A stretch of 64,000 bases of DNA from Pseudopedobacter sp. (lineage in GTDB: Bacteria; Bacteroidota; Bacteroidia; Sphingobacteriales; Sphingobacteriaceae). Made by a program: the position numbers and the translations under genes. The stretch lies in the NCBI GenBank assembly GCA_014378105.1, contig JACMOI010000010.1:57584-121583 (forward strand). Direction: 5' to 3'. Under the pieces are notes generated by a model. It was not told the DNA's origin. It saw only the letters and a program-made list of their open reading frames with translations, and searched no databases. This document shows positions 1-64,000 of this stretch, in pieces. How positions within the stretch are numbered: position 1 is the first letter of the stretch; each line of letters begins with the position of its first letter.

Positions 1-3
1 GCG

Positions 4-813
4 GTGGGCTTGTTAGGTCATGATGCTGCTACAACTCCTTTTCAGGCAGTGAGTTTAACATCGGCTTTACCTCGTTCTTTTTATGGAGATCATCCTTCTG
101 TTGCCATTAGTAATTTGAATGATTTTGCTTTGCAAATGAAAGGCAACCCAATTGGGGCAAATATGGCTGCAAAAAGCTTCGAGGATTTATATGATCAAAC
201 TACTTCCAATCTTTTAAAAGATGCAGGAAAGGAAAGTTTTGAGGCCATGAAAATGCTGAAGAAAGTAGATACTAAAAGTTATAAACCTGAAAATAGTTCT
301 GTCTATCCAAACTCGGCTTTAGGGAATTCATTAAAACAAATTGCGCAGCTCATCAAATTAGATTTAGGTTTAGAAGTGGCTTTCGCCGAATCTGGTGGAT
401 GGGATACGCACTTTAATCAGGGAGCAGAAAACGGAATTTTTGCCCGTAATGTGAATGATTTAAGTGAATGTATGATGGCATTTTGGATAGATATGGGCAC
501 TTTACAAGATGATGTTACCGTAATGACGATGACCGAATTCGGACGGACGGTTAAGCAAAATGGGACCGGAGGAACTGATCATGGAAGAGCATCATGTAAT
601 TTTATTTTAGGAAATAATGTAAAAGGCGGGATGGTTCATGGAATTGTTAATCCTCTGGCCATTGAAAATCTGGAAGATGGTAGAGACTTAAAAGTGACTA
701 CCGATTTTAGAAGTGTATTTAGTGAAGTTGCTGATAGACATTTGAATATCAATAAAGACAATATCTTATTTCCAGATTGGAATGGAAGTCATATTGGAAT
801 GATGAGCAGCTGA
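4..813 (+). CDS. DUF1501 domain-containing protein (C-terminal part, truncated by window edge)
   Basis: ORF open at the left edge; motifs 'ESGGWDTHFNQG' and 'MTEFGRTVKQNGTGGTDHG' are typical of DUF1501 proteins. Confidence 0.85.
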   Translation: MGLLGHDAATTPFQAVSLTSALPRSFYGDHPSVAISNLNDFALQMKGNPIGANMAAKSFEDLYDQTTSNLLKDAGKESFEAMKMLKKVDTKSYKPENSSVYPNSALGNSLKQIAQLIKLDLGLEVAFAESGGWDTHFNQGAENGIFARNVNDLSECMMAFWIDMGTLQDDVTVMTMTEFGRTVKQNGTGGTDHGRASCNFILGNNVKGGMVHGIVNPLAIENLEDGRDLKVTTDFRSVFSEVADRHLNINKDNILFPDWNGSHIGMMSS

Positions 814-874
814 TTAGATTTAAGCACCAAAAATCAAGATAATTTTATATTGATTCTTGGTGATTCTATTCATT

Positions 875-2023
875 TTACGATTTAGATAAAGGAATTCCTT
901 TCTCGCCAAATTCATGATATAATGTTCTGGAAGGAAAGGCAAAATCAGCACCATTGTTCAATACAATTTCCATTACCTTGTAATTAATTTCTTCTTTAAT
1001 TTTCATGTAGATATCGTAATCTACAATCTCAATATAGTAAAGTATCAAAATATCCAAGGAGGAAGCACCAAAGGCATCAAAAACAACAATAGCATCCATG
1101 CTTGTTTCATGATGCTCATCTAAATAAGCTTTAATTTCTTTAGCAATCTTTTTTATGGTTGTAGCTGGTGTACCGTATAAAACACCAACAGAAAATTTTA
1201 CTCTCCTTAAGTTTCTAAGTGTTAAATTTTCTAGGGGACTATCAATCATCTTTTTATTCGGGATGATCACCAAAGTTTTATCCAATGTTCTTACAGTGGT
1301 ACTTCTAAAACCTACTTTTTCTACTACGGCGTCATAATCAGCTACATGGACCAAATCACCAACTACAAATGGTTTGTCAGCAAATATGGTAAATGAGCCT
1401 AAAAGGTTTTGTAAAGTATCTTGGGCAGCCAAAGCAATAGCTAAACCTCCAATACCCAAACCAGCAATAATGGTAGCCACATTCATGTTGAAAACAGCAC
1501 CCATCACTACAAATACAGCGAGGATAATGGTCACTATTTTGGTAAGTTCCCGCATAAATGGAACCAACTGATCATCTGTTTTAGAATCTGTTAAACTGGC
1601 TTTATAGGCAAAAATGTGAGACATAAAGTCTATAATTCGTAATAAAATTCTGAACCCAGAGATGATGATTAAGGTTAAAAAAATCTTATCAATTACTTCG
1701 ATTATAGTAATTGTATAGGCAACCTTTTCAACCGTTCTTTTAAAAATGACCAGATTGAGTGGATAAGTTAATTGATTGATAGCGATGTAAAAAATGATAA
1801 TCCCAATCAGAAATTCTATAGGTTTTAGCAGGAGCTCTAAAAACTTGTCAACTTTAATTTCATTAGAGTACTTTTTGAAAAAAGTAAAGATTAGCTTACT
1901 GATTATTTTTGAAAATAGTTTTTTGAAAATCAGTGCCAGTAGTATAATTCCAAAAAACAAGAGGTAACTCTTGATGCTGTTGCCCCAATACACCTGATCT
2001 AGAAAATTTAAATTCATGCTCAA
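875..2023 (-). CDS. Mechanosensitive ion channel family protein (MscS-like)
   Basis: Multiple TM segments followed by 'GLGIGGLAIALAAQDTLQNLLGSFTIFADKPFVVGDLV', the MscS pore/beta-domain signature. Confidence 0.92.
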   Translation of the reverse strand: MSMNLNFLDQVYWGNSIKSYLLFFGIILLALIFKKLFSKIISKLIFTFFKKYSNEIKVDKFLELLLKPIEFLIGIIIFYIAINQLTYPLNLVIFKRTVEKVAYTITIIEVIDKIFLTLIIISGFRILLRIIDFMSHIFAYKASLTDSKTDDQLVPFMRELTKIVTIILAVFVVMGAVFNMNVATIIAGLGIGGLAIALAAQDTLQNLLGSFTIFADKPFVVGDLVHVADYDAVVEKVGFRSTTVRTLDKTLVIIPNKKMIDSPLENLTLRNLRRVKFSVGVLYGTPATTIKKIAKEIKAYLDEHHETSMDAIVVFDAFGASSLDILILYYIEIVDYDIYMKIKEEINYKVMEIVLNNGADFAFPSRTLYHEFGEKGIPLSKS

Positions 2024-2063
2024 AATTAAAATTAATGATTGATATTTTTTGAAATGCTAGTAA

Positions 2064-2097
2064 ACAAAAAAACCTCCCGATGAAAATCGGAAGGCTT
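2064..2097 (-). terminator. Rho-independent terminator of the rimM-trmD-rplS unit
   Basis: On the minus strand CCTTCCGAT-tttc-ATCGGGAGG (one mismatch) followed by T7, just downstream of the rplS stop. Confidence 0.75.
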
Positions 2098-2115
2098 CTT
2101 TTATATTTTAAAGCA

Positions 2116-2463
2116 TTATACTCTTTTAGACTTAATACGAGCTGCTTTACCAGTAAGTTCACGTAAATAGAACAATTTAGCTCTTCTTACTTTACCTACA
2201 TTGTTCACTTCAATTTTAGCGATATTAGGAGAGTTTACAGGGAAAATACGCTCAACACCAATACTGTTAGACATTTTACGAACTGTGAAAGTCTCAGTAG
2301 CGTTACGGCTATTTCTCTGAATAACAACACCTTGATATACCTGGATACGCTCTTTATTTCCTTCACGGATTTTATAGTGAACACTTATTGTATCTCCAGC
2401 CTTAAATGCAGGGAAAGTTGTTTTTACTACGGCCTGCTCTTCTACAAATTTTACTAAATCCAT
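2116..2463 (-). CDS. rplS: 50S ribosomal protein L19
   Basis: 115 aa; '[32 protein letters not shown]' and '[19 protein letters not shown]'. Confidence 0.97.
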
Positions 2464-2627
2464 TGTTTCTTGCGATTTAAACGATACTCTTAAACCTGAT
2501 TATCGCCCCTAAATTTCGGAGTGCAATATTAGGGATTAATTTTTATAAATAAAAGTGAATTTTAAAATTTCCAAGCTACTTTAATTTTATTAGCATATAA
2601 CATAGCTATTATATGCCCTTAAAAGGG

Positions 2628-3302
2628 CTATTCCAATAAATCAGGGCGTCTTTCTTGTGTTCTTTTTAAAGCTTCATCATGTCGCCAATTTTCAATTTTT
2701 GCTTGGTCGCCACTCAACAAAATATCCGGAACTTTATAACCTTTCCAATCTGCAGGACGAGAGTAAACCGGAGCATCTAATAATTCTCCTTGAAAAGAAT
2801 CAGACAGAGCAGAAGTTTCATCATTTAAAACGCCAGGAATTAACCTCACAACCGCATCCACCACAATGGCCGCAGGAAGCTCTCCTCCTGATAAAACATA
2901 ATCACCGACAGAAATCTCCCGTGTTACATAAATATCGCGGATACGCTGGTCAATACCCTTGTAGTGTCCGCATAAAATCAGGAGATTTTCTTTTCCTGAT
3001 AGCTCATTCGCCGTTTCTTGATTCAATGTCTTGCCATCAGGAGTCATAAAGATAACCTCATCGTAATTCCGTTCTCCTTTTAAATGTGCTATACAATTTG
3101 CAAAAGGCTCAATCTGCATCACCATTCCGCTACCACCACCATAAGGATAGTCATCTACACTTTTCTGTTTGTTATTGGTGTAATCTCGTAAATTATGAAC
3201 GTGTATTTCTGCTATTCCTTTCTTTTGCGCCCTTTGCAAAATAGAATGTGCAAAAGGACTTTCTAATAAGCCGGGTAAAACTGTGATGATATCGAAACGC
3301 AT
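2628..3302 (-). CDS. trmD: tRNA (guanine37-N1)-methyltransferase
   Basis: '[21 protein letters not shown]', '[17 protein letters not shown]', '[12 protein letters not shown]'. Confidence 0.97.
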
Positions 3303-3345
3303 TTTTAAATTTATGATTTTTGAATTACGATTTTAGATTTTTCTT

Positions 3346-3434
3346 AGGCGTTCTCCCGATAGCTATCGGGGCGGGCTTTACGTTATAGTTTTTTGTTGAA
3401 AAACCAAAAAAGCTGCCACTTCAATCTCTAACGC
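3346..3434 (+). repeat. Structured intergenic repeat, copy 1 (GGCGTT-palindrome-GCGGGCTTTACG-hairpin-CAATCTCTAACGC)
   Basis: Contains perfect palindrome CCCGATAGCTATCGGG (3355-3370), then GCGGGCTTTACG, an A/T hairpin and 'cttcaatctctaacgc'; same module order as 4030-4132 (minus) and 53320-53406. Confidence 0.7.
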
Positions 3435-3449
3435 ACCAAATATGCAGAT

Positions 3450-3974
3450 TTATTCGGAATACAAATCCAGTAAACCATCGGGTAAATCAAAATTGATTTT
3501 TTTATTGGGGATATCAATTTCTTTAATAAAAGCTTTGTTTAACGGAATTAAGACTTCATTTCCTTTATAATTTACAGTTGCTAAAAATTGCTGTGGATAT
3601 TCGCGTACCTCTAAAATTTCCCCTAAATCTCCAGAATGTTGATCATTTGCCGCAAACCCAATTAAATCACTAAATAAGAATTCATCTTTTTTTCTTTTGG
3701 GTTTAAACTTATTGAGGAGATAAATTTTCTTTTTAGTAATCGCTTGTGCTTTATCAATATGGTCTACATCTTCAAAATTGAAGTAACCAATCATGGGCAT
3801 TGGGATTTTGTAGTTAGCTACAAAAAACGGTACTAATTTGCTGTTGATTTCCACAAAAACTGCTTTAATTTTTAGTTTCTCGGGTTCATCAAAAGTAAAA
3901 GAAACTTGAACTTCTCCTTTTAAACCACGGGTTTTGGTGATGTAACCAATTTCGAAACAATCTTCAATCTTCAT
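3450..3974 (-). CDS. rimM: Ribosome maturation factor RimM
   Basis: 'EIGYITKTRGLKGEVQVSF' N-terminus, PRC-barrel C-terminus; adjacent to trmD and rplS. Confidence 0.94.
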   Translation of the reverse strand: MKIEDCFEIGYITKTRGLKGEVQVSFTFDEPEKLKIKAVFVEINSKLVPFFVANYKIPMPMIGYFNFEDVDHIDKAQAITKKKIYLLNKFKPKRKKDEFLFSDLIGFAANDQHSGDLGEILEVREYPQQFLATVNYKGNEVLIPLNKAFIKEIDIPNKKINFDLPDGLLDLYSE

Positions 3975-4029
3975 CTAATTATTTAATGAAAAAACTTTCG
4001 CGAAGATATTCATTTTTAAAAACATTAAT

Positions 4030-4132
4030 GCGTTAGGGATGGAAATGGATACCGGCTTTGTGGATAATGCCTTGAGCAGTATGAGTGTACAGCCCGCCCC
4101 GCTAAGCTTAAGTAGTGGACAAGGGAACGCCC
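4030..4132 (-). repeat. Structured intergenic repeat, copy 2
   Basis: Minus strand reads GGGCGTTCCC...GCGGGGCGGGCTGTACACT...GCCGGTATCCATTTCCATCCCTAACGC, matching the modules of copies 1 and 3. Confidence 0.7.
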
Positions 4133-4135
4133 AAA

Positions 4136-5821
4136 TTAATCGGCCATTTCTAAACTTTCCCAAGATTCTTTACGGTAATAGCTAAACATTAACCAAGCTA
4201 CGCCAGTCATGATAACAGCTGAAATGGTAATTGCCCATTCATAATTTACGGCCCAATTGTGTAAAAAGCCTAAGCCTAATGGTATCAAAATAATGAAGAA
4301 AGTGAGAAAGGTTTTTCCACCTCGTTTAATATTTATAGGCTGCGAAAAAGGGAAGCCTTTCACCTGAAATAACGCTACAAAAATACCATATATGGCGCCT
4401 ATCATAAAAGCTAAAACAAGATCATTGATCACTTTTGGTCCCCAAAACACCAAACTGAAAATAGAAACTAGAATAAAATAAGGGAGATAAAACTTAATAA
4501 TAACTGCTTTATACATGCCTGCTAAAAGCGCTCCGGGTTGTTTTAAAGGCGTTGAGAAATAAATCCATGAAGCCTTGTATCTTTCGGTCATACTTACATG
4601 TTGAATTACTGTAGTTAATACAAAACTGGTAAGGTAAAGAATTAGGATATACATATTACCGGCCTTCATATTTTCCCAATTATTGGCAATGCTACCTTTC
4701 TTTTGCATAAAGCCGAAGTACACAAAATAAACCGGCACATATGCAAATGCTGGATAAACTTTTACTTTAAAATCGCGGTAACGGGAAGATAAAAGCCAGG
4801 TAATTTTGAATCCTGCGTTTTCAATTGGTTTTGGCGAAACCAGTTTAGCAACCGCATTCATAAAGCCTCTGGATGCTCCTTTACCTTCTGAGGATATAAT
4901 GGTGGCATCATCTCCGCTGGCGCTAATAGCGGATAATTTTTGATTGAAACCTGGGGCTAAAACTTTTACGACCAACAGTAAAGAAAGAATCGGACTTACC
5001 AATGCAATAACCGCATAGATATAAGTTAAAATATCTGCGGATTTAAAATTGACTGCTAATTCATGTAGAGAAGCAATCCACATAGGCGGAACGACGGCTA
5101 AAATTTTATAATCTTTAATGTTAAAATCCTTTAACATACTGGCGCCTATCAGCTTTGGAAGGGTGTAATAAGCTGCAAAAATTAATACAGAAAAAATGAT
5201 TTGAAAGTAGGAGATAAAGTCTTTAAACTTTTGTGGACTAGTGAGTTTTAAAACAATCAGATAAATGATATTTACCAAAAAAATGCTGAGTACTGTTGCG
5301 ATTAAAACTTCCAATAAAAACATTAAACCAGAAATTGGTCCTTGCCAAAAAGAAAAAATCATCCCCGAAAGGGAAATAGCCAAAGCCATTTTTGCAGTAT
5401 GAATCCCGATGTGTAAAATTCGAGAAACGGTAAATGTGGCTTCAGAAACTGGGCGAGGTAAAATGATATAATTGTCGCGAACATCAATTAATACACTGGT
5501 AAAATCAGAGATTAAGGTAATGGCCAGCATCACCATAAAAGCTGAGAAATAAATGGTATGACCCACATAAGGTGTATCAACGGTGCCTAAAATAATTGTA
5601 AAAAAGCCACCGGTGATAAAAAGAAAAAACATGGTTAGCCAGCTTGAATTGTTGGTTTCTTTTTTCTTTTTATTCTTTTGCTGGTTGTAAACATTGGGTC
5701 TGCGGTCATCCATTTTCATTTTAGTGGTAAGGATGATGCGAAGATGATCTGCATTTACGCCAAAGCGGTTAAAAACCGATTTAAACAAGAGTACAAAGTT
5801 GATGATGTATTTATTGATCAT
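4136..5821 (-). CDS. ABC transporter permease (exporter-type, multi-TM)
   Basis: 561 aa with ~12 hydrophobic segments; immediately downstream of an ABC ATPase on the same strand. Confidence 0.75.
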   Translation of the reverse strand: MINKYIINFVLLFKSVFNRFGVNADHLRIILTTKMKMDDRRPNVYNQQKNKKKKETNNSSWLTMFFLFITGGFFTIILGTVDTPYVGHTIYFSAFMVMLAITLISDFTSVLIDVRDNYIILPRPVSEATFTVSRILHIGIHTAKMALAISLSGMIFSFWQGPISGLMFLLEVLIATVLSIFLVNIIYLIVLKLTSPQKFKDFISYFQIIFSVLIFAAYYTLPKLIGASMLKDFNIKDYKILAVVPPMWIASLHELAVNFKSADILTYIYAVIALVSPILSLLLVVKVLAPGFNQKLSAISASGDDATIISSEGKGASRGFMNAVAKLVSPKPIENAGFKITWLLSSRYRDFKVKVYPAFAYVPVYFVYFGFMQKKGSIANNWENMKAGNMYILILYLTSFVLTTVIQHVSMTERYKASWIYFSTPLKQPGALLAGMYKAVIIKFYLPYFILVSIFSLVFWGPKVINDLVLAFMIGAIYGIFVALFQVKGFPFSQPINIKRGGKTFLTFFIILIPLGLGFLHNWAVNYEWAITISAVIMTGVAWLMFSYYRKESWESLEMAD

Positions 5822-5827
5822 GATTGA

Positions 5828-6607
5828 TTAATTCAAAGCGCTTAAAACATCATTAGCTTCCTGATTGCCATCTTCTTTGCCCGTAAGTTTGGCGAAAATG
5901 CGTTCTAAAGTTTGGTCACCACCGGCTTTCAGTTCTTCAAAAGAACCATCGGCAACAATTTCTCCTTGGTTAATCAGTAGAATCCGATCAGACACCTTTT
6001 CTACTACATCCATCATATGTGAACAATAAAAAATGGTTTTTCCTTCTTTAGCTAGCAGAGCGATTAACTCTTTTACCATGATGACCGCATTGGCGTCTAA
6101 GCCAGAAAGAGGCTCATCCAAAATGATGATTTTCGGGTTATGAATAATTCCCGAAATTAAAAGTACCTTTTGGCGCATCCCTTTAGAGAAGGTATCCATC
6201 CTTTGGTCTGCATTGCTATCAATACCAAAAGCTTTTAACAATTTCATGGCTCTTTCGGCAATTTTATCCTCATCCATCCCATATAATTTCCCAACAAAAT
6301 CCAAGTACTCTAAAGGGGTGAGCACTTCATATATTTCTGCATTCTCAGGCACATAACCAATTTGCGCTTTAATGGAAAGAATATCATTTTGTATATTTTG
6401 ATCATACATCAAAACTTCGCCTTCATAATCTGAAATTAAACCGGTTAGAATTTTTACGGTAGTAGATTTACCAGCACCATTTGGGCCGATATAACCAATT
6501 ACCTGACCCGGATAGATGTCTAAATTGACTCCTTTTAAAACCTGCTTTTCACCGTAATTTTTTCGCAAATTTTTTATGCTGATGATGGGTGATGATGTAT
6601 TTTCCAT
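5828..6607 (-). CDS. ABC transporter ATP-binding protein
   Basis: Walker A 'GYIGPNGAGKSTTVKIL', signature 'FSKGMRQKVLL', Walker B 'IIILDEPLSGLDANA'. Confidence 0.95.
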   Translation of the reverse strand: MENTSSPIISIKNLRKNYGEKQVLKGVNLDIYPGQVIGYIGPNGAGKSTTVKILTGLISDYEGEVLMYDQNIQNDILSIKAQIGYVPENAEIYEVLTPLEYLDFVGKLYGMDEDKIAERAMKLLKAFGIDSNADQRMDTFSKGMRQKVLLISGIIHNPKIIILDEPLSGLDANAVIMVKELIALLAKEGKTIFYCSHMMDVVEKVSDRILLINQGEIVADGSFEELKAGGDQTLERIFAKLTGKEDGNQEANDVLSALN

Positions 6608-6777
6608 AATTGAGTTTAGAATTCTAAATATAAGGGTGCTGAGTTTAAATTCATAAAAAAAGCCCTCTTTTTTAAGACTGGTTTTTGGTGTTTAACTCTT
6701 TTTTTATAAATTTTTTCTAGAAATCATCCCAATATTTTCCTTCAAGAAATATTTACTACTTTCGTCCACTAATCATT

Positions 6778-7422
6778 ATGAAAAAATATCTACTTATTTT
6801 GTTAGTTATACTAGGTATAACATCAAAAACTAACGCCCAAGAATCAGCAAAGCAAATTTTTGAAAGTCCAGATTTAAAAAGTAAAACTGCAGAGCATAAA
6901 TTAGTTGCTATATTACCTTTTAACGTTTCTATTACTTATAGAAAGCAACCTAAAAATTTTAGTGTCGAAGCAAATAAGGAGCAAGAAAAATCAATGTCAA
7001 ATTCTATTTAAAGTAGTATGTATACATTTCTACTAAGGAAGGCTGACAACTATACAGTAGAATTTCAAGATGTTGACAAAACCAATATTTTATTGAAAAA
7101 AGCTGGAATGACTGAAAAGTTAGATGAGTTTACCCGAGACGAAATTTCAAAAGTTTTAGGCGTTGATGCAGTAATAGGAGGTAAGTTCGATTCGGAACAA
7201 ACTAGATCAGAAGGAGCAGGAATTGCCACTGCTGTTTTATTTGGAGGTTTAGGAGCTAAAACAGGCTCAGGGACTGTAACACTAACTCTAAATAATGGAC
7301 AAGATGGAAAGTTGTTATGGAGATTCTTTAAAACCATGGATGATAGCATATTCTCATCTACTGATGATTTGGTTGAAAGAATGATGAGAAAGGTAAGTAG
7401 AAACTTTCCTTACGGTAAATAG
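6778..7422 (+). pseudogene. Secreted protein gene interrupted by a single in-frame TAA (7009-7011)
   Basis: ORFs 6778..7011 (signal peptide MKKYLLILLVILGITSKTNAQ) and 7018..7422 are in the same frame, separated only by TAA AGT AGT; together they read as one continuous protein. Confidence 0.75.
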
Positions 7423-7441
7423 AATTTCAATTTTATAAAAG

Positions 7442-7482
7442 CATAAAAAAGGTTTTACCGGTTAGGTAAAACCTTTTTTATG
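7442..7482. terminator. Bidirectional terminator between convergent genes
   Basis: Perfect 18-bp stem CATAAAAAAGGTTTTACC / GGTAAAACCTTTTTTATG with loop GGTTA. Confidence 0.9.
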
Positions 7483-8163
7483 TTAAGATCCAGACTTCAA
7501 TTTCCCCTTATAGGTTTTTTTGAATTTCTCGTACCTTGGCAATGAAACATTATTTATATATGGGTTTCCACTTCCTTTACCGCCATTAATATAATTCTGA
7601 TGATATTCTTCAGCTTTATAAAATGCTTTTAATTGTTGTAATTCGGTAACTATAGGTCTTTCAAAAGTTTTATTAGCACTTAATTTTTTAATGGTGTTCA
7701 TAGCGATTTCTTTTTCTTCAGCATTTTGATAAAAAAGAATTGAACGATAAGAGGTCCCTCTATCGGGCCCTTGTTGATCTCTAGTTGTAGGATCATGTGA
7801 TGCAAAAAACACATTCACTAAATCTTGATAAGAAATCACTTTTGGATCGTAATAAACTAAAACTGATTCAGCATGACCGGTTGTTTCGGTATTTACCAAT
7901 TCATAAGTTGGATTAAGAGTTGTTCCACCAGCATAGCCAGAAATCACATCATTGACACCCGCAACCGCTTCGAAAATGTGCTCGCTACACCAAAAACAAC
8001 CCTCAGCAAATACGGCTGTTGCCATTCCTTTTGGCGCAGTCAAATTCATTTTATTGTCTTTTTGATTAGCTTGTTTAGTAGAGCTAGTTTGACCATTGCT
8101 GTTACAGGCAGCAACCAAAATGGTCAATGCACTAATGGCGAAAAATTTCAGGTATTTTTTCAT
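7483..8163 (-). CDS. msrA: Peptide-methionine (S)-S-oxide reductase MsrA, lipoprotein form
   Basis: 'AVFAEGCFWCSEHIFEAVAGVNDVISGYAGG', 'HHQNY'-type 'EYHQNYI'; N-terminal lipobox 'LVAAC'. Confidence 0.95.
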   Translation of the reverse strand: MKKYLKFFAISALTILVAACNSNGQTSSTKQANQKDNKMNLTAPKGMATAVFAEGCFWCSEHIFEAVAGVNDVISGYAGGTTLNPTYELVNTETTGHAESVLVYYDPKVISYQDLVNVFFASHDPTTRDQQGPDRGTSYRSILFYQNAEEKEIAMNTIKKLSANKTFERPIVTELQQLKAFYKAEEYHQNYINGGKGSGNPYINNVSLPRYEKFKKTYKGKLKSGS

Positions 8164-8390
8164 GATTTTATTTTTTTACAATTTGTCATATTTAATAACG
8201 CAAACCTTACAAATAAAGTTTTATTTTAGTTACAACATTAAAGCTTTTATTTGTAATAATAAACATAGATAATTTTGAATTAGATGATGATTCTGAGAGA
8301 ATTCTAAACTCCATTTTAAAGCTATCAGCCCAGTATTTTGAAGTAATAGATGAAATTGGTGTTATACAAATAACTGGTAAACCCATTGAG

Positions 8391-9158
8391 TTGCATCAAG
8401 AAGTAGTTCTACCTTACATATCAGCAATAAATCGAAAACTTTTAACCATAATACATTTATTAAATGGGTATTCTTTTGGTGATTTAAAACCTCTTTTAAA
8501 TCAAACATCATTCGATTGGATTAGCTGTTATGATTTAATAAGGTCATTATATGAATGCTTCTTACAGTTAAATTTTGTAGCAAATAGATACAAAAGCGAT
8601 AATGAGAAACTTTTTATAGCAAGATGGTTTCATATAAGATTTTTTAAAGAAAGAGCTGAGTTAGCTAAGTCTAACAAAACAATTAATGTTAATCATAAAT
8701 TACAATTAGAATCGGAAATACTGAAAATCATGAATCTTGAAAATTTAATTATTAAGGATTGTGCCGAATTAAAGAGACGAGAAGAGAATGAGTTCAAATG
8801 GAAAAAGAATTCATTATTTAATAATTGGCCCAAGCCAGAGAAACTTTACTCTTTTGCTAATATTCATGAAAATAAACATAGAGTTTTTTATAAAATGCAT
8901 TCTATCTACAGTCATTCTGAGCCTTTGGCTATTTTACAGATTAGATCAAGAAATAAGATAACTGCTAAGCAAGTAAACAATTTAAATTCTTCGCATGGAA
9001 GACAATCTTATTTGATTGGATTAGTAAGTTTTTATTCTCTTAAAAATGTTTTTAAAGGAGTAAAAGTTAGACTTGAAAAGGATAAAGAATTAGAGATGAA
9101 ATGTTTAAAGGCATGTGAGTATTTTAGTTCGGATACAAAAGAAGATGAAACATTTTAA
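8391..9158 (+). CDS. Hypothetical protein, DUF5677-like; true start unclear
   Basis: Track start is a TTG; the frame stays open upstream (about 8283-8390, ...DSERILNSILKLSAQYFEVIDEIGVIQITGKPIE...) with no ATG seen; 'DLIRSLYECFLQLNFVAN' resembles DUF5677. Confidence 0.55.
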   Translation: MHQEVVLPYISAINRKLLTIIHLLNGYSFGDLKPLLNQTSFDWISCYDLIRSLYECFLQLNFVANRYKSDNEKLFIARWFHIRFFKERAELAKSNKTINVNHKLQLESEILKIMNLENLIIKDCAELKRREENEFKWKKNSLFNNWPKPEKLYSFANIHENKHRVFYKMHSIYSHSEPLAILQIRSRNKITAKQVNNLNSSHGRQSYLIGLVSFYSLKNVFKGVKVRLEKDKELEMKCLKACEYFSSDTKEDETF

Positions 9159-9164
9159 ATTTAT

Positions 9165-10721
9165 TTATCCAGCCCAACTTTCTCTGTCCAAGCTTCTGAA
9201 ATGGATGGCTTCTGCTAAATGTTCAATTCCAATTTCTTCACTTTCAGCCAAATCTGCAATGGTTCTGGCAACTTTTAAAATACGATCATAAGCTCGGGCT
9301 GATAATCCCAATTTTTCCATCGCTTTTTTCAAGAGTATTTGGCCTGCGTCGGAAATTTTACAGATGTCTCTCACCATTTGCGGACTCATCTGTGCATTAC
9401 TATAAATATCATCGAAATCTTCAAATCTTTTATTTTGAATATTACGAGCTTTTATGACCCTTTCTCTTATGACTTCGCTTTTTTCTGATTTCCGCTCTGA
9501 CGAAAGCTCATCAAAATTTACGGGTGTTACCTCCACATGTAAATCAATACGGTCTAATAACGGTCCGCTTACTCTGTTTAAATATTTTTGCACCACACCA
9601 GGTCCACAAACGCATTCCTTCTCAGGATGATTATAATAACCGCAAGGACAAGGGTTCATCGCTGCAATCAGCATAAAACTAGCTGGATAATCCACTGACA
9701 TTCTAGCTCTGGCTATAGTCACTCTGCGTTCTTCCAATGGTTGCCGCATCACTTCTAAAACTGTTCTTTTAAACTCGGGTAATTCATCTAAAAATAAAAC
9801 CCCATTGTGCGCCAAAGAAATTTCTCCAGGTTGTGGATTACTTCCACCACCCACTAAGGCAACATCCGAAACTGTATGATGAGGAGATCTAAAAGGTCGT
9901 CTGGTCAATAAGGAATCAGAAGCAGAAAGCTTTCCTGCAACCGAATGTATTTTGGTAGTTTCTAGTGCTTCGTGTAAATTTAAAGGAGGTAAAATAGTGG
10001 GTAATCGTTTTGCAAGCATCGTTTTCCCTGCTCCTGGTGGACCAATTAAAATGGCATTATGACCACCAGCGGCAGCAATTTCTAGAGAACGTTTGATGTT
10101 TTCTTGTCCTTTTACATCTGCAAAATCAGCATCATAATTATTAACAGCATGATAAAATTCATCCCTGGTATCAACAACGGTTTGCTCTGGCTTAATTCCC
10201 TTTTCAAAGAAATCAACTACCTCCGTGATGTTTTCAATACCATAAACTTCAATTCCGCTCACAATGGCAGCTTCACGAGCATTTTGTTTAGGTAAAATAA
10301 AACCTTTGAATTTATCTTTTTTGGCTTGGATAGCAATTGGCAGTGCCCCTCTTAAAGCTTGAATTTGGCCGTCTAAAGAAAGCTCGCCCATAATTAAGTA
10401 ATTACCAATTTCTTCTTCCGGAATCTGTCCCGATGCTGCTAAAATACCTGTGGCTATGGTTAAATCATACGCTGATCCTTCCTTGCGAATATCAGCTGGA
10501 GCCATATTTACTACAATTTTTTGTCGTGGCATACGGTTACCGCTTGAGGTCATGGCACTTTCAATACGAAGCATACTTTCTTTCACTGCATTATCGGGCA
10601 AACCCACAATAAAATATTTTTGACCAGGAGTAATGTTCACTTCCACCGTAATGGTTAAAGCTTCAACACCATAAACAGCACTTCCATAGGTTTTTACAGG
10701 CATAAGAAGAATGTTTTGCAA
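9165..10721 (-). CDS. comM: YifB/ComM family Mg-chelatase-like AAA ATPase
   Basis: '[21 protein letters not shown]', '[19 protein letters not shown]', '[17 protein letters not shown]'. Confidence 0.96.
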
Positions 10722-10809
10722 TTTGAAGGAACCGTTAAATCAGTTTGCAATCAAATTTATTTAATAATATTTTGTTAAAGGTTAAATTAGGCATTCAATC
10801 TATAAAAAT

Positions 10810-12060
10810 ATGAGAAAGCTAATTATTTTTTTATTCATTGCTTCTTGCTCAATCAATTTTTCTTTTGCTCAAGAAAATTCTGGAGTAATTTTCGAGAGTG
10901 GCAAATCTTGGAATGAAATTAAAGCAAAAGCCAAATTCGAAAACAAGTTCATTTTTATCGATTGCTTTACAACTTGGTGTGTCCCTTGTAAAATGATGGA
11001 AAAACAAATATTTCCAGATAAAGAATTAGGTGATTATCTCAATCATAATTTTATCAATGTCAAAGCACAATTTAATGTAACCAAGAACGATGATGAAAAT
11101 GTTAAAGCATGGTACGAAGACATCAAATTATTAGAAAGGAAATATTCAGTCTCTGCTTATCCAACTTTTTTAATATTCAATAAGAATGGAGAAATTATCA
11201 ATGAAATTATCGGGGCATCTACTTCATCAAAAGCGTTTTTATCTCAAATAGAAAACGCAATAGACCTTGCTGCAAGGAGCTTTTATACATTAAAATCGAA
11301 ATATGATACAGGCAAAAGAGATAGTGCTTTTATGAACGCTCTTTTTGAATCGGCAGAAAAGCTAGGGAAAACTGATTTTATTAATCAGATAGGCAATGAA
11401 TATTTAAGTAATCAGCGTAATTTATTGACTAGAGAAAATATTAAAATTATAAGCTTTTGTACTTCAAAAAGCTCTGATAAAGGTCTTATTGTTTTATTAA
11501 AATATCCTGAAAAAGTAGATAGTGTAATTGGAAAAATAAGAAGAATTGAAATTCTAAATAATATTGCAACTAAAGAAGTTGTTGTTCCAAACCTCAGAAA
11601 GGGTGGATCTATGACGGATTATGGAGGAGGAATGATTGGTTATACCGGAGAGGTAATTCAAAACCCTAATTGGGACGAACTTTATGACAAATTAAAACCG
11701 GTTTATAAAAGTTTTAGCAAGGAAATTATAATGGCTTCTAAACCGCTTTATTATAGTTTTAAAAATGATTGGGATAGATACTGTGAAGCTGTAAATCAAT
11801 ATTTAAATGCTTATGGTGACGAAATATCCAATGATAATTTAAAGATTTATGCAAATTCGATTTTATATAAATCAAACGAAAGCAATAACCTGACAGATGC
11901 AATAAAATGGATTGATTTTGCGATAAAAAACAATCAGAATGATCCTGATTTGATGGTCCAAAACTCCGCTTTAAACTATAAAATAGGAAATCATGATAAA
12001 GCTGTCACTCAAATGGAAAAAGTAATTGAAATGATGACTGAACAAGGAAATGCAAGGTAG
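10810..12060 (+). CDS. Secreted thioredoxin-fold protein with C-terminal helical repeat region
   Basis: Signal peptide; 'FIDCFTTWCVPCKMMEKQIF' CxxC motif. Confidence 0.85.
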   Translation: MRKLIIFLFIASCSINFSFAQENSGVIFESGKSWNEIKAKAKFENKFIFIDCFTTWCVPCKMMEKQIFPDKELGDYLNHNFINVKAQFNVTKNDDENVKAWYEDIKLLERKYSVSAYPTFLIFNKNGEIINEIIGASTSSKAFLSQIENAIDLAARSFYTLKSKYDTGKRDSAFMNALFESAEKLGKTDFINQIGNEYLSNQRNLLTRENIKIISFCTSKSSDKGLIVLLKYPEKVDSVIGKIRRIEILNNIATKEVVVPNLRKGGSMTDYGGGMIGYTGEVIQNPNWDELYDKLKPVYKSFSKEIIMASKPLYYSFKNDWDRYCEAVNQYLNAYGDEISNDNLKIYANSILYKSNESNNLTDAIKWIDFAIKNNQNDPDLMVQNSALNYKIGNHDKAVTQMEKVIEMMTEQGNAR

Positions 12061-12103
12061 CATCTTACAAAGACCTTTTAGAAAAAATGAAAAGTAATGT
12101 AAA

Positions 12104-12150
12104 AATCTGGTGAAAACTGGATTTACATAAAATCAAGTTTTCACCAGATT
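12104..12150. terminator. Long hairpin between convergent genes
   Basis: Perfect 15-bp stem AATCTGGTGAAAACT / AGTTTTCACCAGATT, no clear U tract. Confidence 0.55.
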
Positions 12151-12152
12151 AG

Positions 12153-13088
12153 TTAAAATTCATATTGTAAAGCTAATTGCCAGAAAGTGGTGATACCACT
12201 ACCCCCAGCCGTTCCAACAGGAACATAAAGGCTTACTGTGGGTCTAACAGTAAATGAACCTATCTCAGCCGAAGCTTCTAGATTAACTTCCACATTGCTA
12301 ATGCTGAACGCTTCCCCAGTCGTCGTAGGAGATGTTGAGGTTGAGGTTCCTCCAACGGTCTTTTTCCCATTACCTCTATTTGCACCCGTACCTTTTTTTG
12401 TAAAGTTTCCAAAATTCTTATTACTACCGATATATTTGGAGATTTTAAGATATGAAAAATATTGATTGGTTCCTCCATTAAGTAACACGGATGGCAACAC
12501 ATTGTAGCTTACACCACCATTATCCCACTCAAAAGAATGTCCAATACCAGTTGATAATCCAAAATCATAAGCTGAACCCGCCGTACTTGTGCTAGTAGCT
12601 TTTGTATTCCCAAATCCAAGACCCGCTGAAATTTCAGGTCGGATCCAGAATTTTTTAAATGCAATACCTGTGTAAATCTCATTGTTCAATGGGCTGTACG
12701 GAACTGAGGCATTATTAGTGAAGAACATATGCGTGTATTCTAAGGCAAAATCAACATTAGGTTTATCGTATTGAGCGTACCCAGCAGTAATGGCATGCAT
12801 ATAAATTCCAGAATTTGATCCACCAGTCACAAATTTCGGAGAATAAATAACCGAAAACCCATGATAACTTATCGTTAATGATGGTCCAATTGAAAGTGAA
12901 TTAACAAAACTGGTATCAATCCCGCTAATGTTTAAAGTGGGCACTGTTGTAAGGTTTAAACCCGCATAAAAGTGGAATTTAGAAGTTTTGGTGCTATCTT
13001 GAGCGTAGGACTTGTAGAATGGTGATATTAGTAAAAACAGGATAAGTATATTCTTTTTCATAACTGCAATTTTTGATTTTTTTAGCAA
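12153..13088 (-). CDS. Putative outer-membrane beta-barrel protein
   Basis: Signal peptide, alternating amphipathic strands, terminal aromatic '...LALQYEF'. Confidence 0.6.
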   Translation of the reverse strand: MLKKSKIAVMKKNILILFLLISPFYKSYAQDSTKTSKFHFYAGLNLTTVPTLNISGIDTSFVNSLSIGPSLTISYHGFSVIYSPKFVTGGSNSGIYMHAITAGYAQYDKPNVDFALEYTHMFFTNNASVPYSPLNNEIYTGIAFKKFWIRPEISAGLGFGNTKATSTSTAGSAYDFGLSTGIGHSFEWDNGGVSYNVLPSVLLNGGTNQYFSYLKISKYIGSNKNFGNFTKKGTGANRGNGKKTVGGTSTSTSPTTTGEAFSISNVEVNLEASAEIGSFTVRPTVSLYVPVGTAGGSGITTFWQLALQYEF

Positions 13089-13369
13089 ATATGTATTAAT
13101 AAAATCAGATAATGATGATATGATCCATCAGTACTTAAAATTATTACAAAAAGTTGTATTCCATGCATCCGAAAGTTAAATAATCACCTTATTCGTAGAT
13201 TAAATATCTCTCCCTAATTGCATTCATTTAAGAGCTTACAATTTTTTCATTTGCATTATGAGTAATTGTAAAACTAGAATATTCTCAAAAGAGATTTCCT
13301 GATAATACAATGATTTGGGTTGATATTAAAATAAATCAACCCTACCTTAGCCTAGTAAAATAAACCATC

Positions 13370-14881
13370 ATGAAGAAAATAATTTATACGTTAAGTCTAG
13401 CGCTTTTTGCTACCTCATTATTTGCACAGCAACCTGCATTTATTACCGACAGTTTAGATCAATACATCAAAACAGGAATTAAAGACTGGGATATTCCAGG
13501 TTTGGCGATTGCCATTGTAAAAGATGGAAAACCTGTAATGATTAAAGGTTACGGAGTAAAAGATATGAAGACCAATGCTCCTGTTGATGAAAACACCTTG
13601 TTCATGATTGCTAGCAACAGTAAATTGTTTACTGGAACTTCTATTGCGAACCTGGCTTATCAAAAAAAGCTTTCTTTAAATGATCCCATCACTAAATATT
13701 TTCCAAATTTCAGTATTTATGATAAAAACGCATCTGCATTACTGACTGTAAAAGATTTAATGGGACATAAATTAGGAACAAAAACTTTTCAAGGAGATTT
13801 TACCTTTTGGGATAGCAATTTATCATCCTCTGAAATTATGGACAGGATGAAGTTATTAAAACCAGTTTATCCTTTTCGTCAGGATTTTGGTTATTGTAAC
13901 AGTTGTTTTTTAACGGCAGGAGAGGTAATCCCGAAAGTGACCAATGAAACTTGGAATCAATATGTAGAAAATAATATTTTGAAACCTTTAGGAATGAATA
14001 ATACCTATACCATTCATGCCGGTATGTCACAAAGACCTAATGTTTCCAAGCCTTATACAAACCAATTCACAGGCTTAGTCACGGAAATTCCTTATGATAA
14101 TGTAGACAATTTAGGTCCTGCAGCAAGTATAATTTCTAACGTAAAAGATCTTTCGAAATGGCTGATGCTTCAATTGGATAGCGGAAAATATGAAGGGAAG
14201 CAAATTCTTCCTTGGCCTGTACTTCGAATGACAAGAGACGTAAATACAGCATTGTCTAGCCGCAAAAATGGAGAGACCCATTTTACAGATTATGGCTTAG
14301 GTATTTTTGAAGCTGATGATACGGGTAAGCAAGTATTTTGGCATACAGGCGGTGCTTTTGGCTTTGTGAGTAATGTATGTTTTGTTCCAGAATTGAATCT
14401 AGGAATCAGCATTCTGACCAATATGGATAATCAGGATTTCTTTGAGTTACTGAGACATCAAATCCTGAATGCTTATTTAGGTAAACCTTATCAGAATTTG
14501 AGTAAATCAGCTTTACCTCATTATCAAAAAACTAAAGCCGAGGATATGGCAAAGTTAAAAGAAAAGGAAGCTAGAGTTGGTAAAGAGAAACCTGAGTTGG
14601 GTTTATCGGCTTATGCCGGAATTTATCATCATCCATTATATGGTGATATTACCATTAAAGTTTCGGGAAAAGATTTAATGGTTGATATGAAAACCACTCA
14701 AAACCTAACTGCTAAAATGCAGTACATGGATAAAGGTGAATGGTTAATGACATACAGCAATTTTGGTTATGGTATTTACGCCACAATATTTAAGATAAAA
14801 AACGGGAAAGTGATAGGTTTAACCATTCCTACTAATGACTTTGTGGAATATGATAATTATGATTTTGATAAGATAAAATAG
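13370..14881 (+). CDS. Serine hydrolase (class C beta-lactamase/penicillin-binding family)
   Basis: 'NTLFMIASNSKLFTGTSIANL' (SxxK), 'YCNSC' (YxN), 'HTGGAFGF'. Confidence 0.9.
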   Translation: MKKIIYTLSLALFATSLFAQQPAFITDSLDQYIKTGIKDWDIPGLAIAIVKDGKPVMIKGYGVKDMKTNAPVDENTLFMIASNSKLFTGTSIANLAYQKKLSLNDPITKYFPNFSIYDKNASALLTVKDLMGHKLGTKTFQGDFTFWDSNLSSSEIMDRMKLLKPVYPFRQDFGYCNSCFLTAGEVIPKVTNETWNQYVENNILKPLGMNNTYTIHAGMSQRPNVSKPYTNQFTGLVTEIPYDNVDNLGPAASIISNVKDLSKWLMLQLDSGKYEGKQILPWPVLRMTRDVNTALSSRKNGETHFTDYGLGIFEADDTGKQVFWHTGGAFGFVSNVCFVPELNLGISILTNMDNQDFFELLRHQILNAYLGKPYQNLSKSALPHYQKTKAEDMAKLKEKEARVGKEKPELGLSAYAGIYHHPLYGDITIKVSGKDLMVDMKTTQNLTAKMQYMDKGEWLMTYSNFGYGIYATIFKIKNGKVIGLTIPTNDFVEYDNYDFDKIK

Positions 14882-14901
14882 ATTTTTCATTTGAGGATTT
14901 G

Positions 14902-14936
14902 AAAGCGGAATTTTAATAAAGAACTTCGCTTTTTTA
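14902..14936 (+). terminator. Rho-independent terminator
   Basis: AAAGCG(G)AA ... TTCGCTTT followed by T-run. Confidence 0.55.
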
Positions 14937-14990
14937 TATTTCAAAAATTATCAAATCGTATTTCAAAATTTTTATTCTAAATTTGATTGA

Positions 14991-17168
<2,178 letters not shown>

Positions 17169-17192
17169 GCTTTTTGCTAATAATAACAAAAA

Positions 17193-17225
17193 CCTTCATT
17201 CTTTCATCAAGAATGGAGGCCTTTT
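17193..17225 (+). terminator. Terminator downstream of GH97 gene
   Basis: CCTTCATTCTT-tcatc-AAGAATGGAGG + CCTTTT (one G-T wobble). Confidence 0.7.
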
Positions 17226-17392
17226 ATGTGCTGTTGCTTTGTAAAGAGACGCCCTATTTCTGAGACCTCTCGTTTCCTCGCGGTGTCGCTCCGATCTTTG
17301 CCAAAATCGTCTCTTTTAAATCCCTCCAATAAAAATTGAGTAAAAATATATTTAAACTTATATTCGTAGCCAATAACAAAATACAGGAAATA

Positions 17393-19177
17393 ATGCACAG
17401 AACACACACTTGTGGGGAATTAAACCTTTCAAATTTAGATCAGGAAGTGATATTAAGCGGTTGGGTACAAAAAACACGTGATTTAGGAGGAACTACTTTT
17501 ATTGATGTGAGAGACCGTTACGGTTTAACACAGTTGGTAGTAAATACCGATGATGCGGATGATTTACGTACAAAAGTAAAGGATTTAGGTCGTGAGTTTG
17601 TGATTAAAGTGACTGGTACAGTATTGCAGCGTTCTAATAAGAACCTAAAAATTCCTACTGGCGAGATAGAAATAAAGGTTTCTGCTTTGGAGATTTTGAA
17701 CGTGGCAAAACTACCTCCGTTTATGATTGAAGATGAAACTGATGGTGGTGATGAGTTGCGTATGAAATATCGTTACCTAGATTTACGCCGTAACCCAGTT
17801 CGTAATAATTTAATCTTACGTCATAAAATGGCGCAAGAAATCCGTAAATATTTAGATGCGGAAGGCTTTTTAGAAGTAGAAACTCCAGTTTTAATTAAAT
17901 CTACACCAGAAGGCGCAAGAGATTTTGTGGTTCCAAGTCGTATGAATCCAGGTGAGTTTTATGCTTTACCCCAATCACCTCAAACGTTTAAGCAATTGTT
18001 AATGGTTTCGGGCTTCGACCGTTATTTCCAAATTGTGAAATGTTTTAGAGATGAAGATTTAAGAGCCGACCGTCAGCCTGAGTTTACGCAGATTGATTGC
18101 GAAATGGCTTTTATTGAGCAAGAAGATATATTGAATATGTTTGAAGGCTTAACCCGACATATGTTTAAAAACGTAAAGGAGATTGAGTTTGAAGATTTCC
18201 CAAGAATGCATTATGCTGATGCGATGCGTTTATATGGTTCTGACAAACCAGATATCCGCTTTGGGATGGAATTCATAGAGCTGAAAAATTCGACTTTACC
18301 TGAAGGCGAGGCTCCTCTCCTTTGGAGAGGCGGGGGTGAGGCTTTTTTCCCAGTTTTTGATCAAGCTGAATTTGTAGTGGGTATCAATGCAAAAGGTGCG
18401 GCATCATTTACCCGCAAGCAATTAGACGAGTTAACGGATTATATAAAGCGTCCACAAATTGGTGCTACAGGTTTAATCTATATGCGTCACAACGAAGATG
18501 GAACGTTAAAATCTTCAGTAGATAAATTTTACGATGATGATCAACTGAAAAAATGGTCAATAGCATTTGCTACAGAACCAGGCGATTTGGTATTGATAGT
18601 GGCAGGTGCTATAGATAGAGCCCGCAAACAATTGAACGAATTGCGCTTAGAAATGGGCAACCGTTTAGGCTTACGTGATAAAAATACATTTGCACCGCTT
18701 TGGGTGATTGATTTCCCTTTGTTAGAATGGGATGAGGAATCTGAACGTTACCACGCCATGCACCATCCCTTTACTTCACCAAAACCCGAAGATATTGCGA
18801 TGCTAGAAACTGACCCAGGAAATGTAAGAGCCAATGCTTATGATTTGGTCATCAATGGAACGGAAATTGGCGGTGGTTCTATCCGTATCCACGATAGAAA
18901 ATTGCAATCAATCATGTTTAAACATTTGGGTTTTACACCAGAAGAAGCGCAAAAGCAATTCGGTTTCTTATTAGAAGCTTTCGAATATGGGGCGCCTCCA
19001 CATGGCGGTATCGCTTTCGGTTTTGACCGTTTGGTTTCTATTTTGGCTGGTTTAGATACGATTAGAGATGTCATTGCTTTCCCTAAAAATAACTCTGGCC
19101 GTGATGTGATGATCGATTCTCCATCCACCATTGATGATAAGCAGAAAAAGGAGTTGAGTATTGAAACGACAGTTTAA
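17393..19177 (+). CDS. aspS: Aspartyl-tRNA synthetase (start moved to 17393)
   Basis: [11 protein letters not shown]..., '[27 protein letters not shown]', '[15 protein letters not shown]'; contains an in-frame repeat-derived segment. Confidence 0.96.
18308..18343 (+). repeat. Palindromic repeat inserted in frame inside aspS
   Basis: GAGGCTCCTCTCCTTTGGAGAGGCGGGGGTGAGGCT: stem CCTCTCC-TTT-GGAGAGG (18314-18330) then GCGGGGGTGAGG; encodes [12 protein letters not shown]. Confidence 0.75.
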
Positions 19178-19213
19178 ATCTGATTAAAGAGTAAGGAGCA
19201 AAGAATAAAGGTA

Positions 19214-19244
19214 AAAAGCTTAGCAATTCGGTTGAGCTTTTTTG
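19214..19244 (+). terminator. Terminator downstream of aspS
   Basis: AAAAAGCTTAGC-aattc-GGTTGAGCTTTTTT. Confidence 0.65.
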
Positions 19245-19462
19245 TTTTAAGGAAAATGGGTTTAGGTAGTTAAGCTTTTGCTACTAATATTATTAAATTT
19301 TTAGGGGTTGAGCAGAAATTGTATATTAGAAAATAAAAGAAAAAAAACCACCGTAATACAACCAATTTTTGGAGTGTTATGGACTAGAATCTACACATAT
19401 ATACAAGTTGGCTGCAAATGTAAAAAACTAACAAGCGCCATAAGACATATAAAACACCACTA

Positions 19463-20806
19463 ATGGGCTTCATCATGAAAAACCCGCTTATAATCTTAGT
19501 GCATGCCGTCGTCTTGAACGTTTCAATTAACTGCATAGCGCAAGTACCTCAAAAAACCATTCACAGCAGTTCCTTAGATATTAAAGTTTTGATTGACTCC
19601 CTCACTAATTCAGTAAAAAAACATTACATTTTTCCTGAAAAAAGCGTTCGAATTAACAAATATTTGAAAGAGCAATATAAAAAAGGTGTGTACGATGTAA
19701 TAAGAGACCCCAATCAACTTGCTTACCGATTAATCGAAGATATTAGGAAAGTAAACTATGATTCGCACTTCAACATATTCTACCAGCCTAAAGATGCTGA
19801 ACATAAAGAAACCTTATCAGAGCGAGAAGAAAACATAAAAGACCAGGTGGCTTTTGAAAGAGAAAGTAATTTCAAGTTTAAAAAACTGGAAATTCTTCCT
19901 GGCGGCATAGGCTATATACAGTTTAATGAATTTATTGGCAACGTGAAGGGAGCAAAGCCAACCTTAACGGCTGCTATGACTTTTTTAAAAAACTCGAAAG
20001 CCATTATAATTGACTTGAGGTATAATGGCGGTGGCAGTCCTGAAATGGTTAATCAAGTGGAAAGTTATTTCTTTAAAGAAAGAGTTCATATGCTTGACAT
20101 GCTAAGTACTTTTAGTAAAGATACTATGTCATTGTATACCGATCCAACTAGTACAGACGGACTACTATTGTCTATGCCAATTTATATTCTTACAAGTAAA
20201 AACACCTTTTCAGGTGCAGAAGATTTTTCATATGCAATGCAAACTCAAAAACGAGCGATCGTTGTAGGTGAAACAACAGGTGGAGGGGCTCACGCAGCAT
20301 TTCTATTCTCAATCGGACAGGGCTTTTGGGCGAGAGTACCTTTTGCTCGTGCTATCAATCCAATCACATTAACCGATTGGGAAGACGTTGGGGTAATTCC
20401 GGACATTACTGTAGCAGCTTCTGAAGCTTTAATAAAAGTTCAAGAAATAATTTATCAAGACCTTTTCACAAAAGCTAAAACGGAGAGAGAAAAAAAGATT
20501 ATTCAATGGGCTAAAAATGACCTAAAGGGCAAAACTAACTTACTTAAATTAACCGCTACCGAATTAGAGCAATATAGTGGCACTTTCGAAGGAGGAATAA
20601 TTTTTTATGTAGAAAATGGTTCCATTTTATGTAAAAATCCAGAACGTGGCGGAACAGATATATTTACCCTTCATCCAGTTACAAAAAATGTGTTTTTACT
20701 TGATGAGAATGTACAGATTGAATTTGTAAAAGATTCTCAAGAGAAATACTCAAGTCTTAAAATGCTTTGGATAGATGGAAATGTAACTACCAAGCGAAAA
20801 GAATAA
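19463..20806 (+). CDS. S41 family peptidase (tail-specific protease-like)
   Basis: 'AIIIDLRYNGGGSPEMV', 'NTFSGAEDFSYAMQ', 'VVGETTGGGAH'; start may be 19475. Confidence 0.9.
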   Translation: MGFIMKNPLIILVHAVVLNVSINCIAQVPQKTIHSSSLDIKVLIDSLTNSVKKHYIFPEKSVRINKYLKEQYKKGVYDVIRDPNQLAYRLIEDIRKVNYDSHFNIFYQPKDAEHKETLSEREENIKDQVAFERESNFKFKKLEILPGGIGYIQFNEFIGNVKGAKPTLTAAMTFLKNSKAIIIDLRYNGGGSPEMVNQVESYFFKERVHMLDMLSTFSKDTMSLYTDPTSTDGLLLSMPIYILTSKNTFSGAEDFSYAMQTQKRAIVVGETTGGGAHAAFLFSIGQGFWARVPFARAINPITLTDWEDVGVIPDITVAASEALIKVQEIIYQDLFTKAKTEREKKIIQWAKNDLKGKTNLLKLTATELEQYSGTFEGGIIFYVENGSILCKNPERGGTDIFTLHPVTKNVFLLDENVQIEFVKDSQEKYSSLKMLWIDGNVTTKRKE

Positions 20807-21003
20807 TTGTATGGGAATATTATATGACCATCTGTAATAATAAGGTAATTAAAACACCCCCACCTGTCTTTAGTCTTAAACGCAGCGATGACTAAGGATT
20901 AGGAAATAGAAAAGAGTTTCCAAACTCGATAAAACAAATTCCTTTTCATCCTGCTATTCCCTTAAATCAGCAAAAAAGAGAAACCAACATAAGAGTTAGG
21001 ATG

Positions 21004-21047
21004 AAGCAAGGATAACGCTAGGGTAAAGCAAGGATAATGCTAAGATA
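21004..21047. repeat. Two-copy imperfect 22-bp tandem repeat
   Basis: AAGCAAGGATAACGCTAGGGTA / AAGCAAGGATAATGCTAAGATA. Confidence 0.75.
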
Positions 21048-21248
21048 AAGTCGCTATATTTTAATAAAGTCTAAGCCACAAAGCACATAAAAATTCAGTT
21101 TTGCAAAAATGTATACATGCTCTATGGGGAATGCGCTAGCTTATTTAATTCTTTAGCCAATACTTCACTAACACAAAACCAAAATTTTAAAATACATCCA
21201 CTTATACCTATCTTGTAAGTCTTTTAACCAAAACGTATTCAAAACAAG

Positions 21249-22553
21249 ATGAAGAAACTTATCCTCTTTTCCTTAATCGGAATTTCGGCTTCGGCTTTTG
21301 CGCAAACCGAGGCTTTAAAACAAAAAGTAGCCACCAAAGCTGATGCTATTGAAAAGCAAGTAATTGCTTGGCGTGAAGACTTTCACGAGCATCCTGAATT
21401 GGGAAATCACGAATTTAGAACTGCAGAAATTATCTCCAAATACCTAAAATCTTTAGGAATTGAAGTAACCACTGGAGTAGGTAAAACCGGTGTTGTAGGA
21501 TTACTAAAAGGAGGAAAACCAGGGATGGTTGTAGCATTAAGAGCTGATATGGATGGCTTACCGGTTGTGGAAAGAACACCTGTTCCTTTTGCTTCAAAAG
21601 TAAAAACACAGTTTAATGGGCAAGAAGTTGGTGCGATGCATGCTTGCGGACATGACTCGCACATGGCGATTTTAATGGGTGTCGCAGAATTGTTATCATC
21701 CATGAAAAATGACTTAAAAGGAACAGTAAAATTTATTTTTCAACCAGCCGAAGAAGGAGCTCCGTTTGGAGAAGAAGGTGGTGCAGAATTAATGGTAAAA
21801 GAAGGTGTAATGGAAAATCCTCATGTTGATGCGGTTTTTGGCTTACACATTAATTCTCAAACAGAAGTAGGTAAAATCACCTATCGTCCGGGCGGAACGA
21901 TGGCCGGCGTGAATGATATGCAAATTAAAGTTCATGGTCGACAAGCTCATGGTGCTTATCCTTGGTCTTCTATTGATCCCGTTGTGGTATCTGCTCAAAT
22001 TATTAATGCTTTACAAACCATTGTGAGTAGAAATTTAAATTTAACAGAGAATGCGGGGGTAGTAACTATTGGTTCAATACATGGAGGAGTTCGTTCTAAC
22101 ATCATTCCTGAAGAAGTAGAAATGATGGGAACCGTTCGTAACCTAAGTAAAGAGGACGAAAAAATGTTCATCGAAAGGATTAAAACTATTGTCACTAAAA
22201 CTGCGGAAGCAGCGGGCGCAACTGCAGAAGTTAAGATTCCTTTTAGTACACATTATCCAGTTACTTATAATGATCCAGCTTTAACGGCCAGAATGTTACC
22301 TACTTTACAGGCAGTTGCTGGTGCAGAGAATGTATTGTTAAGGCCAGCAGTAACTGGTGCAGAGGATTTTTCTTTTTACCAAGAAAAAGCGCCTGGAATA
22401 TTTATCTTTTTAGGAGGGATGCCTAAAGGACAAGATCCTTTAACGGCTCCATCACACCACACACCTGATTTTTTTATTGACGAAAGTGGATTTAAATTAG
22501 GTGTAAAGGCTTTGTCTGATTTAACAATTGATTACCTTAATAAAAGTAATTAA
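21249..22553 (+). CDS. M20 family amidohydrolase / metallopeptidase (secreted)
   Basis: 'WREDFHEHPELGNHEFRTA', 'MHACGHDSHMAILMGVAELL', 'RPAVTGAEDFSFY'. Confidence 0.94.
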   Translation: MKKLILFSLIGISASAFAQTEALKQKVATKADAIEKQVIAWREDFHEHPELGNHEFRTAEIISKYLKSLGIEVTTGVGKTGVVGLLKGGKPGMVVALRADMDGLPVVERTPVPFASKVKTQFNGQEVGAMHACGHDSHMAILMGVAELLSSMKNDLKGTVKFIFQPAEEGAPFGEEGGAELMVKEGVMENPHVDAVFGLHINSQTEVGKITYRPGGTMAGVNDMQIKVHGRQAHGAYPWSSIDPVVVSAQIINALQTIVSRNLNLTENAGVVTIGSIHGGVRSNIIPEEVEMMGTVRNLSKEDEKMFIERIKTIVTKTAEAAGATAEVKIPFSTHYPVTYNDPALTARMLPTLQAVAGAENVLLRPAVTGAEDFSFYQEKAPGIFIFLGGMPKGQDPLTAPSHHTPDFFIDESGFKLGVKALSDLTIDYLNKSN

Positions 22554-22554
22554 T

Positions 22555-23052
22555 TTAATAAAAAGGGGGAGGTGCGGTGCCATCTTCCTCTTGTTTTTGT
22601 TTAATATAACTGTTGCCAACCACCAAGTTAAATATATACACAGATTGGCCTAAAGCAAAGAAAATTATACTTACCAACAGAAACCTCACTCTCGAAAGTC
22701 GCTCGTCCAACAAACTAATTTGATGGCCTGAAATGGTGTAGCCATCATAAAACACTTCGTTACTTACTGTAAAAATAAAAATCCCTAGCAAGCCAATTAC
22801 AGTTAAGGTTAGGTGAATTCGAGTGAGTAATCTCAAATAAAGAAGATGGTTGGTTTGATTGTAGCAAATATTACATATAATTAAATATAAACCAATCCAA
22901 AAATTAATTGTATTGCTAGTTATCTTGTAATTGGAAGCGGTTGTGGGGATATTGAGTTGAACATTTTCTAACAGAATAGACATTCCAATAAAAATCAATC
23001 CTGTAATTCCCATGATAAGAAAGGGATTATAAATGCTGCTATTTTTTTCCAT
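22555..23052 (-). CDS. Hypothetical four-TM membrane protein
   Basis: 165 aa ORF with about four hydrophobic segments. Confidence 0.6.
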   Translation of the reverse strand: MEKNSSIYNPFLIMGITGLIFIGMSILLENVQLNIPTTASNYKITSNTINFWIGLYLIICNICYNQTNHLLYLRLLTRIHLTLTVIGLLGIFIFTVSNEVFYDGYTISGHQISLLDERLSRVRFLLVSIIFFALGQSVYIFNLVVGNSYIKQKQEEDGTAPPPFY

Positions 23053-23104
23053 TAGTTATAGAAAGCTCATTTTATTTAGGATTCTAAGGTAACTAAAAAG
23101 AACA

Positions 23105-23854
23105 TTAAATATCAAATCGCTCCCTTATTGCCTCAGAATTACTTCGACTACTAGTGAATTTACTTTGCTCTTTGTTATTCATCACAAAAATCAAGACGCC
23201 ATTAAAGCTTTTTCTAATCTCTTTGATATGACTAGTATTAATGATGGTACTTCTGTGTATTCGGCAAAAATTTTCTGGAAGTTTCTCCTCCAAACTACTT
23301 AAGGTAAAATCAGTTAGATGCTTATTGCCATCTTCGGTATGTAAAAAAACATACTTATCTTCAGCTTCAATGGCTACAATATGATTCAATTGGATCAATA
23401 AAATTTTATCGCCAATTTTAACGGTCAATGTTTTAATTTCTTTTTTTGGTTTGAGTTGATCTAATAAATCCTGCAAAGGCAAAGCCATTGGTTTGTGCAT
23501 TTCTTGCAGTTTCTCCATACTCTTTTCTAAACGCTCTTTCTCAATAGGCTTCAACAGATAATCCAAAGAATTTTCTTCAAAAGCTTTGATGGCATACTGA
23601 TCGTAAGCCGTTGTGAAAATTACCTTGGGTTGCTTTTTAACTTTCGAGAGCATCTCAAAACCGTTCATTACTGGCATTTCTACGTCTAAAAAAATTAAAT
23701 CAGGTTGATGCTGATCTACTAATTTTAAGCCCTCTTGGCCATTTGTTGCCTCTGCAATAATATTAATAAAAGTATAAGGCGATAATAGTCTAATTAGCCT
23801 TTGTCTGGCTAATTCTTCGTCATCTATTATAATGCAAGAGAAAATATTTGTCAT
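23105..23854 (-). CDS. LytTR family response regulator
   Basis: REC domain 'CIIIDDEELARQRLIRLL', 'DLIFLDVEMPVMNGFEML'; LytTR 'ENFCRIHRSTIINTSHIKEI'. Confidence 0.95.
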   Translation of the reverse strand: MTNIFSCIIIDDEELARQRLIRLLSPYTFINIIAEATNGQEGLKLVDQHQPDLIFLDVEMPVMNGFEMLSKVKKQPKVIFTTAYDQYAIKAFEENSLDYLLKPIEKERLEKSMEKLQEMHKPMALPLQDLLDQLKPKKEIKTLTVKIGDKILLIQLNHIVAIEAEDKYVFLHTEDGNKHLTDFTLSSLEEKLPENFCRIHRSTIINTSHIKEIRKSFNGVLIFVMNNKEQSKFTSSRSNSEAIRERFDI

Positions 23855-24891
23855 GATTTTGGTAAGGTAATTTTAATTTGCTTTTGAGGTCCATTCATGA
23901 TTTGAATTTCATAATTATTTGAATAAAGCAGTTGTAATTTTTCGTAAGTACTTTGTAAACCATACCCCGAATTCAATTCATCAGGAAAAGGTTTACCATT
24001 GTCTAATATCATAAGAAACAAATTATTATCAGAAACTTCTACCTTTAATTTCAGTTCACCTTCTTTTACCACATCATTTAAACCATGTTTCAAGGCATTT
24101 TCTACCAACGGTTGTAAAATGAATCGTGGGATTTGCTCATTCAACGCGGCCTCATCAATATCTAAAATAAAATTAATGCGGTCTCCAAAACGGACTCTTT
24201 CGATATCCAGATAAGTTTTTACAATTTCTACTTCATCTTTTACCGAAGTTAAATTTTCATTTTGTGTATTGATGCTGTACCTAAACAACTTTGACAGTTT
24301 TAGCGTCATATCCTCTGCCTTATCCGCATCAATATGAATCAAGCTGGCAATAGAGTTTAAGGAATTATATAAAAAATGCGGATTAATTCTGGATTGTAAA
24401 GATTGTAATTCAGCTTGAGTTTTTAATTGATTTAGTTTGACAATATCAAATTCTTTTTCCTTTAACTCCACCTCTAATCTGTTACGCTGACTTTGGTAAA
24501 CACCAACAACAGTAGTTACAACTAATGAAATTACTAAATTAATTAACAATTGTTTTGGCTCGGCAAAAATGGTATAAGCGCTATGTTCAATAAAAACGCG
24601 AAGTATAAATAGGCAAATTTCACTTGCAAAAGTCATCCCTAACATTGCAGCAAAATAATATAGACTCCAAATAAAAAAGAAGTTTTGAGGATTATATTTC
24701 TTTCTATAATTATCAACCAGTTTGATCAAAAACGAAATAGAAGTAGCAATACTGACACTAAACATAAAAGTTACTCCAGTATATGTCCACTGTATATTCT
24801 TAGTCGAAATCAGATAAAACAAAATCAACACTGCGGCAACAATAGTTCCCAACTTAATTCCACCTAATAAGCACTTTGAAAAGTCTTTCAT
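23851..24891 (-). CDS. LytS-type sensor histidine kinase
   Basis: 'LQSLQSRINPHFLYNSLNSIASLI', 'PRFILQPLVENALKHGL'; stop/start overlap with the response regulator. Confidence 0.95.
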   Translation of the reverse strand: MKDFSKCLLGGIKLGTIVAAVLILFYLISTKNIQWTYTGVTFMFSVSIATSISFLIKLVDNYRKKYNPQNFFFIWSLYYFAAMLGMTFASEICLFILRVFIEHSAYTIFAEPKQLLINLVISLVVTTVVGVYQSQRNRLEVELKEKEFDIVKLNQLKTQAELQSLQSRINPHFLYNSLNSIASLIHIDADKAEDMTLKLSKLFRYSINTQNENLTSVKDEVEIVKTYLDIERVRFGDRINFILDIDEAALNEQIPRFILQPLVENALKHGLNDVVKEGELKLKVEVSDNNLFLMILDNGKPFPDELNSGYGLQSTYEKLQLLYSNNYEIQIMNGPQKQIKITLPKS

Positions 24892-25106
24892 TATTGATAT
24901 TTAACAAAGCGAAGTTATAGAAATGACTATCATTTTTTATTCAAAAACCGACCACTCGCAAAATACGAAGTTAGAAGGTGATTTTTTATAGACGAGTAGA
25001 AACTAAAGCCATACTTTTGGGTTTAATTGAAAATTATTGTTTTGTAAAACAATTTAAAATTTCGGGCAGGCCGAAGGCAATGCTCACCATAGTAAATTAT
25101 TATAAA

Positions 25107-25595
25107 ATGAGTCAGGATTCAAAATCAGAAAAATCAACCTATTATACAGGAGAAGCAAAGTTTTCCCCAGTTCCAATGACTGTAAGTTCTCCGGCAATTA
25201 AACTCATAGATAAAAATAAAGTGAGAGCCAATGCTGTTGAGGCAATGCATATGCAAGCACATCAGCAAATTGGCATGCTACGCAAACAAGCCGAATTGAT
25301 TATGCAGCAAGTTCAAGAAATTGAAGATCGTTTAAAAATTTCGGAACTAATCTATCAAGCGGATATGCGTTTTAAACCAGTGATGGGTCAAATCTATCAT
25401 CTGTATGAAAAGGAAGAAAAAGGAAAATTTTTGGTAAGTATGATTGCACCACAAGAATGGGGTCGTTCAAAAGCATTTAGTCGCTATTTATCAACTATTC
25501 GGTTACTTTCAGATTCTACTTGGGATGTTTTAGATAAAGCGTCTTTCAATTTTGAGGAGTTTGAAGAAGCCATTCCATCAAATCAGGATGCTTAA
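25107..25595 (+). CDS. DUF2452 domain-containing protein (start moved to 25107)
   Basis: 'YYTGEAKFSPVPMTVSSPAIKLIDKNKVRANAVEAMHMQAHQQIGMLRKQAE'. Confidence 0.8.
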   Translation: MSQDSKSEKSTYYTGEAKFSPVPMTVSSPAIKLIDKNKVRANAVEAMHMQAHQQIGMLRKQAELIMQQVQEIEDRLKISELIYQADMRFKPVMGQIYHLYEKEEKGKFLVSMIAPQEWGRSKAFSRYLSTIRLLSDSTWDVLDKASFNFEEFEEAIPSNQDA

Positions 25596-26385
25596 ACTCA
25601 TAGCCTTTTGCTATTATTTTTGAAGAATCAACAATTTTAAAATCCCCCTTTTCATTAATAAATTTTGCACTTTTATTATAAAGCTTTTGACTAGCTAGAT
25701 CATAAAAATCGGTCTTTTTTGGGTGAGATGGGGCTGCTCCATTAAAAGTTTCTCCCCAAAAGTTATTTTCAATTACATACTCAATCAAGCCAATACAATC
25801 ATCCAAATGGATTAAATTAACTGGGGATAATCCATTGGGAATATTTTCTCTCCCTGCAAAAAATCTCCCTGGATGTCGATCTGGACCAATTAAGCCCGCC
25901 ATTCTTATGATAGAAGTATCAACATTTTTAATTGATTTTAGGGTGTTCTCAGCGTCCAGCATTCTTAATGCAGCCTCAGAATTATCTAAAGCTAATGTGG
26001 CTTCATTAACTTTATCATTGATTTCTTTGTACACTGATGTGGATGAAATGAAGATTAATTTCTTTATGGGAGATTTAGAAATTTCAATAATAAGATTTTC
26101 TATCTTTTGCTGATAATTAGTCACACTCACAGAACTTCTGCCAGGTGGGATATTGATAATTAAAAGTTCAACATCCAAAAATAATTGGGCATCATCACCT
26201 TCATAATTTGGATTTAATTGTACTAAAAAAGGGTCGATATGGTGTGCTGATAGTCTGGTAATTTTTTCTTTAGAAGTAGTACTACCTTTAACATAATATC
26301 CATTTTTGATGAGATTAACAGCTAGTGGAAAACCTAACCATCCGCAGCCAATAACAGCAATTTTATGTATTTCAGGATTTTTCAT
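25546..26385 (-). CDS. NAD(P)-dependent epimerase/SDR-like protein
   Basis: 'IAVIGCGWLGFPLAVNLIKNGYYVKGSTTS' Rossmann motif, 'FISSTSVY'. Confidence 0.85.
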   Translation of the reverse strand: MKNPEIHKIAVIGCGWLGFPLAVNLIKNGYYVKGSTTSKEKITRLSAHHIDPFLVQLNPNYEGDDAQLFLDVELLIINIPPGRSSVSVTNYQQKIENLIIEISKSPIKKLIFISSTSVYKEINDKVNEATLALDNSEAALRMLDAENTLKSIKNVDTSIIRMAGLIGPDRHPGRFFAGRENIPNGLSPVNLIHLDDCIGLIEYVIENNFWGETFNGAAPSHPKKTDFYDLASQKLYNKSAKFINEKGDFKIVDSSKIIAKGYEFKHPDLMEWLLQTPQN

Positions 26386-26459
26386 TTAAAAACAAATTAC
26401 AAAATATAAGGTTTGGCATTTACTTTGAAGTATACACATCAAATTACAATAAAGAAATT

Positions 26460-27146
26460 ATGAAAACTAATAAATTAAAAATAACAACATTAGGTTTAGT
26501 GGCAATTCTTGGTGTTACTGCAATTATGCCCGCTTGTAAATCATTAACAAAAACACAAAAAGGTGCTGCAATTGGCGCCGCCGCTGGTGGTACTATAGGA
26601 GCATTAATCGGAAAGAAAGCAGGTAATACTGCTGTTGGAGCTATTATTGGTGGTGCAATTGGTGGTACAGCCGGTGCTTACATTGGTAGAAATATGGATA
26701 AACAAGCTGCGGAAATTGAAAAAACAGTTCCAGGAGCAACAGTTATTCCTGCTGGTGAAGGTATTATTGTGAAGTTTGATTCAGGTATTCTTTTTGGATT
26801 TGATCAATCAGCTTTAACGACTGATGCAAAGCAAAACATCGATAATTTAGCAGCATCATTAAATAAGTATCCAAATACTGACATTATGATTATTGGTCAT
26901 ACAGATGCTAAAGGTACGGATGCTTACAATTCGAAACTTTCATTAGAAAGAGCAAATGCAGTTAAAACTTATGCATTAGCACAGGGTGTTGATTTCAGCA
27001 GATTAAAAACTGTAGGTAAAGGTGAATCAGAGCCAATTGCCTCTAACGATACAGAAGACGGTAGAGCTCAAAATAGAAGAGTTGAAATTGTTATTGTTGC
27101 AAATGCTAAAATGAAGGCAGAAGCAAAAGCAGCATCAGGAAACTAA
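26460..27146 (+). CDS. OmpA family lipoprotein with glycine zipper
   Basis: 'GAAIGAAAGGTIGALIGKKAGNTAVGAIIGGAIGGTAGAYIGRNMDKQA', OmpA 'IMIIGHTDAKGTDAYNSKLSLERANAVKTY'. Confidence 0.93.
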   Translation: MKTNKLKITTLGLVAILGVTAIMPACKSLTKTQKGAAIGAAAGGTIGALIGKKAGNTAVGAIIGGAIGGTAGAYIGRNMDKQAAEIEKTVPGATVIPAGEGIIVKFDSGILFGFDQSALTTDAKQNIDNLAASLNKYPNTDIMIIGHTDAKGTDAYNSKLSLERANAVKTYALAQGVDFSRLKTVGKGESEPIASNDTEDGRAQNRRVEIVIVANAKMKAEAKAASGN

Positions 27147-27166
27147 AAGTAGATTAAATGCTCTCG

Positions 27167-27200
27167 AAAAAAGGGAATCTGGTTTACAAGATTCCTTTTT
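27167..27200 (+). terminator. Terminator downstream of OmpA-family gene
   Basis: AAAAAAGGGAATCT-ggtttaca-AGATTCCTTTTT. Confidence 0.75.
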
Positions 27201-27339
27201 TAGCATTAAATTATTTTATTGGTAATTGATCACTAAAGTAGTTGCGTTTTTACTAAACTAATTCTTTAAAATCACCATTTTAATATTAGAGTAGCTTAAT
27301 TGTATTTAAATCATTAATTAATCAATTTATTTAAAGAAA

Positions 27340-27786
27340 ATGTTCTATAAACTAAATCAACTGGTTAGAGAAAACACGAAGGAAGAAATCTTCTTTGAAG
27401 CTGGAATAGCTAAAGAATCTTTAGGAAATGCCATCAGCGAAGCTTCAGGTGTAATAATTGACGTCTTAAAGTCGCAGTTAGATTCTGGAAAGGCAAGAGA
27501 TCTAATGAATTCTTTTAAAGGAAAAAAGACAGAGCAAGAGTTATTAATTAAAATGATGATTAAAAAATATACTAACCGTTTAAATTCTTATCATGGCATA
27601 AGCCCTGAAAAATCAAGTGAATTAGCTTTTTTAGTTATACCAATAGTAATGAAAAGATTTGTTTTGGTAACGTTGACAAATGTTAAAGAAGAAAAGGGAA
27701 TTTTCGCTCTATTAAATTGGTTAAGCGGTAATACAGTAAACTTTGAAAGTTTCTTCTTAAGAATGGACGAAGTGCAAATTGCATAA
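27340..27786 (+). CDS. Hypothetical protein
   Basis: 148 aa ORF with ATG start and downstream hairpin; no family recognised. Confidence 0.6.
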   Translation: MFYKLNQLVRENTKEEIFFEAGIAKESLGNAISEASGVIIDVLKSQLDSGKARDLMNSFKGKKTEQELLIKMMIKKYTNRLNSYHGISPEKSSELAFLVIPIVMKRFVLVTLTNVKEEKGIFALLNWLSGNTVNFESFFLRMDEVQIA

Positions 27787-27805
27787 GGTAGATTTTGTTA
27801 AATAA

Positions 27806-27839
27806 TAGAAAAGGGCAGCTATTTAGCTGTCCTTTTCTA
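27806..27839. terminator. Bidirectional terminator
   Basis: AGAAAAGGGCAGCTA-ttt-AGCTGTCCTTTTCT. Confidence 0.75.
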
Positions 27840-27857
27840 TTTGAGGTCTTTATTATC

Positions 27858-29438
27858 TTAACGATCGCTTGGCATATCGTTTTTACTATCTACTACTGGT
27901 CTTTCAGCTCTGTTTACTAAATCCCAGGCATCATAAAATACCAATTGAGCTCTTTTTGCCAATAGAGGGAAGTTTATTTTTTTCACTTCATCAGTTTTTT
28001 TGTGATAATCTTCATGCGTACCATTAAAGAAGAAGATAATTGGGATACCATGTTTTGCGAAATTATAATGATCCGAACGGTAGTAAATACGCTCTGTATC
28101 TTTAGGGTTATCATATTTATAATCTAAAGTAAGGTGGGTATAAATATTATTATTCTTTTCGTTGATTACCTTAAGGGTAGAACTTAATTTATCTGATCCA
28201 ATTACATAAATATAATTTGCTGAATCTTTTTTGCCCTTATATAAATCTCCTACTCTACCAATCATATCTATATTTAAATCTGTAATGGTATTTTCTAGAG
28301 GGAAAACTGGATGTTCTGAATACCATTCGGAGCCTAAAAGTCCTTTTTCTTCACCAACGACAGTCATAAAAAGGACACTTCTTTTTGGTCCTTTACCTTC
28401 TTTTTTAGCTTTTGCAAAAGCTTCTGCGATTTCTAAAACCCCAGTAGTTCCGGATCCATCATCATCTGCACCGTTATAAACATCACCATCTTCACCTACA
28501 CCTAAATGATCGTAATGTGCTGTTATCGCTAATATTTCGTTTTTTAACTTAGGGTCAGATCCTTCTAAAAAGCCTAAAACATTCTTAGCTTCTAGTGGAG
28601 TTAATTTTGTTTGAAAATCAACATCCATATTGCCGCTAAAGTTAAAAGATGCTGACTTTTTTGTATCGGTTATTTGTTGCGTTAAAGCATCAATAGTTTT
28701 TGAAGAGATACTTAAAAGTTTATCAATAGCTGGTTTTGATGCATAAATTGTAAGTGTATTCCCAGATTTATCTTCTCCCAAAATCAATCCAGGTCTTTCA
28801 AAATATGCTTTTGCTGCTTGCATTCTAGACATATCTGCATTTAACACAATAATAGCGTCTGGATTTTTAGCTTTAAGAGCATTTGTTTTTTTGCTTCGGC
28901 TGGTAGTCCAGTCAGACATTTTAGTTGTACCTGTGATTAAGGAAACTCCATCTTTAGTTGGTTCTCCAGGCAATACAACTGCAACTTTACCTTCTAAGTT
29001 TAAATTTGAAAGGTCGTCGTAATTGTCAGACTGTATGCCATATCCAACAAAAACAAAATTTTTAAAAGTCTTTTTTGTATTATTGAATGAACCTGGTAAA
29101 ACGTAGTAATCCTTTAAAAAATCCAGAGGATCGCTGTTTATAATCACATTTCTTTGAAGTGTAGTTTTTTCCTTAAGATCCAACATTTGGAAGTTGGATC
29201 CATTTACAGGGGCTTTTAAACCAAAACTTTGAAACTGGGATTTGATATAATTTGCAGCTCTATTAGCTCCTGCTTTCCCTGTTTCTCTGCCTTCCATTCC
29301 ATCAGCGGCTAAAATATTTAACCTTTTAGATGCATCTTCAGATGTGATGGTTGCGGCATATTTCATAGCAGTTTTATCTTGCCCTTGAGCCAGATATCCT
29401 AATGCCAAAAAGCCGCTTAAAAGAATTTCTTTTTTCAT
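27858..29438 (-). CDS. M28 family metallopeptidase
   Basis: 'ITAHYDHLGVGEDGDVYNGADDDGSGTTGVLEIAEAF', 'VVGEEKGLLGSEWY'. Confidence 0.94.
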   Translation of the reverse strand: MKKEILLSGFLALGYLAQGQDKTAMKYAATITSEDASKRLNILAADGMEGRETGKAGANRAANYIKSQFQSFGLKAPVNGSNFQMLDLKEKTTLQRNVIINSDPLDFLKDYYVLPGSFNNTKKTFKNFVFVGYGIQSDNYDDLSNLNLEGKVAVVLPGEPTKDGVSLITGTTKMSDWTTSRSKKTNALKAKNPDAIIVLNADMSRMQAAKAYFERPGLILGEDKSGNTLTIYASKPAIDKLLSISSKTIDALTQQITDTKKSASFNFSGNMDVDFQTKLTPLEAKNVLGFLEGSDPKLKNEILAITAHYDHLGVGEDGDVYNGADDDGSGTTGVLEIAEAFAKAKKEGKGPKRSVLFMTVVGEEKGLLGSEWYSEHPVFPLENTITDLNIDMIGRVGDLYKGKKDSANYIYVIGSDKLSSTLKVINEKNNNIYTHLTLDYKYDNPKDTERIYYRSDHYNFAKHGIPIIFFFNGTHEDYHKKTDEVKKINFPLLAKRAQLVFYDAWDLVNRAERPVVDSKNDMPSDR

Positions 29439-29533
29439 GAATTTGGTTTAAAATGATTGATTTTAAAAATCGTTAAAACCAAATTTAGTTTTTTTGTAGA
29501 AAGATGAGTGTAAAGATTTTAATATGGTTCGAA

Positions 29534-30247
29534 TCAAAGTCTTACCAGTCTATCATTCACGAGAACAGGAATGCTTTTGGTAATATTCACATTTAAACAA
29601 AATTTGATGTCTTCTTCTATTCCTAGTTTCTTTAATCTTTCACTATGAGATGTTTTTGCAGTATAACCTACTAAATCATCTTTTGCTTGATGGTATAAAT
29701 CATCAGCAGCGATGCTAGAGTCATCTAAAAAATAGTCATCAGCTTTAAGCTGATGAACAACTGCACCTGCAAATAAAGTGTCTTCCAAATTAAATTTATT
29801 CTTCCAACCAGCACATAATAATAGGACATCTTTACTTTGCTTTTTTAAATAATCGCAAACAGCATCTAGATTCAAAAATGAACCAATGATTACTTGATAT
29901 GCCGTTTTTTTAGATTCATCAATGGCATGTGTACCATTGGTAGTGGTTAACACGATGGTTTTGCCTTTTATTTTATCTACTGCGTAAGCAAATGGAGAAT
30001 TTCCAAAATCGAATCCCTCTACCACTTTTCCGTCTCTTTCTGCGGCTAACAAATAACCTTCTTTTTCGAAAGCGATACACTCTTCTACTGTTCCGACTGG
30101 AATGATGGCTTCTGCACCGTTTTCTATTCCAAAGCAAATGGAGCTCGTAGCCCTAAAAATATCTATCACTACAACGATGGCATTTTTTAAATCATACAGC
30201 GGAAGTAAAGCAGGCGTAAAGCAAACTTCAATTTTTCTTTTATCCAT
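29534..30247 (-). CDS. comB: 2-phosphosulfolactate phosphatase family protein
   Basis: 'VVIDIFRATSSICFGIENGAEAIIPV', 'GNSPFAYA', 'VLTTTNGTHAI'. Confidence 0.88.
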   Translation of the reverse strand: MDKRKIEVCFTPALLPLYDLKNAIVVVIDIFRATSSICFGIENGAEAIIPVGTVEECIAFEKEGYLLAAERDGKVVEGFDFGNSPFAYAVDKIKGKTIVLTTTNGTHAIDESKKTAYQVIIGSFLNLDAVCDYLKKQSKDVLLLCAGWKNKFNLEDTLFAGAVVHQLKADDYFLDDSSIAADDLYHQAKDDLVGYTAKTSHSERLKKLGIEEDIKFCLNVNITKSIPVLVNDRLVRL

Positions 30248-31332
30248 TATTTATTCTTGTAAAATGGAAATTTAACCACTTTTGCTTTTACTTTGTTATC
30301 GCGGATTTTGATAAAAATCTCTTCTCCTTCTTTTGCTAATTCTGTTTTTACATAACCCATTCCAATCGCTTTTTGTAAGGATGGTGATTGCGTTCCAGAA
30401 GTTACTTTTCCAATTTCGTTTCCTTCAGCATCAACAATCTCATAATCATGACGAGGAATACCTCTTTCAATCATCTCAAAACCGACTAATTTTTGAGAAA
30501 TGCCATTTTGCTTTTGTTCTAGTAAAGCAGCAGAATTATTGAAGTCTTTCGTGAATTTTGTAACCCAGCCAAGTCCTGCTTCGATAGGTGAAGTTTCATC
30601 GTTAATATCATTTCCATAAAGGCAGAAACCCATTTCTAAACGTAAAGTATCACGAGCACCTAACCCAATAGGTTTGATGCCAAAAGGTTCTCCAGCTTCA
30701 AAAATAGCATCCCAAATACGGGTTGCATGAACGTTATCAAAATAAATTTCGAAACCACCGGCCCCAGTATAACCTGTTGCAGAAATAATGACATTCTCTA
30801 CACCTGCAAAAACACCTCTTTTGAAAGTGTAATATTCCATTTCAGAAAGGCTTACGTCTGTTAAGCTTTGTAATGCTTGGGCAGCTTTTGGGCCTTGAAT
30901 CGCCAACAAAGAAGTACGATCAGAAATATTTTTCATATCTACTCCGTTGGTATTGAAAGAAGAAATCCAATTCCAATCTTTTTCAATATTGGAGGCATTT
31001 ACCACCAACATGTAAGTTTTTTCGTCCATGCGATAAACCAATAAATCATCAACAATACCACCGCTTAAATTTGGTAGGTAAGCATATTGAATTTTTCCAT
31101 CAAATAATTTAGCAGCATCGTTAGAAATTACTTTTTGAATTAAGTCTAAGGCATGCTCTCCTTTTAAGATAAATTCACCCATGTGGCTTACATCGAAAAC
31201 ACCAACATGCTTTCTTACAGTTTCATGCTCGGCGTTAATTCCTACGTATTGAACAGGCATATTATAACCAGCAAATGGAACCATTTTGGCGCCAAGGGAA
31301 ACGTGTTTATCTGTTAAAGCGGTATTTTTCAT
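30247..31332 (-). CDS. gcvT: Glycine cleavage system T protein (aminomethyltransferase)
   Basis: '[16 protein letters not shown]', '[12 protein letters not shown]', '[22 protein letters not shown]'. Confidence 0.96.
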
Positions 31333-31400
31333 TATTTTATAATTTGGGTCAGAAATCGGGAAGTCGAAGAATTGTACTAGTTGGCAAAATTAAGAAAATT

Positions 31401-32609
31401 TTAAGCTTTTATAGTGATGATTTCTTGATATACCTTTAATAGATTTTGATTCATTTTCTGTTGATTGTGATTTTTCTCAACCAATTTTCTTGCGCCAGCT
31501 CCAATTCTACTGATCAAAGTTTTATCGGTAAAACAACGTAGTATTTGCTTATAAAAATCATCTGCTTGATCGGCAATCAGAATATCCTTATCGTGATGAT
31601 AGTTAATCCCCTCGGCTGCAATTGATGTCGCGATGATACATTTGCCTAAAGCCATCGCCTCAATAATTTTTACCCTCATTCCACTTCCAGATAATAAAGG
31701 AACGATGAGTACATGTTGCCGGCTAATAAATTCTGCAGCATTTTCAACCTGGCCTTCCATGATGAATGAATCACTGCTCATAATCTCGAACTGTTTAGGA
31801 ATGTTTTTTCCAGCCAAATGAAAAGTGATACCCGAACCTAATTGTTGAATTGCCGGCCAAACCTTTTCTAAAAACCAATCAACACCTTCGATATTTGGAC
31901 GCCAATCCATAGAGCCTATATAGCCGACACTTTTGTGAAGAGATAATAAATAGTTGTTTTGATATTGATCTAGATTTAAAGCTACCGGAAAAGTATAAAC
32001 GGCAATTTTGCAACCAATGCTTTTAAAAAAATGCTCATCTACGAAACTGATAGAAAATAAAGCATCGAACTGATTGAGGATATTAAACTCGAATCTTTGT
32101 AGCCTACTACTTAAAATTTTAAGATAGATTTTTCGGAAAAAGAAATTCTCTTTTACACTCAAACGTTTCCATATCTGGTGCTCAATATTATGTGCTCTGT
32201 AAACTAATTTTGCTGATGAGTTTGTCTTCACCACATCTAAATATGGCGCTACCTGCAAGCCCTCGAATTGTATGATATCAAACTCTTGTGTTCGAAGTAA
32301 GTAAGCTAATTTACTGGCACATCCCGCATCGTAAAATCTGCTGATGTTATAAGATTGATCTGTAAAAAGATTAAAAAAAGCGTCTTTTGCTTTTACACGA
32401 TTATCAATTTTATATTGAATAAATTTAATCTCTTTGAAAAGTGGATCTTTTACTTCTTTTACTTTGATGTAATGTTTTGTGGTATTTAAACTAAAAACAG
32501 TGACTTCACAATTCAATTGGATTAAGGCTTCAATATTATTACGAACCACGATAGCATAACCACCATCAGCAGGAAAAGGCACTCGGTTTGTAATCAGCAG
32601 GATCCGCAT
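31401..32609 (-). CDS. Glycosyltransferase (GT4-like)
   Basis: 'MRILLITNRVPFPADGGYAIVVRN', 'IVPLLSGSGMRVKIIEAMALGKCIIAT'. Confidence 0.92.
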   Translation of the reverse strand: MRILLITNRVPFPADGGYAIVVRNNIEALIQLNCEVTVFSLNTTKHYIKVKEVKDPLFKEIKFIQYKIDNRVKAKDAFFNLFTDQSYNISRFYDAGCASKLAYLLRTQEFDIIQFEGLQVAPYLDVVKTNSSAKLVYRAHNIEHQIWKRLSVKENFFFRKIYLKILSSRLQRFEFNILNQFDALFSISFVDEHFFKSIGCKIAVYTFPVALNLDQYQNNYLLSLHKSVGYIGSMDWRPNIEGVDWFLEKVWPAIQQLGSGITFHLAGKNIPKQFEIMSSDSFIMEGQVENAAEFISRQHVLIVPLLSGSGMRVKIIEAMALGKCIIATSIAAEGINYHHDKDILIADQADDFYKQILRCFTDKTLISRIGAGARKLVEKNHNQQKMNQNLLKVYQEIITIKA

Positions 32610-32618
32610 ATTGGCAAA

Positions 32619-33218
32619 TTAGTCAAAAATAGATAGCTGTGGGTTGGTTATTCTAAAAGTTTTTCGATGATATGGGCTCAATCCTGATTTGATAACTGCT
32701 TTCCGATGGTCACTAGTTGGGTAACCTTTATTCTTCTTCCATTGATAAATAGGATATTCCTGATCTATTCTTTCCATAAAATCATCTCGATAGGTTTTGG
32801 CTAAAATAGAAGCTGCCGCGATAGAGAAATATTTTCCATCTCCTTTAATGATACATTCGTGTTTCATATTTGGATAAGGTTTAAACCGATTTCCATCAAT
32901 GATTAAAAAGTTGGGTTGAAGCTGCAACTTCTCAATGGCTCGGTGCATTGCCAGAAAAGAAGCATTCAAAATATTGATTTTATCAATCTCTTGATGATCT
33001 ACTATTCCCACGGCAAAAGCTAAAGCATTTTCTTCTATCTCAGTTCTTAAAGAATAACGATCTTTTTCTTTGATTTGCTTGGAATCGTTGAGTAATGGAT
33101 GGTCAAAATCTTTAGGCAAAATTACCGCTGCTGCAAATACAGGACCTGCTAAACAACCTCGTCCCGCTTCATCGCAACCCGCTTCTAAAAATTCGTCTTG
33201 GTAAAATGGCAATAACAT
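32619..33218 (-). CDS. rnhB: Ribonuclease HII
   Basis: '[23 protein letters not shown]', 'IIDGNRF', '[14 protein letters not shown]'. Confidence 0.96.
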
Positions 33219-33240
33219 TTTGTATGCTTAAAGCTGAAGG

Positions 33241-34263
33241 TTAAAATCCTAAAGCATTAATTTTATCAATTACTTCAGTTAAGGTTATACGTTGCATGCA
33301 TGTGTTTTCGAGATGTATGCAATCAATTTGGTTACATGGGTTGCAAGGCAACACATGATGAACAAAGGTAGATTTTTCTCCGAAAGGATAAAACACATCG
33401 GGCTCACCAGGGCCAAAAAGACCAACTAAAGGAGTTTGCATTGCCGCAGCAACATGTAAAGGACCACTTTCATTACCTATAAAAAGTTTTGCTTTTTGCA
33501 CTAAAGCAGCATATGCTGTCCAGCTAAATTCACCGGCTACATTAAAAGTCTTGAAATTAATCTCTTTCTGAACTTTTTGGATATCAATAATATCTCGCGA
33601 AGAACCGACAAAGATGATCTCTAGTTGAATTTGATTTTTTAGATAGTTTGCCAGTTCTGCAAATTTAAGAGGAGACCATTTTCTTAAATCGCGACTAGCA
33701 CCAACATGCAAAACCGCAAAGTTGCCGATTAGATTTTGCTCTAAGTAGTTTTTAACAAGTCTTTCATTTTCAATAGAAAAATAAATTTCTGGTTGTAAAG
33801 ATTTAAAATCCACCTTTATTATGGGTTCAATAATTTGAACATTGGTAATCAACTCATGCGGGTGATTACCTTTTAACTTATTTCTAAACCGGATGGTTCC
33901 TCTATCCAATCGGAACGTTGGGGGGTTAAATAAAGCAAATCCTAGTGTTTTAAAATTGCCTCGCAAATCAATAACCAAATCATATTTTTGCTTTAACTGA
34001 TTTAAATCAGTAATGATTAAACTTAAATGAGGATCGTATTTTATTAAACTTTTGATGGATTCTCGGCAAAAAACGGTAAGCTTAGATTCAGGATATTTTT
34101 GTATCAAAAGCTTAAAAACTGGTGTGGCATAAACCATATCCCCAACTGCATCAAGCTTAATAATTAAGATGTTTTTCACAGCGATTCTCCCAATATGCTT
34201 ATTGAAATTGAGCATCTTGGATAAAATCATTGATAAAAAATAGATCAGCTTTTCAGCCTTCAT
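33241..34263 (-). CDS. Glycosyltransferase family 9 (heptosyltransferase-like)
   Basis: 'ILIIKLDAVGDMVYATPVFKLL', 'FIGNESGPLHVAAAMQTPLVGLFGP'. Confidence 0.92.
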   Translation of the reverse strand: MKAEKLIYFLSMILSKMLNFNKHIGRIAVKNILIIKLDAVGDMVYATPVFKLLIQKYPESKLTVFCRESIKSLIKYDPHLSLIITDLNQLKQKYDLVIDLRGNFKTLGFALFNPPTFRLDRGTIRFRNKLKGNHPHELITNVQIIEPIIKVDFKSLQPEIYFSIENERLVKNYLEQNLIGNFAVLHVGASRDLRKWSPLKFAELANYLKNQIQLEIIFVGSSRDIIDIQKVQKEINFKTFNVAGEFSWTAYAALVQKAKLFIGNESGPLHVAAAMQTPLVGLFGPGEPDVFYPFGEKSTFVHHVLPCNPCNQIDCIHLENTCMQRITLTEVIDKINALGF

Positions 34264-34339
34264 AAAATGAAAATAATTGGAGGTAAAAATTCTTGCTGCA
34301 ATTTAAAAGAATAAATTTGCTCAAGTCTAATAATTTAGA

Positions 34340-35785
34340 ATGTCTAAAAACTTTAGTCAAAAAGTCTTTTTTCTGATTGCAGTGAATTTGCTGATAAAAC
34401 CTTTATGGATTTTTGGAGTGGAGCGTGTAGTACAGATTAAAACTGGTTTTGATACTTACGGACTTTATTTTACGCTATTCAATTTCACCTATCTATTCAG
34501 TTTATTGAGTGACATGGGTATTAACAATTATAACATCAAACTCCTTACACATAAACATACACAAGGCATTAAATCGGCTAATTTATTGGAGATAAAACTG
34601 CTATTATCTATAATTTATTTGATCTCGGTATTATTGATTGCATTTGTTTTGGGATACACACAAACCTCATTTTTATTGTTAATTACCTTGATTTTTTATC
34701 AATTTGGGTTTTCATTCCTTGGCTTTTTGCGTTCGCATCTAACTGGTTTACAACTTTACAAAACTGATGTTCTATTTTCGGTTTTAGATAAAATTCTACT
34801 GCTTATACTTTTCATTCCGTTACTGAATTTAAGTTATTTCAACACCATAAATCTTTCTATACAATATTTTGCGAGCGCTCAGCTAACAGCAATCTTTATT
34901 AGCATTTTGATAGGGATCATTATCGTAAAGGATAAAATAAATTTCCAATTAAAAGGATTTAAACTCTCCTTGCTGAAGGAAACTATTTTGCAGCTTTTAC
35001 CATTTTCACTTTTTATGTTTTTGGTTTTGGCTTATAATAAAGTGGATAGTATTATGCTGGAACGGATGCTAGATAACGGAGCAGCTGAAAGTGGAAATTA
35101 CGCTGCTGCTTATCGTTTATTAGATGCATTCACAATGATTCCCGTTTTATTTGCTTCTTTCTTTTATCCAATGCTGAGTAAGCAATTGGCCGAAAAGAAA
35201 TCTATTGCGAACTGGATGAACACCAGCAGTGAGTTACTCATTTCAATTGCAATTATTATTGCCATTTCACTTTCCTTTTTTGCAAAGGAATGGATGAAAT
35301 TATTGTATCCAACTCACCATTCGATTTATCTCACTCAAATTTTCTCCGTTCTAATTTTAAGTATCATTCCCATAAGTATCTATTTTATTTTTAGTAGTGC
35401 ATTAACGGCAAAAGGAAGTTTAAAGATTTTAAATCTCATTGCATTCGGCAGCTTAATTTTAAATGTTTTGCTAAATGTTTTCATGATTCCCAACTATCAT
35501 GCGTTTGGTGCGGCTTTAGCAACCATCATTTCTTTAGGTTTAGCGGCCATTATTTATGTTTATTTTTATCATCAACAGTTTAAAGCAAAACCTAATATCA
35601 AACTGCTTTTTAAATTAATTGTGTTGGGTACTTTAATGTGCTTGTCGACCAAATTATTTGAGTATTTTGAAACCTATTGGCTGATAAAATTTGGTGGTAT
35701 TGTCATATTTGGTTTCCTAGTTTCTTTTATTTTAAAACTAATACAACCTAAAAAAATAATTTCTTTACTTAAATTCACAGCTTAA
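34340..35785 (+). CDS. Oligosaccharide flippase family protein (Wzx-like)
   Basis: ~12-14 TM segments; 'ALAYNKVDSIMLERMLDNGAAESGNYAAAYRLLDA'. Confidence 0.88.
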   Translation: MSKNFSQKVFFLIAVNLLIKPLWIFGVERVVQIKTGFDTYGLYFTLFNFTYLFSLLSDMGINNYNIKLLTHKHTQGIKSANLLEIKLLLSIIYLISVLLIAFVLGYTQTSFLLLITLIFYQFGFSFLGFLRSHLTGLQLYKTDVLFSVLDKILLLILFIPLLNLSYFNTINLSIQYFASAQLTAIFISILIGIIIVKDKINFQLKGFKLSLLKETILQLLPFSLFMFLVLAYNKVDSIMLERMLDNGAAESGNYAAAYRLLDAFTMIPVLFASFFYPMLSKQLAEKKSIANWMNTSSELLISIAIIIAISLSFFAKEWMKLLYPTHHSIYLTQIFSVLILSIIPISIYFIFSSALTAKGSLKILNLIAFGSLILNVLLNVFMIPNYHAFGAALATIISLGLAAIIYVYFYHQQFKAKPNIKLLFKLIVLGTLMCLSTKLFEYFETYWLIKFGGIVIFGFLVSFILKLIQPKKIISLLKFTA

Positions 35786-35797
35786 ACCGTAATTCGT

Positions 35798-36898
35798 ATG
35801 CATGAAGATCATCTTCAAGAGTTAAATTTAATTGGGATTACCAAAGCTGGATTAAAGTATAGAAAGCATATCCTTTTAATTTCAATTGTTGGTTTGGTAG
35901 GAGGACTGGTTTTAGCTTTTATTATCAAACCAAAATACGAAGCTTCAACTATCTTTTATCCATCAGCAAATAGCTCCATTTCAAAATCAATTTTAGACAA
36001 TAATAATTTAGAGGAATTGATGGAATTTGGTACTGAAGATCAAACTGATCAGATGTTACAAATCCTAAATTCTGATCAATTGAAACGGCGTGTTGTTTCA
36101 AAGTTTGATTTGATGAATCATTATTCCATTGGTAAAAACACCGAGTATGCGATGACCAAAGTGAAAACGCAATTTGCGGGCAATGCCGATTTTAAGCGAA
36201 CGGATTATTTAGCCATTAAAATCACGATTACAGATGAAAATCCTGAAATGGCAGCTCAAATAGCTAACTATGTTGGTTTTATTATCGATAGTATCAAAAC
36301 TAATATTCAAAAAGAAAGAACTCAGCAAGCTTTTGAGATCATTAAAACTCAATATCTTGCTAAGAAAAAAGAAATAGATTCTTTACAAGCAGTGTTGACA
36401 AAATTGAGGGTTAAAGGTATTTACGATTATGAATCACAATCCGAAGTTTTAAGCACTGCGATTGTTAAGGCTGAAACTCAATTTCAGGAAGAGCAGGCCA
36501 GATTAAAAGTTTATGAGCAGTATAAAACACGTTTGCCAGATTCTACAATTATCAGAGCTAAAGGAAGGTTAGCAGCGGCAAGGGCAGCAGTAGTATCGTT
36601 AAAGCCCAGAATCGAAATTTTTGGAAAATATAGTGGAGATTATTTAGAAAACGAAGCGATGTTTGAGAAACAAAAGGAAAGTTTAGCACTGCTTCAAAGC
36701 AAATATGAAAATGCTTTGGTTGACTATAATCAAACTATTAACCAAAAATTTATTATTGATAAAGCACAAAAACCAGAGATGAAAGCTTACCCTAATAGAC
36801 TAATGGTAGTTATAGTTTCGATATTTTTCGCTTTCTTAATTGGCTTATTTATGGCTATTTATAACGAAATTATTAATCCCAGATTAAAAGCAGTCTAA
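35798..36898 (+). CDS. Chain-length determinant (Wzz) domain protein
   Basis: TM near both termini, coiled middle, 'KAQKPEMKAYPNRLMVVIVSIFFAFLIGLFMAIY'. Confidence 0.85.
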   Translation: MHEDHLQELNLIGITKAGLKYRKHILLISIVGLVGGLVLAFIIKPKYEASTIFYPSANSSISKSILDNNNLEELMEFGTEDQTDQMLQILNSDQLKRRVVSKFDLMNHYSIGKNTEYAMTKVKTQFAGNADFKRTDYLAIKITITDENPEMAAQIANYVGFIIDSIKTNIQKERTQQAFEIIKTQYLAKKKEIDSLQAVLTKLRVKGIYDYESQSEVLSTAIVKAETQFQEEQARLKVYEQYKTRLPDSTIIRAKGRLAAARAAVVSLKPRIEIFGKYSGDYLENEAMFEKQKESLALLQSKYENALVDYNQTINQKFIIDKAQKPEMKAYPNRLMVVIVSIFFAFLIGLFMAIYNEIINPRLKAV

Positions 36899-38328
36899 TG
36901 CAGACTTTGCAATTAAAACGCTTTTATTTATACAGCTTTATACTGCTGTTCATTGGCTTTTATATTGCCTATTCACAGCTTTATTTAGGCTCATTAGCCA
37001 TTCCAATTATCTTATTTGGTATCAGCCTTTTTCTACTATCGCTAGATAAAGTGATGCTTATTGTTGTTTTTTTTACACCGCTCTCGATTAAGATCTTATT
37101 TGGTAATTCAGGCATTAATATTCCAGATGAACCGTTGATGATCATCATGCTTTTTCTTTTTATTATTAAAGTTTTTGAACAAGGATTTGACAAAGATTTT
37201 TTTCAGCATCCACTTACATTAGCCGTAACCTTTAATCTATTTTGGATTTTGATAACGACCGTAACCAGCAGTTTACCTTTTGTGTCTTTCAAGTTTTTTC
37301 TAGCAAGATTTTGGTGTACAGTTTTTGGTTTTTTTTGGGGAGGATTGTTATTTAAGGATATCAAGAAAATTAAACAATATCTCTTTGCATTTGGATTAGG
37401 ATTGAGCATCCTCGTTATTTATACTACTATAAGGCATGCTCAAACTGGTTTTAGCGATAAAAAGGTATGGGCGATGATGAACCCATTTATGGACGATCAC
37501 ACTGTTTATGGTGCGGTTTGTAGTATAGTTTGTACTTTTTCGTTTGTAATTTTTCTGTATAGGAATAAAGCAACCAAATTTTTAGATCGTTTAATGGCTA
37601 TTTATATTGGCGGGCTTGCCCTAATTGGCGTCATATTGTCCTACTCAAGAGCAGCATGGCTCAGTTTAGTTTTTGTATTAGGGTTTTATATTTTACTTAA
37701 ATTAAAAATTAGATTTAAGAGTTTGGTAATTGCCTTAATGATTTTTTTAGGAGTTGGATTGATTTTTAACGGTGAGATTTATCAATACCTCCGTTTTAAT
37801 AAAACGACTTCAGGAAAGAGTTTACAAGGAGACATCAAATCCATTTCTAATGTTAAAACCGATGAATCCAATGTAGAACGTTTAAATAGATGGGAATCAG
37901 GATGGAGGATGTTTAAGGAGAAACCCTACTTTGGTTTTGGACCTGGAACTTACATGTTTAAATACTCACCATATCAAAGAGCTCACGAAATGACCAGTAT
38001 CAGCACCACTCAGGGCACCATGGGAGGTGTTCATAGCGAATATTTTGGCCCTGCGGTAGAAAGTGGAATTGTCGGTTTCCTAAGTATTATTTTAGTTTTC
38101 GGGACCTATTTAAGCACTAATATGAAGACCTATTATCAATCTAAAAATAAGGAAGTTAAAATGTTAGCTCTTTCCATTTTGCTCGGATTATTGACTTATT
38201 TCTTTCATGGTTTGATGAATAATTTCCTAGATCAGGATAAAGCGGCAATCATTTTTTGGGGTATGATGGGAATGACCGTAGCGTTATCTATCCATCATAA
38301 GAAAGAGCTTAATGAAATTTCAAAGTAA
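36898..38328 (+). CDS. O-antigen ligase/polymerase family protein
   Basis: Multi-TM; 'LSYSRAAWLSLVFVL', 'EKPYFGFGPGTYMFKYSPYQ'. Confidence 0.88.
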   Translation: MQTLQLKRFYLYSFILLFIGFYIAYSQLYLGSLAIPIILFGISLFLLSLDKVMLIVVFFTPLSIKILFGNSGINIPDEPLMIIMLFLFIIKVFEQGFDKDFFQHPLTLAVTFNLFWILITTVTSSLPFVSFKFFLARFWCTVFGFFWGGLLFKDIKKIKQYLFAFGLGLSILVIYTTIRHAQTGFSDKKVWAMMNPFMDDHTVYGAVCSIVCTFSFVIFLYRNKATKFLDRLMAIYIGGLALIGVILSYSRAAWLSLVFVLGFYILLKLKIRFKSLVIALMIFLGVGLIFNGEIYQYLRFNKTTSGKSLQGDIKSISNVKTDESNVERLNRWESGWRMFKEKPYFGFGPGTYMFKYSPYQRAHEMTSISTTQGTMGGVHSEYFGPAVESGIVGFLSIILVFGTYLSTNMKTYYQSKNKEVKMLALSILLGLLTYFFHGLMNNFLDQDKAAIIFWGMMGMTVALSIHHKKELNEISK

Positions 38329-39553
38329 GAATAGTGATATCGTCAGAAGGTTCGCTGTTATTCCTCATCTCACTTATTTTCTTCATCAACTTTTGATGTA
38401 AAACGGGTAATTCATCTTGCTGATTTTTTTTTAGAAAGTCCTTCAACTCATCTTCTGATAAAGACTGATCCTCTTCACCATCAAATTCTATAATTCCATC
38501 AGTATAATTGAAAACTATTGCATCTTTTTCAATAGTAATTTCACCTTCGTTAATAAAAGGCAACTCATCAAAAACACCAATCATGGTAGTCCCTTTTTTC
38601 AGTTCTTCAATTTGATCGTTTTGGATGATTAAAGAAGCATTATGTCCTGCATTTACATATTTTATGGTCCTATCTTTTTGATGGTAAAGTCCAATAAATA
38701 AGGTAATAAACCGATCACCTTTAGTATTGTTAAAAACAACTTGGTTTAATCTTGTTACTAAATCAGAGAGGCTAATATCCAGCGATACCAAAGCTCTTAA
38801 ACTTGCTTGAAAATTAGACATGATTAATGCTGCTGAGATTCCTTTTCCTGATACATCAGCAACGCACCAAAGAAATTTATTATCCTTTAAAGGGATGAAA
38901 TCAAAAAAATCTCCTCCAATATTTTGATGGGGTAGATAGACTGATTCAACATCTAAAATAGGATTATTGGGAAGATTTTGTGGGATTAACATATTTTGAA
39001 CCTGACCAGCCAGCTCAACTTCTCTCTGTAATCTCTCGCGATGGATACGCTCTTTAAATAACTTCTTGTTTTCAAAAGCTACAATAATTACATTGATTAA
39101 AGTTTGTATATAATCTACTTTGTTATCAATTAACTTAGCTTCTTTAAAGTCACCAACTAAGACAAATGCAAGTGGGTCATCTTTATGATAAACAGGTATA
39201 AAATAATCATATGCACTTATTCTTTTGTCAGGATGATGGGTGGTTTCAATAGGTATTTTAAGTGGAATTAATTCTTGAGTTATTTCCTGAAAATTTTCAA
39301 ACGATTCTAATTCTCCACCAAAATTAGAGACACAATAAAATTCATTTATGTTTTGAAGAAGCAATCTAAATTTTCCGATCTTTAGATTTCCTTTCATAAT
39401 CATTTCCAGCATTTCGATAAGAGTTTCGCTAGAAACATTACTATTTATTGCTCTTGTAACCTCAAGTAAAGCATTAAGCTCCGCCTGCCTTTCTAATAAA
39501 AGCTCTATTAAATCTATCTGACTATCATTTTCTGATGGATGATTTTTGGGCAT
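38309..39553 (-). CDS. SpoIIE-type PP2C protein phosphatase (RsbU-like) with GAF-like N-terminus
   Basis: 'VELAGQVQNMLIPQNLPN', 'NIGGDFFDFIPLKDNKFLWCVADVSGKGISAALIM'. Confidence 0.92.
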   Translation of the reverse strand: MPKNHPSENDSQIDLIELLLERQAELNALLEVTRAINSNVSSETLIEMLEMIMKGNLKIGKFRLLLQNINEFYCVSNFGGELESFENFQEITQELIPLKIPIETTHHPDKRISAYDYFIPVYHKDDPLAFVLVGDFKEAKLIDNKVDYIQTLINVIIVAFENKKLFKERIHRERLQREVELAGQVQNMLIPQNLPNNPILDVESVYLPHQNIGGDFFDFIPLKDNKFLWCVADVSGKGISAALIMSNFQASLRALVSLDISLSDLVTRLNQVVFNNTKGDRFITLFIGLYHQKDRTIKYVNAGHNASLIIQNDQIEELKKGTTMIGVFDELPFINEGEITIEKDAIVFNYTDGIIEFDGEEDQSLSEDELKDFLKKNQQDELPVLHQKLMKKISEMRNNSEPSDDITILTLKFH

Positions 39554-39608
39554 AAACTAGGTGTATTTATAAGATATCTAAAATAGTTAATCCTGCATAA
39601 AACTGCAA

Positions 39609-40721
39609 CTAAACATTGCTGTTTTGTGATTTTACGTCAAATAAGTCTCTTAATCCAATGGTTACTAAATTGAATGCATATACCATCAACATAATCATTA
39701 ATCCTGGAATTATTGCTAGATAAGCAGCATCAATAATAATATAACCATAATGTTCTTTAATCATACCTCCCCATGTTGGCATAGGTGGCTGAGCGCCAAA
39801 TCCTAGAAAGCTTAACCCAGCTTCCAATAAAATTGCTGATGCAAAATTAGAAGCTGCAACAACCAGAATTGGACCTAAAATATTTGGTAAAATATGTTTA
39901 TAAATGATTCTTGAATTACCATAGCCCAAAGATTTTGCTGCTTCAACAAACTGGGCATTTTTTATTGATATGACTTGCCCTCTAACCAAACGGGCAACTT
40001 CTACCCACATGGATAAGCCTACAGCAATAAAAACTTGCCAGAAACCTTTACCTAAAGCAAAAGATATCGCTATCACTAGTAATAGGGTGGGTAAAGACCA
40101 AAGGACATTCATTAACCAGCTAATGCCAGTATCAATTTTGCCACTAAAATAACCTGCAATTGCACCTAAGGAAATACCTATCAAAACACTGATAAGAACA
40201 GCCATAAAGCCTACTATTAATGATACTCTTGAGCCGATAATAACTCTGCTTAATAAATCACGTCCATAAATATCGGTACCTAGCCAAAAAGTCTTTTGAG
40301 TGATATTGTCTTTTTTTATCTGATCAATATCTTTGGTATGAAATTTTTCTAATAAAATTTCATGTAATTCCCCAGCTTGTCCACCACCAACATATTCTTG
40401 ATAGATTAACTTTTGTTGCAGAAAATGATATTTTATTACTGGAATTTCATCATATAAAGACGGTTGACCAAAGAACATTTTTTCTATCAAGCCTACTTTT
40501 TTTTGGGTTGGATTTTTCGGAATTTTGATGATAGTAAAAGTGGAGCCAGGTTTTTCAATATTAAGCTGCAAGCTCATGTCATTAGCCATTGGGCTATCAT
40601 CAGGAGTGACAAGGTATCCTATAATAGAAATGAAGGTCGTAAGAATGATGAAAATAAGACCAGATAACGCAAGCTTATTTTTTTTGAATTTTTTCCACGA
40701 AGATTTTTGTTGGCTATCCAC
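39609..40721 (-). CDS. ABC transporter permease (OppC/DppC-like)
   Basis: 'GTDIYGRDLLSRVIIGSRVSLIVG', 'EAAKSLGYGNSRIIYKHILPN', 'EAGLSFLGFGAQPP'. Confidence 0.93.
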   Translation of the reverse strand: MDSQQKSSWKKFKKNKLALSGLIFIILTTFISIIGYLVTPDDSPMANDMSLQLNIEKPGSTFTIIKIPKNPTQKKVGLIEKMFFGQPSLYDEIPVIKYHFLQQKLIYQEYVGGGQAGELHEILLEKFHTKDIDQIKKDNITQKTFWLGTDIYGRDLLSRVIIGSRVSLIVGFMAVLISVLIGISLGAIAGYFSGKIDTGISWLMNVLWSLPTLLLVIAISFALGKGFWQVFIAVGLSMWVEVARLVRGQVISIKNAQFVEAAKSLGYGNSRIIYKHILPNILGPILVVAASNFASAILLEAGLSFLGFGAQPPMPTWGGMIKEHYGYIIIDAAYLAIIPGLMIMLMVYAFNLVTIGLRDLFDVKSQNSNV

Positions 40722-40730
40722 GAATCTAAT

Positions 40731-41861
40731 TTACTTAACCATTCGACCTTTCCAATGATATTTCCCTGAATTTCCTAAAATACCGATATAGACTAAGTAT
40801 AAAACATGTAAAAATGTAAGCAATATTAAAAGAATCATTAAACTCTTTCTTTTAGCAAAGGAAAGTAAAGGCTTTAAATAAAAAATCTCAAGAATAAATT
40901 TAATTATAAATTGGATACATGCTAACTTAAAAAAAATTGGATTAAATAATCCAAAAATTAAATTAGAAATCAGAGTAACGTTGAATAACCAATAAGATAT
41001 AGCTAAGGCAATGATCTTTACATCTTTGTATTTTACACTTTTGCTTGCCCAACGTTTTCTTTGTTGTAAAAATTCTTTAAGGTTTGGTTTGGCATGTGTA
41101 AAAACTATAGCTTCTTCTGCTTTACAAAATCCAATACTACCTGGATAAGCATGTGCTACTTTATGTAAAAAAAGTTCATCATCTCCAGATGCTAAATCAT
41201 CAATTCCTTTAAAACCATCTAATTTGATAAAGACAGATTTTTTATAAGCTAAATTAGCACCATTACAAGTTGAAGGCATTTTATTACCAATGCCAGCGGC
41301 TCCTAAACCAATCAGATATAGAAACTCGAGTGTTTGAAGTTTTTCAAACAGACTCTTTTCTTCAAAATAAATTACTGGAGCGCTAATGAGGTTAAAATTA
41401 TTTTGTTCGTAACAATCCACCATTGTTTTTAACCAAAAGGGTTTCATCCGACAATCAGCATCAGTTGTGATAATTAATTCACCTTTAGAAAGTTGAATAG
41501 CTTCTGAAATGGCTTTCTTTTTATAAGAGTTAAGCGGTTTCTTCTCATTCAATTGCATCAGCTTAACTCCTTGTGAAGCATAGCTTTTAATTATTTTTGA
41601 GGTTTGGTCTGTTGAGTGATCGTCAACTACAATTAATTCAAATAAATCTTTTGGATAATCCTGATTTAAAATATCTTCTATGGTGAGATGAATTTTGTCC
41701 TCCTCATTTCTGGCTGCAATTAAAATTGAAACCATAGTTTTTGGAGATGCAGCACTTGGAGTAAAATCTGGAATATTAAGCCATCCTCTTCGCAAAAAAA
41801 GAACTAAAAATGCATACAAAAAAGTAAGCAATAAGGAGATGATACTAATTACGTTGATCAA
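40731..41861 (-). CDS. Family 2 glycosyltransferase
   Basis: 'VSILIAARNEEDKIHLTIEDILNQDYP', 'IVVDDHSTDQT', 'QQRKRWASKS'. Confidence 0.93.
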   Translation of the reverse strand: MINVISIISLLLTFLYAFLVLFLRRGWLNIPDFTPSAASPKTMVSILIAARNEEDKIHLTIEDILNQDYPKDLFELIVVDDHSTDQTSKIIKSYASQGVKLMQLNEKKPLNSYKKKAISEAIQLSKGELIITTDADCRMKPFWLKTMVDCYEQNNFNLISAPVIYFEEKSLFEKLQTLEFLYLIGLGAAGIGNKMPSTCNGANLAYKKSVFIKLDGFKGIDDLASGDDELFLHKVAHAYPGSIGFCKAEEAIVFTHAKPNLKEFLQQRKRWASKSVKYKDVKIIALAISYWLFNVTLISNLIFGLFNPIFFKLACIQFIIKFILEIFYLKPLLSFAKRKSLMILLILLTFLHVLYLVYIGILGNSGKYHWKGRMVK

Positions 41862-42816
41862 AGAAGTTGAGTTTAAAAACGAAGAAAGATCCTAAAATAG
41901 CAGGAATAATAAGATTAATCAACCAAATTAACGCAGTAGCTGCCATCACTGCAATTTCTTGATGCGTAATAAAAGAAAAGAAATAGGTTGCTGTCATACT
42001 TCTTACGCCAATATCTAATAAATCTAATGATGGCAAAGCCGATTGTACAAAGAACAAAATGAATACCATAAAAGCTGATTGGTATAAATGGATATCAGGA
42101 ATTAACAAATGTATTACTAGTAAATACTGTGTGGTAAAAACTGTAAACCTACTTATGCTCAGTAATAAGACTTTGCTTAGTTCGCTTTTATTGTATCGCG
42201 TTAATACCCCAAAAAATTTTTGAAATCTTTTAAGAAAACCGATGGAGTTTAAAAGTTTAAATAACCACTTAATATTAAAATAAAATATTAGGAGGAATAA
42301 GCAAAAACCGAATACCAGAATACTGATTGCAAATAGTAGAACATTATCCATAGGTATAAATTTAGATAAGAACCATAATGTCGCTATCGACCCTAAAATA
42401 TTAGTAATGATTAATTGAGAAATACTACCAACAACCATCGCAACCATTCCTTGTATTCTTTTTCGGGGAGAAAGAAAGAAAATTCTACCCCCATATTCGC
42501 CCACTCGGTTTGGTGTAAAAATAGCCCATGTTAAACCGCAAAAAACTGATTCAATTGCTTTGTATAAGCTAATTTTTTCGACTTTACTGATCAAGAATTT
42601 CCATTTAATACTTTCTAAAAACCAATTGACAAACATCAACAAGAAAATAATAATAAGGGTAACCCAAACCTGCCATTTTTTTAATCCTAAGATAATTTCA
42701 TTAAAGTTCTTTAAATTATCATTATCTAATAATTTACGATAGATAAAAATACCGGCGAGTGTAACTATAAGTAGTTTAATAGTATAGCTAAATATTTTTT
42801 TTTGAGTCTTGTTCAA
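41845..42816 (-). CDS. Lysylphosphatidylglycerol synthase TM region / UPF0104 family protein
   Basis: Multi-TM; 'LTWAIFTPNRVGEYGGRIFFL'. Confidence 0.82.
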   Translation of the reverse strand: MNKTQKKIFSYTIKLLIVTLAGIFIYRKLLDNDNLKNFNEIILGLKKWQVWVTLIIIFLLMFVNWFLESIKWKFLISKVEKISLYKAIESVFCGLTWAIFTPNRVGEYGGRIFFLSPRKRIQGMVAMVVGSISQLIITNILGSIATLWFLSKFIPMDNVLLFAISILVFGFCLFLLIFYFNIKWLFKLLNSIGFLKRFQKFFGVLTRYNKSELSKVLLLSISRFTVFTTQYLLVIHLLIPDIHLYQSAFMVFILFFVQSALPSLDLLDIGVRSMTATYFFSFITHQEIAVMAATALIWLINLIIPAILGSFFVFKLNFFDQRN

Positions 42817-42865
42817 ACCGGTAATGCTTTGTGCAATGTTAAGAATTTAGCTTAATATTGTTTTC

Positions 42866-43432
42866 ATGTTGAAAGAAAAATCCAAAGAACGCATTATTTT
42901 AGGGATTGACCCTGGGACTGCTGTGATGGGTTATGGATTACTTAAAGAAACTGGAAACAAAATCGAATTGATTAGTTTGGGCGTCGTTAAAATGACCCAT
43001 CTAGATGATCATTTTCTAAAACTTCAAAGAATTTTTGAAAGAACTACTAGTCTTATAGAACAATATCAGCCAGATTGTATGGCCTTAGAAGCACCATTTT
43101 ATGGTAAAAATATTCAAGTAATGCTAAAGTTAGGTAGGGCACAAGGTGTTGCGATGGCGGCAGGCCTAGCTAAAGGATTACCAATTTTTGAATACTCGCC
43201 AAAGAAAGTTAAACAATCCATTACCGGAAACGGTAATGCAACAAAAGAACAAGTTGCAGCGATGCTAAAGCAGCTGCTAAGTTTTAAAGAAACTCCCGAG
43301 TTTTTAGATGCTACGGATGGATTAGGAGTGGCAGTATGTCATTCTTTCCAAAAAATCACAAGTGCTGGCAGTGGAAAATCATACAGTGGATGGGAGTCTT
43401 TTGCAAAAGGTAATCAAAAAAGAATAAAGTAA
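42866..43432 (+). CDS. ruvC: Crossover junction endodeoxyribonuclease RuvC
   Basis: 'ILGIDPGTAVMGYGLL', 'EAPFYGKNIQVMLKLGRAQGVAM', 'YSPKKVKQSITGNGNATKEQV'. Confidence 0.96.
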   Translation: MLKEKSKERIILGIDPGTAVMGYGLLKETGNKIELISLGVVKMTHLDDHFLKLQRIFERTTSLIEQYQPDCMALEAPFYGKNIQVMLKLGRAQGVAMAAGLAKGLPIFEYSPKKVKQSITGNGNATKEQVAAMLKQLLSFKETPEFLDATDGLGVAVCHSFQKITSAGSGKSYSGWESFAKGNQKRIK

Positions 43433-43517
43433 TTAAAATTTTCCTTCAGCTTCTAAAGCTTAAACATCGTAATCAATTTAGATTAACATGTTTTTAAAAA
43501 CACCTCTAGCATCTTGC

Positions 43518-43922
43518 TTAAGATTCATCTTTTAAAGCGTCCAATATTCTTAATGCCACCTCGCTTAGTTCTTGTTGAGTTGGCTCCAGTTTATTGTTAC
43601 CAAAATCCATATCTGACATTCGATCAATTGGGATTAAATGAACATGCGCATGCGGAACTTCTAAGCCAATAACTGCAACACCAATTCTTGTACAGGGTAT
43701 GGCTTTTTTAATCGCTTTGGCCACAATTTTGGTAAAAATCATTAAACCGGTATAAAGCTCATCATCAACATCAAAAATATAATCTACTTCCTTTTTAGGG
43801 ATCACTAAAACATGACCCATTTTTAGAGGATTAATATCTAGAAATGCTAAAAAATCGGAAGTCTCCGCAACTTTATGTGCTGGAATATCTCCTGAAACAA
43901 TCTTACTAAATAGAGTTGACAT
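43518..43922 (-). CDS. HIT family protein
   Basis: 'MSTLFSKIVSGDIPAHKVAE', 'GLEVPHAHVHLIPI'. Confidence 0.95.
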   Translation of the reverse strand: MSTLFSKIVSGDIPAHKVAETSDFLAFLDINPLKMGHVLVIPKKEVDYIFDVDDELYTGLMIFTKIVAKAIKKAIPCTRIGVAVIGLEVPHAHVHLIPIDRMSDMDFGNNKLEPTQQELSEVALRILDALKDES

Positions 43923-43979
43923 TGGATTTTTAGATTATTAAGTGTTTAATCTTGTATTTTGATTTTTGCATCTCAAAAG

Positions 43980-44453
43980 CTATCTGCTGATTTCGAGAAC
44001 CTCAAATTCCATTTTACCTGCAGGTACCATAATTTCAATCTTATCACCAACTGATTTACCCAATAAACCCTGCGCAATTGGTGATTTTACAGATATTTTG
44101 CCTGTTTTTACGTCGGCCTCATTTTCTGCAACCAATTGGTAAGTCATAGCAGTTCCGTTTTTTATATTTTTGATTTTAACTATCGATAAAGCTAAAACCT
44201 TAGTTAAATCAAGTTTAGATTCATCAATTAAACGAGCGCTAGCCAAGGTATTCCCTAATTGTGCAATCTTGGTTTCATGCAGTCCTTGAGCTTCTTTCGC
44301 AGCATCATATTCAGCATTTTCTGATAAATCACCTTTATCTCTTGCTTCTGCAATTGCAGCAGATATTTTTCTTCTTCCTTCGGTTTTTAAGTATTTTAAT
44401 TCTTCTTTTAGTTTCTCTAAACCTTCTTTTGTAAAATAAGCTACATCTGTCAT
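43980..44453 (-). CDS. greA: Transcription elongation factor GreA (start moved to 44453)
   Basis: 'YFTKEGLEKLKEELKYLKTEGRRKISAAIAEARDKGDLSENAEYDAAKEAQG'. Confidence 0.96.
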   Translation of the reverse strand: MTDVAYFTKEGLEKLKEELKYLKTEGRRKISAAIAEARDKGDLSENAEYDAAKEAQGLHETKIAQLGNTLASARLIDESKLDLTKVLALSIVKIKNIKNGTAMTYQLVAENEADVKTGKISVKSPIAQGLLGKSVGDKIEIMVPAGKMEFEVLEISR

Positions 44454-44585
44454 CTTCTTCCTGTTATTTTGGTTATTGACTAAAAGAGCCCGACTAACGC
44501 CAATCTCTAAAAAACAAACAAGACTATATCTGCTTTTCGCATACATAGTCTTGCTTCTATTGGTACGAAGATATAGAATTAGATT

Positions 44586-45518
44586 TTAAATTTCCAAATT
44601 TTTCAATTTCTCCGCCAGTACCTCTGATATTTTTCGATAAGAATCAAAAGTCCAACCGCCAATGTGAGGGGTTAAAATCACTTTTTCTTCTTTAATTAAG
44701 TCTTGATAAAAATCTGCATCGGCTAAAGCCGGAAACTTTTCTTTTTCTAACACATCTAAGCCTGCGCCCAAAATCCTATTCTCTTTGATAGCCTTTAAAA
44801 CAGATTGGGTATTGACAATCTCTCCTCTGGATGCATTGATAAAGAATAGGGGTTTACGGAAATAGCTTAAATAATCATCGTTTACGAGCTTTTTTGTTTC
44901 CCTTGTTAATGGAATATGGAAACTTATTACATCGCTATATTTTACAATTTCTTCCATACTAGATTCTTTGGCGAAATCATCAGTGAAACGGGTTTTATAC
45001 TTGTCATAAGCCAAAACAGTAACTTCAAAACCTTTCAATTTTTTTGCAAAAGCACCGCCATTATTTCCGTATCCGATTACACCTATAGTTTTGCCTTTTA
45101 ATTCGTAACCACGGTTTCCTTCGCGTTCCCAAATGCCATTTCTAATTTCTGTATCTGCCTTTCTAAAATTGTTCATCAGCGAAAGCAATAAACCCACACA
45201 GTGTTCGCCAACAGCATCAGCATTTCCTTCTGGGGCATTTATGAGTTGAATATTTTTTTCATCAGCGTAAGCCACATCAATATTATCCATTCCGGCGCCA
45301 GCTCGGGCTACAAATTTTAAGTTTGGAGCCATATCAATTACTTCTTTATCTACCCTAAATTTGGTTCTGATAGCCAAACCCACATAATCTTTCAAAATCT
45401 CTAAAACTTTTTCTTTTTTGATGAATGGTTGATCATCCACCTCGAAACCAATTTGCTCGGCTGCAATTTTAAAAGCAGGATGCAAATCATCTACTATTAA
45501 TATTTTTCCTCTACTCAT
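44586..45518 (-). CDS. D-2-hydroxyacid dehydrogenase (start moved to 45518)
   Basis: 'KTIGVIGYGNNGGAFAKKLKGF', 'INASRGEIVNTQSVLKAI', 'LTPHIGGWT'. Confidence 0.9.
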   Translation of the reverse strand: MSRGKILIVDDLHPAFKIAAEQIGFEVDDQPFIKKEKVLEILKDYVGLAIRTKFRVDKEVIDMAPNLKFVARAGAGMDNIDVAYADEKNIQLINAPEGNADAVGEHCVGLLLSLMNNFRKADTEIRNGIWEREGNRGYELKGKTIGVIGYGNNGGAFAKKLKGFEVTVLAYDKYKTRFTDDFAKESSMEEIVKYSDVISFHIPLTRETKKLVNDDYLSYFRKPLFFINASRGEIVNTQSVLKAIKENRILGAGLDVLEKEKFPALADADFYQDLIKEEKVILTPHIGGWTFDSYRKISEVLAEKLKNLEI

Positions 45519-46297
45519 GCTAATTTCAAACTGATAGATTGGGTTAACTCCACAAAATCCTGTACGCTCAAACGCTCGGCTCTCAAAGTCCAAACGTTTC
45601 CATTGTCTTGTTTATCTTTTGAGATAATGCCGGATAAGGCATTGCTCAATGTTTTTCTTCTTTGATTAAAACCTGCTTTTACCACCTGCCAAAATAATTT
45701 CTCATCACAATTCAAGCTTTTAATTTCATTTCTGCTCAATCTAATCACCGCCGAAAGGACTTTTGGTGGCGGGTTGAAAACACCAGCTTTTACGGTAAAT
45801 AAATACTGACATTGATAATAAGATTGTAAAAACACACTTAAAATGCCATATTCTTTGCTACCTGGTTTTGCGGTACAACGTTCAGCAACTTCTTTTTGGA
45901 ACATCCCTACCACTTCAGACACTTGGTCTCGATTATCTAGCACCTTAAATAGAATTTGAGAGCTAATATTATAAGGGAAATTACCTATGATGGCAAAAGC
46001 CGATGGGAAAACTGCTTTAAAGTTGAGTTGAAGAAAATCAGCATTCAACAATTTATCGCCTAATTGAGGATATTTTTTTTCTAGGTACTCAAAAGACTCT
46101 TTATCAATATCAATCAGGTAAGTTTCAAATTCTTTTTTTTGCAATAAAAAGTCTGATAAAACACCCATTCCTGGTCCAACTTCTAAAACCTGCTGATATT
46201 TATCATGGCGTATCAGGCTGTTTACAATCTTTTCAGCGATATTTTTATCGGTTAAAAAATGTTGTCCAAGATGCTTTTTAGCTTTTACTACGCTCAT
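45515..46297 (-). CDS. rsmA: 16S rRNA (adenine1518-N6/1519-N6)-dimethyltransferase (start moved to 46297)
   Basis: 'KKHLGQHFLTDKNIAEKIV', 'VLEVGPGMGVLSDFL', 'GNFPYNISSQILFK'. Confidence 0.96.
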   Translation of the reverse strand: MSVVKAKKHLGQHFLTDKNIAEKIVNSLIRHDKYQQVLEVGPGMGVLSDFLLQKKEFETYLIDIDKESFEYLEKKYPQLGDKLLNADFLQLNFKAVFPSAFAIIGNFPYNISSQILFKVLDNRDQVSEVVGMFQKEVAERCTAKPGSKEYGILSVFLQSYYQCQYLFTVKAGVFNPPPKVLSAVIRLSRNEIKSLNCDEKLFWQVVKAGFNQRRKTLSNALSGIISKDKQDNGNVWTLRAERLSVQDFVELTQSISLKLA

Positions 46298-46398
46298 TTC
46301 TGTGTAAAGATGAGTACAAATTACGGAATTTGTAATCTTTAAAATTAACATTCATTGCAAAATCTTTATTTTGCAGAAATTTTGAAAATCATATAGGT

Positions 46399-47454
46399 AT
46401 GAGCGAATTGTTAAAAGTTGGAATTTCTATTGGTGACGTAAACGGAATTGGTTTGGAAGTAATTATGAAAACTTTGTCCGAATCGGAAGTTTATAAATAC
46501 TGTACGCCAATAGTTTATGGGCATACTAAAGTGGCTTCGTTTCATCGTAAAATAGTTGGAATTCAAGAGTTTATCTTTCAGGTCATTCAAGATGCTCATC
46601 AAGCGCATGCTGGTAAACCCAATATGATTAATTGTTGGGAAGAGGATGTGAAAATTGAGTTAGGCGTTTCTAATGAAACTGGAGGGAAATATGCTTTTTT
46701 ATCCTTACAAAGAGCAACAGAAGATTTAGTTTCGGGCAAAATTGATGCGTTAGTTACAGCGCCCATTAACAAACACAACATTCAAAACGAAGTTTTTAAG
46801 TATGCTGGTCATACCGAGTATGTGCAAGCTATGTCGGGCGCAACTGATTCATTAATGTTATTGATGAGTAATGAGTTGAAAGTAGGTGTCGTAACTGGGC
46901 ATATTCCAGTAAAAGAAATTTCTGAAAATATTACGTATGATGCTATTCTTTCTAAATTAAGAATGATGCATCAATCCTTAAAAAGTGATTTTTGGATCGA
47001 GAAACCTAAAATAGCTGTATTGGGCTTAAATCCGCATGCTGGCGATAGTGGTTTATTAGGTTTAGAAGAATTAGAGATAATTATCCCGGCGATAGAAATG
47101 GCTACTAAAGAGGGAATTTTTGCTTATGGTACTTACCCAGCGGATGGTTTTTTCGGAAATCAAGGTTATACCAAATTTGATGCAGTTTTAGCAATGTATC
47201 ACGATCAAGGATTGATTCCATTTAAATCTCTTTCTTTTCATCATGGAGTTAATTTTACAGCTGGCTTATCAGTCGTAAGAACATCTCCAGATCACGGTAC
47301 GGGGTATGATATTGCTGGAAAAAATATGGCTTCGCCAACATCTTTTAGAGATGCACTTTACGAGGCAACACACATTGTAAAAAACAGAAGAGAGCAGAAG
47401 GAGTTAGTGGACAATACATTACCATTCACTAAAATGAGTAGAGACAGAGATTAG
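46399..47454 (+). CDS. pdxA: 4-hydroxythreonine-4-phosphate dehydrogenase
   Basis: 'GISIGDVNGIGLEVIMK', 'LVTAPINKHNIQ', 'GLNPHAGDSGLLG', 'MYHDQGLIPFKSLSFHHGVNFTAGL'. Confidence 0.96.
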   Translation: MSELLKVGISIGDVNGIGLEVIMKTLSESEVYKYCTPIVYGHTKVASFHRKIVGIQEFIFQVIQDAHQAHAGKPNMINCWEEDVKIELGVSNETGGKYAFLSLQRATEDLVSGKIDALVTAPINKHNIQNEVFKYAGHTEYVQAMSGATDSLMLLMSNELKVGVVTGHIPVKEISENITYDAILSKLRMMHQSLKSDFWIEKPKIAVLGLNPHAGDSGLLGLEELEIIIPAIEMATKEGIFAYGTYPADGFFGNQGYTKFDAVLAMYHDQGLIPFKSLSFHHGVNFTAGLSVVRTSPDHGTGYDIAGKNMASPTSFRDALYEATHIVKNRREQKELVDNTLPFTKMSRDRD

Positions 47455-47493
47455 GATAAGGAATCACTCAAAAAATGATAATTCAAAAAATCT

Positions 47494-47524
47494 TTTCCAA
47501 CTCCATATATTTTTCATAATTTTG
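47494..47524 (+). promoter_or_regulatory. Candidate Bacteroidota promoter upstream of yceD-rpmF-plsX-fabH-acc run
   Basis: TTTC (47494-47497) -N19- TAATTTTG (47517-47524), close to consensus TTTG-N19-TAnnTTTG. Confidence 0.4.
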
Positions 47525-47543
47525 CAGGCTTAATTGTCGAACT

Positions 47544-48080
47544 TTGAAATCGTTAAAGCAATATTCAATTCCCTTCACTGGGTTAAAGATAGGGCAGCAT
47601 CAATTTAGTTTTGAAGCTGACGGGACCTTCTTCGATAATTTTGAGTATTCTTTGGTAAAGAATGGTATACTGAAAATTGACCTTGTTTTAGATAAGCAAG
47701 AAACCTTAATGGTTCTTAACTTTCATATAAAGGGCAATATTCAACTAAGTTGCGATCGTTGTTTAGCTGATTTTCCACATCAGATAGACACACAAGATAA
47801 GTTGATTGCTAAATTTTCTGAAAGTGAAGATTTAGAAGAAAGCGAAGAAGTAATGGTGTTGAGTAAGAATGATATAGAGGTTGATACTTCGGGATTTATT
47901 TATGAAATGATTAACCTGGCAGCACCATATATTAATTTATGTGAGAATCCAGGAGAAACAACTTCTTGTGATAAAGAAATGCTTTTAAAATTAAAGGAGT
48001 TTTCTTTAGACAATGAAGAAGAAAATAATGAAAGTAATGACCCTCGTTGGGACGCATTAAAGAGTATAAAGAAAAATTAA
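47544..48080 (+). CDS. DUF177 / YceD family protein
   Basis: 'GNIQLSCDRCLADF' and position immediately upstream of rpmF. Confidence 0.9.
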   Translation: MKSLKQYSIPFTGLKIGQHQFSFEADGTFFDNFEYSLVKNGILKIDLVLDKQETLMVLNFHIKGNIQLSCDRCLADFPHQIDTQDKLIAKFSESEDLEESEEVMVLSKNDIEVDTSGFIYEMINLAAPYINLCENPGETTSCDKEMLLKLKEFSLDNEEENNESNDPRWDALKSIKKN

Positions 48081-48092
48081 AAATAGGAAAAA

Positions 48093-48284
48093 ATGGCACA
48101 TCCAAAACGAAAAATTTCTAAATCTAGAAGAGATAAAAGAAGAACTCACTATAAAGCTGAAGCTCCATCATTATGGATTGATAAGGAAACTGGCGCAGTT
48201 CACTTACCACACAGAGCGTATAATGTTGATGGAAATCTTTATTTCAAAGGAAAATTATTAATAGAGAATACCTCTATTGCTTAA
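48093..48284 (+). CDS. rpmF: 50S ribosomal protein L32
   Basis: '[27 protein letters not shown]'. Confidence 0.97.
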
Positions 48285-48303
48285 AGAAATAAAAAATGAA
48301 AAA

Positions 48304-48360
48304 AACCCTTGTACAGGACATTCAATTAAAAAATGAATAAATGTGCAAGGGTTCTTTATT
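48304..48360 (+). terminator. Hairpin/terminator between rpmF and plsX
   Basis: AACCCTTGTACA ... TGTGCAAGGGTT then CTTTATT. Confidence 0.65.
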
Positions 48361-48424
48361 GTCTTATAAATCAAAGTGTTGTATCTTTTGATTTAATTCT
48401 CATCAAAAGCGAATCCATAACTAA

Positions 48425-49366
48425 ATGAAAATTGGCTTAGACATCATGGGTGGAGATTATGCTCCAAATGCAACTGTTTTAGGAGCAATAGCAGCGTATC
48501 CACACCTAAAAGAAAACCAGCATATGGTGTTATTTGGCAATAAAGATCAAATTACTCCTATATTAAAAGAACAAAATTTTAATCCTGATTTTTTCGAGTA
48601 TGTTGATACAACAGAAGTGATCGGGATGGGCGAGCATCCAACAAAAGCCATTGTTCAAAAACCAAACTCAAGTATTGCAGTAGGGTTTCAATATTTAAAG
48701 GAAGAGAAAATCAATTCATTTGCATCAGCTGGAAATACTGGTGCAATGTTAGTGGGTTCTTTATTTAGTGTAAAGGCTATTTCAGGTGTAGCTCGCCCAG
48801 CTATTTCTGCCATCATTCCAAAATCAAAGGGTGGGTTTTCAATTTTGTTAGATGCAGGAGCTAATGCAGACTGTAAGCCTGAAAATTTGGTGCAGTTTAG
48901 CATTATGGGAAGTTTATATGCAAAATATGTTTATCAAGTGGAGAATCCAAAAGTGGGCATGATGAATATTGGAGAGGAAGAAGAAAAAGGAAATCTTTTA
49001 ACGCAGGCTAGTTATCCTTTATTAAAGGAAAATAGTAATATTAACTTTATCGGAAATATTGAGGGAAGAGATTTATTTAATGAAAAAGCAGATGTGATTG
49101 TTTGTGACGGTTTTACTGGAAATGTAATACTCAAATTAGCCGAATCATTTTATGTTTTAACATTAAAGAAAGGGATGGAAGATGAGTTTTTTGATCGATT
49201 TAATTACGAACAATATGGTGGAAGTCCAATTTTAGGAGTAAATGCTCCCGTAATTATTGGACATGGCATATCCAGTCCAGAGGCCATCAAAAATATGATG
49301 TTATTGTCTAGAGACATGGTAGAAACCAAAATAGTTGAAAAGTTTAAAACAGCTTTCAATTCATAA
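48425..49366 (+). CDS. plsX: Phosphate acyltransferase PlsX
   Basis: 'MKIGLDIMGGDYAPNATVLGA', 'SAGNTGAMLVGSLFSV', 'DGFTGNVILKLAES'. Confidence 0.97.
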   Translation: MKIGLDIMGGDYAPNATVLGAIAAYPHLKENQHMVLFGNKDQITPILKEQNFNPDFFEYVDTTEVIGMGEHPTKAIVQKPNSSIAVGFQYLKEEKINSFASAGNTGAMLVGSLFSVKAISGVARPAISAIIPKSKGGFSILLDAGANADCKPENLVQFSIMGSLYAKYVYQVENPKVGMMNIGEEEEKGNLLTQASYPLLKENSNINFIGNIEGRDLFNEKADVIVCDGFTGNVILKLAESFYVLTLKKGMEDEFFDRFNYEQYGGSPILGVNAPVIIGHGISSPEAIKNMMLLSRDMVETKIVEKFKTAFNS

Positions 49367-49378
49367 CAAGTCGAAATT

Positions 49379-50368
49379 ATGAGTAAAATTCATGCTGCTA
49401 TAACAGCTGTAAATGGTTATGTTCCTGATTATATTTTAACCAATCAGGAGTTAGAAACCATGGTTGACACAAACGACGAGTGGATTACCTCCCGAACAGG
49501 AATTAAAGAAAGAAGAATTTTAAAAGGAGAAGGATTAGGAGTAACAGATTTGGCAGTTCCTGCTGTTGAAGGATTGTTAAAGAAAAGAGGAATTAGAGCA
49601 GATGAAATTGATTTGATTATCTTTTGTACCATTACTCCAGATATGCCTTTTCCAGCATCAGCAAATATATTAGCAGATAAGATTGGTGCAAAAAACGCGT
49701 GGGGATATGATTTAGTAGCCGCATGTTCAGGTTTTATTTTTGGTTTGGCAACTGGCGCTCAATTTATAGAATCTGGTAAGCATAAAAAAGTATTGGTAGT
49801 TGCTGGAGATAAAATGTCATCAATTATCAATTACGAAGACAGAGTAACTTGTATCATATTTGGTGATGGTTGTGGGGCTGCGCTTTTAGAACCCAATGTT
49901 GACGGATATGGAATTATTGATTCTATATTGAAAAGCGATGGTTCTGGCAAAGTTTTTTTACATCAAAAAGCTGGAGGGTCTATGCGTCCAGCATCCCACG
50001 CAACAGTTGATGCCAATGAACATGCAGTTTTTCAGGAAGGACAAGCTGTTTTTAAGTTTGCAGTAACTAATATGGCAGATGTTGCAGCTGAAATAATGGA
50101 AAAAAATGATCTTACAGCAGAAGATGTAGACTGGTTAGTCCCTCACCAAGCTAATAAAAGGATTATTGATGCTACAGCGAATAGAATGGGTGTTGGATCA
50201 GATAAAGTGATGATCAACATTGAAAAATATGGAAATACTACAAACGGAACAATTCCATTATTGCTTTGGGAATGGGAAAATAAACTTAAAAAAGGAGATA
50301 ATTTAGTTTTAGCTGCTTTTGGAGGTGGATTTACATGGGGTTCCATTTACCTTAAATGGGCATATTAG
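49379..50368 (+). CDS. fabH: Beta-ketoacyl-ACP synthase III
   Basis: 'TNQELETMVDTNDEWITSRTGIKERRI', 'DLVAACSGFIFGLATG', 'VPHQANKRII', 'EKYGNTTNGTIPLLLWE'. Confidence 0.97.
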   Translation: MSKIHAAITAVNGYVPDYILTNQELETMVDTNDEWITSRTGIKERRILKGEGLGVTDLAVPAVEGLLKKRGIRADEIDLIIFCTITPDMPFPASANILADKIGAKNAWGYDLVAACSGFIFGLATGAQFIESGKHKKVLVVAGDKMSSIINYEDRVTCIIFGDGCGAALLEPNVDGYGIIDSILKSDGSGKVFLHQKAGGSMRPASHATVDANEHAVFQEGQAVFKFAVTNMADVAAEIMEKNDLTAEDVDWLVPHQANKRIIDATANRMGVGSDKVMINIEKYGNTTNGTIPLLLWEWENKLKKGDNLVLAAFGGGFTWGSIYLKWAY

Positions 50369-50438
50369 CAGATTTGTATTTGCAGATAATTGCTATATTA
50401 GTTATCTAAATTAATCACACACTTAAAAACCTATATCA

Positions 50439-50918
50439 ATGGGAATGGATATTAAACAAATTCAAGATCTGATTAAATTTGTATCAAAATCAGGCGTGAA
50501 CGAAGTATCAATTGAAGAACAAGACTTTAAAATCACAATAAAAACAAATCCAGAGCCAACATACGTAACGGCTACGGCTCCTACTCAAGTACAACCAGTT
50601 CCAGCGCCAGCACCAGTTGCCGCTGTTCCAAATGCAGCAGCTTTAATAGCCAGTTCGCCAGCTCCAGATGATTCGAAATATATTACTATAAAGTCTCCAA
50701 TGATTGGGACTTTCTATCGTTCATCAACACCAGAAAAACCAAGTTTTGTAAATGTTGGTGATGAGATTGCTGAGGGTCAGGTTTTATGTATCATTGAAGC
50801 CATGAAGCTGTTTAATGAAATTGAATCTGAGGTTTCCGGTAAAATTGTAAAGGTTTTAACAGATAATTCTCAACCAGTAGAATATGATCAGCCTTTATTT
50901 TTGGTTGAACCTGCATAG
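50439..50918 (+). CDS. accB: Acetyl-CoA carboxylase biotin carboxyl carrier protein
   Basis: '[20 protein letters not shown]' biotinylation motif. Confidence 0.97.
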
Positions 50919-50997
50919 TCAATTTGTCAATAAGAAGATGAATCAATTTGTTGATCAAATTGAAAAATGATCAAATTATCAAATCGTCAAATTGTAT
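50919..50997. repeat. CAATTTG/CAAATTG-rich intergenic repeat between accB and accC
   Basis: Reiterated GTCAAT/CAAATTG/TCAAAT words with hairpin CAATTTG-ttgat-CAAATTG (50944-50962). Confidence 0.55.
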
Positions 50998-51002
50998 AGA
51001 AA

Positions 51003-52349
51003 ATGTTCAAGAAAATATTAATTGCAAATAGAGGAGAGATTGCCTTACGGATTATCCGTACTTGTAAAGAGATGGGGATTAAAACGGTTGCAGTTTACTC
51101 AACAGCTGACAGAGAAAGTTTACACGTTCGATTTGCTGATGAGGCGGTATGCATAGGTCCTCCACCAAGTAAGGATTCTTATTTAAACATCCCAAATATT
51201 ATTTCGGCTGCCGAATTAACGAATGCGGATGCCATTCACCCTGGTTATGGATTCTTGTCAGAGAATGCAAAATTCTCGGCGATTTGTGAGGAATATGGAA
51301 TTAAGTTTATAGGTGCCACAGCAGATCAAATTAATAGTATGGGCGATAAAGCATCTGCCAAAGATACGATGAAAGCCGCTGGAGTGCCCACAATTCCAGG
51401 CTCAGAGGGGTTATTAAAAGATGTTAAACAAGGGATTGAAATTGCTAATAAAATCGGCTATCCTGTAATATTAAAAGCCACAGCTGGTGGTGGAGGTAGA
51501 GGAATGCGCCAAGTTTGGAAAGATGGAGATTTTGAAGACGCCTGGAATTCAGCTCGTCAAGAATCTGCAGCAGCATTCGGAAATGATGGAATGTATTTAG
51601 AAAAATATATTGAAGATCCTCGCCACATCGAAATCCAAGTTATTGGAGATCAGTTTGGAAAAGTTTGTCACCTTTCTGAAAGAGACTGTTCAATTCAACG
51701 TCGTCACCAAAAATTAGTAGAAGAGGCACCCTCACCTTTTATGACTCCAGACTTAAGAGAAAGAATGGGCGCAGCAGCAATTAAAGGTGCTACTGCAGTA
51801 AAATATGAAGGTGCAGGAACCGTAGAGTTTTTGGTTGATAAACATCGAAACTTCTACTTTATGGAAATGAATACGCGTATCCAAGTAGAACATCCTGTAA
51901 CAGAAGAAGTAATTAACTTTGATTTAATCAAAGAGCAAATCAAAGTGGCATCTGGAATTCCTATATCAGGAAAATCATATACACCAGAAATGCATGCGAT
52001 AGAATGCCGCATCAACGCAGAAGATCCATACAATAATTTCAGACCATCACCCGGAAAAATTACTCATTTTCATTCGCCGGGTGGTCATGGAGTTAGAGTA
52101 GATACGCATGTTTATGCGGGATATAATGTTCCACCAAATTATGATTCGATGATTGCGAAACTAATTTGCGTGGCTCAAACACGCGATGAGGCATTATGCA
52201 CTATGGAAAGAGCATTAAGCGAATTTGTAATTGAAGGAATTAAAACTACAATTCCTTTTCACCTGAAATTATTACAGGATCCAAACTTTAGAGCGGGTAA
52301 CTTTACCACTAAATTTATGGAATCATTTGAAATCGGTTCTGAAGAATAA
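51003..52349 (+). CDS. accC: Acetyl-CoA carboxylase biotin carboxylase subunit
   Basis: '[26 protein letters not shown]', '[11 protein letters not shown]', '[16 protein letters not shown]'. Confidence 0.98.
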
Positions 52350-52422
52350 ATAAATGTGATGATCAACAAAAATACCATTTTGATAAATTCAAAATGGTAT
52401 TTTTGTATCAATAGTATTAAGG

Positions 52423-53301
52423 ATGAGCAAATCAAGAAAAACAGATTTAGTTGAGTCGGTAAAGAATAAAGGTAAAAGTCTAGAGGCCGAGATGTCTTTT
52501 TTCGATCACTTAGCCGCATTAAGAATTCATCTTGTTAGGGCATCCATTGCGGTGGTTGTATTTACAATCGTTTGTTTTTATTACTACGATTTCCTATTTG
52601 ATACCATTATCATGGGTCCACATAAGCCTACTTTTTGGACTTATCGAAAGATGTGTGAAATAGGAGCTTATTTTAATATGGGTCCAGGATTTTGTATTAC
52701 CAATATTCCAGGAAAAATTATCAATACCGAAATGGCAGGGCAATTTACATTGCAAATAAACTCTGCTTTGATGACTGGTGTTATTCTTGGGTTCCCTTAT
52801 TTACTATGGGAAGTTTGGCTATTTGTAAAACCCGCTTTAAAGGATAATGAACGCAAATCAGCTAGCGGATTTGTCTTTTATGCGAGCATGCTTTTTATCA
52901 TTGGCTTGCTTTTCGGTTATTTTATCGTTGCCCCACTTTCTGTAAATTTCTTATCTAACTACTCAATCAGTCCTGACGTAGAAAATACGATAACAATCGA
53001 TTCATATTTCTCTTCAGTAGCTACTTTAACGCTTTGTACTGGTGCCGTATTCGAATTACCGATCGTTATTTATATTCTTTCTCGTTTAGGTATCATGACG
53101 CCTAAATTCATGAAAGAAAAACGTAGATATGCAGTTATCATAATTTTAGTGATTGCAGCGATTGTTACGCCTACGCCAGATATTCCAACCATGCTAACGG
53201 TGAGTTTTCCTTTATTTTTATTGTATGAGGTCAGTATTGCTGTTTCTGGAAGAGTTCAAAAAAAGAAGTTGAAAGCCGAGAAGGCATTTTTTAATAATTA
53301 A
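52423..53301 (+). CDS. tatC: Twin-arginine translocase subunit TatC
   Basis: 'EMSFFDHLAALRIHLVRASIAV', 'ELPIVIYILSRLGIMTPKFMKEKRRYAVIIILVIAAIVTPTPD'. Confidence 0.95.
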   Translation: MSKSRKTDLVESVKNKGKSLEAEMSFFDHLAALRIHLVRASIAVVVFTIVCFYYYDFLFDTIIMGPHKPTFWTYRKMCEIGAYFNMGPGFCITNIPGKIINTEMAGQFTLQINSALMTGVILGFPYLLWEVWLFVKPALKDNERKSASGFVFYASMLFIIGLLFGYFIVAPLSVNFLSNYSISPDVENTITIDSYFSSVATLTLCTGAVFELPIVIYILSRLGIMTPKFMKEKRRYAVIIILVIAAIVTPTPDIPTMLTVSFPLFLLYEVSIAVSGRVQKKKLKAEKAFFNN

Positions 53302-53319
53302 TATCAAATAGAATAATTA

Positions 53320-53406
53320 GGGCGTTTAGGCGGGCTTTTCGCTCTTACTGTCCCGATAGCTATCGGGAGCATTAATCACTAGATAGGTATTCGCTGCAAT
53401 CCCTAA
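53320..53406 (+). repeat. Structured intergenic repeat, copy 3
   Basis: GGGCGTTTAGGCGGGCTTTTCGCT...CCCGATAGCTATCGGG (53352-53367)...CGCTGCAATCCCTAA. Confidence 0.7.
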
Positions 53407-53413
53407 ATCATAA

Positions 53414-53447
53414 AAAAAGCTGGAGTTTAATTACCTCAGCTTTTTAT
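53414..53447. terminator. Bidirectional terminator between tatC and pyrophosphohydrolase gene
   Basis: AAAAAGCTG ... CAGCTTTTT. Confidence 0.65.
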
Positions 53448-53757
53448 TGTTTTGATGTCTGGTTGCATCACGAATGCTTTTCTTTTCTAAATTCTTTTCT
53501 AAAGCATCAGTGAGATCAATTCCAGTTTGGTTAGCTAGACAGATTAGGACAAAAAGGACATCAGCCATTTCATCTGCCAGATTCACCGCTTCATCAGACT
53601 GTTTAAATGACTGTTCCCCGTATTTACGAGCCATTATTCTTGCTACCTCACCTACTTCTTCCATTAAAATGGCAGTATTGGTGAGCTCGTTAAAATAACG
53701 GACTCCAGTAGTTTTTATCCATTCATCAACTATTTTTTGGGCTTGTTGTATGGTCAT
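53431..53757 (-). CDS. MazG-like nucleotide pyrophosphohydrolase
   Basis: 'AILMEEVGEVARIMARKYGEQ', 'NLADEMADVLFVLICLANQTGIDL'. Confidence 0.92.
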   Translation of the reverse strand: MTIQQAQKIVDEWIKTTGVRYFNELTNTAILMEEVGEVARIMARKYGEQSFKQSDEAVNLADEMADVLFVLICLANQTGIDLTDALEKNLEKKSIRDATRHQNNKKLR

Positions 53758-53769
53758 GATTTTTTATTT

Positions 53770-54262
53770 GATACGAATTAATTGAATTTCACGAATGCTT
53801 ATCTCATGGATATATTAAAATATAATTCGTTTATATTCTAAAGAAGAATTTCCGAAATTAATGATGATACCTAGTTTTAAACCGGAAGCTTTTAGGTATT
53901 GTATAGTTTGTGCTATAAAGAGATTAATGATTTCTTTGCATGATTTTAATTCTATGATAATACTTTCATCAATTACAAAGTCAGCGACAAAATGATGTTT
54001 TAAAGTAACCCCTTCATAAATTACTTCATATTTCTTTTCTTTTTCGAAGGGTATATTTTTATTCTTTAACTCTACTTCTAACGCATCTTGATAAATTACT
54101 TCCTTGTAGCCAGGGCCTAAAGCGCTATGAATTTTCATACATGCACCTACAATTTCATAAGATTCTCTCTTAAATAAGATTTCAGTCATTGTTGAACTAA
54201 AATTAAATATACTTCATGTTTTCCATAAGACAAGAATTCGTATAATTCGAAAAATTCGTGTC
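53770..54262. mobile_element. Candidate GxxExxY cassette bounded by 34-bp imperfect inverted repeats
   Basis: Left 53770-53803 and reverse complement of right 54229-54262 match at 26/34 positions, each built of 9-nt ...CGAATT units. Confidence 0.5.
53815..54189 (-). CDS. GxxExxY family protein (PD-(D/E)XK_3-like)
   Basis: 'ALGPGYKEVIYQDALEVELK' (GxxExxY), 'HHFVADFVIDESIIIELKSCKEI' nuclease-fold motif. Confidence 0.94.
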   Translation of the reverse strand: MTEILFKRESYEIVGACMKIHSALGPGYKEVIYQDALEVELKNKNIPFEKEKKYEVIYEGVTLKHHFVADFVIDESIIIELKSCKEIINLFIAQTIQYLKASGLKLGIIINFGNSSLEYKRIIF

Positions 54263-54263
54263 C

Positions 54264-54716
54264 TTACTCTTTATTCTTAGTGTCTATCACAATCGTAACC
54301 GGCCCATCATTCACTAAACTCACCTTCATATCGGAACCGAATATTCCTGTTTCGATTTTGTTTCCTGTCAGTTTCTCCAATTCTAAAATCAATTTTTCAT
54401 AGAGCGGAATTGCCTTGTCTGGTTTTGCTGCCCTGATAAAAGATGGGCGGTTTCCTTTTTTAGTTTGTGCAAATAAAGTGAATTGGGATATCAATAAGAC
54501 ACGACCATCAATGTCTGCTAATGACTTGTTCATCAAATCATTTTCATCACTAAAAACTCGCATGTTAGCGATTTTCTGCGACAACCAAACCAAATCTTGA
54601 TCCGTATCTTCATCTTCGATACCTAATAAAACTAAAAAGCCTTGATCAATTGAACCTGTTATTTCTCCATTTACTTTACAAGATGCTTCAGAAACTCTTT
54701 GTAATACTGCTCTCAT
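54264..54716 (-). CDS. dtd: D-aminoacyl-tRNA deacylase
   Basis: 'MRAVLQRVSEASCKVNGE', 'LLISQFTLFAQTKKGNRPSFIRAA', 'VSLVNDGPVTI'. Confidence 0.96.
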   Translation of the reverse strand: MRAVLQRVSEASCKVNGEITGSIDQGFLVLLGIEDEDTDQDLVWLSQKIANMRVFSDENDLMNKSLADIDGRVLLISQFTLFAQTKKGNRPSFIRAAKPDKAIPLYEKLILELEKLTGNKIETGIFGSDMKVSLVNDGPVTIVIDTKNKE

Positions 54717-54813
54717 TATAGTTTGTTAAATGGTTGGTTTATTAGTTTGTTAGGATTATAGTGGGATTAAAAATTATATTTATTTTGTCTTTTCTCTTGG
54801 TTCTTGAGTCTTA

Positions 54814-55734
54814 TCATGCCCTTGTATCATTCCCGAAATAAATACTTTGATAGCTATCGTAACGGGTAGGCTCTATTTCTCCTTCTTCTAAGCCTTTCAA
54901 TACCGCACAACCAGGCTCGTTGACGTGAACGCAATTATTAAATCGACATTGATTCATCAAGGCTCTCATCTCCGGAAAAAAATGTCCCAGTTCATGTTTT
55001 TCTATGTCTGCAATACCCATTTCTCGAATCCCAGGAGTATCAATTAATTTTCCGCCAAAAGGCAATTCAAATAATTCAGCAAAAGTAGTGGTGTGTTTTC
55101 CCATATCGCTCCAATTAGAGATTTTGCCGGTTCTTAATTCTTTTCCAGGAATTAATCTGTTGATGAGACTGGATTTTCCTACTCCAGAATGGCCAGAGAA
55201 CAAAGTGGTTTTATCTTTTAATTCCGATTCTAAATCTTCAATGTTAAGACCTTTTATTGCGGAAACAGCATAGCATGGGTAGCCAATACTTTCGTATAAA
55301 TCCATCCAGTTGGCTAAAATCTCCAAACCTTCTTCATTGAATAAATCCAACTTATTGAACACTAAAATAGCGGGAATACCATAAGCTTCTGCGGTAACGA
55401 GAAATCGGTCTATGAAACCCAACGAAGTACGTGGGGAAGCTAAAGTAACCACTAAACAAGCTAAATCTAAATTGGCGCCAATAATTTGAACTTGTTTAGA
55501 AAGGTTGATGGACTTACGGATGATGTAGTTTCTACGATCATGTACTTTAGAAATTACTGCAGTATCTTGGTCGGGTTCTAGTTCAAAATCAACTCGGTCG
55601 CCTACGGCGACAGGGTTTGTACTCACCAGACCTTTCATCCGGAGTTTACCTTTTATTCTGCACTCGTAATATTTTTCGTTGTCGCCTAAAACGGTGTACC
55701 AACTGCCTGTAGATTTTATAACTAGTCCCTGCAT
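54814..55734 (-). CDS. rsgA: Ribosome small subunit-dependent GTPase A
   Basis: 'VFNKLDL', 'TLFSGHSGVGKSSLINRL', 'DTPGIREMGI', zinc 'CRFNNCVHVNEPGCAV'. Confidence 0.96.
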   Translation of the reverse strand: MQGLVIKSTGSWYTVLGDNEKYYECRIKGKLRMKGLVSTNPVAVGDRVDFELEPDQDTAVISKVHDRRNYIIRKSINLSKQVQIIGANLDLACLVVTLASPRTSLGFIDRFLVTAEAYGIPAILVFNKLDLFNEEGLEILANWMDLYESIGYPCYAVSAIKGLNIEDLESELKDKTTLFSGHSGVGKSSLINRLIPGKELRTGKISNWSDMGKHTTTFAELFELPFGGKLIDTPGIREMGIADIEKHELGHFFPEMRALMNQCRFNNCVHVNEPGCAVLKGLEEGEIEPTRYDSYQSIYFGNDTRA

Positions 55735-56032
55735 CTATAATGTAAAGGTAATTATTATGCTGATTTTGTCATTCAGAATTTATTTCGGATTCTATATTTG
55801 CAATTTGGATAAATCTGTTGATAGTTTTGAGTTGCTATGCATGTCTATGGGCTGTTAAAATAAATTCAGTATGACAAACATTAATGAGGAAACTATTAAA
55901 TAGCTCCTTAAATTATAAGCTTGGATTGTTGATGAAAAATAGATGCTATACTTAAATAGAGTCACTTTTGGAATCTTAATCTTAGACAGACAAACTATTA
56001 AGGGTCTCATAACGAGAATAGTTTGCTTTACT

Positions 56033-58348
56033 TTAGGTGTTAATTTCTAAAGGCAACAAAAAATAAAAACTAGAACCTTTGCCAAACTTACTATCTACTC
56101 CTATTAAGCCTTCGTGTTTTTTTATAATTTCTGAGGCAATGAATAAGCCTATTCCAAAACCTGGAAATGTTTTTTCGTTCTTTCCTTCTACCCTATAGAA
56201 TCGCTCAAAAACTTTTTTTCTATCTTCTTCATTTAATCCAATCCCCTTGTCGGTTACTGTAATTTTAACCATGTTATTATCTTCTAATGAAGATTTAACA
56301 TCCACATTTAATGAGTCTGGAGAATATTTAATTGCGTTAGTTAAAAAATTGACCAATACTTGGGTTATGTTCTCTCTATCAGCAAATACCTCGGCATCAG
56401 CTTCAGCACAAAAAATGATTTGATGTTTTGTATTTATATTTTGGATTTCTCCTATAACATCTTCAACCAATTCATTAATTTTAAAAGTGGTTTTCTTTAA
56501 TAGTAAGCTTCCAGATTTTATTTTAGATACATCAAGTAAATCTGTAATCAGAGAAGAAAGTGTCCCAACTTGTTTGTTTAAAATACTTAACGCGTTGGTC
56601 AAAAAAACATCATCACTTTTCTTGTATTTGCTCTGCAATAACTGTACGTAACCTTTAACAGAGGTAATGGGGGTTTTTAACTCATGGCTAGCCATACTTA
56701 TAAAAAAATCCTTTTGGTCATCCATTTCTTTTATATCGTGAATATCTGTACTGGTCCCAATCCACATTTGTATAATGCCGTCTTTATCTTTTTGAGGTTT
56801 TGCTCTGCTCAATTGCCACCTATATTCTCCATCATGTCTTTTAAATCTATGTTCAAAAACAAAATCATGTCCTGTTGTTACCGCGTTTATCCATAATTGA
56901 ATATTTTGTTCTCTATCATCTGGATGTACAATTTGTATCCATTTACCATTACTAATTGTACACTCATCTAATCCCGAATATTTATAAACTGATTTATTAA
57001 AATAACTTAAATTCCCATCTACATCACCGGTCCAAACAAATTGCGGCATTTCATCGGCCAAAAGCCTAAATTTTTCTTCTCTTTCTATAAGATCCTTTTC
57101 GTACTTTTTCTCGTCAGTAATATCCCTGATGGTACCAATCATTTTTGATGGTTTATCTTGATCATAAAATAAAGTTCCATTTACTTGAATCCAATGTATT
57201 GACCCATCTTCCCAAAAAATGCGACTTTCATAATTTAAATAGCCTGTTTTAATTAAATTACTATCGGCTAAATCCCTAATGTTTTTATCATCGGGGTGCA
57301 GCAATAAAAGTATTTTGTTTCTATCTAAGTTATCTTTATTCTCACAACCAAAAATCTGTGCATATCTATCGGTAAAAACTCCATTATTTACTTTAAAATC
57401 GAATTCCCAAATACCCAATTTACTGTCTTCAATAACTAAATTAAGTTTCTCTTCATTTTCTTCAATCTTTTTTCGGGATAAAACTTGTTCTGTTACATTG
57501 GTTGACATTGCAATAATACCTTTTACCGCACCTTTTGCATCTTTAATAGGCTGATAAACAAAATTTAGATAAAAATTCTCCAAGATTCCATTTTTTGATA
57601 AGGAAACAAGTCTTTCACTAGCCTCATACTTTTCTCCTCTGTGGTAAACCTGATTCATTATCTCCTCTAAGCCTTGCCCTTTAGCATCTGGCAAACCTTC
57701 AAAAATTGGTTTACCTAAAACTTGGTCTGCTTCTTTTCCCCAAAGCTCTAACATCAATTGGTTGGCAATTTCAACAATATATTTATCCCCTTTAAAAATG
57801 CACATAGCTATTGGGGCTTGCATAATATTTTCATGATAATGATCAATTGTTTTTTCAAGCTCTTTACGAGCCATCACCTCTTTAGTAGTTTCTAAACAGG
57901 TAGTTAATACGCCTGCAATTGAGTCAGATTCATCATAAATTGGGCTGTAACTAAAAGTCCAATAAATATCTTCTAAACGGTTATTTCTGAAAATAGGAAT
58001 CAGTTGGTCTTCGCTCCAAGTGGCTTCTCCGGTATTAAGAACTTGATCAATTAGTGGTTTTATAATATCCCAAATCTCTGGCCAAGCTTCTTTGCCATTT
58101 AATCCTAAAATATGAGGATGCTTCCCATCGTTACCTAAACTGGGGCGGTAAGCATCATTATAAAAACATAAATGATCTTTTCCCCAAAAGATAAATCCAG
58201 GAAATTTTGAACTTAGTAAGATACTCAGGGTTGTCCTTAAGCTTTGAGGCCAAGTTTCTGGGTTTCCTATGGAAGTTTGAGACCAATCCTTTTCGCGGAT
58301 AAGAGCTCCCATTTCTCCACCTTTAGACAAAAACTTTAATTGATTCAT
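56033..58348 (-). CDS. Multi-PAS hybrid-less sensor histidine kinase
   Basis: Several PAS/PAC repeats, 'ASHELKTPITSVKGYVQLL' H-box, 'GFGIGLFIASEIIKKHEG' ATPase. Confidence 0.95.
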   Translation of the reverse strand: MNQLKFLSKGGEMGALIREKDWSQTSIGNPETWPQSLRTTLSILLSSKFPGFIFWGKDHLCFYNDAYRPSLGNDGKHPHILGLNGKEAWPEIWDIIKPLIDQVLNTGEATWSEDQLIPIFRNNRLEDIYWTFSYSPIYDESDSIAGVLTTCLETTKEVMARKELEKTIDHYHENIMQAPIAMCIFKGDKYIVEIANQLMLELWGKEADQVLGKPIFEGLPDAKGQGLEEIMNQVYHRGEKYEASERLVSLSKNGILENFYLNFVYQPIKDAKGAVKGIIAMSTNVTEQVLSRKKIEENEEKLNLVIEDSKLGIWEFDFKVNNGVFTDRYAQIFGCENKDNLDRNKILLLLHPDDKNIRDLADSNLIKTGYLNYESRIFWEDGSIHWIQVNGTLFYDQDKPSKMIGTIRDITDEKKYEKDLIEREEKFRLLADEMPQFVWTGDVDGNLSYFNKSVYKYSGLDECTISNGKWIQIVHPDDREQNIQLWINAVTTGHDFVFEHRFKRHDGEYRWQLSRAKPQKDKDGIIQMWIGTSTDIHDIKEMDDQKDFFISMASHELKTPITSVKGYVQLLQSKYKKSDDVFLTNALSILNKQVGTLSSLITDLLDVSKIKSGSLLLKKTTFKINELVEDVIGEIQNINTKHQIIFCAEADAEVFADRENITQVLVNFLTNAIKYSPDSLNVDVKSSLEDNNMVKITVTDKGIGLNEEDRKKVFERFYRVEGKNEKTFPGFGIGLFIASEIIKKHEGLIGVDSKFGKGSSFYFLLPLEINT

Positions 58349-58434
58349 AGATGATGAAAATCTAATTTTTTATTATTTTTCATTAGCAATTTATTAATTA
58401 TTTTGATTGTTAAATAATTTTAATTGGGTAAAAA

Positions 58435-58465
58435 TTTGCATTTAAAAATGTAAAGCTTAGTTTTG
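58435..58465 (+). promoter_or_regulatory. Promoter of the thr operon
   Basis: TTTG (58435-58438)-N19-TAGTTTTG (58458-58465), exact fit to Bacteroidota TTTG/TAnnTTTG. Confidence 0.7.
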
Positions 58466-58486
58466 GTGTATTAATTACACAAAGAC

Positions 58487-58546
58487 ATGATTTTTACAAC
58501 AACATATACTACAACAACCACAACGCTGATGCGTAGCGGAAGGTAG
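58487..58546 (+). CDS. Threonine-rich leader peptide MIFTTTYTTTTTTLMRSGR (thrL-like)
   Basis: 19-codon ORF with 9 Thr codons just after the promoter and before a terminator and thrA; not in the supplied ORF track. Confidence 0.85.
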   Translation: MIFTTTYTTTTTTLMRSGR

Positions 58547-58570
58547 TTATGTTTGAAATTCACATATACA

Positions 58571-58603
58571 AGCGCCTTCCGATAAACGGAAGGCGCTTTT
58601 TTT
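58571..58603 (+). terminator. Attenuator terminator of the thr operon
   Basis: Perfect 10-bp stem AGCGCCTTCC-gataaac-GGAAGGCGCT followed by T-run; upstream CGGAAGG (58537-58543) can pair with CCTTCCG (58575-58581). Confidence 0.9.
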
Positions 58604-58618
58604 ATATATAGTAAAAAA

Positions 58619-61075
58619 ATGAAAATCCTAAAATTCGGTGGAACATCCGTAGGTTCCTTAGAAGCATTAAAAGCCTTAATAGGCGTAATTAAAAAAGAGT
58701 TAAACCAGAAAAAGCCGGTTATTGTGGTGGTTTCGGCAATGAGTGGAATAACTAACCAATTGCTGAAAATGGCTGAAAATGCTGTTGAAGGTGTTGATTT
58801 CTCCTCTGATTTAACAGTTTTAGAGAGAAGACATTTTGCTGTAGTGAGGGAGTTGGTTCCGTTGCAACAACAAAATCAAGTCATTACAAAATTGAAGTTA
58901 TACTTTCAGGAGCTGGAAGATATTTTGCAGGGAATCACTGCTTTGCAGGAGTTGAGCGCAAAGACAAAAGATATAGTGTTGAGCTTTGGAGAGAAGAGTT
59001 CGGCATTTATGATCAGTCGGATTTTGAGAACCATACATTTACAAACCGAATTTTTAGATACCACTTCGGTAATTAAAACTGATAGTAGTTTTGGGAATGC
59101 TAAAGTTGATTTTGCCCAGACAAATTTATTGGTGCAAGATTATTTTGCACATAATAGTGAAAATTTAGTGGTAGCTACTGGTTTTATTGCCAGCAATTCC
59201 GAAAATAAAATCACCACTTTAGGGAGAGGTGGAAGTGATTATACTGCGGCTATTTTTGGTGCAGCTTTAAACGTGAGTCAGATTGAAATATGGACTGATG
59301 TAAATGGCATGATGACTGCCGATCCACGTCGAGTGAAAAAAGCCTTTTCTATGGAAGAGCTGTCCTATACCGAAGCAATGGAACTTTCTTTTTTTGGAGC
59401 GAAGGTGATTTATCCACCTACGATGATTCCCGCTTTTTTAAAGAAGATCCCTATTGTCATCAAAAATACTTTTGAGCCTGAATTTGCCGGGACTTTTATT
59501 AAGCATGATTTAAAACCATCAACTACCACCATTAGAGGGATTTCTTCTGTTGACCATATCAGCATCATCAATATTGAGGGTAGTGGAATGGTGGGTAAAG
59601 CAGGGTTTAGCGGACGATTGTTCTCTTTGCTTTCCCAAGAGCAGGTGAACGTGGTTTTAATTACTCAGTCATCATCAGAACATTCCATCACTTTTGCGGT
59701 GAATCCAGATGAAGCTTTAAAAGCTAAGATTTTGATTGAGCAGGAGTTTGAATTGGAATTGCATGCCGGTAAACTGGAGCCGGTTAAGATTGAAACTAAC
59801 CTTTCTATCCTGGCAATTGTAGGCGAAAATATGAAGAAAACTCCGGGAATTTCTGGAAAGCTCTTCAACGCTTTAGGGAGAAATGGGGTGAATGTGGTGG
59901 CTATTGCACAAGGTTCTTCTGAGTATAATATTTCAGTAATTATATACAACGAGGATTTATCAAAAGCTTTAAATGCGATACATGATGCTTTCTTCGCCGA
60001 ATTACAAAAGACATTGAACGTTTTTGTGGTTGGGGTCGGAAATATCGGTACAGAGTTATTATCTCAGATTAAAGGACACAAGGAATTTTTGGCGAAGAAT
60101 AACCTCATCAACATCAAAATATTGGGCTTAACCAATACTAAAAAGATGTTAATAGATGTTAATGGAATAGATTTAGGAAATTGGAAAGAACTATTGAATG
60201 CTTCTGAAGAGGAAGCAAATCTGGAGGAATTCATACAGCAGATGAAAAAATTGAATCTGCCGAATTGTGTGTTTATAGATAATACAGCTAGTCCTTATCC
60301 ATCAAAATTTTATAAGGAAGCTTTCGAAGCAAATATTTCTGTGGTGACTTGTAATAAGATTGCCAATTCAGGAGAATACATTCAGTTTGCTGAACTAAAA
60401 AATACGGCTCAAAAGCATGGTGTTGATTTCTATTATGAAACCAATGTTGGTGCGGGTTTGCCCATCATTAAAACGTTGAATGATTTAATTGTAAGCGGGG
60501 ATAAGATTTCAAAAATTGAAGCCATTCTTTCGGGAACCATTTCTTTCATCTTTAATAATTTTAAAGGAGATGTCAATTTCCATGATGTGGTGAAGTTAGC
60601 CCAAGAAAAAGGATTTACAGAACCTGATCCGAGAGATGATTTAGGAGGTGTAGATTTCATGCGTAAGATGTTGATTTTAGCAAGAAATACCGGTATCGAA
60701 ATGGAAGCTGGTGATGTGAAACTGGGAGAAATTATTCCTGAAAGTTGTGCTAAAGCTCCAAGTGTAGCAGATTTTTATCAGGAGTTGAAAAACTCCAATG
60801 AATATTTTGAGCAAATGAAAAAGGATGCAGAGAAAGCTGGAAAAGTGCTCCGCTACATCGGAAAATTGGAGAATGGAAAAGTAGAAATAAGTATGCAAGC
60901 CGTAGGGGCCAATCATCCTTTTTATGCTTTATCCGGAAGTGATAATATCATTGCTTTCACCACCGATAGGTATAATGAAACCCAAATGGTGGTGAAAGGC
61001 CCGGGAGCAGGAGCAGCAGTAACCGCAGCGGGTGTATTTGCTGATTTAGTAAAAGTAGGAGCAAGTAAAGCTTAA
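58619..61075 (+). CDS. thrA: Bifunctional aspartate kinase / homoserine dehydrogenase I
   Basis: 'MKILKFGGTSVGSLEALK', ACT domains, 'VFVVGVGNIGTELLSQI', 'GLPIIKTLNDLIVSGDKISKIEAILSGTISFIFN'. Confidence 0.97.
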   Translation: MKILKFGGTSVGSLEALKALIGVIKKELNQKKPVIVVVSAMSGITNQLLKMAENAVEGVDFSSDLTVLERRHFAVVRELVPLQQQNQVITKLKLYFQELEDILQGITALQELSAKTKDIVLSFGEKSSAFMISRILRTIHLQTEFLDTTSVIKTDSSFGNAKVDFAQTNLLVQDYFAHNSENLVVATGFIASNSENKITTLGRGGSDYTAAIFGAALNVSQIEIWTDVNGMMTADPRRVKKAFSMEELSYTEAMELSFFGAKVIYPPTMIPAFLKKIPIVIKNTFEPEFAGTFIKHDLKPSTTTIRGISSVDHISIINIEGSGMVGKAGFSGRLFSLLSQEQVNVVLITQSSSEHSITFAVNPDEALKAKILIEQEFELELHAGKLEPVKIETNLSILAIVGENMKKTPGISGKLFNALGRNGVNVVAIAQGSSEYNISVIIYNEDLSKALNAIHDAFFAELQKTLNVFVVGVGNIGTELLSQIKGHKEFLAKNNLINIKILGLTNTKKMLIDVNGIDLGNWKELLNASEEEANLEEFIQQMKKLNLPNCVFIDNTASPYPSKFYKEAFEANISVVTCNKIANSGEYIQFAELKNTAQKHGVDFYYETNVGAGLPIIKTLNDLIVSGDKISKIEAILSGTISFIFNNFKGDVNFHDVVKLAQEKGFTEPDPRDDLGGVDFMRKMLILARNTGIEMEAGDVKLGEIIPESCAKAPSVADFYQELKNSNEYFEQMKKDAEKAGKVLRYIGKLENGKVEISMQAVGANHPFYALSGSDNIIAFTTDRYNETQMVVKGPGAGAAVTAAGVFADLVKVGASKA

Positions 61076-61121
61076 AGTCAAAGGCAGAAAGCTAAAATAA
61101 AGTTTAATAAATTATAAGAGA

Positions 61122-61157
61122 AAGTCTTTCTCCTTAAGAGAAGGATTTAGGATGAGG
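61122..61157. repeat. Short palindromic repeat between thrA and thrB
   Basis: AAGTCTTTCTCCTTAAGAGAAGGATTTAGGATGAGG; stem TCCTT-aagag-AAGGA; layout resembles the aspS insertion. Confidence 0.55.
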
Positions 61158-61161
61158 CTAA

Positions 61162-62088
61162 ATGAAATCAATAAAAGTTTTTGCACCAGCAACAGTCGCC
61201 AATGTAGTTTGTGGCTTCGATATTTTAGGTTTTGCAGTGAATGAACCAGGTGACGAGCTCATCATGGAAATGACAAGCAAACCCGGCGTAAATATCATAT
61301 CTATTGAAGGAGACGAAGGAAAATTACCTTTAGATCCCACAAAAAATACGGTGAGCGCAAGTGTGATCAATCTACTGAAAAAACTAGAAAGAGAAGATGT
61401 TGGCTTAAACATCAAACTGAAAAAGAAGATGCCAATGGGTAGTGGTTTGGGTTCAAGTTCTGCAAGTGCGGTGGCAGGTTTATTTGCCGCCAACGAACTA
61501 TTGGGAAAACCGCTTTCTAAAATGGAGTTGTTGCCTTTCGCAATGGAAGGCGAGGCTTTGGCTTGTGGCCATGGGCATGCGGATAACGTTGCTCCAGCTT
61601 TATTTGGGGGTTTCACCCTGATTAAAAGTTACGAGCCTCTGGAAGTGATTGCACTGCCGGTTCCAAAATTATATTGTGCTTTGCTGTATCCTCATGTAGA
61701 TGTTCCGACTAGAGATGCCCGTCAAATTATCCGTTCTAAAGTGTTATTGAAAGATGCCGTAACACAATGGGGAAATATCGCGGGCTTAATCAGTTCGCTT
61801 TACACTCAGGATTACGAATTATTGGGAAGATGTATGAAGGATGTGATCATTGAACCGATTCGTTCTATCTTGATTCCTGAATTTGATAAAATGAAAGAAA
61901 TGACCATGGGAAATGGTGCTTTAGGTTTCGGAATTTCAGGTTCTGGTCCAACCGTTTTTGCCTTGTTTAAATCTCCTGAAAATGCCCAAAAATCTTTACG
62001 GGAGATGAAGCAGATGCTTGCAAAACTAGGCATAGAAAGCAATATTTATTTATCAGAAATTAACGAAAAAGGACCGATAGTTTTATGA
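61162..62088 (+). CDS. thrB: Homoserine kinase
   Basis: 'MKSIKVFAPATVANVVCGFDILGFAV', 'PMGSGLGSSSASAVAGLFAAN'. Confidence 0.97.
   Translation: MKSIKVFAPATVANVVCGFDILGFAVNEPGDELIMEMTSKPGVNIISIEGDEGKLPLDPTKNTVSASVINLLKKLEREDVGLNIKLKKKMPMGSGLGSSSASAVAGLFAANELLGKPLSKMELLPFAMEGEALACGHGHADNVAPALFGGFTLIKSYEPLEVIALPVPKLYCALLYPHVDVPTRDARQIIRSKVLLKDAVTQWGNIAGLISSLYTQDYELLGRCMKDVIIEPIRSILIPEFDKMKEMTMGNGALGFGISGSGPTVFALFKSPENAQKSLREMKQMLAKLGIESNIYLSEINEKGPIVL
62047..62088. repeat. Direct repeat, upstream copy (functional thrB 3' end)
   Basis: TAT TTA TCA GAA ATT AAC GAA AAA GGA CCG ATA GTT TTA TGA; 36/42 nt identical to 62584-62625. Confidence 0.9.
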
Positions 62089-62103
62089 AATTAAGTTGAT
62101 ATT

Positions 62104-62583
62104 ATGACGTATATAACTAATTATCACCACTTTCAATTAACAGATATGTTTTTAGGATTAAAAAATATTTGTGTTATAAGGTTGAGTGGGGAAATCCATA
62201 AGTATAATATAGTACTTAAAAATCCTTGTGTTCATAAAAACCCTAACTGTCAAAGGTTAAAAAAAAGTTATGTAAAATCTGGAACTATTAAGCCAAATAG
62301 TGGGTCTAATATTATTATTAATTATCCCATTAAACACCTAATTGATAATACTTTTGAAGAAATTGATGATACTGTTTCAGAATTTAGGAACTCGCTATAT
62401 TTTCATGCTGGATTTAACGAATGTCAATTTTGTTCTTTTGTAAATAGTTTGAAATACTTAAATGAAAATGATTATGTGACATCAAAGGAATGGGGAATTC
62501 AGTATAATGAAGATATTGCTTATTTAAAAAAGTATTTTAAAGACAATCCAGATGAATTAGACTCATGGCTCGGTTTAGATTAG
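62104..62583 (+). CDS. Hypothetical Cys-containing protein encoded on an islet between thrB and thrC
   Basis: 159 aa ORF, AT-rich relative to neighbours; 'NPCVHKNPNCQ' and 'NECQFCSF'; no family recognised. Confidence 0.65.
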   Translation: MTYITNYHHFQLTDMFLGLKNICVIRLSGEIHKYNIVLKNPCVHKNPNCQRLKKSYVKSGTIKPNSGSNIIINYPIKHLIDNTFEEIDDTVSEFRNSLYFHAGFNECQFCSFVNSLKYLNENDYVTSKEWGIQYNEDIAYLKKYFKDNPDELDSWLGLD

Positions 62584-62625
62584 TATATATCAGAAATTAA
62601 CGAAAAAGGACCAATTATTTTATAG
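62584..62625. repeat. Direct repeat, downstream copy (orphan thrB 3' end)
   Basis: TAT ATA TCA GAA ATT AAC GAA AAA GGA CCA ATT ATT TTA TAG = YISEINEKGPIIL*. Confidence 0.9.
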
Positions 62626-62659
62626 TCGTAAGACTTTAGTATCCAGACGCTCATAAGGT

Positions 62660-62691
62660 CTTGATACTTGATACTCATTACTTGATACTCG
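62660..62691. repeat. 7-nt tandem array upstream of thrC
   Basis: CTTGATA CTTGATA CTCATTA CTTGATA CTCG in exact 7-nt register. Confidence 0.75.
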
Positions 62692-62697
62692 AAAGAA

Positions 62698-63999
62698 ATG
62701 AAATTATACTCCACCAAAAACCACCACTTGTCAGTTGATTTTGAAACAGCGGTTTTCAATAGTCTTCCGGCTGATAAAGGCTTATATATGCCGACTTTTT
62801 TTCCTCAGATAGATAAAGAGATGATGAGCGAATGGGGTAAAAAATCTTTGTCTGAAATTGCTTTTGATATGGCTTATGCACTATTGAAAGATGATATTTC
62901 TGCGGAGGATTTAAAAGCAATTATAGATGAGGCTACCAATTTTGATGCCCCTTTGCATCAATTGGAAAATGATGTTTTTGTTTTGGAACTTTTCCATGGA
63001 CCTTCTTTAGCCTTTAAAGATTTTGGTGGGCGATTTATGAGCCGGATTATGGCCCATTTTTTAAAGAGAGAGCAAAAGGAAATTCAGATTTTGGTAGCAA
63101 CTTCTGGAGATACAGGTGGTGCAGTAGCTTTAGGATTTTTAAATGTCCCGGGGATTAAAGTGACCATTTTATATCCGAAAGGAAAGGTGAGCCTAATACA
63201 GGAATTGCAATTGACCACTAATGGAAATAATATTGAAGCCATTGCCATAGATGGAACTTTTGACGATTGCCAAGCTTTGGTGAAGAAAGCTTTTCACGAT
63301 GAGGAATTGAATGGGAAATTGAATTTAACTTCTGCAAATTCTATCAATATCAGTAGATTAATTCCACAGATGTTTTACTATGCCAATACTTATGCTAAAC
63401 TGAAAGACCAATTTGAGGAACTAATTTTTGTGACGCCAAGTGGAAATTTCGGTAACATTGCAGCCGGAATGATGGCCTGGAAAATGGGTTTACCGATTTC
63501 CAGATTCATTGCAGCTACCAACAGCAATGATATTGTTCCTGAATTTTTAGAGACTGGAATTTACAATGCCCGCCCTTCTGTACAAACTTTAGCCAATGCT
63601 ATGGACGTAGGCGACCCAAGCAATTTTGTGAGAATTCTGGATTTATTTGATGATCAATTACCAGAGCTAAAGGCGATGTTGACTTCTTATGCTTATCATG
63701 ATGATGAGATTAAAAGAGCAATTTCGGAAGTGTATAAAACGAAAGATTATGTAGTTTGTCCGCATATGGCAACAGGTTGTTTAGCGGTTGTAACTGATAA
63801 AATGCTACATCCAAACTTAGAGAAAACGGCTTACGTAGTTTTAGCAACAGCACATCCATGCAAATTTCCAGATGTTTTTTCGGAATTGGGAATTGAGATT
63901 GAAGAGCCTGAGCAGGTGAAGGAAATGTATCAGAAAGAGAAAATAAGTTTAGCTATGGGGAATAGCTTTGAGGAGTTTAAAGCTTTTTTGATGAAATAA
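62698..63999 (+). CDS. thrC: Threonine synthase
   Basis: 'MKLYSTKNHHLSVDFETAV', 'HGPSLAFKDFGGRFMSRIM', 'VATSGDTGGAVALGF'. Confidence 0.97.
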   Translation: MKLYSTKNHHLSVDFETAVFNSLPADKGLYMPTFFPQIDKEMMSEWGKKSLSEIAFDMAYALLKDDISAEDLKAIIDEATNFDAPLHQLENDVFVLELFHGPSLAFKDFGGRFMSRIMAHFLKREQKEIQILVATSGDTGGAVALGFLNVPGIKVTILYPKGKVSLIQELQLTTNGNNIEAIAIDGTFDDCQALVKKAFHDEELNGKLNLTSANSINISRLIPQMFYYANTYAKLKDQFEELIFVTPSGNFGNIAAGMMAWKMGLPISRFIAATNSNDIVPEFLETGIYNARPSVQTLANAMDVGDPSNFVRILDLFDDQLPELKAMLTSYAYHDDEIKRAISEVYKTKDYVVCPHMATGCLAVVTDKMLHPNLEKTAYVVLATAHPCKFPDVFSELGIEIEEPEQVKEMYQKEKISLAMGNSFEEFKAFLMK

Positions 64000-64000
64000 A

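Follow-up and report, generated by a model that had tools for sequence, protein, structure and literature searches.

The thrB-thrC junction carries an islet and a second thrB end

The window analysed here, a stretch of 64,000 nucleotides, is the terminal part of a 121,583-base contig and closes on a threonine operon with the gene order thrA, thrB, ORF159, thrC. The genome is assembled in 191 contigs (completeness 97%, contamination 6.4%), and species of Pedobacter and Pelobium are its closest named relatives. The operon features given here lie on the plus strand. thrB (61162-62088) encodes a homoserine kinase of 308 amino acids that scores far above the cut-offs of NCBIfam NF002288 and TIGR00191. 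thrC (62698-63999), the threonine synthase gene (Pfam PF00291 and PF14821), is followed by a single base to the end of the contig. The islet body (62089-62583) lies directly behind thrB; it is low in GC and occurs in a single copy in its own genome.

A repeat search found a second copy of the final 40 bp of thrB (62047-62086) at 62584-62623; the two copies, with a spacing of 537, agree at 36 of 40 positions. This direct repeat, D1, is the strongest found within 4 kb anywhere in the 64-kb window (BLAST E 8.7e-8). The copy attached to thrB ends in TGA; the downstream copy (62584-62625, YISEINEKGPIIL) ends in TAG. The duplication noticed in an earlier note on this DNA is thus real, with a longest exact run of 25 bp and 36/42 identity when the differing stops are counted. 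The same codon changes were also recovered: two are silent (CCG/CCA and ATA/ATT) and two are conservative replacements (TTA/ATA, L/I; GTT/ATT, V/I). The note took them as a sign of coding selection on both ends, for which four changes, two silent and two replacement, are insufficient alone.

Empty sites identify the downstream copy as the resident end

The junctions of relatives, which the earlier note had proposed to compare, lack the islet body in at least nine congeners. In these nine species of the genus set (G001, G003, G004, G005, G006, G007, G008, G010 and G016), thrB and thrC are separated by 72-124 bp with a single thrB end and no ORF. Single thrB ends in the relatives stop with TAG; the exception is G002, which has TAA and a repeat-filled spacer. 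The downstream copy of the window, together with its tail, aligns without a break through the stop and the spacer with the empty sites of G016 and G003, and the native spacer behind it (62626-62697) is 91% identical to that of G016. Because of this TAG stop and alignment, the downstream copy is the old resident end of thrB, displaced. The claim that the original end lies downstream is borne out in this way. The companion claim, that the inserted segment brought a thrB end of its own, fares less well, since the four differences are compatible with a donor end and with a diverged duplication of the target alike. A second thrB end was found in none of 80 GTDB thrB loci (best alternative match 22/42).

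Other junctions in the genus are occupied differently. The closest relative, G017 (96% ThrB identity), has a gap of 524 bp between thrB and thrC with an ORF of four-helix-bundle type (by eye), and the junction of G009 holds a two-gene insertion, nucleotidyltransferase- and HEPN-like (by eye). Neither contains a copied thrB end, which we count against capture at the gene end. Insertions at this junction thus vary by species: a four-helix-bundle type gene in G017 (L003), a nucleotidyltransferase/HEPN-like pair in G009 (L014) and a block of GATACT-type repeats in G002 (L008). The stretch at 62626-62697 is the clade's own thrB-thrC spacer; it contains GATACT-type repeats that run both ways, and in G002 these are expanded into the tandem block.

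ORF159 is an orphan

The cargo, ORF159 (62104-62583), codes for 159 amino acids, is intact, starts 15 bp past the thrB stop and shares its frame with both thrB-end copies. When the islet was shuffled 3000 times (first-order), no ORF of this size arose. At about 27% GC (averaged over codon positions), it is A+T-rich compared with thrA, thrB and thrC (37-41%). No family match was found in Pfam, NCBIfam, PADLOC, PHROGs or PDB, no close match in phages, plasmids, GTDB or IMG/VR, and no relative among 301 genomes of the family and 396 drawn from the phylum. Some candidate relatives were dropped because the matches were weak, or lay in unrelated frames or large proteins. The AlphaFold model has a mean pLDDT of 41 and is unusable. 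The earlier note had remarked that an integrase is missing, and the islet does consist of one ORF without a family match and without a recombinase.

A promoter scan gave promoter-like matches above the shuffle level in the A+T-rich stretch of the islet, and scans of the islet for terminator-like sites and Rfam RNA families gave none. Since ORF159 starts only 15 bp from thrB and no terminator-like site was found, it could be transcribed along with the operon. Our guess, by analogy with the pair-gene islets described below, is that it is most likely an accessory gene of a selfish or defence type.

A second displaced end in the same genome

Further cases were sought in part of this genome by looking for repeats and copied C-termini, and one was found (L140, on contig C4). 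There, the end of a gene for a carboxyl transferase (PF01039) lies at 4358, and a terminal stretch of 93 bp (4277-4369) is copied at 5155-5247. A 66-aa ORF and a nucleotidyltransferase-like gene, frameshifted near its end, lie between the two gene ends, which differ by 10 synonymous codons and 1 replacement (R/K). Relative to the G017 allele, the attached end differs at 2 of 81 positions and the displaced end at 13 of 81. Identity to G017 is mostly 98-99% in the ~430 bp before the islet and mostly 71-94% after it. G017 itself is empty at this site, and its spacer resembles the one behind the displaced end.

On its simplest reading, a G017-like donor segment consisting of gene end and cargo would have been added to the resident chromosome, in which the original gene end then remained beyond the cargo. 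The comparison of alleles favours a donor origin of the attached end. By the pattern of their codon differences, the two copies probably diverged as functional genes before they met. Other matches in the gene-end scan were set aside on inspection as tandem paralogues or intergenic repeats. Two single-gene islets, assigned by eye, were also seen in this genome, one GIY-YIG-like (L207, 6705-7145) and one DUF559-like (L201, 11271-11754), both flanked by short intergenic repeats.

Displaced ends recur at other genes

We found the nucleotidyltransferase gene in 97 of 301 family genomes, where its surroundings differ. Among 60 loci of the nucleotidyltransferase pair examined, five, including L140, carry a displaced end of the adjoining gene, and four different genes are involved. 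Besides the carboxyl transferase gene, these are (by eye) a WD40-type gene in G244 and G149, an rsmA-like gene in G050 and a crp-like gene in G169. The earlier note had suggested looking at other gene 3' ends, and the layout does recur there. The displaced WD40-type ends measure 45 and 107 bp at 96% and 90% identity, and the attached end in G244 has gained a new C-terminus. In G050 the displaced end has decayed; in G169 it lies beside the nucleotidyltransferase-type pair.

As controls we used 645 gene ends in GTDB thr loci, one of which has a copy of the gene end only (G013, beside a small-gene islet); apart from a marginal match in Pedobacter alluvionis, described below, the other control matches were tandem paralogues or unrelated. 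The difference between 5/60 and 1/645 is significant (Fisher 2e-5, or 2e-4 with the WD40 gene counted once), an enrichment that is approximate, because the islet set was picked by homology to L140 and contains it, islet and control genomes differ, and matches were sorted by eye. Pooled over four cases, the copies differ by 18 synonymous and 6 replacement codons; half of the changes coming from a dead copy fits these counts (P 0.13), a point against capture of a donor end.

Three further observations were made in thr loci. The G013 islet (L060, 7294-7408 and 8076-8188) is DUF433/DUF5615-like by eye and comes with a partial duplicate and a copy of the 3' end of the convergent neighbour. Pedobacter alluvionis (L126) has, near 9118 and about 800 bp past thrC, a marginal 10-codon match to the thrC C-terminus (QLGVDFEGFK), a possible displaced end. 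Three Pedobacter thr loci (L104, L113 and L126) carry a repeat-flanked small transposase-like gene, by eye of the REP-associated type, downstream of thrC.

Proposed capture at gene 3' ends and its alternatives

Our proposal is that the islet between thrB and thrC is foreign in origin and was captured with no integrase involved, the 3' end of thrB serving as its landing site; we give this reading a probability of roughly 0.57. End-anchored homologous recombination is proposed because no recombinase is present, the targets are unrelated and their repeats vary in length, and the copies at L140 appear to have diverged before they met. On the incoming DNA, the cargo ORF would sit behind a thrB 3' end from a different strain or species. 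RecA-type recombination inside this homologous end would link the DNA to the resident gene, and the other side of the cargo would be connected to the chromosome about 40 bp inside the resident end. This far joint may be illegitimate, or a circle with a gene-end fragment may have entered by a single crossover. The incoming end would complete thrB and keep its function, and the resident end would stay on the far side of the cargo. Survival would favour insertions that leave the host gene working, and for this reason gene 3' ends would recur as sites. What we infer is that homologous recombination did the joining, that the DNA arrived by uptake and that the attached end at thrB came from a donor; ComEC- and DprA-family genes in the genome allow for uptake.

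Several results count against capture. A mosaic test found no clear imported tract in thrB upstream of the islet, no donor carrying both thrB and ORF159 was found, and the two thrB copies differ by as many replacement as silent changes (2 vs 2). Laboratory precedent is mixed. In E. coli, DNA with one-sided homology gave mostly partial gene-end duplications via single crossover of circles (PMC3240628), and as proposed for thrB the foreign DNA was anchored by one homologous end without an integrase. Homology-facilitated illegitimate recombination, in contrast, is known from laboratory events that usually delete resident DNA and do not duplicate it (PMC3240628), which also counts against capture; the event described here is deduced from genomes and is a duplication. 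At the thrB joint the resident end and spacer are kept and partly duplicated, without the deletion typical of that process. Compared with the microhomology of 3-10 bp that was sought, the joint at 62583/62584 shows a short T/A-rich overlap that is undistinctive in this sequence.

The main competitor, which we consider unlikely although it deserves weight, is insertion with a long target duplication. The cargo would have duplicated 40 bp of thrB on insertion, by an unspecified mechanism, and the identical copies would then have diverged; in cases like the carboxyl transferase gene the attached copy would later have been refreshed by allelic exchange. The product would be the one described for Helicobacter pylori restriction-modification genes (Nobusato et al. 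2000, in the accounts given in PMC1643837 and PMC3031569). As in those accounts, the insert lies between long direct repeats, the empty sites of relatives have a single copy and a mobility gene is lacking. The present cases differ from what they describe in that the repeats have diverged and consist of a gene 3' end, an orphan or a nucleotidyltransferase-type pair serves as cargo, and the attached end at L140 is the allele of a sister species (G017). The few thrB differences, two of them replacements, suit this explanation, as does the WD40-type gene of G244, whose attached end has its new C-terminus as if the copied segment had ended before the stop codon. L140 speaks against it: with copies 10 synonymous and 1 replacement codons apart and an attached copy close to the G017 allele, a second event is needed.

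Tyrosine-recombinase islands insert at the 3' end of a gene and restore it. We think it improbable that the islets are site-specific elements of this kind that have lost or borrowed their integrase and have gene 3' ends as attachment sites. Such elements usually leave a restored gene end, with the displaced one downstream, and the earlier note had drawn this likeness; the outcome agrees, in that the host gene has regained its end and the old one lies on the far side, but a recombinase, an att core and a shared target were not found. Recombinases are absent from the islets, the target genes are unrelated (thrB, carboxyl transferase, WD40-type, rsmA-like and crp-like), and a single cargo family sits at different ones. 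The repeats range from about 40 to 107 bp with no common or fixed core seen on comparison by eye, and the orientation of the cargo relative to the target gene varies. The repeat search of the islet found no close inverted repeat comparable to an integron attC-like site, and the islet has no significant similarity to a cassette-like array on contig C25 of the same genome. That array (L166, 293-11129) consists of ten or so ~130 bp repeats between short minus-strand genes and resembles a cassette array of the chromosomal kind.

Local slippage or tandem duplication in thrB with inner divergence, or a chimera of the assembly, is very improbable: ORF159 has no thrB-related profile and a different composition, and while 191 contigs, 6.4% contamination and a contig ending one base after thrC might suggest a chimera, the ORF meets the displaced end at a joint that lies outside shared sequence and that a k-mer chimera would therefore not create, and the structure is repeated in other assemblies.

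Implications for small islets

Islets of one or two genes without mobility genes are present in many bacterial genomes, and the displaced ends bear on how such islets move. We suggest, tentatively and at somewhat less than even odds, that the small orphan and toxin-antitoxin-like islets of the Sphingobacteriaceae are general integrase-free passengers, which would travel with the 3' ends of core genes, re-enter through them and leave displaced ends as footprints. More broadly, our results suggest that bacteria acquire short gene islets with no integrase involved, gene tails serving as the places where they land. A displaced gene end is a readable footprint of insertion: it marks the resident side and, as in the carboxyl transferase case, may point to the donor lineage. 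Displaced ends can be counted across genomes, and this makes integrase-free capture testable from sequence alone.
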